A stretch of 64,000 nt of DNA from Nitrospira sp. CG24B. Lineage in GTDB: Bacteria > Nitrospirota > Nitrospiria > Nitrospirales > Nitrospiraceae. The DNA lies in the NCBI GenBank assembly GCA_002869845.2, contig NEWS02000008.1:213828-277827 (forward strand). The letters are read 5' to 3'. This document shows positions 1 to 64,000 of the stretch, in pieces. A program made the translations under genes and the position numbers. The notes under the pieces were generated by a model. It saw nothing but the letters and a program-made list of their open reading frames with translations. It did no database searches and was not told the DNA's origin. Position 1 is the stretch's first letter, and the number at the start of each line of letters is the position of its first letter.

Positions 1-445
1 CGCCGCAGCGGAAATACTCACGCCATTTCCCTTTACGAATGTCTTGCCGGAGCACGCGGTGGGCCAAGAAGAGCAGCAACTGCCGTTCCCACGCCAGTCC
101 GGTACCCTCGGATAGCGACGTACCGGGTGTGAATGAATAAAGCTGAAGGTTATCGGTGTTGCTGGCGCTCCACGCCAGTTGCGTAATCCTTCGTAGGGAA
201 GGAGGCGCGTTGGGAGCGAGCTTCGTCCGGTTCTGGTCGGCGATTTCGGAATTCGAACAGAGATAGACCACGACCAACTCTCGGCCCCGGCGGCGCCGAA
301 TGAGCTCTTCGATCACGCCGCGCGCAACAACAGTCTTGCCGAGGCCGACTTCATCAGCGAGAAGAAAGCGCCGTGATCCACCGGTGTCCGTCAAGCGCTC
401 GCAGATTGTCTCGACCGCCGCGCTTTGAAACTCCGCGAGTTTCAC
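1..445 (-). CDS. SNF2/DEAD-like helicase, N-terminal part (cut by window edge)
   Basis: Only about the first 148 residues are in the window. The start is a GTG one base after the stop of the PLD-like gene, so the two are translationally coupled. Residues 31-38 read DEVGLGKT, the Walker A form typical of SNF2-type superfamily 2 helicases, preceded by an FQ..AVE motif like the Q-motif region. The rest of the ATPase core lies outside the window. Together with the two genes upstream it forms a likely defence cassette in which the helicase would translocate on nucleic acid. The family call is good; the exact subfamily cannot be fixed from this fragment. Confidence 0.8.
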   Translation of the reverse strand, partial: MKLAEFQSAAVETICERLTDTGGSRRFLLADEVGLGKTVVARGVIEELIRRRRGRELVVVYLCSNSEIADQNRTKLAPNAPPSLRRITQLAWSASNTDNLQLYSFTPGTSLSEGTGLAWERQLLLFLAHRVLRQDIRKGKWREYFRCG

Positions 446-446
446 G

Positions 447-2237
447 CTAGACACCGGCGCTTTCCTCTTTGAGCGATTCCTGGAACACCGTCCAGAACTC
501 GCGGAATGCGCTCATGTTCGCAGCATCGCCGCAAGCGGCCAAGACGGCCTCGACCTCATGAACTCGGCTAGGATCCGCCGTGCACGCTTCAAGGATCCGC
601 TCGATAGTCGCCCGCCTCAGCAGCGGCTCACCGGCCTGCGCACCTGCGGAGTGCCGGTCGCCCGAGGAGCGCGACGTTCCGCCAGGCAGGCCGGCGAGGA
701 CGTCCAGAAGCAGGCTGCGAGCATCAACTCCCTCGAGAAGACGAGCGTTCACAGCTTTGTCCCGGTCGTCTGCGTCCCGGGCGCCGAGGTTCAGCTCGAA
801 CTGGACGACGAACGGCAGCTCGATGTCCTTGTGGTGTTCATTCGAGATGACGATGTAGGCGAAAGCGGCGACGTCCTCAAGGGCAATTCCCGGGAAGACC
901 GCACCCGAGCCGTAGACCAGACGGTAGTCGGCCCGTATCGCCTGATCCCGCTGGAGGAGCGGAATAATCTCGGCGCACATACCGGCAGGCCATCCCTGAG
1001 CACCCGCAGTGGACGGCGCGAGCAACCTCAAAGTCTTCTTGGTCGAGTCGTATTCACCGCGAATCTGGTCCGCGCGCAGGAGGCGCTTGAAGTTCTCCAG
1101 GCGCTTGGTGATCTCCTTTTCCTGGTCGGCGACGTCGGGCTGCCGCTCGTACCTCTCGATCCATGGTTGCAGCTGATCCTTGGCAGGTGAGACAAAGGCC
1201 TTCACGACTGCATCGATGCCGAGGCCTGGCCTGATCGACACCATCGCTTCACAGTTGACATTCGAACCACAGCCCCAGCCAGGGCCCGTGGCGTTGGCAG
1301 AGCCAATCAAGGTCTCGGACTCCCCCTCGGATTCCCACGCCAGCAGCTTGGCGTGAAGATCCAGCGACGGCACGTCTTCGTCGGCATCAGCCGAGATGAC
1401 GAAGACTCGTGCGCTTGCCAAGCGGGCGTAAGCCTCGTCGGATAATTGGTCGAGCTCGTCTTGCGTGCTGACGAGAGTCAGCTCGTCCGTCCGATCGCAC
1501 AGCCGCTTGAGAAAATCCGCGCGTAGAAATGGTGAAATCAGGAGGGCGCGCGACATAGCCCGTGGCAGCCTATTCATCAGCACCCGGTCTGCCGGCCACT
1601 GCCAATCGAATCTCAAGCCTTTGGCAGCCTCCCGAGGCGCAGCGAACTCGACGCTCTTGAGTTCTTCAATCAACTTCCACAGGGCTCTTGGCAGATCGCG
1701 GGAGGCCGCCACTTTCCGGCAGAAGGCAGATACCTCGGAGCCGAATTTCTGCGTGCCGGCTCGCCGCGTACCTTCGAATATCGCGCCGAGTTCCCAACAA
1801 CCAGAATTCGTCACGTTTCTGCTTGCCGTGAGCAAACGATAGATGGGCTCGACGCTGTGATGTTCTGGGCGTGCCACTGGGTCGAAGCGCAGCGCCCACA
1901 CCTTCGGATGGAACGCACCACTCTCCATGGTCTTCGGCCGCAGTAACCGGTCGTAGAGGGCGAACAGCCTGTTGGTCGTCGCTGGTGGGTGAAGGCTTCC
2001 CCCGTTGACGTAGACCCTGAGGCGAGACCGCAGCCGCGCGACGGTCATCAACACTGCCGGAGCATTGTTCAGAGGCTCTTCCACGTCTGCCCCAACAAAA
2101 GCCAAGAGCACTGCAGTGAACAGCTCAAAGTCGAGGCTATACGTCGTGCCAATGCACGCGCCCAGTACATATCCAGGCGGTGGGCGTAGCGCATCGGTAA
2201 AGGCGCTTCTCTGGCGCGTTACATCGAGAACGCTCAT
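447..2237 (-). CDS. Phospholipase D-like protein of a putative defence cassette
   Basis: A 596-residue protein with two PLD-type motifs. The first is H110-P-K112 followed by D119 and a S139-R-N segment. The second is H295-A-K297 followed by IGSAN (311-315). Paired HxK motifs form the active site of PLD-family nucleases and lipases. In helicase-linked loci (DISARM DrmC, Mokosh) such proteins are nucleases or effectors, so nuclease activity is inferred here. No signal peptide or membrane segment is evident, so it is probably cytoplasmic. The ATG overlaps the stop of the DUF6361 gene (ATGA) and the helicase starts one base after its stop. Function within the cassette is not established. Confidence 0.75.
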   Translation of the reverse strand: MSVLDVTRQRSAFTDALRPPPGYVLGACIGTTYSLDFELFTAVLLAFVGADVEEPLNNAPAVLMTVARLRSRLRVYVNGGSLHPPATTNRLFALYDRLLRPKTMESGAFHPKVWALRFDPVARPEHHSVEPIYRLLTASRNVTNSGCWELGAIFEGTRRAGTQKFGSEVSAFCRKVAASRDLPRALWKLIEELKSVEFAAPREAAKGLRFDWQWPADRVLMNRLPRAMSRALLISPFLRADFLKRLCDRTDELTLVSTQDELDQLSDEAYARLASARVFVISADADEDVPSLDLHAKLLAWESEGESETLIGSANATGPGWGCGSNVNCEAMVSIRPGLGIDAVVKAFVSPAKDQLQPWIERYERQPDVADQEKEITKRLENFKRLLRADQIRGEYDSTKKTLRLLAPSTAGAQGWPAGMCAEIIPLLQRDQAIRADYRLVYGSGAVFPGIALEDVAAFAYIVISNEHHKDIELPFVVQFELNLGARDADDRDKAVNARLLEGVDARSLLLDVLAGLPGGTSRSSGDRHSAGAQAGEPLLRRATIERILEACTADPSRVHEVEAVLAACGDAANMSAFREFWTVFQESLKEESAGV

Positions 2238-3460
2238 TGGCCACGCTCCATGCCGTCGAGGATCTCGGAGACAAACCGCGAGCCGATGCTATGTCGGTAG
2301 TCAAACTGGTAGACACCTTCGCTCACCCGAGCGGGCTTCCACTGCTTCAGGTGCTTCTCATATTTGAGGCGCGACTTGGCGGGTTTGACTCGCCGCTCTC
2401 GCTCTCGGACCAAATCCCTCGCCGTCTTGTCGCTCAGGAGAGCTTCCGCGGTCGACGCAGCGACACACCTCTCAAGCCAGCCATCGATGAACCACCTATC
2501 GCCTCGATTTCCTGGGCGCAATGCGGATGCCACAGTTGGCACAGCCACAAACTCGCTCGTGCTCCAGTTCTTCAGAGGGCCTCTGGCCTCAGCCCACCAT
2601 TGCTCGAAGACCGGTTGCACTGCGTTCGTCGCCTTCCGGATCCCCAGTTTGTCCTGTTCTTCGATCAAGAGAGCGTAGTACTGGAACGTTGCGCCTCGTA
2701 CAAGGAGGCTCATGTTTCTGGCGTGCCCGAGCCAGACTGCGAGTTCCGGCGAGGGCTTCGGGCAATCCCACGGCCACTGAATGCCAACGAGGCGGTGCGC
2801 GAGCATGTGCGACAACAGTGAATCGGGAAATCTCGAGGTGAACCGCTTGTGCAGATCCTGGGCCTCCGCCTTCGTGAGCTTGAATGTTTCTCCTGACTTC
2901 ACCTGCCCTTCTGAATCCAGGAACCTTGCCGGCGGAAGATCAGTGGCCCAATACTGCACACCTTCAGGCCCCTGTCCCGTCTTGTCGTCGTCCTGATAGC
3001 CTCGACGACTGCGCCGGATGTCGTCGAACTGCTCCTGATACGCGCCTTCGGAGAGGCTCGATGTCAACATTCCAAGCTTGCGCAGTCCGCTCCAGTAGAT
3101 GAGCGAAGGGAACTGCCTAAGGTTAATACCGGCTTCCCGACCGATGACACCCACTGTTTCCTTGGCGGCGAGAACGTCCCTCAGCTCATCCTGTCGCTGC
3201 ATTGCGAAGTGAGCAACGTGGCTCGCACGAACGCCTTCGCGTTCGAGCAGCCTGTAGATTCCAGCGACGAAGTAAAAATATCGAGCGGATCGCATCAGCG
3301 TGGTGGTCGCCGGATGCAATAGGTCAGAAAAGCGCCCCAGAAGAGCGAGGAAACCAAGCTCGTCGATAACGCCTTCTTCTTGAAGCGATCGAATAAAATC
3401 GCGCGCTTGCGAGAGATCGTCAGCGCGAAAGTCAAGCCAAGTCACTGTATCGTGCTTCAT
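2234..3460 (-). CDS. DUF6361 family protein
   Basis: A 408-residue protein whose N-terminus (WLDF at 9-12, a DELGF segment near 34-38, then a RSARYFYFV segment near 57-65) matches my memory of the uncharacterised DUF6361 family. The remainder is mixed alpha/beta with no catalytic motif I recognise and no membrane segment. It is the first gene of the cassette, starting one base after the stop of the broken HD gene and overlapping the PLD-like gene by four bases. Placement beside a helicase and a PLD-like protein suggests it is a sensor or scaffold in a defence module, but this is context only. Confidence 0.7.
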   Translation of the reverse strand: MKHDTVTWLDFRADDLSQARDFIRSLQEEGVIDELGFLALLGRFSDLLHPATTTLMRSARYFYFVAGIYRLLEREGVRASHVAHFAMQRQDELRDVLAAKETVGVIGREAGINLRQFPSLIYWSGLRKLGMLTSSLSEGAYQEQFDDIRRSRRGYQDDDKTGQGPEGVQYWATDLPPARFLDSEGQVKSGETFKLTKAEAQDLHKRFTSRFPDSLLSHMLAHRLVGIQWPWDCPKPSPELAVWLGHARNMSLLVRGATFQYYALLIEEQDKLGIRKATNAVQPVFEQWWAEARGPLKNWSTSEFVAVPTVASALRPGNRGDRWFIDGWLERCVAASTAEALLSDKTARDLVRERERRVKPAKSRLKYEKHLKQWKPARVSEGVYQFDYRHSIGSRFVSEILDGMERGQ

Positions 3461-3461
3461 G

Positions 3462-3848
3462 TCAGACTTCGCAGACCGCTGCGGCTACAAGTTTCACCGA
3501 CGGTGACGCCGCGCGAAGATGATGGAGATATCGCTCTTTTCGTTCCCTCCAAGGTGGCTTGAGCTGCACATCTGTATCCGTGCAGCCATCAATGATCGCG
3601 GCGACGCGCTCGCCGAATTGTGCCCGGATCATCTCCCATGTGGGCCGACCACCCTGATCTTCTATGGTATCGTGGAACAATCCTGCGATCGCTTCATCCT
3701 GATCTCCACCATGCGTGATGACGAGACTCGCCACTGCCAACAGGTGGGCGATATAAGGGATTTCCGTCCCTTTCCTTGTTTGGGTGGCATGAAGCCGTGC
3801 TGTAAAGGTCAGGGCATCTTCGAAGCGTTGAGATAAACCCGAACTCAT
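3462..3848 (-). pseudogene. SpoT/RelA-like HD-domain protein, 3' truncated
   Basis: The N-terminal part of a small stand-alone HD hydrolase related to the (p)ppGpp hydrolase domain of SpoT. It has TRKGTEIPYIAHL and the HD...ED motif (FHDTIED), then a conserved CTD segment. ATG at 3848 is chosen over 3869 because GGAGG precedes it by 10 bases. Family members normally run on through a DKLHNAR motif that supplies a metal-ligand Asp. Here the frame passes from VAAA into four unrelated residues and stops, about 50-60 residues early. The break coincides with the start of the DUF6361 cassette, so this looks like a gene cut by insertion and probably inactive. Its promoter may now serve the cassette. 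Confidence 0.7.
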
Positions 3849-4134
3849 GTACACCGATCCTCCCACCATGTGGTAATTCGCTTCTTCTGCTAAGTAATAC
3901 TCTATGGTTTAGTTGGTCAGCGAGAAACTAAGCTCTAATTTGCCATAGGGTTCGCAATACAAAAAGCTTCTGGCAGAAATGCACTCACCGAATACGGTGA
4001 CAGGTGGGACAAGATTCAATTCTTATTACCGATCGGGAGTTGTTATTTCCCATCTGTCATTCCGTTGGCATCCTGGTATCTCATCCCTTCCTACGGTACA
4101 GTGATAGGGTTTATATCCGCTTTGGAAGAACGAT

Positions 4135-4497
4135 ATGCACCCCGTGCTCCGACAAGCCTATAAGGCTGAAATGACGGCGGCGGTCAGCCGGTACGACACC
4201 GGAGACCTCCAACTCGCATTTTCACATCTTGAACGGGCCCACATCTTAGGACAATCATTTTCGGTTGCCCATGCGCGGACACACTGGTGGATGCTGAAGG
4301 TTGGTTGGAGGCGCCGAGATTTCGTAGAAATTGCCGGTCAACTGCCTCGGATCCTGGGAGCTCTGCTGTTTTCACGAATTTGGGTGCCGATAGGCAATAC
4401 TGGCGGGGCACGAGTGCCACCATTCAAATCCATGCCGATTCCTGAAGATCTGCAGGCGTTACTGGATAAATATGGGCGAGATGCCAAAACGGTATAA
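4135..4497 (+). CDS. DUF3703 domain protein
   Basis: A 120-residue soluble protein with the DUF3703 pattern: a TPR-like N-terminal helix pair containing FSHLERAHILGQ (about 29-40), then RTHWWMLKVGWRRRD, a VPIGNTGGA segment and the closing MPIPEDL. Function of the family is unknown; members often lie near metal-resistance genes, but none is seen beside this one. The 5' region (3870-4134) is AT-richer than its surroundings, with no convincing -35/-10 pair. Its stop is 23 bases from the convergent permease stop. Confidence 0.8.
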   Translation: MHPVLRQAYKAEMTAAVSRYDTGDLQLAFSHLERAHILGQSFSVAHARTHWWMLKVGWRRRDFVEIAGQLPRILGALLFSRIWVPIGNTGGARVPPFKSMPIPEDLQALLDKYGRDAKTV

Positions 4498-4520
4498 CGA
4501 ATCGAGGTGAGCCTCTGCAG

Positions 4521-7190
4521 CTATTCTTCCCGGAGCCCCTCCACCACCGGTTGTCGTGCCGCCCACCGGGCCGGGAAGTAGCCCGCCACCAAGGTGGCAA
4601 CCGCCGCGAGAGCCACGGCCTGGGCCAGTGCGCCGACTGGAACAATCATCTGAATCGTCCACCCGAATGATTGCTTGTTGATGACCTTAATCAGGAGCAG
4701 CGACAGCAGGCCGCCACCAATCAGACCCAAGGCAATCCCCACTACGCCGAGGTAGGCCGCCTCCCATAACACGAGCTGTTGAATTTGCTGCGGGCTGCCG
4801 CCGATGGCCCGTAGGGTCGCAAACTCCCGGCGGCGTTCGAGGACAGACGTGACCAGCGTATTGACGATCCCCAGCATGGCAATCACGATTGCAATGGCCT
4901 CCAACACGTAGGTCAGCAGAAATGTGCGATCGAAGATGTCGAGAATTTCTTTCCGTAACTCCGTATTGCTGATCACGAGCGGCGGAAGCCCGCCTCCGGC
5001 TGCGCCGCTCAGTTGTTGTATGATCCGTTCTCTCACACGATCGATACTTGATCCTGCGCTCATGTACACAGGGAATACCGTGACCAGATCATCATGCCAG
5101 AGCGACTGGTAGAGCGCCCGATCCATGAGCAGCTTCCCCCCGTCCGTCGAATAGTCATAAAACACGGCCACGATCGGGAATCGCGCGGGGCCGCTCGGCG
5201 TCAGAATCTCAAGCATCGATCCCTCTTCCACCCCGAGCCGATTCGCCAATACCTCAGAGACGAGGAGACCACGGGTATCGGCTGCCTGTACGAGCTGTTC
5301 TGAAGAATCACCCTGGCGGACAAGATACCGGCTCCATTGGGCATGTAATCGCAGATCTCGTGAGACGATAGCCACCCGTTGGCCGTTCACCTCTACCCGG
5401 ACATCGCGATAACTATCGACTGCAGCTACTTCAGGGATGGAAGACAAGACGGTCAACCATGTTAGCGGGAGACTCCGGCCGGCGCCTCCGATCTCCGTGC
5501 CCCGCAGCCAGAGCGACGGCGCCACGACCAGATCGGCCAAGACCGTATCGGTGACCCAGAGTTCGACCGTATGTCGAAAACTTCGCACCATAACCAGCAC
5601 GCCGATCATAATTGCCAATCCCACCATCAAGGCAGAGACGGTCACTCCGTTTCGGCCTGGACTGCGCGAGGCATGCTCCACGGCAATCCCCCTCATGACT
5701 CCCCCTGCTCCCGCTGCGCGTCCCACATAGTGTCGCGGACGCCGCCATCCAGTGACACAGATCGGGGCCAGACAAGCAAGACCGGCCAGCAGACAGAGCG
5801 TCGCCGCGTACCCCATGACAGGAACCCCATTGATGGGGCCTGGCAGACTCAAGAGCCCTGCAACGGCAAGCAAACTCAGTCCCATGATGGCGAGCATCCC
5901 CACTCGTAGCTGCTGGCTCGCTTCATAGTCACCAGGAGCCAACGCTCGTACCGTCGCGGTGCGGCTGGCATCCAGGCTTGGACCAACGGCACCAATCATG
6001 GACATGACGCACCCAATCATAATGCCTTCGAGCATCATGCTCCAGAATTGGCCGCTCTGGAATAGCCCTCCTTCGCCGGCCCCGACTGGAGCATAGAGAT
6101 CCGAAATCGTTTGACTGAGCAGGGCCACCAGCTCTTGCGCGAGCACCATTCCGGTTGTACTTCCGGCGATTCCTCCCAACAATCCAAAGAACCCGGCTTC
6201 CATCAAAAACAATACTGCCACCCGAGACTGAGTCATCCCAATGGCTCGATAGATTCCGATTTCTCGTCTCCTCTGGGCCACGGCGAATGCCATCGTGTTG
6301 TAGATCAGGAACATCCCAACTAACAGGCCAACCCAGCTCAACACCGTCAGATTGAGACGGAAGGCGCGCACCATTTGCTCAACCTGCCTCGTCCTGTTGG
6401 CCGGCCGTTCCACCGTCAAATAGGGAGGCAGAACAGCCCGTAGATCCTGTGCGACCTCGTCGACGGTCCTTTGTTCATTGGTCACGACATCAATTCGATC
6501 CAACTTCCCAACCATCCCGAACGTAATTTGTGCCGCAGCGATATCCATCACGGCCATGCGTTCCCATGATGAAGGTCGATCTGACCCATTTCGAAGAATC
6601 CCGGTAACCCGACAGGTGAGACGCCTGGACCCCAGTAGAAGATCAACTTGGTCATCGACCGACAGATTCCACTCCGTGGCCAATTGGGCTCCCAAGAATA
6701 CCGCCTGTGGCTGGATCATCCCCATCAACTGACTTTCCGTTGACGGCTGGCTCATGTGGAACCCTCGTGTATTAGATTCGGCCAGAAGATCCAACCCCAC
6801 CACTTGCACCGCTTGGTCGCCGTGCTCTCCCCTCATGCGAACGGCCGTCTGTAGAATCACCGGCGATGCAGACGTCACGCCGGCGATGGTTCTGACCTGT
6901 CTAATGACCTGTTCATCAAGCCCAGTCTCCCCTCCTGACACTTCCAAGGTCGTGGGACCAGCCACCGTCAGGACCGCCTCTTCAAAGGACCTCAGCACGT
7001 CGATGTTGGCAGTCCGCACGGCGACGGAGGCCGACACGCCGAGCGCCACTCCGACAATCGTCAGCAGCGTGCGTAACGGCCATTGCCGGACATGCGCGGT
7101 AAGAAGAAGGAGTAAGACCCTTACAAAGGCAGGCATTGAACGTGAGATAAGCTTTCTGCTGGGAAACGTCTCATCGGTTCCGATGTACAT
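4521..7190 (-). CDS. ABC transporter permease with two FtsX domains (LolC/E or YbbP type)
   Basis: An 889-residue inner-membrane protein. One membrane helix lies near residues 22-50, then a large periplasmic MacB-PCD-like region to about 270, then membrane helices with an FtsX domain. The pattern repeats, with a second periplasmic part around 560-750 and a final FtsX domain. This is the fused two-FtsX architecture of exporters that extract lipids or lipoproteins from the inner membrane. The cytoplasmic coupling segment with RRREIGIYRAIGM is clear. ATG at 7136 (19 residues in, directly before the first helix) is an alternative start; neither start has a strong ribosome site. The matching ATPase is probably the gene at 8490-9188. 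Confidence 0.85.
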   Translation of the reverse strand: MYIGTDETFPSRKLISRSMPAFVRVLLLLLTAHVRQWPLRTLLTIVGVALGVSASVAVRTANIDVLRSFEEAVLTVAGPTTLEVSGGETGLDEQVIRQVRTIAGVTSASPVILQTAVRMRGEHGDQAVQVVGLDLLAESNTRGFHMSQPSTESQLMGMIQPQAVFLGAQLATEWNLSVDDQVDLLLGSRRLTCRVTGILRNGSDRPSSWERMAVMDIAAAQITFGMVGKLDRIDVVTNEQRTVDEVAQDLRAVLPPYLTVERPANRTRQVEQMVRAFRLNLTVLSWVGLLVGMFLIYNTMAFAVAQRRREIGIYRAIGMTQSRVAVLFLMEAGFFGLLGGIAGSTTGMVLAQELVALLSQTISDLYAPVGAGEGGLFQSGQFWSMMLEGIMIGCVMSMIGAVGPSLDASRTATVRALAPGDYEASQQLRVGMLAIMGLSLLAVAGLLSLPGPINGVPVMGYAATLCLLAGLACLAPICVTGWRRPRHYVGRAAGAGGVMRGIAVEHASRSPGRNGVTVSALMVGLAIMIGVLVMVRSFRHTVELWVTDTVLADLVVAPSLWLRGTEIGGAGRSLPLTWLTVLSSIPEVAAVDSYRDVRVEVNGQRVAIVSRDLRLHAQWSRYLVRQGDSSEQLVQAADTRGLLVSEVLANRLGVEEGSMLEILTPSGPARFPIVAVFYDYSTDGGKLLMDRALYQSLWHDDLVTVFPVYMSAGSSIDRVRERIIQQLSGAAGGGLPPLVISNTELRKEILDIFDRTFLLTYVLEAIAIVIAMLGIVNTLVTSVLERRREFATLRAIGGSPQQIQQLVLWEAAYLGVVGIALGLIGGGLLSLLLIKVINKQSFGWTIQMIVPVGALAQAVALAAVATLVAGYFPARWAARQPVVEGLREE

Positions 7191-7222
7191 ATCCGCGTGC
7201 TCGGCACAAATCAGTCATTTCG

Positions 7223-7251
7223 TTTACACGTATCCGGTCGTTTGCTAGACT
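7223..7251 (+). promoter_or_regulatory. sigma70-type promoter for the LuxR-type gene
   Basis: TTTACA (7223-7228), 17-base spacer, TAGACT (7246-7251), followed by GAGGAGG 4 bases before the ATG at 7280. It faces away from the divergent permease gene. Confidence 0.5.
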
Positions 7252-7279
7252 GACCTCAGATTTTTCCAGAGGAGGACAG

Positions 7280-7561
7280 ATGGCCAGAAGCAAACACATC
7301 ACCACCGCACGCCCGCTCCATCGGGTGGGACACCGTTCCAAACCTTCTCTGCATATTACGCCCCGTCAACGCGAGATTCTTCGATTGGTCGCGCTGGGCC
7401 ATACCAATCGTGAGATCGGCGCGACGCTGGACATCAGCGTTCGGACGGTCGAAGTCCATCGTTTCAACTTGATGCGCCGACTCAATGTTCGGAACGTCGC
7501 CCAGCTCCTGCGTCAGGCGCTGCAACAAAACTTGCTTCCTCGCAACTTCGGCATGAAATAG
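7280..7561 (+). CDS. Stand-alone LuxR/GerE-type helix-turn-helix regulator
   Basis: A 93-residue protein that is almost only a LuxR-type DNA-binding domain: ITPRQREILRLVALGHTN, then IGATLDISVRTVEVH (recognition helix) and RRLNVRN. There is no receiver, PAS or autoinducer domain, so if regulated it must be through abundance or a partner. A GAGGAGG ribosome site precedes the ATG. It runs opposite to its neighbours, converging with pyrD (2-base gap) and diverging from the FtsX permease, so regulation of the permease is plausible but unproven. Confidence 0.85.
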   Translation: MARSKHITTARPLHRVGHRSKPSLHITPRQREILRLVALGHTNREIGATLDISVRTVEVHRFNLMRRLNVRNVAQLLRQALQQNLLPRNFGMK

Positions 7562-7563
7562 GC

Positions 7564-8493
7564 TCATAATTCCTTGAGCCGTCCCTGACATTCCACAATC
7601 GACTGGTATCCTTTTCTCGTCAAAACCGCAGTCAATTCCGCTTCCAGTCGTCCGAATACATCCAACCCTTCCTCCACCAACACCGTCCCGATTTGAACTG
7701 CCGACGCACCGCACAGGAAATGTTCGAACACATCCATCCCCTCAACGATTCCTCCGGTTCCGATGATCGGCATCTTCCCATCAAACAACTTATAGAAGGC
7801 GCGAACGTTCGCCAAGGCTACGGGCTTGATCAGTCGCCCGCCCAACCCGCCAAATCCACCTTTCGGTTTAATGACGACGGCTTCGCGTTCCGGATCCACA
7901 ACCAGGCCATTGCCCACCGAATTGATCATATTGAGAAAGTCGACTCCGCAACGCCCAAGGACCTTCCCCATGGCCTCATGGTGGGCCGGATCGAAGTACG
8001 GTGGCAACTTCACGCCCATCGGAACCGTGATGAGAGGCCGAACCTTTTTGAGCACGCGCTCAGACGTTTCCGGGTCGTACCCAATTTGGGGCTTCCCTGG
8101 AATATTCGGGCAAGAGAGATTGACCTCAATGAGATCCGGCTTGGCTGCATTGATCGCTTCCGCGATGGTCGGAAAATCTTCCTCCCCGAGTCCGGCCACG
8201 CTGGCGATCACGGGCTTCCCAAACCGCTTGAGGTGAGGGATCAACTCGGCATAGGCTCGAAAGCCGAGGTTGGGAAGACCCATTGAGTTGATCGATCCTC
8301 CAGGAAATCCATAGTACCGTGGCGTGGGGTTGCCTTGGCGCGACTCAATGGTCATCGACTTCGTGACGATCGCGCCCGCGCCGGATTTCCCCAGAGCCTC
8401 AAGTTCGTCCCGTGTGACGCAGAGCGCTCCCGACGCATTCATGAAACAGCTGGGAAAGGTGACGCCCGCAATCGTTGTAGAAAGATCGATCAC
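7564..8493 (-). CDS. pyrD: Dihydroorotate dehydrogenase, class 1A-like
   Basis: A 309-residue TIM-barrel flavoenzyme converting dihydroorotate to orotate in pyrimidine synthesis. Visible are NASGALC near the N-terminus, the conserved NLSCPNIPGKPQ loop (about 126-137) carrying the class 1 catalytic Cys, INSVGNG, and the FMN phosphate segment IGTGGIVEG. The Cys base and the PGKPQ sequence match soluble class 1A (fumarate-type) enzymes more than the membrane class 2 type. No pyrK electron-transfer subunit is nearby, which also fits 1A. The start overlaps the stop of the upstream ABC ATPase gene (ATGA), so the two are co-transcribed. Confidence 0.88.
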   Translation of the reverse strand: MIDLSTTIAGVTFPSCFMNASGALCVTRDELEALGKSGAGAIVTKSMTIESRQGNPTPRYYGFPGGSINSMGLPNLGFRAYAELIPHLKRFGKPVIASVAGLGEEDFPTIAEAINAAKPDLIEVNLSCPNIPGKPQIGYDPETSERVLKKVRPLITVPMGVKLPPYFDPAHHEAMGKVLGRCGVDFLNMINSVGNGLVVDPEREAVVIKPKGGFGGLGGRLIKPVALANVRAFYKLFDGKMPIIGTGGIVEGMDVFEHFLCGASAVQIGTVLVEEGLDVFGRLEAELTAVLTRKGYQSIVECQGRLKEL

Positions 8494-9188
8494 GAAGTTG
8501 CCAGTTCAGTCATACGTTCAGTGCGCGCGATCAGCTGTCCATCTCGCATGGTCCACACATAGTCGGCAGCTTGCGCAGCCTGTAGGCTGTGCGTCACCAG
8601 CAGGACCGTCTGCCCTTGAGCCATCGCGAGCTCACGAATAAGCGCCATAATGCCTGCTCCTTGCTGAGAGTCGATATTGCCCGTTGGCTCATCGGCCAAG
8701 AGGAGACGGGGCCCATGTGCCAACGCCCGCGCGATCGCAATTCGCTGTTGCTCTCCACCGGATAATTCGGCTGGTCGATGTCGGCGCCTGTGACTCATGC
8801 CCACGCACTCCAACATATCTCCGACCCGTTTGGTTATCTCCCGCCCGTTTTCTCCGCGCAACATCAGAGGCAGGGCAATGTTCTCTTCAGCCGTCAAGCC
8901 ATGCACCAAGTGGAAGGCTTGAAAAACAATCCCGATCGTTTCACGCCTGATCTTCGTCCATTCGTAGCTGGTCAGGTTGTGGGTGGATCGCCCATCGAGC
9001 AGGATCTCTCCTGAAGTCGGCAGGTCCAACCCCCCAACGAGGTTTAGCAGAGTACTTTTCCCGCAGCCACTGGGGCCCACGAACGCACAGAATTCCCCAG
9101 GTTGAATCTCTAAATTGACATCGCGTAAAGCCATGACCATGGCCTCTCCACGCGAATGGGTTTTGGAGAGTTGTCTCAATGTCACCAT
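8490..9188 (-). CDS. ABC transporter ATP-binding protein (LolD/MacB family)
   Basis: A 232-residue ATPase with Walker A GPSGCGKS (about 38-45), Q-loop in VFQAFHL, signature LSGGEQQR, Walker [10 protein letters not shown] and H-loop THS. This is the LolD/FtsE/MacB class that works with FtsX-type permeases. The nearest such permease is the 889-residue protein at 4521-7190 on the same strand, separated by pyrD and an opposing LuxR-type gene. The downstream pyrD overlaps it by four bases. Confidence 0.88.
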
Positions 9189-9241
9189 CGGCGGTCCGTT
9201 CTCTCCAATGCCTGATCGACCGGTGTACGGTCATTCTCATT

Positions 9242-9271
9242 CGTATAGCACAATAAATCGGAGGCCGACAA
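9242..9271 (-). promoter_or_regulatory. Possible promoter for the ABC ATPase-pyrD pair
   Basis: On the minus strand TTGTCG (9266-9271), 18-base spacer, TATACG (9242-9247), about 50 bases before the ATG at 9188. Two mismatches in each box, so moderate support only. Confidence 0.35.
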
Positions 9272-9273
9272 CC

Positions 9274-9301
9274 TTGACACCGGCAGGCTCGCCGCCATAA
9301 A
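9274..9301 (+). promoter_or_regulatory. Possible sigma70 promoter for comF
   Basis: TTGACA (9274-9279), 16-base spacer, CATAAA (9296-9301). It lies about 35 bases before the comF ATG and back to back with the promoter proposed for the ABC ATPase. Confidence 0.4.
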
Positions 9302-9335
9302 GAGAGGTGGAACATACACAGATGAAAGGCTGTCC

Positions 9336-10151
9336 ATGGCCAATCCTGTCACAGCATCGGCCTCAGGTCTCCTGCGCCGCGCGCTCAGGTTCTTTCTTCC
9401 CGTTCATTGTTCGAGCTGTAACTCGCTTCTAGCAGATGATCCGATCCCCCATTTTTGCTCGGACTGCTGGAGTAAGATTTCCCTCATGCCTGACTCTCGA
9501 TGCACCCGTTGTGACCACCCCTTCCCTTCTTCCATTGCCACGACCTACAGCCCACACCATGTTTGCCAACCCTGTGCCGAACGCCCGCCTTCGTATACGA
9601 AGGCCTGGACTCTGTACCCTTATACGCCTCCACTCCAGCATGCGATCCGCCTCTTCAAGTATCAGGGCAAAGTTTCCCTGGCGGCTCCACTGGCTGCCCT
9701 CATAATCGCCCGACTCCCTCCACTCGATTCCATTGATGTGATCATGCCAGTCCCCCTGCACATTGAGAAACTCCGTCAACGAGAATTTAATCAGTCCCTC
9801 CTGCTTGCCGATGACATCGGACGGACCCTCGATATTCCCGTCGCGTACACGAATTTGATCCGAGCCATTCCTACTCCAGCCCAGACCACACTATCCCGCA
9901 AAAGCCGTCTAAAAAACCTTCGTCGCGCATTTGCCGTCCGACACCCCGATGCCGTTGTGAAGAAACGCATTCTTCTGATCGACGACGTCTTCACGACTGG
10001 TACGACGGTGAATGAGTGCGCCAAGACACTCCGGAAGGCCGGGTCTGGCGACGTGTTTGTGATAACGTTAGGGCGCACGATGGATCCCACTATGATTCCC
10101 GACCGCATCATCGCTCAGCGCCCACCGTCGCTTGAGCTGCTGGGAGGTTGA
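9336..10151 (+). CDS. ComF family phosphoribosyltransferase-like protein
   Basis: A 271-residue protein with the ComF layout. The N-terminal zinc-ribbon-like part has paired cysteines (HCSSCNS, HFCSDCW, RCTRCDHPF, CQPC). The C-terminal type I phosphoribosyltransferase fold has the PRPP loop RILLIDDVFTTGTT (about 211-224). In naturally competent bacteria ComF helps single-stranded DNA uptake; in many others its role is unknown, and no competence pilus genes are in the window. AAAGG lies 6 bases before the ATG. The fmdB-like gene follows after three bases. Confidence 0.88.
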   Translation: MANPVTASASGLLRRALRFFLPVHCSSCNSLLADDPIPHFCSDCWSKISLMPDSRCTRCDHPFPSSIATTYSPHHVCQPCAERPPSYTKAWTLYPYTPPLQHAIRLFKYQGKVSLAAPLAALIIARLPPLDSIDVIMPVPLHIEKLRQREFNQSLLLADDIGRTLDIPVAYTNLIRAIPTPAQTTLSRKSRLKNLRRAFAVRHPDAVVKKRILLIDDVFTTGTTVNECAKTLRKAGSGDVFVITLGRTMDPTMIPDRIIAQRPPSLELLGG

Positions 10152-10154
10152 TCG

Positions 10155-10496
10155 ATGCCGATTTATGAGTACGCTTGTCAGAAATGTCATAGAAAATCCT
10201 CGGTCTTGGTATTAAGTTTACGCAATCCCAGCGCGGCCACCTGCCGGCATTGCGGCGGCTCGCAGATGAAGCGTCTCCTATCTCGATTTGCCGCTCCCAA
10301 GTCCGAGGAAGCTCGACTCGAATCGCTGTCAGACCCAGCGAACCTCGGAGGGATTGATGAGAATGATCCTCGGAGCGTCGCCCGTTTGATGAAGAAAATG
10401 GGACAGGAAATGGGCGAGGACGTCGACGATATCGAAGCGATGATGGACCAATCCGATGACGGTGCGGGAGTGCCAGAAGGCACTGACGGCCTTTGA
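10155..10496 (+). CDS. FmdB-type zinc ribbon protein
   Basis: A 113-residue protein beginning MPIYEYACQKCH, with a second pair in CRHCGG near residue 33, the standard FmdB putative regulatory zinc ribbon. The acidic C-terminal half is low complexity and rich in Asp, Glu and Met. The role of the family is unknown; the name comes from a formamidase gene cluster. It follows comF by three bases with GGGAGG 7 bases before the ATG, so the two form an operon. Confidence 0.85.
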   Translation: MPIYEYACQKCHRKSSVLVLSLRNPSAATCRHCGGSQMKRLLSRFAAPKSEEARLESLSDPANLGGIDENDPRSVARLMKKMGQEMGEDVDDIEAMMDQSDDGAGVPEGTDGL

Positions 10497-10519
10497 CATG
10501 CACTGTCATATATTTTCGC

Positions 10520-10547
10520 TTGACATTCTCATGGTCGCCTCTAGAAT
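10520..10547 (+). promoter_or_regulatory. Strong sigma70 promoter before the HTH-mraZ pair
   Basis: TTGACA (10520-10525), 16-base spacer, TAGAAT (10542-10547), giving an expected transcript start near 10554. This excludes translation starts upstream of that point for the helix-turn-helix gene. Confidence 0.6.
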
Positions 10548-10602
10548 AACGAGAGTGCTGGAGGCAGAATGCGGATTTTTCGATATGGCTACAGGTGGAG
10601 TG

Positions 10603-10800
10603 ATGAGCAGGGCTCCGAAGAGCGAACTGATGACCACGCTGGAAACATGCCAGTATCTCAAGATTACTCAACGCACCCTCTATCGCTATCTTCAGAGTCG
10701 ACAGATTCCCGCCTTCAAGCTGGGAAAGGAATGGCGATTTGTCCGTTCGGATCTAGAGCAATGGATCCGCGACCGAACCAGAACTGCCGTGAATTCCTAA
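10603..10800 (+). CDS. Excisionase/MerR-like helix-turn-helix DNA-binding protein
   Basis: A short winged-helix protein of about 65 residues with the excisionase-family pattern: LETCQYLKITQRTLYRYL, then IPAFKLGKEWRF, then a DLEQWI end. Such proteins bind DNA and lack any catalytic part. The frame is open from 10456, but the promoter at 10520-10547 limits starts to ATG 10585, 10603 or 10630. I use 10603 with low certainty about the exact start. The best ribosome site (GGAGG, 10560-10564) points to an ATG at 10569 in another frame. mraZ follows 15 bases later. No integrase is nearby, so a regulator is likelier than a phage excisionase. Confidence 0.7.
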   Translation: MSRAPKSELMTTLETCQYLKITQRTLYRYLQSRQIPAFKLGKEWRFVRSDLEQWIRDRTRTAVNS

Positions 10801-10815
10801 ATACAGGACATCACA

Positions 10816-11256
10816 ATGTTTGCCGGTGAATACCTTTGCAAGGTTGATGAGAAAGGGCGTTTCATCGTCCCCTCACCGATCCGTGAACAGATTGAAGCTG
10901 ACGGTCAGACCGTCATGTTCCTGAAGGGTCCGGAACAGTCCTTGCTGATCTATTCCACGAAAGAGTGGGAGAAGGTGCTTGAACGGACCCGGACGTCTCT
11001 GGACGAAGACCAGAGTCGTCTGTTTATGCACTTCGTCGTGTCAGAGGCTGGCTCATCGGATATCGATAAGACCGGGCGGATTCTGATTCCTGGTCGCTTG
11101 AGAAAACTGGTTCCTGTGGATGAGGATCAAGAAATCATACTCGTCGGCCTGTATCACCGCATGGAAATTTGGAACCCAAGCGAATGGCGTCGGTATCTTG
11201 CGCGTACGGAAGATCGCTTTGAACAGAATATGGCAAAGATCGTGAATCTCCTCTAG
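10816..11256 (+). CDS. mraZ: MraZ transcriptional regulator
   Basis: A 146-residue protein with two SpoVT/AbrB-like repeats, marked by DEKGRFIVP (about 12-20) and DKTGRILIP (about 84-92), the doubled signature of MraZ. In other bacteria MraZ binds repeated boxes upstream of the division and cell-wall (dcw) cluster and controls it. Here it is not followed by rsmH/ftsL but by a RusA-like resolvase, so it is separated from the dcw genes. AGGA lies 7 bases before the ATG. Likely co-transcribed with the helix-turn-helix gene upstream. Confidence 0.9.
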   Translation: MFAGEYLCKVDEKGRFIVPSPIREQIEADGQTVMFLKGPEQSLLIYSTKEWEKVLERTRTSLDEDQSRLFMHFVVSEAGSSDIDKTGRILIPGRLRKLVPVDEDQEIILVGLYHRMEIWNPSEWRRYLARTEDRFEQNMAKIVNLL

Positions 11257-11265
11257 CTCGGCTCC

Positions 11266-11823
11266 ATGCCATCCGACCGACCTCGATACAACTTTCGTTC
11301 ATCAAGGTTCCCATCCATCCCCAAAAAGTTACTGCCGATCAGCGGTACGACTCTGTCTCCGAAATCTAATCCATCGAACCCAGAGACTGCACGTCGGACA
11401 CCATCGCATCTCCCCGTCGTGACATCGGACACGATCAAAGTCACATTACCCGTCCCACCCAGCATCAACCATCAATATGCAACGGTAAATGGACGTCGGT
11501 TGCTATCCTCCGCCGGGCGTACGTACAAGACATACGTCAGCCAGTACGTATGGCTGGCATTGGCCCAATCCCCCGTTAGATCCTCTTTGCACAATCGACT
11601 TCGATCAGGGCCGCTCACGCTCTCGATCCGGTTCTTTTTCGCATCCGCCTTACGGCGCGACCTTGATGGAGGTCTAAAGATCGCCCAAGATGCGGTCTGC
11701 GAAGGGCTTGGCTTAAATGATAATCGCATCATCGAAACTCATTTGTATAAGCATGTTGACAAAGCCGACCCTCGCATCGAAGTCTCGCTCTCGTTCATTT
11801 CCCCTCCTTGTCACTCAGACTGA
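11266..11823 (+). CDS. RusA-like Holliday junction resolvase family protein
   Basis: A 185-residue protein. From about residue 57 it matches RusA: an IKVTLPVPPSINHQY start, then RRDLDGGLK with the catalytic Asp pair area, and LGLNDNRII. RusA enzymes cut four-way DNA junctions. The first 50 residues are Pro/Ser/Thr-rich and unlike the family; GTG at 11419 would give a standard-length protein of 134 residues. The gene follows mraZ after nine bases. RusA is usually prophage-borne, yet no other phage gene is seen here, so it is probably a domesticated copy. Confidence 0.75.
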   Translation: MPSDRPRYNFRSSRFPSIPKKLLPISGTTLSPKSNPSNPETARRTPSHLPVVTSDTIKVTLPVPPSINHQYATVNGRRLLSSAGRTYKTYVSQYVWLALAQSPVRSSLHNRLRSGPLTLSIRFFFASALRRDLDGGLKIAQDAVCEGLGLNDNRIIETHLYKHVDKADPRIEVSLSFISPPCHSD

Positions 11824-11925
11824 CCACTCACTCCAGCACTCGCTCGGCTACAGTTATTTCTGGTTCATGCCGATACCTGAGAGAGCTATGTCTACAACCC
11901 TACTTACGAATAGACGGACCTTCTG

Positions 11926-13125
11926 ATGGCGACAACACGCATCTCCGTCAGTGAACTTCAGATCGGAATGTACGTCGCCCGTCTGGACCTGTCGTGGTTC
12001 CGCTCCCCCTTACTCCGACATTCATTCCTAATTGAACAGCCTTCCCAGATTGATAAATTAGTGCGTGCGGGAGTGAAGATGGTCGACATCGACCTCGATC
12101 GTGGAATCACTTCTCTGCCCCATCCTGCAACGGATATCATGCAGGCTGCGCCCACGACAACACCGGCTTCGAGCACGACGCACTCCAAGCCTTTGGCCCA
12201 GCTGAACGAAGAATATGCTCAGGCAAAGCTGGCCAAGCAACAGATGGATCAAGCGGTACAATCCGTTTTTACAACCATTACAAAGACAGGAACGGTCAAC
12301 CCTGAGCAGGCGGCTGAAGCGGTCCAAGAAATCACGATCGCCATGAGAACGCTCACCGACTCTGCGATTTTCATGGCCTTGAGTCAAAACCGGGCCGACG
12401 ACTCTACTCTCAGCCAGCATGCGCTGGCCGCCTGTACGCTGTCTCTCGTGGTCGGACAGGCCTTCCAATTCAACCCACTAGAACTGCACGAGCTTGCGAC
12501 CGCCGCTCTTTTACATGACATCGGGCTCTTACAGGTCCGACCTGCCATTGTCCGTCATACTCATGTCTCGTCGGAGCTTTCCAAGGCTAACCGACAGGAA
12601 TTCGAGACCCATTCCCGCCGTGCCGTTCTGATGTTGGAAGGAAAAAGAGGAATTGAAGCCGCCACGCTTCATCTCATCGCGAATCATCATGCCTATCTTG
12701 ATGACAGCGGCTATCCGAAAGAGTCGCGAGGACAATTTACCTCCGACCCCACACGCATTCTGATGGTCGTGGATCGATACGATGAATTAATCACTGGGTT
12801 CGGCGGGACTGCCCCACTGACTCCTCACCACACATTTCAACGCCTGTATCAGGAGGCTCGGGAAGGCAAGCTTGATCAACGAATTGTATCGTCATTCATC
12901 GCACGAATCGGTATCTACCCCATCCATAGTCATGTGCGGCTAAATACGCAGGAATTGGCGGTGGTCACGAAACTCCATCAAGAAAAACTGCACCAACCGA
13001 TCATCACCATCACCCACCAGCCAGGAGGCACTGAATACCCAACGCCGTTTGTCATCGATCTCGCGCACCAGGCCGGCGATCCCCAAGTCCGGGCCATTGA
13101 AACAATCCTAGACATGAATGCGTAG
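11926..13125 (+). CDS. DUF3391 plus HD-GYP cyclic-di-GMP phosphodiesterase-like protein
   Basis: A 399-residue protein. The N-terminal DUF3391 region (IGMYVARLDLSW near 14-25) is followed by a helical linker, then an HD-GYP domain from about 165. The metal residues are mostly kept: HD in LLHDIG, the His of ETHS, the NHH pair, and Asp in VVDRYDEL. The signature is altered: HHExxDGxGYP reads HHAYLDDSGYP, and the Lys usually after HDIG is Leu. These enzymes hydrolyse cyclic-di-GMP; given the changes, activity is uncertain. It converges with the MacB-type permease. Confidence 0.85.
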   Translation: MATTRISVSELQIGMYVARLDLSWFRSPLLRHSFLIEQPSQIDKLVRAGVKMVDIDLDRGITSLPHPATDIMQAAPTTTPASSTTHSKPLAQLNEEYAQAKLAKQQMDQAVQSVFTTITKTGTVNPEQAAEAVQEITIAMRTLTDSAIFMALSQNRADDSTLSQHALAACTLSLVVGQAFQFNPLELHELATAALLHDIGLLQVRPAIVRHTHVSSELSKANRQEFETHSRRAVLMLEGKRGIEAATLHLIANHHAYLDDSGYPKESRGQFTSDPTRILMVVDRYDELITGFGGTAPLTPHHTFQRLYQEAREGKLDQRIVSSFIARIGIYPIHSHVRLNTQELAVVTKLHQEKLHQPIITITHQPGGTEYPTPFVIDLAHQAGDPQVRAIETILDMNA

Positions 13126-13150
13126 GAATGGACACTGGGGAGCGATTCCC

Positions 13151-14386
13151 CTATTCGTAGCGCAATGCTTCGATGGGATTGAGCCGAGCAGCCTTATTGG
13201 CGGGATATAAACCAAAGAATAGGCCCACCACAACGGAAAACACAAACGCAACGGCGACGGTATCACTTGAAATAATGGTGGGCCAACCGGCAATTACTGT
13301 CGTTAAGCGAGCCGCAAGTACTCCGAACAGGATGCCGATACAGCCACCGACCACACTGAGCGTCAGAGCCTCGATCAAAAACTGTATGAGAATGTGGAAC
13401 CGTTTGGCTCCGACCGCCATCCGAATTCCGATTTCTCTTGTCCGCTCAGTGACGGAGACAAGCAAGATGTTCATAATCCCAATACCGCCGACAAGTAACG
13501 AGACCGACGCGATAATCATCAACATGACCGTCAAGGTTTCGCTCGTCCCTTCCTGCACCTTTCCGATTTCGACCTGCGTACGAATGGTGAAATCATCCGG
13601 CTGCTCACCCTGTAAGCGATGTCGAGCCCTCATCACCTGACGGATCTGTTCTGCGGCATCCGCCAGATCCTCGGTTCGTTCCGTCGAGACAAACACGCCT
13701 CCGACCGATCCAAGGAACAATGTTCCAAAGACTTTTCGCTCGGCAGTCGTGAAGGGGATAAAAACGACATCGTCCTGATCAGATCCCTGCACAGACTGAC
13801 CTTTAGGGGATAAGACACCGATGACCCTGAACGGGACATTCTTAATCCGAATGATCGCGCCAACTGGTTCTTCACCTGGTTCAAAAATGTTTTCGACCAC
13901 GGTTTGTCCAAGGAGCGCGACCCGGGCCGCACTTTCCATGTCTGTTTGAGTAAAGGAACCTCCGCTGCTAAAGGACCAGTCTCGGATCGTGACATAGCTG
14001 GGTGATACTCCGTGAACCGGACCATTCCAGTTGCGGCTCCCATTCACAATTTGCATGGTGCTTCGTATGAGCCACCCCGTTTCAGACAGAATTGGAATCC
14101 TCTTCTTCAGCTCCAGTGCATCGGCAACCGTCAGTGTCACGGCACCGCCTTGCGCGCCCCGCACGCCGCCGATGGTCATGTAACTGGGCCAGATCATAAT
14201 GACGTTGGTCCCCATCGTGGCTATCTGCTTCTGCACCGCCTGTTTCGCCCCTTCTCCGATACTGACCATCGCAATGACCGCCCCGACTCCGATAATAATC
14301 CCAAGCATGGTCAACCCTGCGCGCAGCCTGTTTCGCCCGAGCACTCTCAACGCCGTTATGACGGTTAGCCACACAAACGCTGACAT
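13151..14386 (-). CDS. MacB-type ABC transporter permease
   Basis: A 411-residue FtsX-family permease: an N-terminal membrane helix after RNRLRAGLTMLGIIIGVG, a periplasmic MacB-PCD domain (about 50-270), then three C-terminal membrane helices with ERTREIGIRMAVGA in the coupling loop. In E. coli MacB the ATPase and permease are one chain; here they are separate genes. The start follows directly on the ATPase stop (TAAATG). Together with the ATPase and the HlyD-like adaptor it would export a substrate through a TolC-like channel, which is not encoded in the window. Confidence 0.9.
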   Translation of the reverse strand: MSAFVWLTVITALRVLGRNRLRAGLTMLGIIIGVGAVIAMVSIGEGAKQAVQKQIATMGTNVIMIWPSYMTIGGVRGAQGGAVTLTVADALELKKRIPILSETGWLIRSTMQIVNGSRNWNGPVHGVSPSYVTIRDWSFSSGGSFTQTDMESAARVALLGQTVVENIFEPGEEPVGAIIRIKNVPFRVIGVLSPKGQSVQGSDQDDVVFIPFTTAERKVFGTLFLGSVGGVFVSTERTEDLADAAEQIRQVMRARHRLQGEQPDDFTIRTQVEIGKVQEGTSETLTVMLMIIASVSLLVGGIGIMNILLVSVTERTREIGIRMAVGAKRFHILIQFLIEALTLSVVGGCIGILFGVLAARLTTVIAGWPTIISSDTVAVAFVFSVVVGLFFGLYPANKAARLNPIEALRYE

Positions 14387-15097
14387 TTATACTCCCACTG
14401 CCTGCGACCGCCCCTTGGTCACTCGATCGCTGAGGATCTGACCATCCTTGACGACAATTTCACGCGACGCATAGGCGGCAATATCAACTTCGTGTGTGAC
14501 CAGGATCACCGTCATACCATCCCGATTCAATCCTTCAAGAATCCCCATGATGTCCTGACTGGACTCCGTATCAAGGTTTCCGGTTGGCTCGTCAGCCAGC
14601 AACAAAGAGGGCGAGGTCACCAGCGCCCGAGCGATCGCCACCCGTTGTTGTTGGCCACCTGAAAGTTGTGTGGGGGAATGATGCTCGCGCCCCTTCAATC
14701 CAACGCGTTGAAGCGCAGCGGAGGCACACGTACGCTGTTCTTTCAGAGACAGGCCTCTGTAGAACAGAGGTAACTGAGCGTTTTCTAGGGCACTAGTCCG
14801 AGGAATAAGGTTGAAGCTCTGGAACACAAAGCCGATTTGCTGATTCCGAATCTCTGCCAACTGGTCGGGCCGCAATTGTCCGACCTCGACGCCGTTCAAC
14901 CGATACTGTCCCTTGGTCGGTTGATCTAGGCACCCGAGAATATTCATCAACGTGGACTTCCCGGATCCGCTCGACCCCATGATCGCGACAAACTCCCCCT
15001 GTTCGATGGTGACACTCACCCCACGCAGAGCCTGCACCTCGACGTCACCCACTCGATAGACCTTCCAAATATCTTCGCCGACAATCAATGGATTCAC
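14387..15097 (-). CDS. MacB-type ABC transporter ATP-binding protein
   Basis: A 236-residue ATPase with Walker A GSSGSGKS (about 37-44), FVFQSFNL Q-loop, LSGGQQQR signature, LLLADEPTG Walker B and THE switch. The start is GTG at 15097. It lies between the adaptor gene (stop 121 bases upstream) and the permease gene, which begins at the next base after its stop. A LolD/MacB family export function is likely; the substrate cannot be read from sequence. Confidence 0.9.
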
Positions 15098-15217
15098 AGA
15101 CCTAGCTCATCCTATGCGCCTTTAACGCGAATCATGAAAATGGAATGATGAGGGTGGCATATGCCGTATCCGCGGACGAGTGATGTTCAACACCGCAGTC
15201 GAGGGATATTCGCGGCC

Positions 15218-16471
15218 TCATCGAGAGCGAGGGCGTTGCTGGTTCCCAAACCCCGGCGGCAAGTCACTCCCTTTTCTCTCGCCGAACGGCTGTTCAACAC
15301 CAACAACCACGAGATCCCCTTCCCTGAGACCGCCGGAGAGTAATTCAGTAGTGAGGCCATCCGAAATACCAATGTGGACCGGCAGAGCAGCGAGGTCGCC
15401 GTTCTCCACCAGCCTCCAGATAGTTTTCGATGGTAGCGTACCAGCATCTATTTTGATCGGACCTCCTCCATGCCTGTTTGCTACATGCCCATCGGCCTCC
15501 CGGCGACTCCCCTCCCCCTTCGGCGGCGCAAATCTGAGAGCCGCATTAGGAACCTTGAGGATCTGGTCTTTCTGTGCCACGATAATCGATACATTGGCCG
15601 TCATGCCGGGTTTGAGCCGTAAGTCCTTGTTATCCACACCGACCACCACATTGTAGGTGACGACGTTCTGAACGTTGATGGGTGCGAGTCGTACCTGCCT
15701 GATGGTCCCCGTAAAGGTCACACCAGGGTAGGCGTCTACTGTGAAGACAGCTTCCTTCCCTTCGGCCATTCCTCCAATGTCCGACTCGCTCACATTGGTA
15801 TCGACCTGCATTTTGGTCAAATCGAGGGCGATCAGAAACAGATTAGGCGTGGCAAAGCTGGACGCAACCGTCTGGCCGACCTCTACGTTACGCGCCACAA
15901 CGATGCCATCAACGGGCGACCGTATGACGGTATATTTCAATTCCAGCTCAGCCGAATTCAACGCCGCTTCCGCTTGCTTGACCTGCGCCTCAGCGACCTT
16001 TAACTGTGCTTCCGAGCTTTGGAAATTTGTGAGTGCAACATCAACGTCGTTTTGTGACACAAACTGCTGAGGCAACAAGGATTCCACGCGGTCCAGTTCT
16101 CGTTTTCGCTGCGCCAGGTCGGCTTTGGATCGCGCAACGTTTGACCGCGCCATCTCCAGATTGCTGGCAGCCTGTTCTCGGCGGGCCTTGAAGGGTTCAG
16201 GATCAATGACCGCGACCGTATCCCCAGCCTTCACCTGCGAGTTGAAATCCGCATGCAGGCTCTTGATCATGCCCGACACTTGCGTACCTACCTGAACCGA
16301 TACAACTGGATTGATCGTCCCCGTGGCGCTGACAGAAGAAATAACCTGACCTAACTCAATCGCCGCTGTTCGGTATCGAACGGGGGCCTTCCGCTCCCCG
16401 TTAAAAAACACGTAGCCACCGATGGCAAGTCCAATGGCTACAACACCGACAATAAAGGCGATACGTCGCAT
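15218..16471 (-). CDS. MacA/HlyD-type periplasmic adaptor
   Basis: A 417-residue efflux adaptor. A single N-terminal membrane anchor (about 5-23) is followed by a lipoyl-like half motif (VQVGTQVSGMIKSL), a long coiled-coil hairpin (about 110-180), the second lipoyl half (VIRSPVDGIVVARNVEVGQ), a beta-barrel domain and a C-terminal membrane-proximal domain. It contains a low-complexity insert near 320-345 (Gly/Arg/His-rich). It joins the MacB-like ATPase and permease encoded downstream to an outer-membrane channel. First gene of the three-gene set. Confidence 0.88.
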   Translation of the reverse strand: MRRIAFIVGVVAIGLAIGGYVFFNGERKAPVRYRTAAIELGQVISSVSATGTINPVVSVQVGTQVSGMIKSLHADFNSQVKAGDTVAVIDPEPFKARREQAASNLEMARSNVARSKADLAQRKRELDRVESLLPQQFVSQNDVDVALTNFQSSEAQLKVAEAQVKQAEAALNSAELELKYTVIRSPVDGIVVARNVEVGQTVASSFATPNLFLIALDLTKMQVDTNVSESDIGGMAEGKEAVFTVDAYPGVTFTGTIRQVRLAPINVQNVVTYNVVVGVDNKDLRLKPGMTANVSIIVAQKDQILKVPNAALRFAPPKGEGSRREADGHVANRHGGGPIKIDAGTLPSKTIWRLVENGDLAALPVHIGISDGLTTELLSGGLREGDLVVVGVEQPFGERKGSDLPPGFGNQQRPRSR

Positions 16472-16674
16472 ATATCCTACAGATAGCCCCGATGTGTCTC
16501 TATCCTAACAGGAAGACAAGAAGCGATGCACCTCTCGGCCCACGCGAGCGGTGGCTCTCCCTTTCAAACCCAGGTATTTAGCTTAACACAAGCCTAACGG
16601 CCCACCAAGGCATGAGATCTCTTGATGGCGAAGCGCGGGCAAGGCGGTAATTGAGGAGGGAAAGATTCGTAGGA

Positions 16675-18015
16675 TTATCCGGCCAAGAACCGGTCCAGGA
16701 ACGTCGTCGACACATGGCCCTTCTGAAAGTCTGAATCATCGAGGATCCGACGGTGAAGGGGGAGAGTGGTCTTAATCCCTTCGATGACAAACTCGCCGAG
16801 CGCACGCTTCATACGAGCCATTGATTCCTGTCGATCGCGGCCATGAGTAATCAGCTTGGCAATCATCGAGTCGTAGTACGGGACGACCACCGAGCCTGAC
16901 TCCATCGCGGAATCGACTCGCACGCCGAACCCTCCAGGAGGACTGTACTTGGTAATCATCCCGGGAGATGGCGTAAACTTCTCTGGATCTTCGGCATTAA
17001 TCCGACACTCCATGCTATGCCCAGTCAGCACGACATCCTGTTGTCGAATGGAGAGAGGATGACCTGCGGCCAGACGAATCTGCTCCTTAATCAAATCGAT
17101 GCCAGTGACCATTTCAGTAATGGGGTGCTCGACCTGGATACGGGTATTCACCTCCATGAAGTAAAAATTTCGGTCTTTATCGAGCAAAAATTCGACGGTG
17201 CCCACGTTTCGGTAATGGGCAGCCTTGACCGCCTCCACGGCCACTCGACCGATTTCACGACGCAGTTTAGGATCGACCACCGGGGATGGTGTTTCTTCGA
17301 CCAGCTTTTGATGCCGTCGTTGAATCGAGCAGTCCCGCTCCCCGAGATGCACCACCCGACCATGTTGATCGGCCAAGATCTGCACTTCAATATGACGAGG
17401 CTCTAGAAAGTACCGTTCGAGGTAGACCCCGTCGTTACCGAAGGTCGATTTCGCCTCAGCCTGCGCAGCCTGAAAGGCCCGGCTAAGTTCTTCGGTCTTG
17501 TTGACGACACGCATACCTCGGCCTCCCCCTCCGGCCGTCGCTTTAATAATGACGGGAAAGCCGATCGTCTGCGCCGCCTGCAAGGCATCCTCCTCGCTGC
17601 GCAATTCGCCTGGGCTCCCGGGTGTGACCGGAAGGCCCCGCCTCGCCACGATTTCACGCGCCTTCGCCTTATCCCCCATCATGGCAATGTTTTCCGAGCT
17701 CGGTCCGATAAACTTGATGCCGATTGACTCGCAGACTTCAGCAAAATGGGCGTTCTCCGACAGAAATCCATACCCGGGATGGATCGCATCGGCACCCGTA
17801 ATCTCTGCGGCACTCAAGACATTGGGAATATTTCGGTAGCTCAATGCCGATTCAGCCGGCCCCACACATACCTTTTCCTCGGCTGCTCGAACATGCAGGG
17901 CAAGCGCATCCGCTTCAGAATGAATCGCCACGGTCTTGATGCCAAGTTCCTTACAGGCGCGAATCACTCGCAGCGCAATCTCTCCGCGATTGGCGACCAG
18001 AACTTTCTTAAACAC
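16675..18015 (-). CDS. accC: Biotin carboxylase subunit of acetyl-CoA carboxylase
   Basis: A 446-residue biotin carboxylase that carboxylates the biotin on AccB with ATP and bicarbonate, the first step of fatty acid synthesis. Visible are the N-terminal [12 protein letters not shown], the glycine-rich ATP loop AGGGGRGMR (about 160-168), EVQ, and the catalytic [15 protein letters not shown] 18015 is chosen over a TTG at 18033 because GGAG lies 7 bases before it and the product has the usual MFKKVL start and length. Order aroQ-efp-accB-accC on the minus strand is a common arrangement. Confidence 0.95.
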
Positions 18016-18058
18016 GTCTCGGCTCCGATACAATGGCGAGAACCGCCTTTAGAATGAC

Positions 18059-18622
18059 CTATGAAGCGGATTTGGGATCGATCAGAAACAGTGCTTGCCC
18101 ATATTCTACTGACTTTGTATTTTCCACCAAGATCTTCACAAGACGACCGTCCACTTCCGACTCAATTTCATTCATGAGTTTCATCGCTTCGACGACGCAC
18201 AACACTTGTCCCTTCTTCACAGAATCCCCCTCTTCAACGTATGGATCAGCATCGGGTGAGGGCGATCGGTAGAACGTGCCGACGATGGGCGACGTGACGG
18301 TCAGAAAACCCGTGTTTGCCTCTGATACGGATGTCGTGGCTGAAGTGGAATGCATCGGTTGTTGAGGCGGAGTAGGAGTGAACTCCTGCACCGATGTCAC
18401 GAGCGGTCTGGTTGCGAGATCCTGGCGGACGCGGATGCGAATGCCTTGTCGTTCAAACTCAAGCTCGGTCAAATTATTACGCCGAAGCAGGTCGATCAGT
18501 TCTTGAATTTGCTTGGTCGACCCCCCTGTGAGTGAGAGTTCATGGCTAATCTCCTCCCCAGGCTGTGGCAACACAATCCGACGAGCCTTGGTCTTTGAAT
18601 GAGTAGGTCGACGACGGCTCAC
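18059..18622 (-). CDS. accB: Biotin carboxyl carrier protein of acetyl-CoA carboxylase
   Basis: A 187-residue carrier with a C-terminal biotinyl domain; VVEAMKLMNEIE places the biotinylated Lys at 148. Before it is the Pro/Thr/Ser-rich flexible linker (about 78-105), and at the N-terminus the dimerisation helix (IQELIDLLRRNNLTELEFE). The GTG start overlaps the efp stop (GTGA). The basic N-terminal extension of about 30 residues is longer than in E. coli AccB and could reflect a later true start, though the overlap supports this one. Confidence 0.93.
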   Translation of the reverse strand: MSRRRPTHSKTKARRIVLPQPGEEISHELSLTGGSTKQIQELIDLLRRNNLTELEFERQGIRIRVRQDLATRPLVTSVQEFTPTPPQQPMHSTSATTSVSEANTGFLTVTSPIVGTFYRSPSPDADPYVEEGDSVKKGQVLCVVEAMKLMNEIESEVDGRLVKILVENTKSVEYGQALFLIDPKSAS

Positions 18623-19179
18623 CGAACACGCTCCACATAGGATCTGGTTCGAGTATCGATCCGAATGACGGTGCCGACTTCCAAGTAAAGCGGAACTTTG
18701 ATCGTCGCCCCCGTTTCCACGACCGCCGGCTTGGTTCCTCCAGTTGCCGTGTCCCCCCGCACACCAGGATCCGCATCCACGACCTTGAGCTCAATGAAGT
18801 TTGGCAACTCAACAGCGATCGGGCGATGCTCGTAGACGAGGATCTTCACGACCATATTTTCTTTCAATAAATCGGCGTTTTCTCCCAACTGACTCTTCTC
18901 AAACGTCAATTGCTCGTACGTCTCAGTGTCCATCAGCGTATAGGACGCTCCGGTCGCGTAGAGAAACTGCATGTCACGCTCTTCCAAATCGGGCTCTTCA
19001 AACCGTTCACCTGAGCGAAACGTTCGGTCCAACACATTTCCAGAGAGATAGCTTTTCAACTTCGTCCGTACAAAGGCACCGCCTTTGCCAGGCTTGACGT
19101 GTTGAAAGTCGACGATATGAAAGGGCTCGCCTTCGACCATCAAGCGTACCCCGCTACGAAAATCCACCGTAGAAATCAC
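18619..19179 (-). CDS. efp: Translation elongation factor P
   Basis: A 186-residue three-domain factor that relieves ribosome stalling at polyproline. GTG 19179 is chosen because GGGAG lies 6 bases before it and the protein then begins at the normal EF-P N-terminus. The tip loop reads KPGKGGAF, with Lys32 at the position modified in many bacteria. No modification enzyme is encoded in the window. The C-terminal OB domain ends with GTVIRIDTRTRSYVERV. It lies between aroQ and accB. Confidence 0.95.
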   Translation of the reverse strand: MISTVDFRSGVRLMVEGEPFHIVDFQHVKPGKGGAFVRTKLKSYLSGNVLDRTFRSGERFEEPDLEERDMQFLYATGASYTLMDTETYEQLTFEKSQLGENADLLKENMVVKILVYEHRPIAVELPNFIELKVVDADPGVRGDTATGGTKPAVVETGATIKVPLYLEVGTVIRIDTRTRSYVERVR

Positions 19180-19225
19180 TCGCAACTCCCTTCTGATGAA
19201 GAACACAATCGGCCCGGTGATATCC

Positions 19226-19738
19226 TCAATGCCGCTCTGTCTTCGCTCCGTCTGCTGAGGTACGACCACCAGAGGACCCCTTAGATCCGGTAGCAGATAT
19301 GTGCTCGCACAATCCTCGCAAGGCCAAGAGATACCCGGTGGCACCAAACCCGGCGATTTGTGCCAATGCAACTCCCGATACATATGAATGCTGCCTGAAT
19401 TCTTCACGCCGATAGACGTTAGACAAATGGACCTCGATGGTAGGCAACGCAACGGCAGCTAGGGCATCCCGCATTGCGATGCTGGTGTGTGTGTAGGCCG
19501 CGGGATTGATGATAATGCCGTGATACCCGCGTCGTGCTTCTTGAATCCAGTTTACTAATTCCCCTTCAAAATTCGACTGACGAATAACCAGTTCAGCTCC
19601 AAGCTCACTACCCAGCTTTTCCAATGACATATTGATCTCATCAAGAGTCGTCGTCCCATACATGGACTCCTCTCGATTACCCAACAGGTTCAGATTGGGA
19701 CCGTGAAGGACCAGGATGCGCAACATGTCCTGTGCCAT
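19226..19738 (-). CDS. aroQ: 3-dehydroquinate dehydratase, type II
   Basis: A 170-residue shikimate-pathway enzyme making 3-dehydroshikimate. Recognised by [12 protein letters not shown] at the N-terminus, the catalytic Tyr in [21 protein letters not shown], and [15 protein letters not shown] with its substrate-binding His and Arg. The family is about 145 residues; the final 20 are a Gly/Ser-rich tail with no known role. ATG 19726 is a possible shorter start. A typical partner of efp and accBC. Confidence 0.94.
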
Positions 19739-19844
19739 ACCCCCTATCCACCAGCCTCACCCTACCGCGTCAAGGGGGGGCATTCTAGCAGTCCCCTCTC
19801 AGAGGGTCAAACCAGTGAAGTCATGGAAAAGTTCAAAAGGGAAG

Positions 19845-20585
19845 TTAAGAAGAGGCTTGGGAATCTCGTCGGCGGACCTGGATCAAGTTGAGCCACTGCT
19901 CAAGCTGTGCAATCACTGGACTTCTGGCTTTCTGTGCGGCCAGGTCCCTGGATCCGGTTGTAGGAATAGCCGTTTCTTCTGAACGGAGTACACTACTGGA
20001 CAATCCGTTGGCTCCATCTTTCGGTGCCAGCGTCGCATGATCGAAGGCGGACGTCATACCCTCGCCGTGAAGACGGTCAGAGTCAAGACTTACAATTTTC
20101 ACCGGTTTCACATTCAATGGCCCTTGCGATTGTGCCATTCCCTGAGTCACCGGTACACTGAGCCCAGCACAGAGCGACAAGGCTTCTTGGTCATGCGGAT
20201 TTATCGACAATATGACGTTGCAAGACCGGATAGCCGCTTCTTTAACCCCTTGCGCCGCGTAGAGCTTGGCCAATGTTCGATGTGCACGAAGATTATCGGG
20301 GCTTAACTTGATGGATTCTTCGAGAAGAGCCTTCGCCTTGACCGGTTGATTCATCTGCTCATAGGCGCGACCTAACGCAACCATGGCCGTGATAAACCCT
20401 GGATAGATCTTCAGCCCATCTTCAAGAACAGCAACCGCCTCTTCCCACATGCCGGCTTTGCCGTACTCTTCTGCCAAGGGGATAAACACCTTAGACCCCG
20501 AATCCTTAGCAAGAGCTAAGGCCAACCGATCAATTTCAGCGGCATTACTTAATTTTTTTGAGCCTGACGCCATAAATCCAGTCAC
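19845..20585 (-). CDS. Tetratricopeptide repeat protein
   Basis: A 246-residue protein with about three TPR units (residues 25-130), for example EEAVAVLEDGLKIYPGF and VKAKALLEESIKLSPDN. A disordered C-terminal half follows, ending in a short helix (VIAQLEQWLNLIQ). No signal peptide is seen, so it is probably a cytoplasmic protein-binding adaptor. The GTG start overlaps the coaBC stop (GTGA); ATG 20573 is the alternative. It closes the yicC-gmk-rpoZ-coaBC run. Specific function unknown. Confidence 0.8.
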   Translation of the reverse strand: MTGFMASGSKKLSNAAEIDRLALALAKDSGSKVFIPLAEEYGKAGMWEEAVAVLEDGLKIYPGFITAMVALGRAYEQMNQPVKAKALLEESIKLSPDNLRAHRTLAKLYAAQGVKEAAIRSCNVILSINPHDQEALSLCAGLSVPVTQGMAQSQGPLNVKPVKIVSLDSDRLHGEGMTSAFDHATLAPKDGANGLSSSVLRSEETAIPTTGSRDLAAQKARSPVIAQLEQWLNLIQVRRRDSQASS

Positions 20586-21811
20586 TCCACCAGGGACTCG
20601 CGACGAGGCGAGATGAGACAGAGCTCATGCACGGCAGTCAAAATTTCGTCGGCCAGACGCCGCTTTGGCATCAGACCCAGGACTCTCTGTTCACCTCCAG
20701 CCGAAAGAATGACGACCGCATTGTCATCACTGCCAAACCCACTTCCCGCTTGCATGACATCATTCGCGATGATGAGATCCAGCCCTTTCCCTCTCAACTT
20801 GTCTTTCGCATGCGACACTACGTGTTCAGTTTCCGCCGCGAACCCAACCACAATTTGCGATGTCCGACGCGCGGACAGCATCGCGAGAATGTCCGGGGTC
20901 GCTTCCAACTCAAGCACGAGCTCAGATTTCCCCTGCTTCTTGAGCTTCTGTGCGGCCTGATTTTTAGGACGAAAGTCTGCAACCGCTGCAGCCATGATCA
21001 GAACCGTAGCAGCAGGGAAATGCCGACTCAACGCATCGGTCATCTCGCTCGCTGTCTTGACCGAAACAGTCGTCACTCCTGGAGGAGGCGTGAGAGTGGA
21101 CGGCCCTGTCACCAAGATTACCTCCGCACCTCGATCCCGCGCGGCTTCTGCAATGGCATACCCCATCTTCCCGGAGGAATGGTTTGAAATGAAACGAACC
21201 GGATCAATGGGTTCCTGAGTCGGGCCCGCAGAGACCAACACCCGCTGTCCCTGCCAATCCCGCCGAGGGTCCAACGCGGCATGCACTGCATCCATGATTC
21301 GTGACTCTGCAGGAAACCGCCCTTGTGCGACTTGCCCTGATGCCAGCGGACCGACTTCAGGATCAAGCACGACGACGCCACGAGATCGGAGCACCTGCAC
21401 ATGTTGAACGACCGTGGGGTGTGTCCACATGTCCCCATCCATGGCCGGAGCGACAATCACGGGACACCGAGCGTTCAACAGCATCGTGCTCAACAGATCA
21501 TCCGCCAGACCAAGTGCCGCTTTTGCCAGAAAATTGGCCGTCGCCGGCGCCACAATAATTGCATGGGATTGTTCCGGAACAGCGAGATGGACCATTTCTT
21601 CATGAGATTCAAAGAGTTCCGTCGTCACTCGCCGTCCTGACAGGACTTCAAACGTAAGAGGAGTCACAAATTTCGTGGCAGCCTGAGTCATGACCACTGA
21701 CACGGTGGCACCATCACGCGCAAGAGATCGAAGCAACCCGACCGCTTTATACGCAGCGATGCTGCCCGTTACACCAAGGACTAGCCGCTTGCCCCACGGA
21801 TTAGTCGACAC
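20582..21811 (-). CDS. coaBC: Bifunctional phosphopantothenoylcysteine decarboxylase/synthetase
   Basis: A 409-residue coenzyme A enzyme. The N-terminal CoaC flavoprotein has GVTGSIAAYK, the active-site His in MVHLAV and APATANFLAK. The C-terminal CoaB half has SAGPTQEPIDPVRFISN, SSGKMG and AAAVADFRP. GTG 21811 is chosen because GGAGG lies 8 bases upstream; the longer TTG form at 21826 lacks this. The decarboxylase motif is PAMDGDMW rather than PAMN, and the flap Cys of the E. coli enzyme is Ser (PLASG), variants I recall from some other phyla. Confidence 0.93.
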   Translation of the reverse strand: MSTNPWGKRLVLGVTGSIAAYKAVGLLRSLARDGATVSVVMTQAATKFVTPLTFEVLSGRRVTTELFESHEEMVHLAVPEQSHAIIVAPATANFLAKAALGLADDLLSTMLLNARCPVIVAPAMDGDMWTHPTVVQHVQVLRSRGVVVLDPEVGPLASGQVAQGRFPAESRIMDAVHAALDPRRDWQGQRVLVSAGPTQEPIDPVRFISNHSSGKMGYAIAEAARDRGAEVILVTGPSTLTPPPGVTTVSVKTASEMTDALSRHFPAATVLIMAAAVADFRPKNQAAQKLKKQGKSELVLELEATPDILAMLSARRTSQIVVGFAAETEHVVSHAKDKLRGKGLDLIIANDVMQAGSGFGSDDNAVVILSAGGEQRVLGLMPKRRLADEILTAVHELCLISPRRESLVE

Positions 21812-21829
21812 CTGTGCTTCCTCCAATGC

Positions 21830-22189
21830 CTACTCCTCAGCAGGAGCCACCGTCGGCGGTACGGTATCATCGACGTAGACACTGAGTTCCTTCTTGATTT
21901 CGCGGGCGTCCTCTCCGGTCATCATCGCGATGCGCTCAGTTTCACCCTCTTTCCCTCGTTTGGCTTCCTTCATGGCATCGCGGGCTTCCTTACCGGTCAT
22001 ATACCTGACATGACCTCTCAACACCTCGTCGAGCGCCATGGTGGTTTCTTTTGTGAACCGAGAGGACCAGGTTGACTTCGCGCCTTGCGTCAAGTGCTTC
22101 GCGCGCTGAGACGCGACGATCACCAAGCGGTGACGTGAATCGAACTCATTGGGCGTGTATTGCGGCAACAAACTCAGCATGTCGATCAT
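21830..22189 (-). CDS. rpoZ: RNA polymerase omega subunit
   Basis: A 119-residue protein with the omega pattern: DSRHRLVIVASQRAKHLTQG, then TKETTMALDEVLRG. Omega assists folding and assembly of the beta-prime subunit and in some bacteria helps bind ppGpp. Position between gmk and coaBC is diagnostic. The C-terminal part has a repeated unit (MTGKEARDAMKEA and MTGEDAREIKKE) beyond the usual domain, followed by a Pro-rich acidic tail. Confidence 0.88.
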   Translation of the reverse strand: MIDMLSLLPQYTPNEFDSRHRLVIVASQRAKHLTQGAKSTWSSRFTKETTMALDEVLRGHVRYMTGKEARDAMKEAKRGKEGETERIAMMTGEDAREIKKELSVYVDDTVPPTVAPAEE

Positions 22190-22208
22190 AGTCGGTCTCG
22201 CTCCCTCG

Positions 22209-22925
22209 TTATAAAGTGGATGACGGCTCCGTTTCCGGCGATGTTACATCTTTCTCAAGAATAAAGCTTTGCTCAAGCCAATGCAGGTCCATCCGTTTGG
22301 TCTTCAGACGTTCCGCAATAAAAATGCTTTGCAGCTCACGGAGAGACTGCATCAGATCATCGTTGCGGACAATGTAATAATATTCTCTGAAACACCAGAC
22401 TTCTTCTTTCACCTTTTGCAAGCGGCGAACAATCTCCTCCGGAGAGTCGGACCCCCGACCTTGGAGTCGAGCACGCAGAATGTCCATCGATGGAGGGAGG
22501 ATGAAAATATAGACGGCATCGCCAAATTTCTTTTTAATCTGAAGCGCACCCTGGACATCGATTTCCAGTAAGACATCGATACCCTGCTCCATCTTATCCA
22601 TTAAGGGCTTCCGCGGTGTGCCATACCAGTTGGAATACACGTGCGCGTACTCCAAGAACTCATTCCTGGCAACCATATCGTGAAAGACGTTCTCATCGAT
22701 AAAGAAGTACTCGCGTCCGTGTTCTTCTCCTGGACGCGGTTTTCTTGTCGTGAACGATACCGAATGCCACAGCCCGGAGACCGACGCCACGACCTGTTTA
22801 CACAAGGTCGTTTTCCCTGCGCCTGAAGGAGCTGAAATGATGTACAGAATTCCCCGACGTTCAGGAGTTTGCTGAGCCCCCGTCACACCCGAAGGGAGAT
22901 TACTTGTGGTCATAGCGGTACTCAT
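22209..22925 (-). CDS. gmk: Guanylate kinase
   Basis: A 238-residue GMP kinase. P-loop SAPSGAGKTT lies near residues 31-40, then the GMP-binding segment VSFTTRKPRPGEEHGREYFF, and LLEIDVQGALQIKK. About 25 residues at the N-terminus and 12 at the C-terminus exceed the usual 205. Its ATG overlaps the yicC stop (ATGA), and rpoZ follows 19 bases after its stop, the conserved yicC-gmk-rpoZ-coaBC order. Confidence 0.95.
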   Translation of the reverse strand: MSTAMTTSNLPSGVTGAQQTPERRGILYIISAPSGAGKTTLCKQVVASVSGLWHSVSFTTRKPRPGEEHGREYFFIDENVFHDMVARNEFLEYAHVYSNWYGTPRKPLMDKMEQGIDVLLEIDVQGALQIKKKFGDAVYIFILPPSMDILRARLQGRGSDSPEEIVRRLQKVKEEVWCFREYYYIVRNDDLMQSLRELQSIFIAERLKTKRMDLHWLEQSFILEKDVTSPETEPSSTL

Positions 22926-23800
22926 TCGACATTCTGTATCTGTTCACGTATGCGCTCAAGCTCGGCTTTCATTCGCACCACGTCGGCCCTGATTGCCGCG
23001 TCGTTGGCTTTCGATCCGATGGTATTGACCTCTCGGCCTAATTCCTGGAGAAGAAAATCCAACGTCTTTCCCACCGACTCGGTCCCTTGGAGCGCACGCT
23101 CAAACTGTATCATATGCGTGTCTAGTCTGACCAATTCTTCTGTAATGTCGCACCGATCGGCATACAGAGCTAACTCTTGATTGAGCCGAGGGAGGTCCGG
23201 GATAGCGTCTGCCAACAACTTCTCCACTCGCTGCTTCATACGGTCGAAGGTTTCCTGCGCAATGAAGGGAGCACGGGACGATACCGTACTCCTGCACTCA
23301 CGCACATGGTCGAGCCGAGCCAGGATATCCTGTGAAAGCAAGGCTCCCTCTTTCTCCCGCATTTTTACCATGTCCGACACTGCGAGCAGCCCCAGTTTTT
23401 CCACCATTTTTGTGAGCTTAGGATCGTCGGATGCCTGCTCAGAAAGCGCGACAATATCCCGAAAACCCGCCATCAGTCCTATATCAATGGAGCCTTTAAG
23501 TTTCAGCGTGCGCTGGAGTGTACGGAGAGCCTGATGGTACTGCTTCGCTAGTCCGACGTCAAGTTGCACTACGCGAGTACTTCCCCGACTCCCTTGTAGC
23601 AACACTGTGAGATCGACCCTTCCACGTACACAATGTTGTTGGATCGTCTTCTTAAAGCTTTCTTCTAGCCCACTCATCGACTTTGGCAGGCGAATGGAGG
23701 TTTCAAGAAAACGATGGTTCACCGATCTCACTTCAACGCTGACGGTCCCGTCGGACCATAGTCCCTGTCGCCGGCCGAATCCTGTCATACTCTTAATCAT
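22922..23800 (-). CDS. yicC: YicC family endoribonuclease-like protein
   Basis: A 292-residue protein starting MIKSMTGFGR, the hallmark of YicC (YloC in Bacillus), with KSMSGLEESFKK, an internal all-helical region and the C-terminal DFLLQELGREVNTIGSKAND motif. YicC proteins act as endoribonucleases in stationary-phase RNA turnover. ATG 23800 overlaps the nth stop (ATGA); the longer form from 23821 is disfavoured because MTGFGR is normally at the start. Confidence 0.92.
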   Translation of the reverse strand: MIKSMTGFGRRQGLWSDGTVSVEVRSVNHRFLETSIRLPKSMSGLEESFKKTIQQHCVRGRVDLTVLLQGSRGSTRVVQLDVGLAKQYHQALRTLQRTLKLKGSIDIGLMAGFRDIVALSEQASDDPKLTKMVEKLGLLAVSDMVKMREKEGALLSQDILARLDHVRECRSTVSSRAPFIAQETFDRMKQRVEKLLADAIPDLPRLNQELALYADRCDITEELVRLDTHMIQFERALQGTESVGKTLDFLLQELGREVNTIGSKANDAAIRADVVRMKAELERIREQIQNVE

Positions 23801-24462
23801 GTCGGTAGTTTTCCTTCCCACTCACAGACATCGTAAATCGGGCAAACAAGACAGCGAGGCTTTCGCGCAAGGCACACATACCGACCATGAAGGAGCAACC
23901 GCTGAGACACATCTGTCCACTGGGTTTGCGGATACACCGATTGCAGGTCGCGTTCGATTCGCTCGGGGTCACGTGACTGGGTCAGAGCGAGTCGGTTGGC
24001 CACCCGTCGCACATGTGTATCGACCACAATACCCGGTTTCCCAAATACGGCCCCAAGGAGTACATTCGCTGTTTTTCGCCCGACACCAGGTATCGCTGTG
24101 AGTTCTTCCATGGTATCGGGAACATGCCCCTTGAACTGCGCCGTAACGACCTGCGCACAACCAATCAAGTTTTTCGCCTTACTCTTGTAAAAACCAGTTG
24201 GTCTGATCAACGCCTCCAGTTCCGTCGACGTTGCGTTCGCCATCACGTGAGGTGTGGGATACCGCTTAAAGAGAGCCGGCGTGACCTGATTCACTCGCTG
24301 ATCCGTGCACTGCGCGGATAGAATGGTGGCAACCAACAGCTCCCACGGAGAACGATGAGTTAATTCCATCACAGCCACCGGCATGGCGTGACGGAGACTC
24401 CTGGCAATCTGCGCTGGACGGTCGAGAGCGGATGGCGTCCTCGTGGGTTTAACTTTCTTCAT
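23797..24462 (-). CDS. nth: Endonuclease III (base-excision DNA glycosylase/AP lyase)
   Basis: A 221-residue enzyme that removes oxidised pyrimidines. Seen are SAQCTDQRVN, the helix-hairpin-helix LTAIPGVGRKTAN with catalytic Lys, VVDTHVRRVANRL with catalytic Asp, and the [4Fe-4S] ligands spaced C-x6-C-x2-C-x5-C near the C-terminus. Length and all motifs are normal. It begins 21 bases downstream of the hflX stop and overlaps yicC. Confidence 0.95.
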   Translation of the reverse strand: MKKVKPTRTPSALDRPAQIARSLRHAMPVAVMELTHRSPWELLVATILSAQCTDQRVNQVTPALFKRYPTPHVMANATSTELEALIRPTGFYKSKAKNLIGCAQVVTAQFKGHVPDTMEELTAIPGVGRKTANVLLGAVFGKPGIVVDTHVRRVANRLALTQSRDPERIERDLQSVYPQTQWTDVSQRLLLHGRYVCLARKPRCLVCPIYDVCEWEGKLPT

Positions 24463-24483
24463 GGCGGCCCGATTGTGCAGAGG

Positions 24484-26178
24484 TTACCGACGAGATGCAA
24501 GCGCCAGCGCATCGTCCTGCAGCGGCAGGCCAGCAATCTGACGTTCACCGACTAGCAGAGATCTCACGTGTGCTTCCAGCTGAGCGAAGAGAGGACGAAG
24601 TGTCGTGGGCTGGAGCGCCGACAGACCAATGGCTCCATACCGTCGGCAGAGCAACTCCGCGCGCGCTGGGGACACCTGGTCACACTTATTCAGCACCACT
24701 AATCTCGGTATCGCGTTCAAATGCAAGTCCTCAAGAATGGCGACGACCGCAGTAATCTGAATGTCGATGTCTGCGGCGCTGCCATCGACAACATGCAGCA
24801 GGAGATCAGCCTCTCGGAGTTCTTCGAGCGTTGTCCGAAAGGCGCCAACCAGTTCTTGCGGAAGATCCCGGATAAATCCTACCGTATCGGTGATGATGAC
24901 TTCGCGATCCTCGGGGAACCGCAGGCGTCGACTCGTCGTGTCCAGAGTTTCGAACAGTCTGTTTTGAGCTGACACCTGGCTGTTCGTCAGCACATTGAGC
25001 AACGTAGACTTACCGGCGTTCGTGTAGCCCACGAGAGAAACGACGGGGAGTCCGTGCCGATCTCGCCTGGATCGACGTTGATCTTGCTGGCGTCCAAACT
25101 GTGTCAGTTCTCGTTCTAGATGCGTGATGCGGTCCCGCACCCGGCGACGATCAGTCTCCAGTTTGGTTTCACCAGGCCCTCGAGTGCCGATCCCGCCACC
25201 CAGACGCGAGAGTTGGGTGCCCTTTCCGGATAATCGTGGAAGCAGGTACCGCAACTGCGCGAGTTCCACCTGCACTTTGCCTTCACGGCTGTGGGCTCGT
25301 CGGGCAAAGATATCCAGGATCAGTTGTGTCCGATCGATCACCTTGATATCAGTCATCTCTGAAATGGCTCGCAGTTGAGCCGGTGACAACGTTTGATCAA
25401 AGATCACCATATCGGCGCCCCGATGGAGGGTCTGAATCAGGACATCCTTCATCTTGCCGCGGCCCAAGAGATAGCGCTGATGCCCGTCCGGCGTTCTTTG
25501 CACGACACGCTCGACCACCGTGACGTCGGCAGAGGTTGCCAACTCCGCCAGTTCAGCTAAACGCTCTTCTTGCTCGGACCGACTTTTGACAGAGGCGCTG
25601 ACAAGTATCGCCGTTTCTTTACCGCTCTCAATCGCATAATGAGCTCGCGCCTGCTGAAGGTCTGCCTCAAGCTCTTCGATGAACTGGTCGAACATCAGTG
25701 TGAGATTGTGGAAGGGGACAGCCTTAAGCACTTTAAACAATTGCCCAATCGAATTGGGTGCCAGCAGATGAGCGAGATACAGATTGCCTAGTTGAGCATC
25801 CTCCGTGACGGAGAGCAGGCCGATCAGATCAAGTCGCAAGAAGGCGAGGTCTGTCAGCACCTCTTGGCTGATGGGCTGATCGTGCAATTGCGTTCGAATG
25901 AACCTCAAGCCACGGAGCGATCGCGCGCCAGTACGGAACAGCGTCAGCGTTGTGGAAGACAACGTCAATTCCGTTCCCACAATCACGTCCTGAACTTGTC
26001 CACGTCTGGTCAACAGCACGCCAATCGGGCGGCGGAGCTCTATGGTCAGTTCGGCCATTACCCTTGCAAGCTCCGGGGTCATGACCTTGTCGGGTGAGAC
26101 ACGACGTCGGTAGAGTCGTTCAACCGACGCGATTTGGCTAGTGCGCAGTCCTGTGATCTGACCTCGGATATCAGGAAT
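24484..26178 (-). CDS. hflX: GTPase HflX, apparent ATT start
   Basis: A ribosome-associated GTPase that splits stalled 70S ribosomes. Signature GGGIGTRGPGETKLE, then G1 GYTNAGKS, G3 DTVGF, G4 NKCD. The first ATG (26082) would drop a well-conserved N-terminal segment (ITGLRTSQIASVERLYRRR). The open frame continues upstream to an ATT at 26178 that has AAGGAG 7 bases before it, giving 564 residues. No ATG, GTG or TTG exists between them. ATT would overlap the tsaD stop by 8 bases. Gene identity is certain; the start is inference. Confidence 0.9.
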   Translation of the reverse strand: MPDIRGQITGLRTSQIASVERLYRRRVSPDKVMTPELARVMAELTIELRRPIGVLLTRRGQVQDVIVGTELTLSSTTLTLFRTGARSLRGLRFIRTQLHDQPISQEVLTDLAFLRLDLIGLLSVTEDAQLGNLYLAHLLAPNSIGQLFKVLKAVPFHNLTLMFDQFIEELEADLQQARAHYAIESGKETAILVSASVKSRSEQEERLAELAELATSADVTVVERVVQRTPDGHQRYLLGRGKMKDVLIQTLHRGADMVIFDQTLSPAQLRAISEMTDIKVIDRTQLILDIFARRAHSREGKVQVELAQLRYLLPRLSGKGTQLSRLGGGIGTRGPGETKLETDRRRVRDRITHLERELTQFGRQQDQRRSRRDRHGLPVVSLVGYTNAGKSTLLNVLTNSQVSAQNRLFETLDTTSRRLRFPEDREVIITDTVGFIRDLPQELVGAFRTTLEELREADLLLHVVDGSAADIDIQITAVVAILEDLHLNAIPRLVVLNKCDQVSPARAELLCRRYGAIGLSALQPTTLRPLFAQLEAHVRSLLVGERQIAGLPLQDDALALASRR

Positions 26179-27292
26179 GGGCGTTCTCCTTATTCCTTAG
26201 AGAAACCGAATGCGATCGGTTTTCGTCATGAATCGTCTCGAATCTCTCAGCCGGGCTGATATCAAGATCCGCCTGCGGTCGTTCTCCATTCATCAGCAAC
26301 TGGCGCCCCGCCGAGGCAATCATGGCAGCGTTGTCGGTGCAATACTCGAGAGCCGGCATCGATAGGCGAATGCCTTCACGTGCCGCACGCTCGCTCAGTA
26401 AGACCCTTAGCCGTGAATTAGCTGAGACCCCTCCTACAACTGCAAGCGCGGTCAGGTTTGACTGCCTGAGGGCTACAAAGGCCTTCGTGGCCAAGACCTG
26501 CACAATAGCCTCTTGGTAACTGGCCGCTAAGTCGGCAATCTGATCAGGTCGCAGAGAACCATCCATTTCTCGTAGCTTATACAACAACGCCGTCTTCAGA
26601 CCACTGAAACTGAACTCAAGACTGTTCTTTGCTCGGTGGAATCTAGGAAATCGAATGGCCTGTGGATCTCCGGAACACGCAATTCGATCAACGGCCGGTC
26701 CACCTGGATACCCCAAACCAAGCATCTGGGCCCCCTTGTCGAACGCTTCACCGGCGGCGTCGTCACGAGTGCGTCCCAGCAGGGTACACCGACCACCGGC
26801 TTCATGGCGATAGAGATGAGTGTGGCCACCCGACACAACCAGCACAATGCAGGACAACGGGAATGTCGGATCGGCGAGCCATGCAGAGGCGATATGGCCC
26901 TGCAGATGATTGACCCCGATGATTGGAATCCCTAAACCATAACTCAAGGCCTTGGCATAATTCACTCCCACCAACAGCGCTCCAGCCAATCCCGGTCCCT
27001 TGGTGACGGCCACGGCACCGAGAGTATGCTTCGAGACTCGGGCGACCGCCAAGGCTTCTTCGACAACCAGATTGATCGTCCCAAGGTGGGCCCGTGCGGC
27101 TAATTCTGGAACGACGCCACCGAACTTTTCATGGACGGTCACTTGTGAAGATACGACGTTGGAAAGCACCTCTCCGGCACAACTGAGTACGGCAGCAGCT
27201 GTTTCATCGCATGAAGACTCGATTCCAAGAACCGGGCACGGACGCCATTGAGTCCCAAGTTGAAATTCAGACTGATTGGGGTAGGAAGACAT
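26171..27292 (-). CDS. tsaD: tRNA N6-adenosine threonylcarbamoyltransferase
   Basis: The catalytic subunit for t6A37 tRNA modification. It shows LGIESSCDETAAAV, the metal-binding NHLQGH, VSGGHTHL, GEAFDKGAQMLGLGYPGG and CTDNAAMIA near the C-terminus. ATG 27292 is used (373 residues). An in-frame ATG at 27382 adds 30 residues that would form a hydrophobic helix not found in the family and has no ribosome site. Its partner TsaB is encoded 10 kb away (37730-38521); TsaC and TsaE are not in the window. Confidence 0.94.
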   Translation of the reverse strand: MSSYPNQSEFQLGTQWRPCPVLGIESSCDETAAAVLSCAGEVLSNVVSSQVTVHEKFGGVVPELAARAHLGTINLVVEEALAVARVSKHTLGAVAVTKGPGLAGALLVGVNYAKALSYGLGIPIIGVNHLQGHIASAWLADPTFPLSCIVLVVSGGHTHLYRHEAGGRCTLLGRTRDDAAGEAFDKGAQMLGLGYPGGPAVDRIACSGDPQAIRFPRFHRAKNSLEFSFSGLKTALLYKLREMDGSLRPDQIADLAASYQEAIVQVLATKAFVALRQSNLTALAVVGGVSANSRLRVLLSERAAREGIRLSMPALEYCTDNAAMIASAGRQLLMNGERPQADLDISPAERFETIHDENRSHSVSLRNKENAHS

Positions 27293-27400
27293 CTCGTTAC
27301 GAATGGGCCAGATGGCATTGAATAACAAAACGGCCCCTGCAGCGATCCGCCACAGAGGCCGCTCACGATTGCCTATGGACATGAACGATCACAAAGGGCC

Positions 27401-29827
27401 CTAGACTCCTGCCATGGCCTCCTGCTCAATGAAAGTCGGGGCTCCATCCCGCAGAACCACTTTCACTTTGCGGCTTTCTTTGAAGCGTCCTCTGATGAGC
27501 TCATCGGAGAGCGGGTCACCGATGGCACGTTGGATCGCCCGACGCATTGGCCTCGCTCCATACAACGGTTCATAACCTTCTTTAATAAGCCATTGTTTGA
27601 CTTCATCGTCGACCTCAATCTCAATCCCTTTATCCAAGAGGCGGAGGTTCAACTCACGGAGCAGGATATCCAAGATGCTATAGAGCTGCTCTTTTTCCAG
27701 CTGATGGAAGATCACGATTTCGTCGATCCGGTTCAGGAACTCTGGACTGAACGACTTCCGAAGCTCTCCAAGTACTTCTTCCTTCTTCCGGCGCGCGGCT
27801 TCGCCCTCTGTGCTCTGAAAGCCAAGAGAAACACCCTTCTGAATCATTTTCGTCCCGATGTTGGACGTCATAATAACGACCGTATTCTTGAAATCAATCT
27901 TTCGTCCAAGACTATCGGTCAGCACACCGTCGTCTAATACCTGAAGGAGAACATTGAATACATCCGGATGCGCCTTCTCAATTTCATCGAACAATACGAC
28001 GGAATAAGGCCGACGGCGGACCTTCTCAGTCAGCTGCCCCCCTTCTTCGTACCCCACATAGCCGGGAGGCGCGCCGAAGAGCCGCGAGCTTGTAAATTTT
28101 TCCTGGTATTCAGACATATCGACACGAATCAACGCGTCTTCGCTGTTGAACAGAAACTCCGCCAATGTTCTAGCCAGTTCCGTTTTCCCGACACCTGTGG
28201 GCCCGAGGAAGATGAACGAGCCAATCGGCTTCTTGGCTTCCTTCAACCCGGCACGAGAACGGCGGATGGCGCGAGCAACCGCGGAGATCGCCTCATTTTG
28301 ACCGATGACTCGTTTATGGAGAAACTCTTCCATGCGCAAGAGCTTGTTGGACTCTTCTTCTTCCAACTTAAAGAGCGGAATACCGGTCATTTTTGAGACA
28401 ACATAGGCGACATCCTCTTTGCCGATCACAGGCTTGTTCTTTTCCTGATTCTTCTTCCATTCTCGCTTCGATTCGTCGAGCAGCTTGCGCAGCCGCTCTT
28501 CTTCCTCACGATGCCGTACGGCCTCTTCGAAATTCTGCGTGGAGATCGAGAGCTCCTTTTCTCGGGACACCTTCTTCAGCTCTTGCTCCATCGCTTTCAA
28601 TTCAGAAGGAAGGGCGTAGGTCTGGAGTTTGGCACGCGAGCCTGTTTCGTCGATCAAATCGATCGCCTTGTCTGGAAGGAACCGGTCGGTGATGTACCGA
28701 TCCGCCAACTTCACGGCCTCAACAATGGCGTCTTCCGTGATTTCTACTCCATGATGCTCCTCGTATCGATCCCGAAGCCCTTGGATAATGCGAACCGTTT
28801 CGTCGAGATTGGGCGGCTGAACGTGGATGGGTTGGAATCGCCGTTTCAAGGCACCGTCCTTTTCAATATGCTTTCGGTATTCGTCCAAAGTCGTAGCCCC
28901 AATGCATTGGATCTCGCCGCGCGATAAGGCGGGCTTCAACATATTGGAAGCATCAATGGACCCTTCCGCAGCCCCAGCCCCAACGAGGGTGTGAAGTTCA
29001 TCGATGAAGATAATGATATTGCCCGCCTGGACAATCTCCTTCATGACCACCTTGAGGCGTTCTTCAAACTGCCCCCGATATTTTGTGCCTGCCACGAGCG
29101 ACCCTAGATCCAAGGCGATGACCCGACGAGAGAGCAGGTTGTCAGGAACTTCGGATTGAATGATACGCTGAGCTAGTCCCTCGACAATCGCGGTCTTTCC
29201 CACACCAGACTCACCGATAAGGACGGGATTGTTTTTGCTTCTCCGACTGAGAATTTGCAACACACGTTCGATTTCATCAGCTCGACCAATCACCGGGTCC
29301 AATTGACCTTCTTGAGCCATCTGCGTCAGATCACGGCCAAACTCATCCAACGCCGGGGTATTGCTCTTTCGATCACGTTCACGTGGAGCAGATTTCCGCA
29401 AAAATGTGACGGTCAGCTGACGCGCCGTCAGAAGATTCGCGCCCAAACTCCGAAGAATTTTCCCACCGATTCCCTCTTCTTCCCGCAACAGTCCAAGAAG
29501 TAGATGTTCACTGCCGATGTGGTTGTGGCCCAACAGGCGAGCCTCTTCAACCCCATATTCAATGACCTTCTTCACGCGTGGGCTAAATGGGATTTCCCCA
29601 AACGTCATCGTCGCTCCGCCGCCGGGCAGATTTCGCTCGATTTCCAACCTGATCTGCTCAGTAGAAAGCCCCATCTTTTTCAGAATCATAAGGGCAATGC
29701 CATCAGACTCACGGAGGATGGCCAGGACGAGATGTTCAGTCCCTAGATAGTCGTTTTGGTGCCGCTCGGCCTCCTCGCGCGCGAGGATGATAATCTTTCG
29801 ACCTTTGTCCGTGAATCGTTCGAACAT
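27401..29827 (-). CDS. clpC: ATP-dependent Clp protease ATP-binding subunit ClpC
   Basis: An 808-residue AAA+ unfoldase. It has two Clp-N repeats (1-145), a first AAA module with GESGVGKT (205-212), a middle domain with a UVR-like segment ([15 protein letters not shown]), and a second AAA module with GPTGVGKT near 545. It feeds substrates to ClpP or acts as a chaperone. The short M-domain with UVR favours ClpC over ClpB. AAGGAGG lies close before the ATG, and a near-consensus promoter lies about 70 bases upstream. mcsA/mcsB and ctsR, its partners in Firmicutes, are absent here. Confidence 0.93.
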
Positions 29828-29897
29828 CCTGCCTCCTTCTCAGCGAGTAGAAACTCCTGGCCGCGTTCGAGCAAAACCCTTGAAAAACCTTGTTGTG

Positions 29898-29926
29898 ATT
29901 CTAACCACAGTATGATTGAGAGTCAA
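29898..29926 (-). promoter_or_regulatory. sigma70-type promoter for clpC
   Basis: On the minus strand TTGACT (29921-29926), 17-base spacer, TAGAAT (29898-29903). Expected leader of about 65 bases before the clpC ATG at 29827. No CIRCE-like inverted repeat is seen next to it. Confidence 0.6.
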
Positions 29927-30027
29927 GATTGAGCGGAGAACAAGACAGCGAGTTGAAAACTACTTCACCCCCATCCCTTCTCTTGTTCTGCTGTGTCAAC
30001 AGGACCAGAACCTCAATGGACTTTCCG

Positions 30028-30057
30028 TTGACATGAAAATCAGCATCCCGATACAAT
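30028..30057 (+). promoter_or_regulatory. sigma70-type promoter for nadK
   Basis: TTGACA (30028-30033), 18-base spacer, TACAAT (30052-30057). The transcript would begin about 30 bases before the nadK ATG at 30095. Confidence 0.55.
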
Positions 30058-30094
30058 TACATTCCTCGTTCGCCCAACCATATGCCTGGCATCC

Positions 30095-30955
30095 ATGAAA
30101 AGTAAAAGTATTGGGATCTTGACCAAGCCCAAATTCCCCGAAGTAAGGGACACGCTGCTCGGCGTGGCTACCTGGCTCCGTGCCCGTAGCATTGATGTCT
30201 TGTTCGATACTACATCCGCAGCACTCTTGAACGAGGTCGGAGGGATTCCCAAGACTCAACTGGCTCAGAAAGCCGATGTTCTCTTGGTGCTCGGAGGGGA
30301 CGGCACCATTCTCAATGCCGCACGTCTCGCAGCCGAACGAAGCATTCCCATTCTGGGTGTCAATATGGGGGGCCTTGGCTTCTTGACGGAAGTCCGCTTG
30401 GACGACCTGTATCCTTCCCTCGAACGGGTATTTGCCAACGATTTTACTCTTGATGAACGACTGATGCTGGCCACACACGTCCATCGGCATGGGGAAACCG
30501 TTGCGAGAGGCATCGTACTCAACGATGTCGTCATCAGCAAAGGGACCCTGGCGCGCATGATTGAACTCCACATCGCCATTAATGGCCAGTTCGTGACGAA
30601 TCTGCGAGGGGACGGCCTGATCATTGGAACACCGACAGGCTCTACAGCCTACTCGCTCTCTGCCGGAGGGCCTATCATGAATCCCGCCCTGCAGGCGCTC
30701 ATCCTGACGCCAATCTGCCCGCACACACTGACACATCGCCCATTAATCCTACCGGGCAATGTCGTCATTGAAGTGACGCTGACAAGTAAGGATGAAGGAT
30801 CGATGGCCACACTGGATGGACAGGTCGGCGTCTCCATCACACAAGGAGATACCGCAGTCATTCAAACTTCAGACTATCGGACCCAATTGATCAGATTTCC
30901 AGAAAGTCACTACTACGAAGTGTTGCGGGAAAAACTAAAATGGGGGCACGCGTGA
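30095..30955 (+). CDS. nadK: NAD kinase
   Basis: A 286-residue ATP-NAD kinase that makes NADP. It shows the GGDGTILNAAR motif (about 68-78), GFLTE, NDVVISKG, and GDGLIIGTPTGSTAYSLSAGGPI broken across the conserved NAD site. Length is normal. The ribosome site is weak. It diverges from clpC and converges with the FprA-like reductase gene, which uses NADP(H). Confidence 0.94.
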   Translation: MKSKSIGILTKPKFPEVRDTLLGVATWLRARSIDVLFDTTSAALLNEVGGIPKTQLAQKADVLLVLGGDGTILNAARLAAERSIPILGVNMGGLGFLTEVRLDDLYPSLERVFANDFTLDERLMLATHVHRHGETVARGIVLNDVVISKGTLARMIELHIAINGQFVTNLRGDGLIIGTPTGSTAYSLSAGGPIMNPALQALILTPICPHTLTHRPLILPGNVVIEVTLTSKDEGSMATLDGQVGVSITQGDTAVIQTSDYRTQLIRFPESHYYEVLREKLKWGHA

Positions 30956-30976
30956 AGATGAAGCCTGCCAGACACT

Positions 30977-32329
30977 TCATACTCTCCCCTGCTCAATATA
31001 TTTGAGCATCTCTTGATTGGCTGAAAACTTGAACTCCCCGATACAACCGGACTTCTCGACGAATGAGCGTTCTGCCATATCCAACGCTCGCAACCCATTC
31101 ACGTCGACCGGGCGACTCTGACGTTGCCGCAAGCGCGCGTGCAAGCGATCCAGAACAATGTTGACGTCTCCCTCTCCCGCCTTGGTTGCAAGGTACCGTT
31201 CAACCACCTCCGCACACCAATCTCCGTCGCGCTTTGCGACGCCGACGAGGCCCTCGCTGGCTTTTCGAGCCCAACCGGCCAAAAATACGCCGTCCATCAC
31301 CTTACCTGCAGATTCATCGTAGGCCTGGAAGAGCGCATCATCAGGATCATTACCAGTCTTGTTGGGGTTGGTGGTAAACATGCCATTCTTATAGGGTAGA
31401 CCAACCGCCTCATCTACCTTGTCGCCGACGGCAAAGACAACTGAATCACAAGGAAACTCGTAATACGCCTTCAAGCCCGCTGCGACCGTATCCTCACCCT
31501 TCGGATCAAGTCTGTTGTCTTCCATTTCAAGTCCACGAACCCGATTCTGTCCATCAACCAGAATACGCTTCGGGGACGCAAGGAAACGGAACCCCATCTT
31601 CGTCTCGGACACCGTCGACTCACATTTTGAAAATTCGTCGGTGAATGTCTTCAAGACCTCATCGGGATTCTGGCCGACCTTGGCAAGGCGGTCCTTGATG
31701 CGCTCAAACTCAGCTTTGATCCCCTCGAGGTCCATGTTGGCACAAATGCTGCGAATTTCTTTTGGATTGTACTTACGTTCCACGGGGCCCCGTCTTACGA
31801 TGGCCGTGACCCTCGCAACTTTCTTGTAGCGGATCAACCAGTGGGCAATATCCACCATGACATCTCCTGCCCCGATCACAGCGACGTGTTGTCCCATTTC
31901 AAATGGACGGTCGCCGAAGCCCGGTAAACGATTGAAGTGATAGACCACATCTTTTGCGTGAAACACGCCTTGCGCCGAGTCCCCCTCGACACCAATGGCC
32001 TTGGTCCCCTGCGCACCGATCGTGAAAACCACCGCGTTCGCACCCAGCTCGCGCACATCTTCGACCGTGAGGTCCTTTGCGGCCCCGATAGAGACATTCC
32101 CAAAATAATGGACGTTCTTCTGCTGAAGAAGTTCCCAGTACTGTTTCTTGAGCCCGCCACGGAGTTTCAGCTTAGAGGGGAAAATCCCGTATTCAGCCAA
32201 TCCACCGAATTTGATATCACGATTGAGAATAATGACTTCGTGGCCGGCTTTCGAAAGCGTGCTGGCAACAGCCAGCCCAGCCGGTCCTGCTCCTGCCACA
32301 ACAATCACGTGCGTCTGTGTCCTGCTCAT
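30977..32329 (-). CDS. FprA/adrenodoxin-reductase-type ferredoxin-NADP reductase
   Basis: A 450-residue flavoprotein with FAD loop GAGPAG (13-18), the NADP loop IGAGDVM and the RRGP..KYNPKEIR segment typical of adrenodoxin reductase and FprA-like enzymes. The C-terminal AGWARKASEGLVG motif caps FAD. It would move electrons between NADPH and ferredoxin; no ferredoxin gene is adjacent. Related glutamate synthase small subunits differ by having N-terminal iron-sulphur cysteines, absent here. About 70 extra C-terminal residues follow the FAD motif. Confidence 0.85.
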   Translation of the reverse strand: MSRTQTHVIVVAGAGPAGLAVASTLSKAGHEVIILNRDIKFGGLAEYGIFPSKLKLRGGLKKQYWELLQQKNVHYFGNVSIGAAKDLTVEDVRELGANAVVFTIGAQGTKAIGVEGDSAQGVFHAKDVVYHFNRLPGFGDRPFEMGQHVAVIGAGDVMVDIAHWLIRYKKVARVTAIVRRGPVERKYNPKEIRSICANMDLEGIKAEFERIKDRLAKVGQNPDEVLKTFTDEFSKCESTVSETKMGFRFLASPKRILVDGQNRVRGLEMEDNRLDPKGEDTVAAGLKAYYEFPCDSVVFAVGDKVDEAVGLPYKNGMFTTNPNKTGNDPDDALFQAYDESAGKVMDGVFLAGWARKASEGLVGVAKRDGDWCAEVVERYLATKAGEGDVNIVLDRLHARLRQRQSRPVDVNGLRALDMAERSFVEKSGCIGEFKFSANQEMLKYIEQGRV

Positions 32330-32386
32330 GCAGTGTTCCTTCAGAGGTTAAGTGATAGAAAAGCCTGCAATATCAATGGATCGCGG

Positions 32387-32416
32387 ACTGTAGCATAGCC
32401 GTTCCCGCACTGTCAA
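32387..32416 (-). promoter_or_regulatory. Likely promoter for the FprA-like reductase
   Basis: On the minus strand TTGACA (32411-32416), 18-base spacer, TACAGT (32387-32392), about 55 bases before the ATG at 32329. Confidence 0.5.
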
Positions 32417-32647
32417 AATGCGCAACCAGCGTATCGCGTATACCCGACTTAATCTCTACTTGCGCACCTCTCTGCTGTCAACTAGAATACCGCCGATTTC
32501 AACAAGGAGAGTACTCTGTCGTTCCACCACTTCCTGTTTAGCGTCACAGATCTTACACTCACTATTTCTCACATCCTTCGTGTGCAGACAGGTCAACCTT
32601 CACCATGCTATGCCATGCCCTAGGCGAACAATTCATTGAATAACGCC
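32417..32647. other. Intergenic region upstream of the glycosyltransferase
   Basis: Part of the 318-base gap between the divergent reductase and glycosyltransferase genes. Apart from the reductase promoter I see no convincing RNA, repeat or ORF. A TTG at 32636 could extend the glycosyltransferase by four residues. Confidence 0.4.
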
Positions 32648-33634
32648 ATGTCCGGTAGCCCATCAATCGCTCCACCGTTCAATGACACTCACGCGCCATC
32701 CATACGCTTCCGTCACATCGACAAGGATGGCAGCGTAACGCCTCTCCGGGAGCTGGGCATGGATGAAGCCTACGCTGTACCGAGCTTTGACCTCGCTGAA
32801 GAGCTGATCGCCCGTGGCGCTGACAGCGCGCGGATTGCCATTCATTCTACTGAAAACCGGTCTCTAGGGTATTCCCAAGTGGGAGCAGGTACACCGCTCA
32901 TCCCCGCCTCACCGTTCGATTTCAAACAATCGATTCTCATTGTCCTCCCAACGTACAATGAGCTCGCCAATCTTGAGGCGCTTGTTCGGGCGATCAGCCA
33001 ATATCTTATCGCCGATATCTTGATCGTGGATGATAACTCCCCGGACGGGACCGGAGAGTTAGCCGACCAGCTCAGTTGCCGGCATGGGCATGTGCACGTC
33101 CTGCACCGGCCACACAAAGAAGGACTTGGGCCAGCCTATCTCGCGGGGTTCACGTGGGCGCTGCAGCGAGAGTACAGTCTCATCCTCGAAATGGATTGTG
33201 ACTTCAGCCATGCGCCCTGGGATCTGCCTCGCTTGGTACACCGAAGCCGCACTGCCGACCTGGTGATCGGGAGTCGCTACGTGCCTGGCGGCGGGACCGA
33301 GAACTGGAACGCCCGCCGTCGTTTCGTCTCTCGCTGCGGGAATACCTACGTCAGCCTCTTCCTGGGCTCGACCATCCACGACTGGACAGGAGGATTCCGC
33401 TGCTATCGTCGTGAGCTCTTGGCACGGATGGACCTCGCCACCGTCCGAGCAAAGGGGTACATCTTCCAGGTGGAGCTCGCCTGGCGGGCCGTGCAGCTGG
33501 GTGCGGATGTGGATGAACTACCTATCCGCTTTTGCGATCGCATTGAAGGCCAAAGCAAGCTCGGCTGGCAGTCCATCGCTGAAGCGCTGATGGAAGTACC
33601 CCAAATGTATCTTTTGAGTCTAGGCAGTCGATAA
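32648..33634 (+). CDS. Polyprenol-phosphate mannose/glucose synthase-like glycosyltransferase (GT2)
   Basis: A 328-residue protein. Residues from about 98 match Dpm1-type GT2 enzymes: VLPTYNELANL, VDDNSPDGTG, the EMDCDFSH nucleotide/metal motif, GSRYVPGG and TGGFRCYRR. These transfer a sugar from a nucleotide donor to a lipid phosphate. There are no C-terminal membrane helices. The first 95 residues are a family-atypical extension with no motif I recognise. ATG 32648 is used. Neighbours do not reveal the acceptor. Confidence 0.85.
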   Translation: MSGSPSIAPPFNDTHAPSIRFRHIDKDGSVTPLRELGMDEAYAVPSFDLAEELIARGADSARIAIHSTENRSLGYSQVGAGTPLIPASPFDFKQSILIVLPTYNELANLEALVRAISQYLIADILIVDDNSPDGTGELADQLSCRHGHVHVLHRPHKEGLGPAYLAGFTWALQREYSLILEMDCDFSHAPWDLPRLVHRSRTADLVIGSRYVPGGGTENWNARRRFVSRCGNTYVSLFLGSTIHDWTGGFRCYRRELLARMDLATVRAKGYIFQVELAWRAVQLGADVDELPIRFCDRIEGQSKLGWQSIAEALMEVPQMYLLSLGSR

Positions 33635-33714
33635 GATGTTTCGCTGCATTGTTGGAGTCTTCCAGCGAACTCTAGGTACATCAAATCAACCGTGAGCGAT
33701 GCCGCCCGCAGTCG

Positions 33715-34455
33715 CTAACACAGAGACTCATGATTCAAGCACGATCGTATGAGAGAAACTTCTGGATCGGGTGGATCGAGCTTGGTCAGATCGATGATGA
33801 GTTCGTCCTTGGCATTAGCTAAAACTCCGTCTAGTAGGCTGCTCTTCATCGGAACAACGGCCTCAGCTGGTTCAAACCTTAAATCAAAGCCTTTCGCGGC
33901 AGTTGGGCGCATCGGATAACGCCGATCATAGATCATCCCATAGGCCGGGATGCCGTAAATAATTCTCCAATTTCCCAGAATAATGTGCAGTTCTGTATCA
34001 TGAACGTAGAACCCACCCGTCGTGATAATTCGCCGGGCGAATGTCTGTGGCTGGCTCAAATAAAAGGTCACTCGTTCGTTGGCTTTTGCCTCAGCCAGCG
34101 CCTCCGATAGACGCACAGACAAGAGAGTCAACTCCTCCTCCGTGAAGGCGGGAACCAAGGGAGACTCCCCTCGCATCCACCGCTGCAGCGCAATCCAATG
34201 CTCTTGCACCTTCAAGCCCGATAAAATCGTTCGCAATTTATCCGGTTCGATTGTAAACGGATGGGTATGGTGACTCGGTGGCCATTCCGCGAGTACTTCC
34301 GAGTCCTCTTCCAACCGCACAAAATTGACCGGATCCTCGTAAATAATTCGCGCTGGCACATGCGGAGCGGCACAACCGACCGACAGGACGGAGTACAGAG
34401 CGAGGAGTCCTGTCATGATCCAACCTGTGCGATTATGGGCTTCCCTGCAGCTCAC
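33715..34455 (-). CDS. Predicted lipoprotein, function unknown
   Basis: A 246-residue protein with a basic N-terminus, a hydrophobic stretch (about 13-26) and a lipobox-like VLSVGCAA, so the mature protein probably starts at Cys28. The rest is a globular domain of about 200 residues with FYLSQPQTF and a Tyr-rich stretch (IIYGIPAYGMIYD). No enzyme motif recognised. Last gene of the radA-to-lipoprotein run, 27 bases after the cyclophilin stop region. Confidence 0.7.
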   Translation of the reverse strand: MSCREAHNRTGWIMTGLLALYSVLSVGCAAPHVPARIIYEDPVNFVRLEEDSEVLAEWPPSHHTHPFTIEPDKLRTILSGLKVQEHWIALQRWMRGESPLVPAFTEEELTLLSVRLSEALAEAKANERVTFYLSQPQTFARRIITTGGFYVHDTELHIILGNWRIIYGIPAYGMIYDRRYPMRPTAAKGFDLRFEPAEAVVPMKSSLLDGVLANAKDELIIDLTKLDPPDPEVSLIRSCLNHESLC

Positions 34456-34482
34456 ATTTCACCCCTTCCCTATTACCCCTCA

Positions 34483-34995
34483 TTACCCCTCGCTGATCGT
34501 GATGGTCATCTCGGCTCGTTCCAGCGGATTGTCTCGCCCGTCACGCTTCATCGTGACAATCTTATCGGCTACCTCCATTCCGCTGACCACCTCCCCAAAG
34601 GCCGTGTATTGCCAATCGAGGAAATTGGCATCTGCGACACAAATAAAGAACTGTGACCCAGCGCTATCTGGATCGTTCGCACGGGCCATGGAGACAATAC
34701 CTCGCTTGTGTGGCGTACTGTTAAACTCCGCCTTTACTTTATGACCAGGCCCACCCATTCCGTGGGATGACCGGTCGGAATTCTTACTATTGGGATCCCC
34801 TCCCTGAATCATGAACCCTGGAATGACACGGTGAAACGTTGTCCCATTGTAAAACCCATCCTTGGACAGCTTCATAAAGTTATTAACGTGACCGGGCGCC
34901 AGATCCGAGAAAAACCTGAGTACGATTTCTCCCATGGGTTGCCCTTTGCTTGTCACGGCTATTGTTGCCCGTGTTTTCTCGCCTATCTCAGCCAT
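34483..34995 (-). CDS. Cyclophilin-type peptidyl-prolyl cis-trans isomerase
   Basis: A 170-residue single-domain cyclophilin. Active-site segments FHRVIPGFMIQGGDP (with the catalytic Arg), GSQFFICVAD and a final AFGEVVSGMEVAD are present. No signal peptide, so it is the cytoplasmic type (PpiB-like). The usual LDGKHTVFG loop reads LDWQYTAFG. AAGGA lies 8 bases before the ATG. It sits downstream of the beta-propeller gene. Confidence 0.93.
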   Translation of the reverse strand: MAEIGEKTRATIAVTSKGQPMGEIVLRFFSDLAPGHVNNFMKLSKDGFYNGTTFHRVIPGFMIQGGDPNSKNSDRSSHGMGGPGHKVKAEFNSTPHKRGIVSMARANDPDSAGSQFFICVADANFLDWQYTAFGEVVSGMEVADKIVTMKRDGRDNPLERAEMTITISEG

Positions 34996-35015
34996 TACAG
35001 TCGTCCTTTCTAAAT

Positions 35016-36095
35016 TTAGCGAAAAAGAAATGGCGGGGGCGCGATTCCCACCTCCAGCCCCTGATTGACGGCTATCCAGGAGGCGCCATCATCGCTGCGA
35101 AACACCCCGGAACTCGTCCCCACATACAAACCTTTATCACCCGATCCGATCAACGCTTGCACCGCAAGGCTCGCCAGGCCCTTATTGAGGGGAATCCATT
35201 GCTTGCCCTTATCGATGGTCTTAAAAATTCCGTTCCCGGTTGCCACGACGACTCCGTCGTCACTAAATACAATACCCCGGATAGAGTCGTTGGGCAGGGC
35301 CCGGCTGATTGGCCGCCACGTCAGTCCGCTGTCGGCACTGCGAAACACCCCGCCGTCAAACGTGCCAGCCAAAATACTGTGATCCTGATCGATGACAAGA
35401 ACACGAATGAAATTTTCAATCATTCCTTCATGGTCTTTCAACCCATGCCGCATACGCACCCACCCAGTTGAGCGAGGGCTGAACCGAAAGACACCTTGAC
35501 CGGAAGTCCCGGCGAACAAGGTTCCATCGGCAGCGCGAGCAAGTGCATGAACGAGAATATCCTCTAACCCCGACGTCACAGACATCCAACGATCCTCGGA
35601 GCCATGCAGGCGATACACGCCATCTCCGGTACCGGCAAACAGTTCGTGGTCCACCACCAATAGGGCCTTGACCTCAAGCCGCTTGAGCCCCACATTGACC
35701 GGCTGCCAGCTGTTCCCTTTGTCTCGTGAGCGAAACACTCCACCACGAAGCGTACCGGCATAGACGGTTCCGTCTTTCGCGGAGGCCAAGCTCAAGATAA
35801 ACGGATCAGTGATGCCACCCCCTACTGGAGCCCACGTCGCGCCTCGATCCACGGTTCGAAAAATCCCATGCCCGAAGGATCCGGCATAGAGGACTCCATC
35901 ACTCCCTATCACAAGGGCCTGCACGCTAGCTGCGGATTGTTCAGATAGCCCCGAGGCCGTCGAAGTCTCTGCAATCCTCAGCGGATCGGAAGCCAGGAGA
36001 GTCTCATCGACGCCCAGGCAGAGAAAAGCACCCCACATGACGATCACAGAGGCAATCGTGCGAATGCGCTGAGCCTTTACAGTCCGATACCTCAT
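35016..36095 (-). CDS. Secreted beta-propeller (BNR/sortilin-like repeat) protein
   Basis: A 359-residue protein with an N-terminal signal sequence (hydrophobic about 14-30). About seven repeats of roughly 40-45 residues follow, each carrying a G.VYAGT...GVFRS.D.G..W.P core, as in photosystem-assembly Ycf48 and sialidase-type propellers. Likely periplasmic or outer-membrane; no catalytic residue pattern seen. The ATG overlaps the tatC stop (ATGA). The signal lacks twin Arg, so adjacency to tatC does not imply Tat export. Confidence 0.8.
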   Translation of the reverse strand: MRYRTVKAQRIRTIASVIVMWGAFLCLGVDETLLASDPLRIAETSTASGLSEQSAASVQALVIGSDGVLYAGSFGHGIFRTVDRGATWAPVGGGITDPFILSLASAKDGTVYAGTLRGGVFRSRDKGNSWQPVNVGLKRLEVKALLVVDHELFAGTGDGVYRLHGSEDRWMSVTSGLEDILVHALARAADGTLFAGTSGQGVFRFSPRSTGWVRMRHGLKDHEGMIENFIRVLVIDQDHSILAGTFDGGVFRSADSGLTWRPISRALPNDSIRGIVFSDDGVVVATGNGIFKTIDKGKQWIPLNKGLASLAVQALIGSGDKGLYVGTSSGVFRSDDGASWIAVNQGLEVGIAPPPFLFR

Positions 36096-36868
36096 CGCAG
36101 CCTCGTTCCAGCGGTATTCATCGGTAGATCAGGATCGAGCGGCAAATCGATCCCTCCTGAGTCCGGTTTTCGCCCGAAAATTCGAGCGCCGAGAATCCCG
36201 ATCTCATACAGCGCCATCAGGGGAACCGCCATCAAAAGCATGGTAAAGAGCGTGGCATCAGGAGTCACGATGGCAGAGACAATGAGACACAACAAAATGG
36301 CATGTTTGCGGTAACGAGCGAACATGTCCGCTGACGCCACTCCAGTCATCGCCACGAGACTCATGACTAAGGGTAGCTCAAACGCACAGCCGAAGATGAG
36401 CAAAAATTTCACGTTAAAATCAATATAGGTGCCAACGCTCAGCTGCGGGGTGATATCACGATCGAGTCCGAAACTCACGAACAGATCGATCACGAGCGGC
36501 AAAATCACGACATTGCAGAAGACCAGCCCTACCGCGAACAGCCCCCCAGCCACCATGAATAGCGGGATGGCCCAACGCTGTTCTTTCTGCAACAGGGCGG
36601 GCTCGATAAACTTCCAACACTGATAAAAAATGACCGGCAAACTGAGAATGAGGGCTGCCAACAACGACACCTTGATCGAAGCGAACAGCGCCTCCGTTGG
36701 GCCATAAAACGCCAGTTGGTTTGAAAAGGGCCGGTTGAGCCATGCCACCATTTCAGCGGAAAAAGAGAAGGTCAGCACCAACGCACCCAAGACCGTCGCA
36801 CCAATGATGATCAGTCGTCTCTTGACGCCTTGGATGTGGGAGGCGAGCGGATGAATGGCCTGTTCCAT
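36092..36868 (-). CDS. tatC: Sec-independent translocase protein TatC
   Basis: A 258-residue inner-membrane protein with six predicted membrane helices. The TatC pattern is clear: HPLASHIQGVKRRL at the N-terminus, WLNRPF, the FYQCWKFIEPAL segment, and FELPL in the fourth helix. TatC binds twin-arginine signal peptides of folded exported proteins. tatA/tatB are not in the window. It overlaps the propeller gene by four bases. Confidence 0.94.
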   Translation of the reverse strand: MEQAIHPLASHIQGVKRRLIIIGATVLGALVLTFSFSAEMVAWLNRPFSNQLAFYGPTEALFASIKVSLLAALILSLPVIFYQCWKFIEPALLQKEQRWAIPLFMVAGGLFAVGLVFCNVVILPLVIDLFVSFGLDRDITPQLSVGTYIDFNVKFLLIFGCAFELPLVMSLVAMTGVASADMFARYRKHAILLCLIVSAIVTPDATLFTMLLMAVPLMALYEIGILGARIFGRKPDSGGIDLPLDPDLPMNTAGTRLR

Positions 36869-36914
36869 ATCGACAGATTCAGCCGCCTGCAGAATCGGTG
36901 GCCGATCAACCTAT

Positions 36915-37154
36915 CTACCGCGCCGGTTCGAGCCTGTGCTCACGGTGGAGACGAATCAGTTCTGCAAGCTTGTCTTTCTTCACCAATTTTTCCTTTTGCA
37001 TCCGCTTTTTCTCGATTTCTTCCGACGGGGTCAAGACATGGCGCTTCTGCAGCTCGTTCAGTTCAAGGTCCAGGCGATGGTGGGACGCTTCGAGTTCCCG
37101 AAATTCGGTGTTGGAGTGGCGAAGTTGTTCAACAATCGCATCTTCCGTCAACAT
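36915..37154 (-). CDS. DUF465/YdcH-type small helical protein
   Basis: A 79-residue, highly charged, all-helical protein with the YdcH pattern (EFRELEASHHRLDLEL, then LTPSEEIEKKRMQKEKLVKKDKL broken by the turn). Function unknown. It has an AGGAGGT ribosome site 6 bases before the ATG, one of the strongest in the window. It lies between rimI and tatC. Confidence 0.85.
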   Translation of the reverse strand: MLTEDAIVEQLRHSNTEFRELEASHHRLDLELNELQKRHVLTPSEEIEKKRMQKEKLVKKDKLAELIRLHREHRLEPAR

Positions 37155-37202
37155 AACGACACCTCCTGGTTAAATTGGCTCTATTGAAGCTGATCCACCT
37201 CC

Positions 37203-37721
37203 CTAAGGTAAAACCTTTGCCAGCTGCTGGCCACTCGATATCACGAGCGGATGCATTTCCATCAGCACGGCATCTTCAATGGGATTCGTGTAGTAACGAG
37301 GGCGATGACCAATCTTGAGAAAACCTAGACGAGCATAGAGAGAACACGCTGGATCGTTCGAGGCTCTGACTTCGAGGACGGCTCGAGTAGCCGCTTGTTC
37401 TAATCCCAGACGAAGGGCTTCGGTGACAAGCGCTTTTCCAACCCCTCTTCTCCGCATCGACTCTCGTACCGCCAAATTCATTAATCGCAGCTCTTCAAAG
37501 ACAATCCAGAAGCAATGGTACCCGATAATCGTGGGTTCAGCCTGTGGTATCGACTCCTCTCGCCGCCTCGCGACAAGAAAATGTGCGAATTGATTGTTCG
37601 TTAACTCAGCCTCGAGCATTTTGCGCGTCCAAGGGGATGAGAAGCAAGCCTCTTCCAAAGCAAGGATGTCCGGTAACATATCCGGTGTCGCTGAGAAAAT
37701 CTGGAATTCAGACATCACCAT
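37203..37721 (-). CDS. rimI: Ribosomal-protein alanine N-acetyltransferase family (RimI-like GNAT)
   Basis: A 172-residue GNAT acetyltransferase. The acetyl-CoA loop is RRRGVGKALV, followed by VLEVRASNDPACSLYARLGF, both typical of RimI. It acetylates N-terminal Ala of S18 in E. coli; the substrate here is inferred. ATG 37721 is used (GTG 37754 would overlap tsaB by 25 bases). tsaB followed by rimI is a widespread gene pair. Confidence 0.87.
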   Translation of the reverse strand: MVMSEFQIFSATPDMLPDILALEEACFSSPWTRKMLEAELTNNQFAHFLVARRREESIPQAEPTIIGYHCFWIVFEELRLMNLAVRESMRRRGVGKALVTEALRLGLEQAATRAVLEVRASNDPACSLYARLGFLKIGHRPRYYTNPIEDAVLMEMHPLVISSGQQLAKVLP

Positions 37722-37729
37722 GTCGCGGC

Positions 37730-38521
37730 TCACATGTCCTGCCGATTCGACCACCGACGCCCACGAGCCAATCGTTCGGCAACTTTAGTTTCAACCCGCT
37801 GCCGGCGCCTCGCAACGGACGACACACCGCCGGACCGTTCGTATTGGATTTCTGCTTCGGTCCGCTGGACATACAGCGGCATCACCACATCTCCGGCAAT
37901 TTCACCGCATCGAAGTCGTTCCAGTCCGATGCGCGCGACGTGAATAGCCGACGGTTTGAAGACGTCCTGTGGCCCCACCCTCACGGTGACCGACGCAGGC
38001 AATGCCGCTCGAATCTCCGATTCCATCGACGACCAGCCGGCCCCGAATACCAACGTAGGTTCGGTGAGACTCTGCGCGAGGGCGCCTGGGGGGCCAACCT
38101 GTTCACCGACAACACGATCAAATCGCCCATCCCCTGTCCAACGGAAAATCGCCCAGTACACTTCCCCACGACGACTGACCAGTATTGGACAGACGGGAAC
38201 GGTTGCCGCTTCCACATTCCTCGCCATGGCTTCCAGTGTCGGGACCAGCATGAGAGGAAGACCAGTGGCTCCACGAAGTCCTAGGCACGTGGCAATACCC
38301 ACTCGGATACCGGTAAACGAGCCTGGCCCGATCGAACAGGCAAGACCACTCAGATCGCCAAGCCGCAATCCGGATTGAGAGAACAATTGATCGATCGTGG
38401 GCAAAAGGAGGGAACCCTGCGCACCACCGGCCTCTTGCTCATGCATCGCGACAATGCGGTCATCTTCAAGAATCGCGACACTCTGCCACGTCGTGGCTGT
38501 TTCAACCGCAAGGATTTTCAT
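37730..38521 (-). CDS. tsaB: tRNA threonylcarbamoyladenosine biosynthesis protein TsaB
   Basis: A 263-residue ASKHA-fold protein beginning MKILAVETAT, with SIGPGSFTGIRVG (about 64-76), the TsaB hallmark. It forms the TsaB-TsaD-TsaE complex for t6A tRNA modification; TsaD is encoded at 26171-27292. A basic C-terminal tail (RRRQRVETKVAERLARGRR) of about 30 residues is unusual. It is 6 bases downstream of the lipoprotein gene. Confidence 0.92.
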   Translation of the reverse strand: MKILAVETATTWQSVAILEDDRIVAMHEQEAGGAQGSLLLPTIDQLFSQSGLRLGDLSGLACSIGPGSFTGIRVGIATCLGLRGATGLPLMLVPTLEAMARNVEAATVPVCPILVSRRGEVYWAIFRWTGDGRFDRVVGEQVGPPGALAQSLTEPTLVFGAGWSSMESEIRAALPASVTVRVGPQDVFKPSAIHVARIGLERLRCGEIAGDVVMPLYVQRTEAEIQYERSGGVSSVARRRQRVETKVAERLARGRRWSNRQDM

Positions 38522-38527
38522 CGACGA

Positions 38528-39352
38528 TTATGAGATCTGACCTAGGTCTTCCGCCCGTATCGCGTGATTGTGATGCATCTCGTGGAAGATGACTTGCACG
38601 GAGCCTTGTCCTCGACCATCTTCGAGAGAAATCTTGAACGGGCGAAATAGCCGAACATCCTGATCGCCCATGGCCTGTGCTGGAATACTTTTCAACTCCT
38701 CGAGCGGCCTAAAATCGTCATACTGAATCGTCGCCTCAACCTCCCCACTCGACCCAAGCCACTCTTCCTGTACCACGAGCAATCGGCGGTCAAACCAGAG
38801 ACGGTGGATCGGCGAACGCGATGGGCTCATTCCCCCGGTTGCTGGCGCATAGACGTCGAGACGATATCGACCTCGGTCTTCAACGACCTTCACCATTTCA
38901 TCCCCGGCAATGGCGTTTGTCCCCAACACGCCACCGACCGCCCAGACACTCAGCTGAGAGAATCGAGCCAATTTTCCTGCACCTTTCATCTCGGACTGGT
39001 GCCCAGTATAGGTCTTTCCCTCCAGCGGCAAGCGGAGCCTGTACAGATCATCCGCTTGAGCAAAGTCGAACAGCTCGCTTCCAAGAGCAGTAAACCCTCT
39101 CAGCCGCAACGCATTCGGACGACGGTAGTAGACCGTACCCTCTATTCGTGAGGCAATGGGGATGAGTCCACCCCGCACTTTCGCGCTGAACAATCCCTTT
39201 AGGGATTGGATGGCCGCTTCACGATGACGCAAAAGAGCCGTCAACTCCTGCGCCGTCACCTGCCTGAGCGGTGTTTCTTCTTTTGGTGTGATGAGAGTAC
39301 AACCAGCCAATATGAAGATCGCGATGCACACGCCAATAAAGTGCGCGAGCAT
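38528..39352 (-). CDS. LolA/LolB-fold-like outer-membrane lipoprotein (DUF4292-like)
   Basis: A 274-residue lipoprotein: a hydrophobic signal ending in a lipobox (IFILAGC), then a half-barrel-like domain (LFSAKVRGGLIPIASRIEGTVYYRRPN, broken by a turn, with RLRGFTALG). This recalls the LolB/DUF4292 group that binds lipids or lipoproteins. ATG 39352 is chosen because the signal begins there; the longer form from 39400 overlaps radA. It lies between radA and tsaB. Exact role unknown. Confidence 0.7.
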   Translation of the reverse strand: MLAHFIGVCIAIFILAGCTLITPKEETPLRQVTAQELTALLRHREAAIQSLKGLFSAKVRGGLIPIASRIEGTVYYRRPNALRLRGFTALGSELFDFAQADDLYRLRLPLEGKTYTGHQSEMKGAGKLARFSQLSVWAVGGVLGTNAIAGDEMVKVVEDRGRYRLDVYAPATGGMSPSRSPIHRLWFDRRLLVVQEEWLGSSGEVEATIQYDDFRPLEELKSIPAQAMGDQDVRLFRPFKISLEDGRGQGSVQVIFHEMHHNHAIRAEDLGQIS

Positions 39353-39383
39353 CGAGCCTTGTCTGCCGCTTGCTTCCCTCTTT

Positions 39384-40745
39384 CTACGCCAACACCACAT
39401 CCAAGGCCTCTCGCACTTCTTGAATGCCGATCAGCTCCATGCCATCGATGGGATCGAGCTTCGCCAGATTTCGTTCAGGCAGAATGCACCGCTTGAACCC
39501 CATCTTCGCGGCCTCACGAATACGCAGTTCAGCCTGACTGACGGCACGTACCTCTCCACCCAAACCGACCTCCCCCAACAGTAACGTCCCCGGCTCGACA
39601 GGCCTTTCCCGTAAACTCGATGTGACAGCGGCTACGATCCCCAAGTCAATCGCCGGTTCGTCGACATGCATCCCTCCCACGATATTCACATACACATCCT
39701 GTCCGGAAAGATGCACCCCCAGCCGTTTCTCCATGACAGCGAGCAACAATGATACTCGATTGACCTCCACCCCGTTCGCCATTCGCTTGGGCATAGCATA
39801 GGTGGTTGAGGAAACCAACGCTTGCAGTTCAACCAGTATTGGCCTCGTCCCTTCGAGGCTCGACACCACCACCGATCCGGTACTCCGTTGAGGACGTTCC
39901 GCCAGAAACAATTCCGATGGATTATTCACCTCTTCGAGCCCGACATCCTTCATTTCGAAGACCCCGATTTCATTGGTCGATCCAAAACGATTCTTGACGG
40001 CGCGGAGAATCCGGTAGCTGTGCCCCTTATCTCCTTCAAAGTACAACACTGTATCGACGATATGTTCCAGCAACCGTGGCCCTGCAATCGCGCCCTCTTT
40101 CGTGACATGCCCAATGATGAAGACCGGCACACCAGCCCGCTTGGCAAACCACATGAGCTGTCCAGCCACTTCCTGAACTTGGCTGATGCTACCGGGAGCG
40201 GAGGTAATTTGTTCCGTATACACCGTTTGGATCGAATCGACCACCACGGCAGCCGGCTCAATTTCCTGCACCGTTTTCAGAATCTGCTCAAGGGAGGTTT
40301 CGGCCAAGATCAGCAGATGTGGATGTTCAATACCCAGCCGTTGCCCACGCATCTTAATCTGCCGGGGAGACTCTTCTCCGGAAACGTACAGAACCGGCGC
40401 TGCCTTTGTCGCTAACCGTGGCAAGGCTTGCAAGAGCAGCGTTGTCTTGCCAATTCCAGGATCGCCTCCGATCAAAATTACCGAGCCCGGAATGACTCCA
40501 CCTCCCAGGACTCGATCGAATTCACCAATACCGGTGAGCCGACGATCCTCTCCCACGACTTCGATGTCGCCGATGGGCGTGGCCTTGGGCTGAGCTGTCT
40601 TCATCGCAACAGGACGACCCTTTCCTGTCGCCGCTTGCCGCTCCTCTTTCATCGTATTCCAGCCGCCGCAGTCAGGACAGCGGCCGAGCCACCGTGGCGC
40701 CTGATGTCCACAGGTTTGGCAAGAAAAGACAATCTTGGATTTCAA
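39384..40745 (-). CDS. radA: DNA repair protein RadA
   Basis: A 453-residue RecA-like protein that promotes branch migration in recombination. It has the N-terminal zinc finger Cys9, Cys12, Cys23, Cys26, Walker A GGDPGIGKT (93-101), the RadA-specific KNRFGSTNEIG motif and a C-terminal Lon-protease-like domain. The start is TTG 40745 with GAGG 6 bases before it. It heads a minus-strand gene run. Confidence 0.95.
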   Translation of the reverse strand: MKSKIVFSCQTCGHQAPRWLGRCPDCGGWNTMKEERQAATGKGRPVAMKTAQPKATPIGDIEVVGEDRRLTGIGEFDRVLGGGVIPGSVILIGGDPGIGKTTLLLQALPRLATKAAPVLYVSGEESPRQIKMRGQRLGIEHPHLLILAETSLEQILKTVQEIEPAAVVVDSIQTVYTEQITSAPGSISQVQEVAGQLMWFAKRAGVPVFIIGHVTKEGAIAGPRLLEHIVDTVLYFEGDKGHSYRILRAVKNRFGSTNEIGVFEMKDVGLEEVNNPSELFLAERPQRSTGSVVVSSLEGTRPILVELQALVSSTTYAMPKRMANGVEVNRVSLLLAVMEKRLGVHLSGQDVYVNIVGGMHVDEPAIDLGIVAAVTSSLRERPVEPGTLLLGEVGLGGEVRAVSQAELRIREAAKMGFKRCILPERNLAKLDPIDGMELIGIQEVREALDVVLA

Positions 40746-40876
40746 AAATGGCCTCGTGGAGGAGGACGATAATGAAGGCCTATCTTAATGGATGCAGGGA
40801 GGGAATAAAAGCTGGGAGTAGATACTGGAATACAATGTGAGATGACTAAAGATCGCCCATCTCAAAAACTTTGACC

Positions 40877-40906
40877 TTGACGAGCCTTTACGACTTACCC
40901 TATTGT
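40877..40906 (+). promoter_or_regulatory. Possible promoter for the Rrf2-TauE pair
   Basis: TTGACG (40877-40882), 18-base spacer, TATTGT (40901-40906). The region between it and the ATG at 40936 (TTGTAGCTATTGTTGATAA) is AT-rich and could hold a self-regulatory operator, but no clear palindrome stands out. Confidence 0.35.
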
Positions 40907-40935
40907 AGCTATTGTTGATAAACTAACTCCAGATT

Positions 40936-41370
40936 ATGAAACTCTCAAAAAAAAGTGAATACGGTCTCCGGGCATTGCTTGAACTCGCGCTGGTCCACGG
41001 AAAGACAACGCTGCAGCGCCGCGACATTGCCGATCGCCAGCACATCCCCGTTGAATTCTTGGAGCAGATTCTTCTCACACTCAAACGAGCTGGGCTGGTC
41101 TCCAGCCGACGTGGAGTAAATGGAGGATATGACCTGATTAAACAGCCGAACGAGATCACGCTCGGTCAAGTCATACGCATCCTCGATGGTCCGCTGGCGC
41201 CGATCAGCTGCGTCAGCAAGACGGCCTACCAAAAATGCAACGACTGTCCCTATACGAACAAGCCGCGTTGTCCCGTACAGCAGGTAATGGGCAAAGTCCG
41301 CGATGCGATTGCTGGGGTCCTCGATCACTATTCACTCGCCGACTTTGCTGCCGGCCATCCCAAAGGCTAA
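40936..41370 (+). CDS. Rrf2 family transcriptional regulator with four cysteines
   Basis: A 144-residue winged-helix regulator: MKLSKKSEYGLRALLELAL, IPVEFLEQIL, SSRRGVNGGY. Cysteines at 92, 101, 104 and 112 lie in the cofactor-binding loop, compared with three in IscR/NsrR, so it could bind an Fe-S cluster or zinc. No ligand can be stated from sequence. It is 6 bases upstream of a TauE-type permease, suggesting it controls sulphur-compound transport. Confidence 0.88.
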   Translation: MKLSKKSEYGLRALLELALVHGKTTLQRRDIADRQHIPVEFLEQILLTLKRAGLVSSRRGVNGGYDLIKQPNEITLGQVIRILDGPLAPISCVSKTAYQKCNDCPYTNKPRCPVQQVMGKVRDAIAGVLDHYSLADFAAGHPKG

Positions 41371-41376
41371 TCCCTG

Positions 41377-42225
41377 ATGGACACAATCGTTCTTGTCCTC
41401 ATTACATTTGTCGCCGCCACAGTGAACGGCGCGCTAGGGTACGGTTTCTCCTCCATCACGGTTCCGGTCGCCCTCTTGTTTTTCACCAATCGCATTTTGA
41501 ACCCAGCCCTCGTACTTATCGAACTTGTCATCAACGCGTATGTTCTCTTCATCAATCGAAAGAGCATCCCCAATGTCTTCTGGCGCGTCGCTCCAATTCT
41601 TGTCGGTCTGGCGGTCGGAGTGGGTATTGGCAGCTATCTACTCTTTTTGGTGCAGCCAGCATGGATCAAGTTCGTCACCTATCTTTTTCTGCTGCCCTTG
41701 ATTCTTCTCCAGGCAGCGGGCATTCGGAAACCAATTCGCGCTGAAAAAGTGATCGGCGTACCATTTGGGATGGGACTCGGCACCCTCTATTCACTCACGA
41801 CGATTTCCGGCCCCCCCTTGGCTCTCCTCTTTAACAATCAAGGCTATCCAAAACAAGACTTCCGTGCGGCATTAGGGATCATTCGCCTGACAGAGTCTTC
41901 ACTCACAGCCATCGCTTACGGGTTTATCGGTTTCTACAGCGCCGGTAGCATGGAAATTATTCCCTATATCGTTCCCAGCGTCCTCATCGGCATTCCACTC
42001 GGAACGTATCTCATTCGCTTGATGGACCCTGAGACATTCCGGCGCATTTGCATGGCGTTCGATGCGCTGATAGTAGGATTCGGTCTGTCTCGAGTGTTAG
42101 TTGAGTTAAATCTTGCCTCCACCCTCACAACCTACAGCATCTTGTCGATCGTAGTCCTGATAAACGGCTACTTGCTGTTTCGATTTTTCCGAGATCGCCC
42201 AGATCCTCAACAGATCCCTTCTTGA
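41377..42225 (+). CDS. TauE/SafE-type sulphite exporter family permease
   Basis: A 282-residue membrane protein with about eight hydrophobic helices. The paired TauE pattern is present: AATVNGALGYGFSS at the start of the first half and TTISGPPLALLFNNQG in the second. These transport sulphite, sulphoacetate or related anions. Co-transcribed with the Rrf2 regulator 6 bases upstream. Substrate is not defined by sequence. Confidence 0.85.
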   Translation: MDTIVLVLITFVAATVNGALGYGFSSITVPVALLFFTNRILNPALVLIELVINAYVLFINRKSIPNVFWRVAPILVGLAVGVGIGSYLLFLVQPAWIKFVTYLFLLPLILLQAAGIRKPIRAEKVIGVPFGMGLGTLYSLTTISGPPLALLFNNQGYPKQDFRAALGIIRLTESSLTAIAYGFIGFYSAGSMEIIPYIVPSVLIGIPLGTYLIRLMDPETFRRICMAFDALIVGFGLSRVLVELNLASTLTTYSILSIVVLINGYLLFRFFRDRPDPQQIPS

Positions 42226-42481
42226 TATCTCCCGTTAGTCTTTGGTCATAAGTAGTCGGTGACTGGAAAGCCTGCCTGGCTATGACTGTTGTAGGTACTT
42301 GAAGGTTGAACCATTCACACCTAGCATTTTCTATTGTTCGAAAAATTATATAACTTCTTTATTAGTAATGGCTTGCATGATCAATCGTACAGGCACGACA
42401 GTTGCTTAATGCCAGGGTGTTGTCCCTAGCCTACTGAAGCCAGCTAGCTATATCGCACTTCACGAGAGAGGAGTATTTCAT

Positions 42482-43096
42482 ATGCTAAGACCGAAACCTT
42501 CGATCATTTCGGCTCTCCGAAATCTCACTATCACATTGGTCTCCTTGTTAGTTTTGAGCACCATCGTCCTCCCGCTTGCCGGGTGTAGCGACAGCGGACA
42601 GGGTGGACCGAATATTTCCTCTCTCTCTACACCGACGGACACTCAACTGAGTGAGAACACAGAGACCGACACTACCTCTACTGAAACCGCTGCAAATGAA
42701 CAGGACGATCCGACGATTTCTGAAGCACTTACAGAACTAGAACCTTTCCCGAGTGAGGTTGCAGAGGCAGATCCTGAATCTCTTGTGGCAGGCCCTGAGG
42801 AAGAAACCGTACCCTTCACTCCAACCGAGGCCACCGCGCGGTTGACCTGGGCTGTAAACCCTGATCCCACAGTAACCGGTTACCGTGTCTATTACGGGAA
42901 GGAATCTTCCGGAGAACCAGGCTCATGCTCCTACGAGACAAGCCAATCAGTCGAGGCTCCACCAGCTATTATCAGTGGGCTTGAACCTAATACGCCCTAT
43001 TTCTTTGCCATCAGTGCCTTTGGAGGCGAAGAAGGCGAAGCAGAAAGTCCCTGCTCAAATGAAGTCCTCATGATTTCATCCCCAGCCCAAGGCTAA
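42482..43096 (+). CDS. Fibronectin type III lipoprotein
   Basis: A 204-residue secreted protein. The N-terminal signal with lipobox (VLPLAGC) is followed by a Thr/Glu/Asp-rich disordered linker (about 40-115). A fibronectin type III-like domain comes next (ATARLTWAVNPD, TGYRVYYG, ISGLEPNTPYFFAISA), with two extra cysteines (near residues 156 and 195) that may form a disulphide. Likely anchored on the outer membrane and facing out. AGAGGAG lies 8 bases before the ATG. A terminator follows. Confidence 0.8.
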   Translation: MLRPKPSIISALRNLTITLVSLLVLSTIVLPLAGCSDSGQGGPNISSLSTPTDTQLSENTETDTTSTETAANEQDDPTISEALTELEPFPSEVAEADPESLVAGPEEETVPFTPTEATARLTWAVNPDPTVTGYRVYYGKESSGEPGSCSYETSQSVEAPPAIISGLEPNTPYFFAISAFGGEEGEAESPCSNEVLMISSPAQG

Positions 43097-43127
43097 ACAC
43101 ACCGCTCACTGAGTCATCACTGTTTCA

Positions 43128-43157
43128 GCGCTCCCCTGGATCTTGCCTGGGGAGCGC
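43128..43157 (+). terminator. Rho-independent-type hairpin after the fibronectin lipoprotein gene
   Basis: A perfect 9-base stem GCGCTCCCC / GGGGAGCGC with a 12-base loop, followed by an AT-rich but not T-only tail. It separates the lipoprotein gene from transketolase. Confidence 0.6.
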
Positions 43158-43272
43158 ATCTCTTCATTGACCTCTACTCGCTGATTTGTTAGCCTCACGC
43201 CCTAGCAACTTCTGCAGAAGTGTACAACCAACACCTACGCGCGTTGTGATCTCTATCCTGAAAGGATCGTCC

Positions 43273-45138
43273 ATGGCCGGTTTAGCTGCTTCGCCTGAAT
43301 TACTCAACGCCTTACACAACAAGGCAACCCAACTCCGCATCAACAGTGTGCGGGCCACCAGTGAGGCTGGCAGCGGCCACCCTTCGAGCTGTGCTTCAGC
43401 TGCCGATATCGTGGCCGCCTTGTTTTTCTCCGTCATGCGCTACGATCCTCAGAATCCTAAGGCACTCAACAGCGATCGCTTCATCCTCTCGAAAGGACAT
43501 GCGGCTCCACTCCTCTATGCCGCGTGGGCTGAAGCCGGGCTCTTTCCAACAAGCGATCTCTTAAAGTTGCGTACCTTAACGTCTAACCTCGAAGGACATC
43601 CCACACCCCGCTTGCCATTTGTTGATATGGCCACAGGCTCACTGGGGCAAGGACTTTCGGTTGGGGTTGGTATTGCCTTGAATGCCAAGTTCGTCGACAA
43701 GCTGGATCACCGCACCTATGTGTTGATGGGAGACGGTGAATCGGTCGAAGGCTCAGTGTGGGAAGCGGCCGAGGTCGGACGGCAACACGGGTTAGATAAT
43801 CTCTGCGCCATTGTCGATATCAACAGGCTCGGCCAGAGCGATCCCACGATGTTGCAACACGATATGGACGCCTACCGTTCCCGCTGGGCCGGATTCGGTT
43901 GGCATGCGATTGTTGTGAATGGTCATGATCTCTCAGCGCTTCTGAGGGCCTTCGATGAGGCCGCTCGCACCACAGGACGACCCACCGTGTTACTCGCCCA
44001 AACATACAAGGGCAAAGGCATTTCGTTCATGGAAGACCGAGCAGACTGGCACGGTAAACCGCTGAAGAAAGGCGAGGAGACCCAGAAGGCGATCGACGAG
44101 CTCACCAAACAATTGAGCCCGAACGGTGCCGCCGTTCAGATCCACACACCTTCCGCTCCAAGCGCCGCTCACGGCACCATCGGCACGATCCCGCCACCGC
44201 CTTACAAAATCGGCGATGCCGTTGCCACACGTGAGGCCTTTGGTGCCGCCCTGGAAGCCTTAGGATCGTCCAACCCCTTAGTCGTTGCGCTGGATGCTGA
44301 CGTCAAAAACTCGACCTATACGGACAAGTTCGGCAAGAAATTCCCCAATCGGTTTTTCGAGAATTTCATTGCAGAACAGAACATGGTCGGAGCCGCTGCC
44401 GGTCTGGCTGCGTGCGGCAAGATCCCTTTTGCCGCCACCTTTGCCTGCTTTTTCAGCCGTGCGTACGATTTCATTCGCATGGCCGCCATCAGCGGCTCAA
44501 ATATCAAACTCGTCGGCACACACGTCGGCGTGAGCATCGGTGAAGACGGCCCGTCACAAATGGGACTTGAAGACATCGCGATGATGGCTGTGCAACCGAA
44601 CGTGACCGTGCTCTATCCCTCGGATGGTAACTCGACCTATCGCTTGCTCGAAGCTGCCGCGCAGCACAAAGGGATGGTCTATGTCCGTGCGGGAAGACCA
44701 AAGACCCCGGTGATTTATGGACAGGATGAACGATTCCACATCGGCGGCAGCAAAATCATCCGGGAGAGCACATCAGATATCCTCACCATTGTAGCCGCAG
44801 GCGTCACGCTGTTTGAAGCGCTGAAAGCCCATGATCAACTTAAAGCAGCCGGGATCGCCGTCCGTGTGATCGATCTCTATAGTATCGCGCCCATCGACCG
44901 GACAACCTTGGTAGAGAGTGGACGCGCAACTCAACGCCGAATCCTGACGGTAGAAGATCACTATGCCCATGGAGGCCTTGGAGATGCGGTCCTCAGCGCG
45001 GTCAGCACCGAAGGCATCGCTGTCCACAAACTCGCCGTTCGAGAAATTCCCCATAGTGGCAAACCAGAAGAGCTCGTGGATCACTATGGGATCGGCGTAC
45101 GATCCATTGTCGAGGCAGCGAAGCAGATCATCAAGTAA
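43273..45138 (+). CDS. tkt: Transketolase
   Basis: A 621-residue thiamine-diphosphate enzyme of the pentose phosphate pathway. Seen are the substrate motif SEAGSGHPSS, the ThDP motif MGDGESVEGSVWEA to DINRLGQS, and the central pyrimidine-binding domain with FENFIAEQNMVGAAAGLA. ATG 43273 is chosen (AAAGGA 6 bases upstream); the longer open frame from 43186 adds unrelated residues. The compact length matches the mammalian-type/archaeal-like short transketolases more than E. coli TktA (663). Confidence 0.92.
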   Translation: MAGLAASPELLNALHNKATQLRINSVRATSEAGSGHPSSCASAADIVAALFFSVMRYDPQNPKALNSDRFILSKGHAAPLLYAAWAEAGLFPTSDLLKLRTLTSNLEGHPTPRLPFVDMATGSLGQGLSVGVGIALNAKFVDKLDHRTYVLMGDGESVEGSVWEAAEVGRQHGLDNLCAIVDINRLGQSDPTMLQHDMDAYRSRWAGFGWHAIVVNGHDLSALLRAFDEAARTTGRPTVLLAQTYKGKGISFMEDRADWHGKPLKKGEETQKAIDELTKQLSPNGAAVQIHTPSAPSAAHGTIGTIPPPPYKIGDAVATREAFGAALEALGSSNPLVVALDADVKNSTYTDKFGKKFPNRFFENFIAEQNMVGAAAGLAACGKIPFAATFACFFSRAYDFIRMAAISGSNIKLVGTHVGVSIGEDGPSQMGLEDIAMMAVQPNVTVLYPSDGNSTYRLLEAAAQHKGMVYVRAGRPKTPVIYGQDERFHIGGSKIIRESTSDILTIVAAGVTLFEALKAHDQLKAAGIAVRVIDLYSIAPIDRTTLVESGRATQRRILTVEDHYAHGGLGDAVLSAVSTEGIAVHKLAVREIPHSGKPEELVDHYGIGVRSIVEAAKQIIK

Positions 45139-45351
45139 CCGGTCTTCCAGAACGAGCGACCATGATTTATTGGAGCGAGTTCAATACCGACATTAAGAGG
45201 CTGTTGTCAGAGCAGCAAATTTGGCAAGTCCAAGTCATTGCCTATCAGCACATGTACTTGCACGACGGAAGCGGTCCGAGCATTCGGGCTACAAGCCATC
45301 ATCCGATTCTCATCCGACAGACGAAGGGCAAACAACAATCCCCTGGATCTA

Positions 45352-45672
45352 TCAAGATGGATTCGGTGCGACAAAGACCAGTACGCTAAGCCGCCCGCTT
45401 GTATGATTCTTCACACCGTGCTCTTCTCCAGCTGAAGCCATCGTGCCCTGCCCCGCTTCGAGTACTCGCTGCTCGGTACCAACCTGAAACGTCCCTTGCC
45501 CCTCGAGCACGATATAGACCTTATCCTGATGGCCGTGGACATGCCCCTTTTGCTCCTGGCCAGGCTCTAAGCCATAGATGTCACAGAAGAACCGCTCCGT
45601 TTGAAACAGGTTATTCTTCTTCATCTTGTCACTACTGAACTGTTGATAGTCGGCGAGTGTAATCACCTTCAT
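45352..45672 (-). CDS. Cupin domain protein
   Basis: A 106-residue single-domain cupin with the first motif GHVHGHQDKVYIVLEGQG (metal His) and the second PxG-like stretch EAGQGTMASAGEEHGVKN. The His ligands are kept. Substrate unknown; small cupins include isomerases, dioxygenases and sensors. ATG 45672 is preferred to 45696. It converges with tkt, separated by about 210 bases with no other supported gene. Confidence 0.8.
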   Translation of the reverse strand: MKVITLADYQQFSSDKMKKNNLFQTERFFCDIYGLEPGQEQKGHVHGHQDKVYIVLEGQGTFQVGTEQRVLEAGQGTMASAGEEHGVKNHTSGRLSVLVFVAPNPS

Positions 45673-45707
45673 ACTCAAGACTCCATGATTGAACACGTCA
45701 ACGCTAT

Positions 45708-46142
45708 TTATGGGAGATGGGACAGCAGTTTCTGATATGATTGCTTGAGTTCGTTCAGAGCCGTCGTCATCCCCTCCTGCACTTCATGCCATTTGGCATC
45801 CGTGGCGCCCTTCAATTCATCCAACCGCTCTTTGGCACCATCTTTCTTCTTCTCGATCTCATGCAGTGACTTCTGTAGCTCCGCTCGTGTCGTGTCAGAC
45901 GCTTTTGTCACCTTCCCACGCAGTTCGACGATTTGCCGTTGAAGGGCCGCCAACTCGTCATGCGCTTTCCGCTCAATCGCCTCCTTTTGCTGAACGGTAT
46001 ACTCCTTAGTTGCCTCGATCGTCTCGCGGGCTTCCTTGACCATCTTCTCTGTCCCCGCCGTGGATTCAGCTCCAACATCCTGACAAAGCATCAGGCTGGC
46101 TATCGGCATCCAGAGCACTCCTCTCAGCCATCGACATCGCAT
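45708..46142 (-). CDS. Secreted coiled-coil protein, function unknown
   Basis: A 144-residue protein starting at ATG 46142, chosen because a GGGAGGGAGGG ribosome site lies just upstream and the signal sequence (hydrophobic about 8-22, cleavage near VGAES) begins there. The rest is a long heptad-like coiled coil, rich in Lys, Glu and Ala. Likely periplasmic. Unknown role. It diverges from the HDOD gene. Confidence 0.7.
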   Translation of the reverse strand: MRCRWLRGVLWMPIASLMLCQDVGAESTAGTEKMVKEARETIEATKEYTVQQKEAIERKAHDELAALQRQIVELRGKVTKASDTTRAELQKSLHEIEKKKDGAKERLDELKGATDAKWHEVQEGMTTALNELKQSYQKLLSHLP

Positions 46143-46273
46143 CGTCCCTCCCTCCCAGGAATGAGGCAGTATAGTCAGTACCCAGAGTAAAGTCACGACC
46201 GCTAAACTTTCTGGGGAAAGCAACCGAGAAAGCACTGTCTGGAACAGCAGGGTCACAACCTGGGAGCCGCTCC

Positions 46274-47164
46274 ATGCCCTCTGAAGCACAGTCAGTCTGG
46301 CCTCCGCTCGAACAGCTCGAACAGGCTCTCATACAAAAAATTAAGACAGGGGAGATTGAGCTTCCACTCTTGCCGCAAGCCGCCAGCAAGGTGATGGCAC
46401 TCGCGTCAGATCCAAATGCCGATGCGGCCAAACTCTCCGCATTGATCCATCAGGACCAAGCTCTCGCCGCTCATGTGTTGAAGATTGCCAATTCACCAGC
46501 CTACATGCCCAGGAGTCCGGTCATCTCACTCCAACACGCTGTCGCCATGTTGGGGATCACCCTGCTATCGGAAATCGCCTTTACCGCCTCATTAAAGGTC
46601 GGTGCGTTCCAGGTGCCGGGATATGAAAATGACGTCAAACAGCTCTGGCGGCATTCGCTGGCTACCGGGGCCTTTGCAAAAGAAGTCGCCCGGGCGAAAC
46701 GTATGAATGTCGAAAGCGCCTATCTCTGCGGACTATTGCATGAAATCGGGAAACCCGTTGTGCTGCGAATAACTGCGACGATTGCTCGAGAAAAAAACAA
46801 CGATTGGGTCAAAGCACTGGCCACGGTACTGGATAACAAATCTCACATTAAAACATTGATTGAGGGCTACCATACCCAGGTGGGCGTTCTGATTGCCGAT
46901 AAATGGAGTCTGCCCAAACAAGTGGCAGAAGCGATCCAATATTATAGAGACTACGAGCATGCCACCGCCTTCCGCCAGGAATGCATGCTCACCTTTGTTG
47001 CAGATCGATTGGCAAGCCACCTCCTCACGCCTGAAGAAATGCCCGAAGATAGTCTTCGCGATCATCCGGTATTCGCAGAGTTGAACCTCTACCCTCAAGA
47101 CGTCGATAAACTCCTGATGACAAAAGATCAGGTATTAACCATTGTGAATGCGATGAACCTATGA
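46274..47164 (+). CDS. HDOD domain signalling protein
   Basis: A 296-residue protein built around an HDOD domain (about 20-215): ELPLLPQAASKVMAL, HQDQALAAHVLKIANSPAY, AVAMLGITLLSEIAF and LCGLLHEIGK. HDOD domains resemble HD hydrolases but usually lack full metal ligands, and act as signalling scaffolds. No receiver domain is attached. GGGAG lies 7 bases before the ATG. The stop overlaps the transhydrogenase start (ATGA), tying the two. Confidence 0.85.
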   Translation: MPSEAQSVWPPLEQLEQALIQKIKTGEIELPLLPQAASKVMALASDPNADAAKLSALIHQDQALAAHVLKIANSPAYMPRSPVISLQHAVAMLGITLLSEIAFTASLKVGAFQVPGYENDVKQLWRHSLATGAFAKEVARAKRMNVESAYLCGLLHEIGKPVVLRITATIAREKNNDWVKALATVLDNKSHIKTLIEGYHTQVGVLIADKWSLPKQVAEAIQYYRDYEHATAFRQECMLTFVADRLASHLLTPEEMPEDSLRDHPVFAELNLYPQDVDKLLMTKDQVLTIVNAMNL

Positions 47165-48576
47165 GTACACCAAGCACCTATGACATCATTGTGATCGGAG
47201 CAGGCCCAGCGGGACAAAAAGCGGCGGTCCAGGGCGCCAAGGCCGGTAAACGGGTGGCCCTCATCGAACGAGAACGCGGGATTGGAGGCAGCTGTGTCTA
47301 TCGTGGGACCATTCCAAGCAAAACATTACGAGAAAGCGCCCTCCATCTCGATCGACTCAAGCGGGCCGGTGAAGCATTCCAATTCAACCTCAAACCAGGT
47401 ACGCAGATTGCCACCCTCATGAGCCGACTCGAACAGGTCGTTCAGGCCCATGATTCCTTCATGAGCCGGCAACTTCGACGCAACGGCATCTCCCTGCTGC
47501 ATGGCCGTGCACACTTTCTCAATGAACATCTCGTCGAAATGCAAACCGTCGATGGAGCGCGTCAACAACTCACGGCCAAGACCATCGTTGTCGCCACAGG
47601 ATCACGCCCCAGAAATCCCAAAGAAATTCCCGTTGACCATGAGCATATCGTCGACAGCGACTCACTCCTGTCCATGCTGTACCTACCGCAATCGCTGACG
47701 GTCATCGGTGGTGGGGTCATCGGTTGCGAGTATGCATCCATCTTTGCCTTGCTCGGGGTTGAGGTCACGCTGATCGACCGTGCACCCTATCCGCTCCAGT
47801 TCATGGATCGAGAACTCGTTGAACAGTTTGTGCAAGGTCTTGAGCATCACGGAGGTCGCTACTTGGGTGGGTGCCAGATTGCAGAAGTGCGGTGGGACAA
47901 TGTCGCACATGTGGTCACAACCTTGCAGGATGGCACCGTCATCAAGAGTGAGAAAATGCTCGTCGCCCTTGGGCGACAAGCCAACATTGAAGATTTAGCT
48001 CTCTCTGCAGCTGATATCACGGTGTCGGATAAAGGACTGATTCCCATCAATCAATATTGCCAGACCAACATCGATCACATTTACGCAATCGGCGATATGG
48101 CCAGTGGACCCGCGCTCGCATCCAAAGCCATGGAACAAGGTCGACGTGCTGTCCGTCACGCCCTGAACCTCCCGATCGGTGATGCGGCGTCAACGATTCC
48201 GCTTGGCATCTATACGATTCCTGAAATGGCCAGTATCGGCCTTGATGAGAAGAGCGCGCGTGAGAGATACAAAGACCCGCTAATCGGACGGGCAAAGTTT
48301 GAAGAAATCGCACGTGCGCAGATATCGGGAGCCGGCTACGGCCTCCTTAAAATGGTAGCTGACCCGGACGGAGAGCGACTCCTTGGCGTACAAATCGTCG
48401 GAGATTCAGCTACGGAATTGGTCCATCTGGGACAATTGGCGCTTCAGGGCTCCGCAACAGTCGAATCTTTTATCGACAATATCTTTAACTTTCCGACCTA
48501 TGCCGAAGCCTACCGTATCGCTGCACTCGATATTCTAGGGCAAGTCGCAAAACGTCGAACGGAAAAAGCTGCGTAG
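47161..48576 (+). CDS. sthA: Soluble pyridine nucleotide transhydrogenase
   Basis: A 471-residue flavoprotein of the dihydrolipoamide dehydrogenase fold. FAD loop GAGPAGQKAA lies near residue 13-22. GGSCVYRGTIPSKTLRES lacks the second redox Cys, as SthA does (GTIPSK), so it is not a disulphide reductase. The NAD loop VIGGGVIGCEYAS follows. SthA moves reducing equivalents between NADPH and NAD. It overlaps the HDOD gene by four bases. Confidence 0.88.
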   Translation: MSTPSTYDIIVIGAGPAGQKAAVQGAKAGKRVALIERERGIGGSCVYRGTIPSKTLRESALHLDRLKRAGEAFQFNLKPGTQIATLMSRLEQVVQAHDSFMSRQLRRNGISLLHGRAHFLNEHLVEMQTVDGARQQLTAKTIVVATGSRPRNPKEIPVDHEHIVDSDSLLSMLYLPQSLTVIGGGVIGCEYASIFALLGVEVTLIDRAPYPLQFMDRELVEQFVQGLEHHGGRYLGGCQIAEVRWDNVAHVVTTLQDGTVIKSEKMLVALGRQANIEDLALSAADITVSDKGLIPINQYCQTNIDHIYAIGDMASGPALASKAMEQGRRAVRHALNLPIGDAASTIPLGIYTIPEMASIGLDEKSARERYKDPLIGRAKFEEIARAQISGAGYGLLKMVADPDGERLLGVQIVGDSATELVHLGQLALQGSATVESFIDNIFNFPTYAEAYRIAALDILGQVAKRRTEKAA

Positions 48577-48737
48577 TGGTCGGTCTAGAATCAAACCCGG
48601 AGGTGGACTAAGCTTCGAAATTGAACGGGAAACCGCGCATCCTTCCGTTGTTTCATCGATTGACTCCCAAGATATGGTGGATTACGTGTTCTTGGTTATG
48701 CCGATCGAAACAATTCCACCACTGCGGCTCGAACAAC

Positions 48738-50858
48738 CTATGCTGCTCGTCTGTTGCGCGGCGGAAAGCTGGTCCGTGCGAGTAGCTCCACAAATTCTTC
48801 TTCAGGCATAGGCCGACCAAATATATACCCCTGGACTTGATCGCACTCTTGTTGACGAAGTAGCTCCAACTGTTCCTCTGTTTCCACACCCTCTGCCAAT
48901 ACGGAAAGATTCATGCTGTGAGCAAGAGAGATGATTGCGCGAGTAATTGAGGCATTGGCCGCGTTGCGTGTCACACCCAGGACAAACGATTGGTCGATCT
49001 TGAGGATGTTTAGGGGAAACCGCTGCAAATGGCTCAACGAGGAATAGCCGGTCCCAAAATCATCAATCGACAGCCTGACGCCCATGGCCCTGAGCTCCTG
49101 CAACATGGTGATGGATTCTGTTAATTCCAACTCAAGGCATTCTGGATCAAGCTGGGTTTCCTGTAGTGCCCTCGTGATGGCGCTCGTCAACGAGGTCCCG
49201 TGAAAGAATGAATTGGATACGTTGACCGACACCCGAATGGGAGTGCGCCCCGCATCTTGCCATGCTTTGTTTTGTCGGCACGCCACGAACAACACTTCTT
49301 GGTCCAATTTCTGAATCATTCCTGTCTCAATCGCCACGGGAAAAAACTCGGCAGGCAACAACATTCCCCGATGAGGATGACGCCATCGAACCAAGGCTTC
49401 TGCACCCACGATCCGGTTGGTCCGAATTTCAACTTGTGGTTGGTAATACACGATGAACTCGTGACGTTCCAACGCTTTCCGCAAATCGTTTTCCATCTCG
49501 AGTCGCTCTGCCGCCAAAGCATTCATAGTTTTCGAATAGAACTGAAAATTGTTCCGACCCTCCTCTTTGACGTGATACATCGCGACATCCGAACTTTTTA
49601 GCAGAAGATCCACCGAATCTCCATCAGTAGGAAAGATCGCGATCCCTACACTGGCCGTTACGGAAATCTCATGCCCATCAATCAAGAACGACTTGGACAA
49701 CGCTTCCAATATGCGACGCGCGACTGTCCCGGCATCCTGAGCATCTCGAATGTTGGTCAGCAACACGGTAAACTCATCTCCACCTAAGCGGGCGAGTTCG
49801 TGCGTTTCGCCCTGCTCCACCAACCGGCCAATTGAATCGCTATGCCGGACAGAATCCGCCAAACGGTCCGCTACCTGCTTTAAGAATAGATCGCCGACGT
49901 TATGGCCTAACGTATCGTTGATGACTTTGAATCGGTCCAAGTCAAGGAACAAGACCGCCAGAATCGTTTGGTAACGACGTGCATGGGTCAGCGCTTGCGT
50001 GACACGATCTTTGAATAAGACACGGTTCGGCAGCCCGGTCAGGCTGTCATAATAGGCTAATCGGTGGATTTCCCGTTCTGAGCGCTTTCGTTCGCTGATG
50101 TCCTTTGCTGTTCCCACAATCGTTAACGACTTCAGCTGATCATCGAATACCGCCTCAGCCTGTAAATTCATGGCAAACTCACCCCCGTTCGGCAGGATGA
50201 TCCGATGATCGATATCACACGGCTTCCGCTCCTCAAGAATCGACTTCAGCGCGTGGTCGACACGATTGCGGTCCTCTTCATGGATCATCTTCAGAAAGGC
50301 TTCTTTCGTCCCTCCGAACTCTTGGAGCCGAATGCCCATTAACCGACAGAGTTCCGGCGACGCCGTAAAGCGATCCGTAGGGGGATGCCATTCCCAGTTA
50401 CCGATCTTGGCGATCCGTTGCGCCAAACCAAGCCGCGCTTCGCTACGCAGCAGCGCGTTGAGCGTGATGCTTCCACGCAACATGTACCGCACTCGATGTC
50501 CTAGGATAGCCGCATGCATCGGTTTGGCGATGAAATCAGTCGCCCCGTGCTCGTACGCCCGGGCAATCGAATCGGCGTCGTCCAAGCCGGTCATGATCAA
50601 GATCGGCACACGGCTCCCCTCTGCCGACTCACGAAGTTTCGCGCAGGCAGAAAATCCATGCATGACCGGCATCACGACGTCCATCACAATCAGGTCCGGA
50701 CGCCGAGAGGCAAACTGTTCGAGCGCCTGTGCGCCATTCGACGCTTCGCACACCTCGAACCCTACTTGTTCCAGCGCCTCACGGACGAATGTTCTGAAGA
50801 ACTCTTCGTCATCGACGACCAAAATCAATGCGGAAGTGTTCTCGTGTTCTTCTTCCAT
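48738..50858 (-). CDS. Receiver-PAS-GGDEF-EAL cyclic-di-GMP signalling protein
   Basis: A 706-residue protein with four domains. The receiver has the phosphorylation Asp in IVMDVVMP. The PAS/PAC part ends near DISERKRSER. A GGDEF domain has RLGGDEF preceded by a roughly 15-residue insert, and an EAL domain has EALVRW, IDDFGTGYSS, LKIDQSFV and EGVETEEQ. In EAL, the stretch between TES and LRAMG is about nine residues shorter than usual. Both catalytic motifs otherwise look intact. ATG 50858 is used; a TTG at 50906 adds 16 residues. A small unknown ORF sits directly upstream. Confidence 0.9.
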   Translation of the reverse strand: MEEEHENTSALILVVDDEEFFRTFVREALEQVGFEVCEASNGAQALEQFASRRPDLIVMDVVMPVMHGFSACAKLRESAEGSRVPILIMTGLDDADSIARAYEHGATDFIAKPMHAAILGHRVRYMLRGSITLNALLRSEARLGLAQRIAKIGNWEWHPPTDRFTASPELCRLMGIRLQEFGGTKEAFLKMIHEEDRNRVDHALKSILEERKPCDIDHRIILPNGGEFAMNLQAEAVFDDQLKSLTIVGTAKDISERKRSEREIHRLAYYDSLTGLPNRVLFKDRVTQALTHARRYQTILAVLFLDLDRFKVINDTLGHNVGDLFLKQVADRLADSVRHSDSIGRLVEQGETHELARLGGDEFTVLLTNIRDAQDAGTVARRILEALSKSFLIDGHEISVTASVGIAIFPTDGDSVDLLLKSSDVAMYHVKEEGRNNFQFYSKTMNALAAERLEMENDLRKALERHEFIVYYQPQVEIRTNRIVGAEALVRWRHPHRGMLLPAEFFPVAIETGMIQKLDQEVLFVACRQNKAWQDAGRTPIRVSVNVSNSFFHGTSLTSAITRALQETQLDPECLELELTESITMLQELRAMGVRLSIDDFGTGYSSLSHLQRFPLNILKIDQSFVLGVTRNAANASITRAIISLAHSMNLSVLAEGVETEEQLELLRQQECDQVQGYIFGRPMPEEEFVELLARTSFPPRNRRAA

Positions 50859-50859
50859 G

Positions 50860-51084
50860 TCAGGATAGTTTTTCCTTACGGTTTTCAAAAATCCAGTACG
50901 GTCCAACCAAAAGATGGGCAGGGCTGGTCCGGATCACAACCACAAGCGGACTGCGTAGCCCCTTCACCGACAACCCCTCTATTGCTCGCCGAACGCAGTT
51001 ATATTCCGCCTCCGTCTCAGTGAACGCAGCGGGGTCCATGACAAATCTCTCGAACAAGCCATCGCTTCGAGCCCTTTCATTCAC
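50860..51084 (-). CDS. Small hypothetical protein upstream of the GGDEF-EAL gene
   Basis: A 74-residue open frame (GTG start) whose stop is one base before the ATG of the receiver-GGDEF-EAL gene. It contains EYNCVRRAIEGL and PLVVVIRTSPAHLL. No family recognised. The tight spacing supports translation, but the ribosome site is weak and no homology can be judged, so it may be spurious. Confidence 0.35.
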   Translation of the reverse strand: MNERARSDGLFERFVMDPAAFTETEAEYNCVRRAIEGLSVKGLRSPLVVVIRTSPAHLLVGPYWIFENRKEKLS

Positions 51085-51429
51085 CCAGCCAAAGTCACTG
51101 CACCGACCATCGCACTGCTCGACGCATGTGCCTAATTTTCATGGCTATTCTCACCTCTATCCAGAAGGCCAAACAGGGAATACCTATCGTTCCGGATGCA
51201 TCTGAAACGACGATAGCAGTAATTTCTGATTGGTAAAGAATTGAATGAAAACCAGCGGCGACCTTGAGCGGATAGAGAAGGAGGGCTCGTATTCCCGCTA
51301 GGAAGGCTAGCGACTGAGCGCGCTCACACTGGTGCCTGTGAGCTATTGAAGGCCTCTTTTTGATGAGGATGGAGTTCGACTTGCTTCATGAAATGTTGCT
51401 GGTGAACCGAATCTGAACGGAAGGGCGGA
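51085..51429. other. Intergenic region, nothing clear
   Basis: A 345-base gap between rtcB (stop 51430) and the small ORF. Moderately AT-rich patches near 51220-51250. I see no tRNA, strong hairpin or repeat. Confidence 0.4.
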
Positions 51430-52881
51430 TTATCCTTTGATGTTCCCGATCGGTCGTAGTTCCGCCACTTTCTTGGTGATGCCTGCTCGATCGACGGTCT
51501 CGACCACCTCGGATATGTCTTTGTACGCGAACCCCGCCTCCTCGGCCAGACCCGACATGGAAACGGCCTTCACAAGAATGCCTCGCTGTTTCATGTGCTT
51601 CTGGACCTGCTCGCCCCTAATGGTTTTCTTTGCCTGCGCGCGTGACATCGTACGCCCCGACCCATGCATCGTCGACGCAAAGGTGTCACGCATCGCGCCT
51701 TGCGTTCCGGCCAACAGATAGGACCCAGTTTCCATGGAGCCACCGCAAATGACCGGTTGACCAGTCGTCCGATACCGTGGCGTGAGATCAGAGCTCCCCG
51801 GCCCTAATGCTCTCGTTGATCCTTTCCGATGGACCACCAGATCGCCTTCCGGATATCGCTCGACTTTGGCGATGTTGTGCGCCACGTCATAGACCAGCTC
51901 CATCCCCAGTTCCTCAGCAGATCGGCCCAATACGGCAGAAAAGGCTTCGCGAATCTGATGCGTAATCACTTGGCGATTGGCGAAGGCGGTGTTGGCCGCG
52001 CAGTTCATTGCCGAAAAATAGTCCTGCCCTTCGACTGATGCAAACGGGGCGCAGGCGAGTTGCTGGTCTTTCACGGAAATCCCATATCGCCGCATCGCTT
52101 TTTCAAATACTTTGAGATAGTCACTCGCGACCTGATGACCGAACCCGCGCGATCCGCAGTGGACCATCACGACTATCTGATTCTGACCAGTGATTCCCCA
52201 GGCTGAGGCTGTTTCTTGATCAAAAACACGATCGGTTGAGACCACCTGCACCTCAAGATAGTGGTTCCCAGACCCCAATGTTCCAAGCTGATTCATCCCA
52301 CGATTTCTCGCCTGATCGCTGACTGTTGACGGATCAACTCCCGCAATACATCCTCCTTCTTCAATGGCCTCAAGATCGCGATGCCACCCAAACCCTCGGT
52401 CAATACACCACCGAGCCCCACGAGTCATCACATCATCGAATGCCGCATGATCTAAGCGCACAAACCCGCTTGCCCCAACTCCAGCAGGTACTCTCCGAAA
52501 CAATTCCGTCATCAGCTGCTCTAGATGCGGTTGCACATCCTCCCGGGTCAGATTCGTTCTGATAAGCCGCATGCCGCAATTCACGTCATACCCAACACCG
52601 CCAGGCGAGATGATCCCGGTACGGACATCAAAGGCGGCAACGCCTCCAATGGGGAAACCGTAGCCCCAATGTCCATCCGGCATGCATAAGGCATAGCGCC
52701 TGACTCCAGGAAGACAGGCCACATTCGTGACCTGCTCAAACACCCCAGCATCCATCGATCGGAGAATCGTCGGTGTCGCATAAATCCGCGCGGGTACCAG
52801 CATGCCGGACTTCTCGGTCATGGGGATCTCCCACACCTCGTCGGTGATCCGATTGACCCGCATCTCGGTATTCAGCTTCAT
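51430..52881 (-). CDS. rtcB: RNA-splicing ligase RtcB
   Basis: A 483-residue GTP-dependent ligase joining 2',3'-cyclic-phosphate and 5'-OH RNA ends. Catalytic Cys102 is in VGYDVNCGMR; GNHYLEVQ, HCGSRGFGHQ and MHGSGRTMSR carry metal and guanylate His residues. ATG 52881 is chosen because the rest of the open frame to 53115 lies inside the archease gene. It overlaps the archease stop (ATGA), the known partner that speeds RtcB turnover. Confidence 0.95.
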   Translation of the reverse strand: MKLNTEMRVNRITDEVWEIPMTEKSGMLVPARIYATPTILRSMDAGVFEQVTNVACLPGVRRYALCMPDGHWGYGFPIGGVAAFDVRTGIISPGGVGYDVNCGMRLIRTNLTREDVQPHLEQLMTELFRRVPAGVGASGFVRLDHAAFDDVMTRGARWCIDRGFGWHRDLEAIEEGGCIAGVDPSTVSDQARNRGMNQLGTLGSGNHYLEVQVVSTDRVFDQETASAWGITGQNQIVVMVHCGSRGFGHQVASDYLKVFEKAMRRYGISVKDQQLACAPFASVEGQDYFSAMNCAANTAFANRQVITHQIREAFSAVLGRSAEELGMELVYDVAHNIAKVERYPEGDLVVHRKGSTRALGPGSSDLTPRYRTTGQPVICGGSMETGSYLLAGTQGAMRDTFASTMHGSGRTMSRAQAKKTIRGEQVQKHMKQRGILVKAVSMSGLAEEAGFAYKDISEVVETVDRAGITKKVAELRPIGNIKG

Positions 52882-53315
52882 ACGTCCAACACCACCCTCA
52901 CTGTCCATCGGCCTCCATTTTGGCTCAACTGATAGAGATGCTTGGTGACTCCCTTCACATCGGCCCTCAATGTCTGAGCTGAGCCATTCACCGGCTCTCC
53001 GTACAATACCCCCGTCAGGTTCCAGCAGCCGTGGTCCTGGCGAGTCAGCGTGAGTTCCGATCGACTGAATACGACCCCGGCTGCATCCTTCCAGTACACG
53101 AGATCCGAGAGCCAATCGAACAAGAGTTCAGCAGGATCCTCATCTGTTCGTTCAATCGCTTTTCGCCAAGTGGACCCCACTGTTGTCGGATCAGCCAAGG
53201 CTTCGATAACCGCACATGTCGCCCCATGGAAAAGTTCCTGCAGCGAATCGCCGGAGGCGTCGAACGCCAGATCAGCTATGGCGACGTCGTCCAGAAAGTG
53301 AAATGCGTGGGACAT
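52878..53315 (-). CDS. Archease-like protein
   Basis: A 145-residue protein matching archease: ADLAFDASGDSLQELF aligns with the ADIGIRGYGDSLEEAF part of the Pyrococcus protein as I recall it, then WLSDLVYWKDAAGVVF, DVKGVTKH and a closing VVLDV. Archease activates RtcB, encoded directly downstream. The usual EHTAD/DHTAD start reads VAIAD, so the His is lost; metal binding may differ. ATG 53315 is used; the longer frame to 53462 overlaps the M24 gene. Confidence 0.8.
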   Translation of the reverse strand: MSHAFHFLDDVAIADLAFDASGDSLQELFHGATCAVIEALADPTTVGSTWRKAIERTDEDPAELLFDWLSDLVYWKDAAGVVFSRSELTLTRQDHGCWNLTGVLYGEPVNGSAQTLRADVKGVTKHLYQLSQNGGRWTVRVVLDV

Positions 53316-53388
53316 CCCTGTGCCAAAGCGGAGTGCACACCCGATGGAAAAACGCGGAGATGAGGAGCCTGGTCCAAACTGCTGTCTA

Positions 53389-54534
53389 TCAGAGCTCAAA
53401 GATTTTGGGGAAATTGGTGAGGTTCCGGCAGCCGTCCTTGGTGACGAGCACCATGTCTTCAATTCGGACTGCCCCTAATCCAGGATAATACAGCCCTGGT
53501 TCAACCGTGACGACGTGGCCCTCTAGGAGGAGTGACCCAGTTCGACTGATCCGTGGCGCTTCGTGAATATCGAGCCCCACTCCATGTCCGGTCCCATGAA
53601 AATACCCTTGCATACGTCCATTCACCAAACCGGTCTTGTATCCGGCCTTTTCAAAACGCGCGCAGATGCCCTGATGGATCTTCATGCCATCCGCGCCATC
53701 CTTAATCTTGTCGATGGCGTCTTCCTGGGCATCCTTCACGGCGCTATACAGCCGTTTGAGTTCCTGGCTCACCTTTCCGCGGATCACCGTGCGCGACATG
53801 TCGGCAAAGTAGCGACTCGTGGCCGACCGAGGGAAGACGTCAAAAATAATGCTGCGATGAGCCGGCAACGATCCACTTCCCTCATTGTGCGGATCACAGG
53901 CCTGCTCTCCCCCTGCCACAATCGTATGCTGGGCGATACAGTCCCGCTCCATGAGCTTCACGTTGACAAACTTTTTGATCCGTTCCGAGGTCACCACCTC
54001 GCCATCGAGCCAGAGTTGCTCGTCCTTGATCTCGGCCCGGCGTAACAGCGCGTGGGCTGCGGCCACGGCTTCTTCCGTGGCCCGCTGCGCGGCTTCGATA
54101 TGACCTACTTCTTCCGCCGTCTTCAGCACACGCTGTTCATAAAACGGGTCTCGCTTTGGTTTGAGACTGTATCCTCGCTCTTGTAATCGCGCGGCATGGA
54201 TCACCGGGAAATTCGCCGGCACCGAAAGACGGCGGATCTTGGACTCTTTCAACACCACATGAACGATATCGACTGCCGCCGGGTCTTTGATTCCCTGTTT
54301 CTTCGCCTTCTGTTCAATTTCTGAGTAGGACAAGACTCGATCCACTGAGGCTTGGGTCCTGGCACGGTCCATTTCCAGATCGCTCATGACCATCAACCGC
54401 TCACCTTTGATTTCCAGATAGATGAACGGGTCTGGCGCCATGAAGCGTGTGGCATAGTACAGATTCGAGTCATGCTCGCTGGCGGCAATAAACAGTGTGG
54501 CAAATTCTGGTTGGGACATGGTAGCGCGTTTCAT
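53389..54534 (-). CDS. M24 metallopeptidase (Xaa-Pro aminopeptidase-like)
   Basis: A 381-residue pita-bread-fold peptidase. The five metal ligands of M24 are placed as expected: Asp in IFDVFPR, Asp in ADMSRT, His in HGTGHGVGLDIHE, Glu in TVEPGLYYPG and Glu in RIEDM. An N-terminal creatinase-like domain (1-140) precedes them. It likely removes N-terminal residues before proline. ATG 54519 is an alternative start. Its promoter lies 60 bases upstream. Confidence 0.85.
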   Translation of the reverse strand: MKRATMSQPEFATLFIAASEHDSNLYYATRFMAPDPFIYLEIKGERLMVMSDLEMDRARTQASVDRVLSYSEIEQKAKKQGIKDPAAVDIVHVVLKESKIRRLSVPANFPVIHAARLQERGYSLKPKRDPFYEQRVLKTAEEVGHIEAAQRATEEAVAAAHALLRRAEIKDEQLWLDGEVVTSERIKKFVNVKLMERDCIAQHTIVAGGEQACDPHNEGSGSLPAHRSIIFDVFPRSATSRYFADMSRTVIRGKVSQELKRLYSAVKDAQEDAIDKIKDGADGMKIHQGICARFEKAGYKTGLVNGRMQGYFHGTGHGVGLDIHEAPRISRTGSLLLEGHVVTVEPGLYYPGLGAVRIEDMVLVTKDGCRNLTNFPKIFEL

Positions 54535-54600
54535 ATGTATGCTAGTGGGACAGCGGAGTTGAATGGAAACCCGTGGGGTGACAACACCTTAACTTGGGTG

Positions 54601-54629
54601 ATGCTAGCATGGGGACGTGGGTCGGTCAA
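54601..54629 (-). promoter_or_regulatory. Possible promoter for the M24 peptidase gene
   Basis: On the minus strand TTGACC (54624-54629), 17-base spacer, TAGCAT (54601-54606), 65-70 bases before the ATG at 54534. A second TTGACC lies a few bases upstream. Confidence 0.4.
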
Positions 54630-54658
54630 GAATAGTAGCCGGTCAAGAACCAAGGCCC

Positions 54659-57600
54659 TCACGGCACAGCGGGAGCCGGCGATGAGGTCATATCTCTCGG
54701 TCGCACTCCAGACTCTTCATCCGGCGTCACCAAATCCATCGGCAGGGTCAGCGTGTTCGTTAGAACATCGACGGCCAGTTGGGCCAACCCCGAGAGACCG
54801 GACGCAAAGGACTTCACCGGTAAATAGGTGACCTCAGGATCTTCCAGCGCTCCCTTCGCAGTGAACATCGCCGTGGCGATGCCCTTGCGGTCCCCCGCAA
54901 CGATTCGCCCAAAGAGCGGAATCGTCTTAAGGAATTGTGAGTATGACCCGAACGGACTCACGGCGACGGCCAGATCCAGCTGGTCTGTCGGCAAGTCGTA
55001 ATTCCCGGCAGCTGTAATTTTTAGAATTGGGCTGTCGATGATCAGATTTTCCGTCTGAAACATTCCATCTTGAATGGCCACGGTGGAAGAAATTCTGTTG
55101 TATGGCAGCCCCTCCTTTTCAAGATCGACCTTCCCCTGCAACACAGCCGGGAGATTTAACAGACTAATGATCTTCCAGACTGCCCGCTCGTTCGTTTTCA
55201 GGATGCGACCATTTTCCAACAACAACTCGACTTTGCCGTTCAATGAAGGATAGACCCCATGCGGGTTGCGCCCATGCCCGCGAAGAACGCCGCTGAAGCG
55301 AATCTCTCCCGATGCGCTATGGACCTGCGCTTTGGTCAGCCGCAACAGGTCTTCAAATTCTACTCCGGTCGCCCTGAATGACAGATCAAAATCAGCCGGC
55401 GCGTTGGGGGGAAGTTGCACGACGAGCCGTCCGGCCACGTATCCATGGGTGGACTCTCCGGAAAGACGATCGATATCAAGCATTCCGTCCTGAATATTGA
55501 TTCGAGCGGCAAGCGAACCAACTTTTAGATGCTTGTATCGCCCACGCGCCACGGCCACAGCCATGGTGACGTGGCTGGTCGCCGCCACCGTTTCAAGAAA
55601 CTCCCGGATCGGAGTCCGTTCCCCCTTTGGAATCACCAGGCTCAAATCCAATTGGTTGGACTCGATCTTGCCGGTAATAATCGGCTTCGCCATCCAATTT
55701 CGAACCGTGGCCTCTATGGCGACGTCACTCCCTTGAATCTTAAACGACAGTTGCTTGAATTCGACCTCGTTGCGGGCAACCTTTACGCGGGCATAGAAAT
55801 CTTGCAGATGCCCATCAATCCCTTTCACCAACATCAGCCCGTTCGTCAGCCCCATCCATCCCGTCACCCGCCAGGTCTTCCAATCAGGCTCCTTTCCTTT
55901 GACATCAAGCGAGACTTCGATATTGCCCGCTTCAAGCCCACTTTTGGCTAGCCATTCGGGAAGACTGGGTACCGATAACGTACCGGTCGCCACGGCCATA
56001 TCGATCAGAAAGCCATTCCCGAACTGCATGGTTCCCTTAGCTGGAATGATCGCCGAGGGTAAAACCAGCGCGACGCGATGCAACTTGATGCTGCTAGACT
56101 GAGGCATCACCCCTTCAAACTCCACAGTGGCATGAGGACCGACGGGTTTCGCAATGACCCCAAACGCGACTTTGGCCTCATCCAACACAACGGAGCCTTG
56201 GATATGCGGTCTCGCCGTCGAACCAGAGACTGCAATCGTTGAGCTGACCACCCCCTCGAATGCACTCCGTTCAATCACCGAGGAATGAAACAGCCGAACC
56301 ATCTGCGCCGCATCGCCGCGCGTACGAATAACAACATCCTGATACTGGCTTTGGGGTCCTCCCGTCACCGTACCGTGAACCTGCACGGCGGTTCCCCCAA
56401 GATGTCCGGTCACTTGATCGAACTGTGTGGCTCCATCAGCCAAGACAAATCTACCCTGCATCCCGGTCACACGCTCCGGGACATTCACATGGGTAAAACT
56501 ACCTTGACGAACGGTGATCTCCCCACCGGCAAACGTGATCCCACCAGGCTGATTCAACGGTCCCACGAGGCGAAATGTGGATTGCGCCGTCCCTTCAGCG
56601 TCGCGGATACCCGCAAGCAACTGCGTCACTCGCTCCGCTTTCACGGTCCTCGCCAGAAACTCAACGAGCCGCGCTGCCGCCATCTCTCCCGTAATCTCCA
56701 ATTCCAGCCACGGGCCTGCGTCGAGAAACGACACCTCCGCCTTTCCACCCGTAATCTGCATCGCCCCATACATGCCAGTGACCTTCGCAATGCGAACACG
56801 CCCAGTCTCGACCACCACCACCGCCGCGAGGTCTTTTGCGGCGATCCGATCATTACCGATCAAGCCGCGACCTTCGCTAACATGAAACTCTCCGATCGTC
56901 GAAAGTTGAGGACCCCTCGTGGCAGACCCGGTGAGCGTGGCATCCACCACTTGCACCTTCCCGTCGATCTGGCGATCAGCCAGCAGCGCTGGAAGCTGCG
57001 GATGGATCCAGTCAGGTGGAATGGTTTTCAGGAGCTGAGGAAGGGCAACCAGAGAACTGCTGAACGTGACGGCAAACGTCGGTTGAGGAGTCAGTAGGCC
57101 GGCCAGATTGGCCTTTCCTCTCAGTGTGATGTTATTCAACTGCGCAGTCATGTCTGACAGAACCATGTCATATCCAGACACACCCGGCATTACGCGAACG
57201 GTACTCTTGAGGTTCAACGCTCCTTGAAGATGCGCAGAAACCGGCCTGGGGCCAAGAAAGTCAGCCGCGTCCCGGATGTTGAGATCAGCGGCGTCGATCT
57301 GTCCTTCAAACTGAAATCCTATGGCCGATTCAGCGACCTCTTCACCAGACAACGACACCGAGGGCTCTGCTCGTTTCATCACACCGTCCAGTGACACTGC
57401 CGATACGCCTGATTCTCCTTGATGAGCTGCTGACACATGGACTTCGGCGAACCCACGATCAGGCCGAACCAGCAACCTACACTCGACATGCTCCGCCTTG
57501 AGAGACCGAATGCCATCAGGTCTGGCGGCATCAATAACCGTGACCGTTCCGTTGACAAGCGTCGCCTCTTTGATCATGAGTGTCCGCGCCATCATATCCA

Positions 57601-58018
57601 TCGTGTGCTGGTCGACATCCACCGGCCCGTTCAACTCATCGGAGATATTCCATCGACCGCGTTCGTTCCGCCGAAGCGTCAGCGTTGGCTCTTCGATCAA
57701 CAATCGCTTGCCGACAACTTGCTTTTTGAGGAGTGGCAGGAGGCGTAAGACCAAATCAATACGCTTAGCCGTCAGGACTACCTGCTCTGATTGAGGATCA
57801 TGAATCTTGACCTCGGTGAGTTCCACGCGAATACTCGGGAAGATCACAAACTTGACGCGATGCACGTCGATCTTTCTACCCAGACTCTCCTCGAGCTGTT
57901 CCAAGACAAAATCTTTGAGATAGTCTTGGCCGGTCAGCTCCCTCGAAAATGAGAGAAACGCTACGGCCAACACCGCGAAAGCGAGTACAATCACAAGCGC
58001 AAGCCGAAGACGGAACAC
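54659..58018 (-). CDS. AsmA-like large envelope protein
   Basis: A 1119-residue protein with one N-terminal membrane helix (about 5-24), then a long periplasmic beta-rich region typical of the AsmA/DUF3971 group. AsmA-like N-terminal sequence is seen (LRRNERGRWNIS, VEVTL-type strands), and the C-terminal AsmA-like domain has GEIRFSGVLRGHG. TamB/YhdP/AsmA proteins bridge the envelope and are thought to move phospholipids to the outer membrane. No TamA homologue is nearby. Family call is good; substrate is inference. Confidence 0.82.
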   Translation of the reverse strand: MFRLRLALVIVLAFAVLAVAFLSFSRELTGQDYLKDFVLEQLEESLGRKIDVHRVKFVIFPSIRVELTEVKIHDPQSEQVVLTAKRIDLVLRLLPLLKKQVVGKRLLIEEPTLTLRRNERGRWNISDELNGPVDVDQHTMDMMARTLMIKEATLVNGTVTVIDAARPDGIRSLKAEHVECRLLVRPDRGFAEVHVSAAHQGESGVSAVSLDGVMKRAEPSVSLSGEEVAESAIGFQFEGQIDAADLNIRDAADFLGPRPVSAHLQGALNLKSTVRVMPGVSGYDMVLSDMTAQLNNITLRGKANLAGLLTPQPTFAVTFSSSLVALPQLLKTIPPDWIHPQLPALLADRQIDGKVQVVDATLTGSATRGPQLSTIGEFHVSEGRGLIGNDRIAAKDLAAVVVVETGRVRIAKVTGMYGAMQITGGKAEVSFLDAGPWLELEITGEMAAARLVEFLARTVKAERVTQLLAGIRDAEGTAQSTFRLVGPLNQPGGITFAGGEITVRQGSFTHVNVPERVTGMQGRFVLADGATQFDQVTGHLGGTAVQVHGTVTGGPQSQYQDVVIRTRGDAAQMVRLFHSSVIERSAFEGVVSSTIAVSGSTARPHIQGSVVLDEAKVAFGVIAKPVGPHATVEFEGVMPQSSSIKLHRVALVLPSAIIPAKGTMQFGNGFLIDMAVATGTLSVPSLPEWLAKSGLEAGNIEVSLDVKGKEPDWKTWRVTGWMGLTNGLMLVKGIDGHLQDFYARVKVARNEVEFKQLSFKIQGSDVAIEATVRNWMAKPIITGKIESNQLDLSLVIPKGERTPIREFLETVAATSHVTMAVAVARGRYKHLKVGSLAARINIQDGMLDIDRLSGESTHGYVAGRLVVQLPPNAPADFDLSFRATGVEFEDLLRLTKAQVHSASGEIRFSGVLRGHGRNPHGVYPSLNGKVELLLENGRILKTNERAVWKIISLLNLPAVLQGKVDLEKEGLPYNRISSTVAIQDGMFQTENLIIDSPILKITAAGNYDLPTDQLDLAVAVSPFGSYSQFLKTIPLFGRIVAGDRKGIATAMFTAKGALEDPEVTYLPVKSFASGLSGLAQLAVDVLTNTLTLPMDLVTPDEESGVRPRDMTSSPAPAVP

Positions 58019-58256
58019 ACCACCCCCTTCAGATTACGGACAAGTCCTTATCGGTATCTTACCGGATCAATCATTCAAAATCCATGAAGTCAGCGTTCTA
58101 TAAGGGATTTCTCCACTCAGATTTCATCGTTCCAGGACACCATACGTCCGATCGCCATCCAGACTTAAGACGGAAAAGATCCTCCGAGGTAAACACCACT
58201 TTTTGAGATCGGATCAAGAGTGAGGTCTGATTTTAGCTTACGTGGCCTTCCGACAG

Positions 58257-58286
58257 TTGACAGCGACCAGACATTAGAACTACACA
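58257..58286 (+). promoter_or_regulatory. Possible promoter for phosphoglucomutase
   Basis: TTGACA (58257-58262), 18-base spacer, TACACA (58281-58286, weak). The expected start of the transcript would fall at or next to the ATG at 58293, so the messenger may be leaderless. No ribosome site precedes the ATG, which fits. Confidence 0.35.
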
Positions 58287-58292
58287 TCTCTT

Positions 58293-59939
58293 ATGGCGAC
58301 TCATTCTCATGCAGGACAACCAGCGCCGGCCTCAATTCTCGTGGATGTGGGAAAACTCCTCTCTGCCTATTCGACCGAGACACCTGACCCATCTGTTCGG
58401 GAACAACGCGTGTCATTTGGTACATCAGGGCATCGTGGCTCTTCGTTCAAACGAAGCTTCAATGAAAACCATATCGTGGCGATCACTCAGGCCGTTTGCG
58501 AATACCGGGCTGCGCAGCACACGACGGGGCCGCTGTATTTAGGGAAAGACACGCATGCACTGTCGGGGCCGGCATGTGCAACCGCCCTTGAAATCCTTTC
58601 GGCCAATGGTGTTGAGGTCATGATCGACAAAGACGAGGGCTTCACCCCGACCCCCGCCATCTCTCATGCCATCCTCACCTACAACCGAGGCCGAACATCC
58701 GGTCTGGCCGATGGCATCATCATCACGCCATCGCACAATCCTCCGGAAGACGGTGGTATCAAGTACAACCCGCCGAGCGGTGGCCCAGCTGATACACAGA
58801 TTACAAAGTGGATCGAGGATCGAGCCAATGCCCTTCTAGCCGCCAACCTCCGCGGAGTGACACGTCTTCCGATTGAACAGGCCCGACGGGCATCAACCAC
58901 ACATCAGCACGACTATATCGGGGCCTACGTGAACGATCTGAGCAACGTGGTGGATATGGATACCATCAAAGCCGCAGGACTCAAGCTTGGGATCGACCCG
59001 CTCGGCGGGTCCGGTGTGGCCTACTGGCAACCAATTATTGAACGTTATGGGCTCAATGTTGAGATTGTGAATCCAGCCGTCGATCCAACCTTTCGCTTCA
59101 TGCCGTTGGATTGGGACGGCAAAATCCGCATGGACTGTTCGTCTCCCTACGCCATGGCGAACCTGATCGCCTTAAAAGATCGCTTCGACGTGGCATTTGG
59201 CAATGATGCCGACAATGATCGGCACGGCATCGTCACTCGTTCAGGCTTGATGAATCCGAACCATTACCTGGCCGTCTCGATTGCCTACCTCTTTGCCAGT
59301 CGCCCCGGTTGGAAATCCTACGCCGGAATTGGCAAGACTTTAGTCAGCAGCAGCTTGATCGACCGAGTCGCGGCTAGGCTGAAACAGAAACTGGTGGAAG
59401 TGCCGGTTGGCTTCAAGTGGTTCGTCAGCGGTTTGCTCGATGGCTCGCTTGGCTTTGGCGGAGAGGAAAGCGCCGGTGCCTCGTTCCTCCGACGTGATGG
59501 AACAGTCTGGTCGACTGATAAGGACGGCATCATCATGGACCTGCTGGCTGCCGAAATGATGGCCAAGACCGGCCTTGATCCATCAGAGTTGTACCGAGCC
59601 CTCACGAACGAACTGGGCGAGCCGGTGTATGAACGGATCGATGCGCCTGCCACACCAGAGCAGAAAACTATTCTCTCTAAACTTTCGCCTGAGCAAGTGA
59701 AGGCCACGGAACTGGCTGGCGACAAGATCGTGGTAATGCTCACCAAGGCGCCAGGCAACGGCGCGGCTATCGGTGGCTTGAAAGTCGTGACGGGAAACGG
59801 CTGGTTCGCCGCCAGGCCGTCAGGAACTGAAGATGTGTACAAGCTCTATGCGGAGAGCTTTAAGGGGCACACGCATCTGAAGCAGATACAAGAGGAAGCG
59901 CAGGCACTGATTGCCAAGGCCCTGGCGTCAGCCAAGTGA
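58293..59939 (+). CDS. pgm: Phosphoglucomutase (alpha-D-glucose specific)
   Basis: A 548-residue four-domain enzyme interconverting glucose-1- and glucose-6-phosphate. Seen are [11 protein letters not shown], the active-site Ser loop [18 protein letters not shown] (phosphoserine), metal loop [10 protein letters not shown], sugar loop GGEESAGAS, and phosphate-binding [15 protein letters not shown]. Length matches E. coli Pgm (546). It links central metabolism to glycogen and envelope sugars. A small membrane protein gene and a methyltransferase gene follow. Confidence 0.95.
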
Positions 59940-59949
59940 GAAGCCAGCT

Positions 59950-60165
59950 ATGTTTCAGCTGGGGAATACCGCAGCCCTGATCTGGAGTATCATCTTCGGA
60001 TCGATCGGTACCGGTTTCGCCATCTATGGCAAAAGACAAAAGGCCATTGTCCCGTTGTGCATTGGAGTGGCCCTCTGCATCTTTCCCTACTTTATCGAGA
60101 ACGTCTACGTGCTCGTCTTTGTCGGAGTGGTGTTGATGGCGATTCCGTATTTTGTGCGGGTATGA
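59950..60165 (+). CDS. Small membrane protein of unknown function
   Basis: A 71-residue protein with two or three membrane helices (AALIWSIIFGSIGTGFAIYG, then IVPLCIGVALCIFPYF and VYVLVFVGVVLMAIPYFV), a loop with a short charged KRQK stretch between. Likely an inner-membrane protein. It starts 10 bases after the pgm stop. No family name recognised beyond being a typical two/three-helix bacterial protein. Confidence 0.7.
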   Translation: MFQLGNTAALIWSIIFGSIGTGFAIYGKRQKAIVPLCIGVALCIFPYFIENVYVLVFVGVVLMAIPYFVRV

Positions 60166-60191
60166 GACCAACATGATTCCTCATTTGTAAC

Positions 60192-60992
60192 ATGAATATT
60201 TCGCCTCTTCTTCGCTGGCCTCTTCCAAAACATGATTATTGGTCCACACCGTTTGCAGAATCGCTGCTTCGTCATTTGGCTCTTTCTCCTGGAATACGCA
60301 TCCTTGATATCGCCTCGGGCCACGGCATCCCGGCCTTCTATCTTGCTGAGCAGATTGGTCCAACCGGAGAAGTACTGGCCATCGATGTGAGTGCCGGTCA
60401 AGTTGCTCGTGCAAGAGCCATTCAAGGTAGGCAATTACCATGGCTCCGCTTCGAATGTATGGACATGCGCTCCCTGCCTCCTGCTCTGCCGGCTTTTGAC
60501 CGCATCACAGGCAATCTCTCCGTCATGTTCTTTCGCCCCAATCGGTTTGAAGCAGTGCGCGGACTCGTCGAACGACTTAATCCAGGAGGTCAGCTCGTCC
60601 TGACCTTTCCTTCCTATGGCACGTTTGATTCACTGTGGCAGCGAGTGGATCAGGCGATGATCCAACAAGGGCTGATCAAGGAACGAGAGCGATTCCAGGA
60701 CTATCTGAAGGAACGTCCGTCAGTGCAAGATGGACGGGACTGGCTGGAAGCACTCGGTCTTGAACGGGTTGAGGCCATGGAGTATCCGCTTGAAGTGGCG
60801 ACTGGCCCTGGTCATGAGTTTCTCCATCACCCGCTGCTGCGTGGCGGCTTTCTCGATGACGTGTATGAATGTTTTGAGGATCAGCGCCTCGCAGAGGAGT
60901 TCATGACCGACAGCGCTCAAGACATTACCCAATTCACCCCGCTGATCGCCCAGCGTTGTGTACTTTCAGGATGGAAACAAACCTCAGATTAA
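60192..60992 (+). CDS. Class I SAM-dependent methyltransferase
   Basis: A 266-residue methyltransferase. Motif I is ILDIASGHGIPAF (about 37-49), the acidic end of beta-2 is VLAIDVSAGQVARA, and motif for beta-4 is DRITGNLSVMFF. The rest, including RLNPGGQLVLTFPS, fits Methyltransf_11-type enzymes. Acceptor unknown. It converges with lipA, overlapping its stop by four bases. Confidence 0.85.
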   Translation: MNISPLLRWPLPKHDYWSTPFAESLLRHLALSPGIRILDIASGHGIPAFYLAEQIGPTGEVLAIDVSAGQVARARAIQGRQLPWLRFECMDMRSLPPALPAFDRITGNLSVMFFRPNRFEAVRGLVERLNPGGQLVLTFPSYGTFDSLWQRVDQAMIQQGLIKERERFQDYLKERPSVQDGRDWLEALGLERVEAMEYPLEVATGPGHEFLHHPLLRGGFLDDVYECFEDQRLAEEFMTDSAQDITQFTPLIAQRCVLSGWKQTSD

Positions 60993-61897
60993 GAAGCTTG
61001 CTTCTCCGCATGATACGAACTTCTGACCAGCGGCCCTGATTCCACATGGCTGAAGCCCATGGCCAACCCCTCTTCTTTTAGTAGTGCAAATTCGGAAGGG
61101 TCATAGAACCGGGCAACGGGCAGGTGCTCTCTCGTCGGCTGGAGATATTGGCCGATAGTGACGATGTCGCAATTGACTGCCCGAAGATCACGCATCACGT
61201 CACGCGCTTCGTCGAGTGTCTCCCCCATGCCAAGAATCAAACCGGACTTCGTTTTCATCCCTTGCTGCTTCGCCCTCGCAAGGAGGTCGATCGACCGCTG
61301 ATATTTCCCCTGCGGGCGAATCGATGGGAAGAGCCGCCTTACTGTTTCAATGTTGTGATTCAGAATCTCCGGCCTTTCCGCACAGACCGTTGCCAGTGCC
61401 TCTTCGTTGCCTTCAAAATCTGGGATCAACACTTCGATCGTGCAAGTCGGGTTCAGCCGTCTGGTCTGTCTGATCGTGCCGGCAAAGGCTGAAGCTCCGC
61501 CATCAGGCAATTCGTCACGATTCACTGATGTGATCACGGCATGTCGCAGACCAAGAGCCCGCACCGCTTCCGCGACACGACCTGGCTCCTTCTCATCTAC
61601 TGCAAGCGGCCTTCCTGTCTCTACTGAACAGTAGTGACACCGCCTGGTGCAGATATCGCCAAGGATCAAAAACGTTGCAGTCCGGGCGTTCCAACATTCC
61701 CACCGGTTCGGACAACGAGCCTCTTCGCAGATCGTGTGGAGCTTGAGCCGCTCCATGGTTTGCTTGATGTCGAGGTAATCAGGTCCAGTACTCGCGCGGA
61801 CCTTAAACCAGGATGGGAGCCGAGGTCGGTCGATGCTTGATGGCTGATGGCTAATGGATGCTGAAGAGCGGAGTTGGTCCAACGGGACAAAACTCAT
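60989..61897 (-). CDS. lipA: Lipoyl synthase
   Basis: A 302-residue radical-SAM enzyme inserting sulphur into octanoyl groups of lipoyl-dependent proteins. The auxiliary Fe-S ligands are C57, C62 and C68 (CEEARCPNRWEC), the radical-SAM ligands C83, C87, C90 (CTRRCHYC), and a final RSSYHAE holds the C-terminal Ser ligand. ATG 61897 overlaps the upstream stop (ATGA). Residues 13-22 are encoded by a short GCTGATGG-type repeat. Confidence 0.95.
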   Translation of the reverse strand: MSFVPLDQLRSSASISHQPSSIDRPRLPSWFKVRASTGPDYLDIKQTMERLKLHTICEEARCPNRWECWNARTATFLILGDICTRRCHYCSVETGRPLAVDEKEPGRVAEAVRALGLRHAVITSVNRDELPDGGASAFAGTIRQTRRLNPTCTIEVLIPDFEGNEEALATVCAERPEILNHNIETVRRLFPSIRPQGKYQRSIDLLARAKQQGMKTKSGLILGMGETLDEARDVMRDLRAVNCDIVTIGQYLQPTREHLPVARFYDPSEFALLKEEGLAMGFSHVESGPLVRSSYHAEKQAS

Positions 61898-62271
61898 GAT
61901 CGCTCTCCATCCCCAGAGCGTGGCCTGAACCAATTCTTCATTTTGTTAAAGAATCCAGACTGCGCCGGCTCAGCTTGTGGAGGATCCGGATATTCCACCC
62001 ACAGTTCCTGTGAACCCAGATAGATCCCGTCGCGAAAACTCCTTTGGGTTTTGAGCTGCCGGTAACCCTGACGATGCAACGTCTGGATCAAGATGGTGAG
62101 TGCCTCATCCTGGGTCGGATGAATCTCCGTCGTGACGCGGACAGTCTCATACCGTAACAACGCTCGATAGCCTTCCCCTACACGTTCAAACTCAACCGGC
62201 CTGCTGAATCCCCGTTCCCGGTTGTCCAACCCGGCGAGCTGATGTTTATCGAGCCCTCCTCCATCCATCAT
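61894..62271 (-). CDS. Hypothetical protein between the Rieske and lipA genes
   Basis: A 125-residue soluble protein. Middle part GYRALLRYETVRVTTEIHPTQDEALTIL is mixed alpha/beta; the C-terminus is basic (KNWFRPRSGDG). No family recognised, and no cysteines are seen, so it is unlikely to hold an Fe-S cluster. Start directly follows the neighbouring stop; its end overlaps lipA by four bases. Position in the Fe-S-type cluster suggests an accessory role, unproven. Confidence 0.6.
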   Translation of the reverse strand: MMDGGGLDKHQLAGLDNRERGFSRPVEFERVGEGYRALLRYETVRVTTEIHPTQDEALTILIQTLHRQGYRQLKTQRSFRDGIYLGSQELWVEYPDPPQAEPAQSGFFNKMKNWFRPRSGDGERS

Positions 62272-62637
62272 TCATGCTAAGGCTCGATACACGGCAACCA
62301 AGTCACTCAACGCAATGGTCTTGTTCTTGAGTATGGCCCGTTCCGCTTGAATCATTTCTCGATTCTTGGGATCGACCGCACTGGATGTGAGACAGGAGGC
62401 GCCAAGCGCCAGAATTCGGTCACACTCGTCGGCGAGCTTTCTCTTCACAACGGGATTCACCGACAAAATCTCCATGAGCTGGCGTCGCGTGTCATCAAGA
62501 TGCCCCTGGAGTTCGGAATCCGGATAGCTCTTCCGAGCTGCTTCATCGAAACAACGATCGAGGTACTGAGTCAAAAAGACGTAGAGGCGCACGAGCGCGG
62601 CCGCGATATCCGTTTGATCGTTCGTAGAGACAGGCAT
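62272..62637 (-). CDS. Hypothetical helical protein
   Basis: A 121-residue, mostly alpha-helical, soluble protein. One Cys lies in LDRCFDEAARKS and others in DECDRILALGASCLTSSA. GGGAG lies 5 bases before the ATG. No family recognised. Co-oriented with the Rieske, Mrp and lipA genes, and its stop abuts the next gene's start region. Confidence 0.6.
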   Translation of the reverse strand: MPVSTNDQTDIAAALVRLYVFLTQYLDRCFDEAARKSYPDSELQGHLDDTRRQLMEILSVNPVVKRKLADECDRILALGASCLTSSAVDPKNREMIQAERAILKNKTIALSDLVAVYRALA

Positions 62638-62684
62638 ACGTTCTCCCTCCGTCTGAGGTAACGGCTGATAGCTAGAGCATGACT

Positions 62685-62996
62685 TCAGACATCCAGCAAT
62701 ACCTTCACATCGTTGCCTTCGATTTTTACTTGATAGGCTTCCACCTTCGAGGATGGGTTATTCATGCACGAGCCGGTCGTCACATCGAACCGCCAGCCAT
62801 GCCACGGACAGGTGACGATGTTGCCTTCCAACTCTCCCTCGCCCAATGGCCCCTCCCGATGGCAACAGGTGTTGTTGATCGCATGGATCGTCCCATCCAC
62901 ATTGAATACGGCCAGGGTCTTCCCATTGGCTTCTGCCACAATCCCATGCCCTCGCTGTACATCTGTTAGGGCTGCAACACGCACGAACTCCTCCAT
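62685..62996 (-). CDS. Rieske-type ferredoxin
   Basis: A 103-residue [2Fe-2S] Rieske protein with the two ligand boxes C44-C-H46 (TCCHREGPLG) and C63-P-W-H66 (CPWHGWRFD). The GC-H-box-type spacing and lack of a membrane helix point to a soluble ferredoxin as in dioxygenase or nitrite-reductase small subunits. GGGAGGG lies just before the ATG. Electron partner is unknown; mrp is upstream in the same run. Confidence 0.9.
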   Translation of the reverse strand: MEEFVRVAALTDVQRGHGIVAEANGKTLAVFNVDGTIHAINNTCCHREGPLGEGELEGNIVTCPWHGWRFDVTTGSCMNNPSSKVEAYQVKIEGNDVKVLLDV

Positions 62997-63020
62997 GCCT
63001 TCCCTCCCATATGAAACCGC

Positions 63021-63896
63021 TCAATTGGTACTAAACGGCTGCTTGATCTTCTTAAGTAAACTATCGACTGACAGGCCAGTTTTCTCAGCACCACCGAGTG
63101 CTCCCATAATCTTCTTGGCAATATCCCGAAACGCCTCAGCCTGAGGGGATGCCGGATCGGCCACGACGATGGGATGGCCGGTATCGCCCCCATCTCGAAT
63201 GGCCGGATCAATCGGGATCCGGCCAAGAAATGGCAGATCAAGCTTGGCTGCTGCCCGCTCGCCCCCACCATAGGAGAAAATCTCCGTCCGCTCACCACAG
63301 TGGCCACACACAAAGTGGCTCATATTCTCGATAATGCCCAGAAGCGGAACATTGACTTTTTGAAACATCGCCATGCCTTTGCGAACATCGTAGAGCGCAA
63401 CTTCTTGAGGCGTGGTCACGGTGATCGCCCCAGCTAACGGAACCATTTGCGACAAGGAGAGCTGCACATCACCGGTGCCTGGCGGTAGATCGATCAGCAG
63501 GTAATCCAACTCACCCCAGAGCACATCTCGGAAAAAAGCTTGCAGGTATTGATGGACCATCGGACCACGCCAGACCAGCGCGGTTTCTTCCGGCACGAGG
63601 AACGCCATGGAAATTAATTTTACCCCATAGTTCTCAACGGGAATGATTTTGCCGTCCTTCTGTTCAGGGCCGGTGGTACACCCCATCATCATCGGGATAT
63701 TAGGACCGTAGAGATCCGCGTCCAGGAGACCGACCTTCGCACCGGCCAGCGCCAAAGCACAAGCCAGATTCGACGACACGGTGGACTTACCGACTCCACC
63801 CTTTCCACTGCTGATCGCAACGACATGTTTGACACCAGGAATCAAATTATCTTTTCCCTGGGATTGCTGCGTCCCATGGGCATGTTCATCAGCCAT
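63021..63896 (-). CDS. Mrp/ApbC-type Fe-S cluster carrier ATPase
   Basis: A 291-residue P-loop protein with the deviant Walker A GKGGVGKS (31-38), a switch region DLYGPNIP, PPGTGDVQL, and the CGHCGE CxxC-type pair that binds an Fe-S cluster. Mrp/ApbC/Nbp35 proteins carry clusters to target enzymes. ATG 63896 is used (GGAG 7 bases upstream). First gene of the run that contains a Rieske ferredoxin and LipA, both Fe-S proteins. Confidence 0.9.
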   Translation of the reverse strand: MADEHAHGTQQSQGKDNLIPGVKHVVAISSGKGGVGKSTVSSNLACALALAGAKVGLLDADLYGPNIPMMMGCTTGPEQKDGKIIPVENYGVKLISMAFLVPEETALVWRGPMVHQYLQAFFRDVLWGELDYLLIDLPPGTGDVQLSLSQMVPLAGAITVTTPQEVALYDVRKGMAMFQKVNVPLLGIIENMSHFVCGHCGERTEIFSYGGGERAAAKLDLPFLGRIPIDPAIRDGGDTGHPIVVADPASPQAEAFRDIAKKIMGALGGAEKTGLSVDSLLKKIKQPFSTN

Positions 63897-64000
63897 AGCG
63901 AGTCTCCAGTTCAGGTATGTTCGATCGCATCGTTCAGCAATGACGCCCCTCATCGAAGCGCCATCACGCGTGATCCCATCATCATAAGGGATGCACCACA

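What the first reader, a model, noticed from the sequence alone, without database searches (positions are those of the whole stretch)
1..3460. Putative helicase-PLD-DUF6361 defence cassette at the left edge
Seen: three minus-strand genes with 4-base or 1-base junctions: DUF6361-type protein, PLD-like protein with two HxK motifs, and a protein with DEVGLGKT Walker A. Known: helicase plus PLD sets occur in anti-phage systems such as DISARM and Mokosh. Inference: this is a defence module. No methyltransferase or restriction enzyme is seen, so it is not an obvious full DISARM. The helicase is cut off, so further components may lie to the left. I cannot tell whether this trio is already catalogued.
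Basis: partly seen in the sequence, partly recalled or inferred. Interest (0 to 1): 0.72.

Follow-up and report, generated by a model that had tools for sequence, protein, structure and literature searches.

The report
An Azaca anti-phage defence operon
Three neighbouring bacterial genes form a complete copy of Azaca, an already catalogued anti-virus defence set whose workings are still unknown, placed where close relatives carry other genes or almost nothing.

Summary
The trio is real and complete. The helicase is cut only by the window edge: in the parent contig it runs to 1141 aa and is followed by a tRNA-Met, so no further component lies to the left. All three proteins match, nearly full length, the PADLOC models ZacC (E 1.4e-259), ZacB (1.1e-110) and ZacA (2.1e-81): the proteins of Azaca, a named anti-phage system whose mechanism is called unknown in papers I could read. 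It is a divergent member (ZacA and ZacB 19-33% identical to the homologues aligned) of a known kind, not DISARM or Mokosh. The order ZacA-ZacB-ZacC recurs across phyla, archaea included (63 of 64 loci with room). The cassette lies in a tRNA-Met-linked variable spot and interrupts an HD-domain gene; three of eight relatives have almost nothing there. ZacB has a two-domain phospholipase-D fold with invariant catalytic residues; ZacC is an intact SF2 helicase; ZacA is all-helical without a convincing structural match. Most likely mechanism (inferred): helicase-guided cutting of invading DNA by ZacB, gated by ZacA. One possibly unreported point: an AddAB-like helicase-nuclease pair lies near Azaca in 15 of 91 loci, though not here.

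The parts
1..454 (-). zacC, 5' part: SF2 helicase. The gene continues left of the window to contig position C19:210856 (whole gene L002 14857-18282, 1141 aa)
   Evidence: PADLOC ZacC E 1.4e-259 over residues 5-1023; full gene in L002; key residues of the helicase motifs at least 95% conserved among own and 64 homologues
447..2237 (-). zacB: two-domain phospholipase-D-fold protein, 596 aa; HxK at H110/K112 and H295/K297, N315, E330
   Evidence: PADLOC ZacB E 1.1e-110; invariant residues; model pLDDT 85.2, Z 19.0-21.6 in the 50 rows shown, PLD-fold enzymes
2234..3460 (-). zacA: DUF6361 protein, 408 aa, all-helical model
   Evidence: PADLOC ZacA E 2.1e-81; Pfam PF19888 E 7.5e-29; model pLDDT 88.2
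3461..3477 (.). cassette edge: the 17 bases between the zacA start and the first base homologous to the interrupted HD gene
   Evidence: alignment with G101 starts at window 3478
3462..3869 (-). 3'-truncated HD_4 (RelA/SpoT-type HD) gene: the first 131 of 194 residues remain, then 4 residues read from the cassette side
   Evidence: Pfam HD_4 E 7.4e-20; full-length homologue in G101, 84% identical over 131 residues

Best explanation
The trio is an intact Azaca anti-phage operon (zacA-zacB-zacC), acquired horizontally at a tRNA-Met-linked variable spot (identity about 0.97). How it works is inferred (about 0.5): ZacC, an SF2 ATPase with sequence similarity to DISARM DrmD, DpdE and BREX helicases, loads on and moves along incoming phage or plasmid DNA. 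ZacB, a PLD-fold phosphodiesterase with two HxK half-sites (such enzymes usually need no metal; recalled), cuts that DNA when coupled to ZacC. ZacA, a helical protein that stands before ZacB in every fetched locus with room, is the adaptor or sensor that restrains or licenses ZacB-ZacC. No methyltransferase stands out as a regular partner, so self and non-self are probably told apart by a DNA state (modified bases, ends, gaps or forks) rather than by host methylation.
For: Shown: near full-length matches of all three to ZacA, ZacB and ZacC, and of a second trio from another genome of the same family. Order A-B-C on one strand: ZacB follows ZacA in 76 of 76 loci with room, ZacB and ZacC both in 63 of 64 with room, of 80 fetched; also in all eight plasmid or phage-collection records opened. 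ZacB catalytic residues invariant in 66 sequences; PLD fold. Key residues of ZacC motifs I, II, III, V and VI conserved. ZacB's profile matches chain 7clg 'Putative helicase' at E 1.1e-6 (recalled as SauUSI). Patchy distribution: own genome only among 59; 7 of 395 phylum genomes, 4 strong, and 0 of 14 control genomes. GC 59.6% against 54.4-54.9% in the flanks. Azaca is listed as a defence system with ZacC as its helicase (PMC12278908, passage) and with a PLD-like domain (PMC10952713, passage).
Against: Sequence cannot show activity. The substrate is untested: PLD-fold enzymes also act on lipids, and lipid enzymes are among the structural hits at tied Z. The regulatory role of ZacA is inference only: no convincing structural match and no related solved sequence (best E 0.051). 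No sigma-70-like promoter was found at 3300-4200 (0.8 expected by chance), so expression is unproven.
Confidence: 0.8

Rival explanations
1. Modification-dependent restriction: ZacABC recognises modified (for example 5mC or 5hmC) phage DNA and cuts it, as the single-chain PLD-helicase SauUSI does (recalled).
For: ZacB's profile finds chain 7clg 'Putative helicase' (recalled as SauUSI) at E 1.1e-6, and weakly NucT, R.NgoVII and chain 2c1l (E 0.26-0.8). Among recurrent neighbour clusters the only methyltransferase noted is HsdM, seen in 5 loci, mostly with HsdR.
Against: No modified-base reader domain (SRA, EVE, B3) was matched in any of the three proteins at E up to 1. In the 7clg search two designed coiled-coil chains scored better than NucT (E 0.0024 and 0.03), so the weaker hits carry little weight. 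A shared PLD motif does not show a shared trigger.
Confidence: 0.25
2. DNA-integrity sensing and suicide: ZacC holds the nuclease off until it meets damaged or ssDNA-containing intermediates, then ZacB degrades all DNA in the cell, as the helicase-nuclease pair Hachiman (HamAB) does.
For: Same parts list, helicase plus nuclease; in Hachiman the helicase is the sensor and constrains the nuclease (PMC12278908, start of abstract in the listing).
Against: The nuclease families differ (PLD here; HamA recalled as another family). Nothing here tests host DNA damage.
Confidence: 0.25
3. It is a degenerate DISARM or Mokosh locus.
For: In NCBIfam the best model for ZacC is DISARM DrmD (66.8 bits); in PADLOC the best model after ZacC is PDC-M27C (73.6 bits), then DrmD (59.2 bits). 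Mokosh also has a PLD-like domain (PMC10952713, passage).
Against: DrmD 66.8 bits against a cut-off of 610 and DrmC 12.8 against 133; ZacB matches ZacB alone in PADLOC; no Mko model among the 25 shown of 27 families for ZacC.
Confidence: 0.02
4. A DNA-repair or housekeeping helicase cluster with no defence role.
For: ZacC is distantly like RapA, an RNA-polymerase-associated ATPase.
Against: Not found in the 58 other genomes of 59 (43 of the 59 are of high quality), at a variable spot, on 38 plasmid records, with HsdR in 12 of 91 neighbourhoods.
Confidence: 0.03

Closest known systems
Azaca (ZacA, ZacB, ZacC); original report recalled as Millman et al. 2022, not held here
   Same: All three proteins, nearly full length, same order and strand
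   Different: Divergent copy. No reference locus was fetched; the comparison is with the PADLOC models and with homologues found here. Sits against a truncated HD gene and near tRNA-Met
SauUSI and CglI/NgoAVII-type PLD-plus-helicase restriction (recalled)
   Same: PLD nuclease working with an SF2 ATPase; profile match of ZacB to chain 7clg at E 1.1e-6 and weak matches to R.NgoVII and 2c1l
   Different: Separate genes; ZacB has two HxK halves in one chain; an extra protein ZacA; no recognisable DNA-reader domain found
DISARM (DrmC PLD protein, DrmD helicase)
   Same: PLD protein plus SNF2-like helicase of related sequence
   Different: Below model cut-offs; ZacA has no DISARM match
Hachiman (HamAB)
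   Same: Helicase plus nuclease defence logic
   Different: Subunit number and, as recalled, nuclease family differ; the trigger of Azaca is unknown

Membership tests
Azaca | three adjacent co-directional genes zacA, zacB, zacC | tested here: met
   ORFs at 3460-2234, 2237-447 and 454 to left of the window; same order in 63 of 64 loci with room
Azaca | each protein matches its PADLOC Zac model over most of its length | tested here: met
   ZacC 5-1023 of 1141, ZacB 4-592 of 596, ZacA 5-405 of 408
Azaca | PLD-like domain with catalytic residues | tested here: met
   invariant HxK pairs, PLD fold
Azaca | intact SF2 helicase motifs in ZacC | tested here: met
   key residues of DEVGLGKT, DEVQR, SATPY, TSVGQEGLD and QREGR present in own and at least 95% conserved with 64 homologues
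Azaca | protection against phage | not testable with these tools
   needs plaque assays
DISARM | DrmD and DrmC above model cut-offs | tested here: not met
   66.8 of 610 bits; 12.8 of 133 bits
DISARM | DrmA, DrmB and a methyltransferase nearby | not tested
   the flanking ORFs were read by eye only; none looked like these
Mokosh | Mko proteins | tested here: not met
   ZacB matches ZacB only; no Mko model among the 25 shown of 27 families for ZacC
SauUSI / NgoAVII-like restriction | PLD nuclease, SF2 ATPase and a DNA-reader domain | tested here: inconclusive
   PLD and ATPase present; no reader domain found in the library searches; one clear and several weak profile matches

The most novel reading that the evidence does not exclude
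Azaca is one half of a larger two-stage DNA-destroying machine: ZacBC makes the first cuts in invading DNA, and an AddAB-type helicase-nuclease pair, carried near the operon in 15 of 91 loci and supplied by the host's own AddAB or RecBCD elsewhere, resects the ends. ZacA, whose model has no convincing match among solved structures, would be a new type of sensor or gate.
Probability: 0.25. Interest if true: 0.45.

Novelty: new member of a known kind. Interest (0 to 1): 0.25.

Why it matters
For this locus: it takes a candidate 'new helicase-PLD system' off the list and shows a spot where this genus swaps cargo, defence genes included. More widely: Azaca's mechanism is given as unknown in two papers seen here (PMC10482375 and PMC12926258, passages). 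The invariant ZacB and ZacC residues, the helical ZacA model and the AddAB-like neighbours give concrete, testable predictions for how it could destroy phage DNA.

Tried and rejected
DISARM and Mokosh membership: rejected on model scores. 'More components to the left': rejected; a tRNA-Met (L002 14492-14567) and an SDR gene follow, with no ORF of 100 aa or more between helicase and tRNA. An AddAB-like partner in this locus: no; the own genome has one AddB-like gene, on another contig (C12). Integration repeats: only chance-like matches of up to 13 bp between the two cassette ends, so the route of entry is unresolved. ZacA fold: Foldseek against PDB gave 86 matches at E up to 10, none at 0.001 or better, best E 1.2; VIA-align best Z 4.0; a missing match does not prove a new fold. 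Literature: DUF6361 in 0 papers; ZacA/B/C, Zorya-associated and zacABC gave nothing relevant (my early guess that Zac meant Zorya-associated was wrong); 'Azaca' is in 28 papers, many of them unrelated. The 2021 and 2022 PADLOC papers hold no word starting with 'zac' in the main text. The YprA and BREX papers (passages) hold no DUF6361; 'Zac' was searched in the BREX paper only, with 0 hits. Azaca together with AddAB: 0 papers, a looser search, showed 5 of 73 papers, none with Azaca. I recognised Azaca from memory; passages bear out the name, ZacC as its helicase and the PLD-like domain; the original paper was not held. A TIR domain that I first saw by eye in the 1115-aa protein of G007 was not among the 25 shown of 46 Pfam families; WD40 repeats were, so I dropped it. 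A taxonomy look-up of 'Azaca' found nothing.

Rows dropped and limits: ORFs under 90 aa were left out of neighbour clustering. My gene caller mislabels some GC-rich loci, so recounted the trio in six frames. Loci too short to hold the partner were left out of its counts (76 of 80 for ZacB, 64 of 80 for both). The one exception with room is L051, where ZacB matches over a short stretch only. Several loci look like near-duplicates by gene lengths (for example L077/L102, L025/L026, L083/L084/L088). The 80 loci are those closest to the own ZacA of 257. I gave the structure jobs 71 of 80 ZacA and 65 of 73 ZacB homologues. No chance control was run for HsdR or the other single neighbours. L029, L084 and L095 were matched to the AddB-like places with shifts of about 12 to 30 bases.
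Full report
What was seen. The window's left edge holds three minus-strand ORFs as described. The helicase is complete there: L002 14857-18282, 1141 aa. Beyond it come about 290 bases, a tRNA-Met (L002 14492-14567) and an SDR gene. The cassette is thus three genes, with overlaps of 4 bases (zacA-zacB) and 8 bases (zacB-zacC).

What it is. PADLOC-DB names the three proteins ZacC (E 1.4e-259), ZacB (1.1e-110) and ZacA (2.1e-81), each over nearly the whole length. Pfam gives DUF6361 for ZacA (7.5e-29) and only weak helicase matches for ZacC. NCBIfam gives DISARM DrmD at 66.8 bits against a cut-off of 610 and DrmC at 12.8 against 133, so DISARM is not met. ZacA, ZacB and ZacC are the components of Azaca. 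I recognised this from memory (Millman et al. 2022, not held). PMC12278908 lists 'Azaca (ZacC)' among defence helicases (passage), PMC10952713 lists Azaca under the PLD-like domain (passage), PMC10121019 names it among the systems sought in E. coli genomes (passage), and PMC10482375 and PMC12926258 give its mechanism as unknown (passages).

Recurrence. One pattern scan of the collection of 84,980 species genomes gave 298 stretches, 257 of which encode a ZacA relative; the best 80 were fetched. They span many bacterial phyla and include a haloarchaeon. In six-frame search, ZacB follows ZacA in 76 of 76 loci with room, and ZacB plus ZacC in 63 of 64 with room. The trio is also on plasmids: 38 of 72,556 records have a ZacA match, 35 of them covering at least 80% of it. 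All eight plasmid or phage-collection records that I opened hold the trio in the same order, among them an archaeal plasmid. The phage collection gave one match in 50,697 records, an unverified gut scaffold with type I restriction genes. Among 59 relatives only the own genome has ZacA. In the phylum 7 of 395 do, of which 4 strong and 3 weak short matches; 0 of 14 control genomes. The copy in another genome of the same family is only 28% (ZacA), 26% (ZacB) and 32% (ZacC) identical, no closer than the ZacA and ZacB of other phyla (19-33%), which points to independent acquisition.

Genomic spot. I took the same spot from eight relatives chosen for a 91-97% identical permease. One contig ends too soon (G267). 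Three are nearly empty: G019 about 0.2 kb between the tRNA-Met end and the permease side, G085 about 0.6 kb, and G303 about 0.1 kb, though G303 has also lost the tRNA. Four carry other cargo: G127 a type I restriction system with a PDC-M24 protein; G007 a 1115-aa WD40-repeat protein with a HEAT-ARM defence-model match and a second tRNA-like copy; G101 genes with a weak PDC-S11 match; and G094 a phage-type integrase (E 1.1e-22) with a 49-bp exact copy of the tRNA end. The HD-domain ORF beside zacA is the first 131 of 194 residues of a gene that is whole in G101; DNA homology stops at window 3478, leaving 17 bases before the zacA start. That HD gene is in 6 of 79 genus genomes, the own truncated copy included. 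So the cassette most likely entered this gene. No end repeats were found. GC of the cassette is 59.6% against 54.4-54.9% in the flanks.

Anatomy. ZacB: 66 sequences keep F109-H110-x-K112-x-W114, R140-N141, W148, L294-H295-x-K297, G312-S313-x-N315-x-T317, N328 and E330 invariant, two PLD half-sites. The model (mean pLDDT 85.2) aligns with PLD-fold enzymes over residues 1 to about 370: PLD 7e0m Z 21.6 (rmsd 3.5, 291 aligned), yeast and human Tdp1 20.9, PLD3 20.6. These are tied and the list includes lipid enzymes, so the fold does not show the substrate. By profile ZacB finds 7clg 'Putative helicase' (E 1.1e-6), two designed coiled-coil chains through its C-terminal helices (0.0024 and 0.03), then weakly NucT, R.NgoVII and 2c1l. 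ZacC: key residues of motifs I, II, III, V and VI are at least 95% conserved among own and 64 homologues; nearest solved sequence RapA, E 5e-4. ZacA: 72 sequences keep 17 invariant residues, among them five Trp, three Arg and one Lys. Its model is all-helical and confident (88.2); no PDB chain matched convincingly by fold or sequence.

Neighbours. Among 91 loci (L012-L102), clusters of flanking ORFs show a UvrD-type helicase in 18, type I HsdR in 12, WYL regulators and ADP-ribosylglycohydrolases in 6 each, HNH nucleases and a Mokosh-like helicase in 5 each, Mrr in 4 (names rest on one representative each). In 15 loci the UvrD-type gene comes with a PD-(D/E)XK AddB-like gene (L014, L017, L018, L028, L029, L041, L052, L054, L056, L059, L066, L079, L083, L084, L095). 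In 9 of these 15 the pair lies within 200 bases of the trio; in the others 0.7-2.8 kb away. Six of these PD-(D/E)XK proteins were scanned against Pfam and all six match PDDEXK_1; one, L028, also matches ADDB_N. To test chance I searched the genomes of the 80 loci for AddB-like genes: 49 genomes gave 43 places and 30 gave 22 at E 1e-10 or better, pieces of one gene counted apart. Comparing coordinates by hand, 12 of these 65 lie inside the fetched loci, against 0.23 expected from loci length over genome length. Of the 17 at E 1e-100 or better, 11 lie inside, and a twelfth, by its coordinates, about 1.2 kb beyond the edge of L043; five lie elsewhere or could not be placed. Caveats: the profile was built from Azaca-adjacent pairs, and defence islands attract nucleases anyway. 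No paper in the library holds both 'Azaca' and 'AddAB'. In the own genome the one AddB-like gene is on another contig.

Mechanism. Shown: intact catalytic motifs, tight operon, mobility, defence company. Inferred: ZacC moves on DNA, ZacB cuts it, ZacA gates them. The lack of a regular methyltransferase partner among the neighbour clusters argues for sensing a DNA state rather than host methylation. The choice between modified-base restriction and integrity-sensing suicide is open.

Verdict. A complete, probably functional Azaca operon: a new divergent member of a known kind, ordinary as a finding, with a modest extra in the AddAB-like association and the orphan-looking ZacA model.

Noticed in passing
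window 3462-3869 (-): HD_4 (RelA/SpoT-type HD) gene cut to 131 of 194 residues at the cassette edge; whole in G101 and G018 beside the same permease gene.
   Followed up: yes
L002 14492-14567 to window about 4135: tRNA-Met-linked spot with different cargo in close relatives: type I restriction, a WD40-repeat protein, a PDC-S11-like protein, a phage-type integrase with a 49-bp copy of the tRNA end, or almost nothing.
   Followed up: partly
L014, L017, L018, L028, L029, L041, L052, L054, L056, L059, L066, L079, L083, L084, L095: AddAB-like UvrD helicase plus PD-(D/E)XK nuclease pair near Azaca, far above the chance estimate.
   Followed up: partly
L077 4923-9886; like layout in L102 and L057: A DrmD-like helicase (PADLOC DrmD E 2.9e-225 in L077) followed by a 501-623 aa protein without a PADLOC match stands just before zacA; a possible second module.
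   Followed up: no
L019 (MT835621.1): A record filed as 'Bacteriophage sp.' carries type I restriction genes and a full Azaca trio; by its genes it looks like a bacterial or island scaffold rather than a phage.
   Followed up: no
L044 3131-5248 (-): Second, larger ZacB-like protein (706 aa) in the haloarchaeal locus, without a PADLOC match at 1e-10.
   Followed up: no
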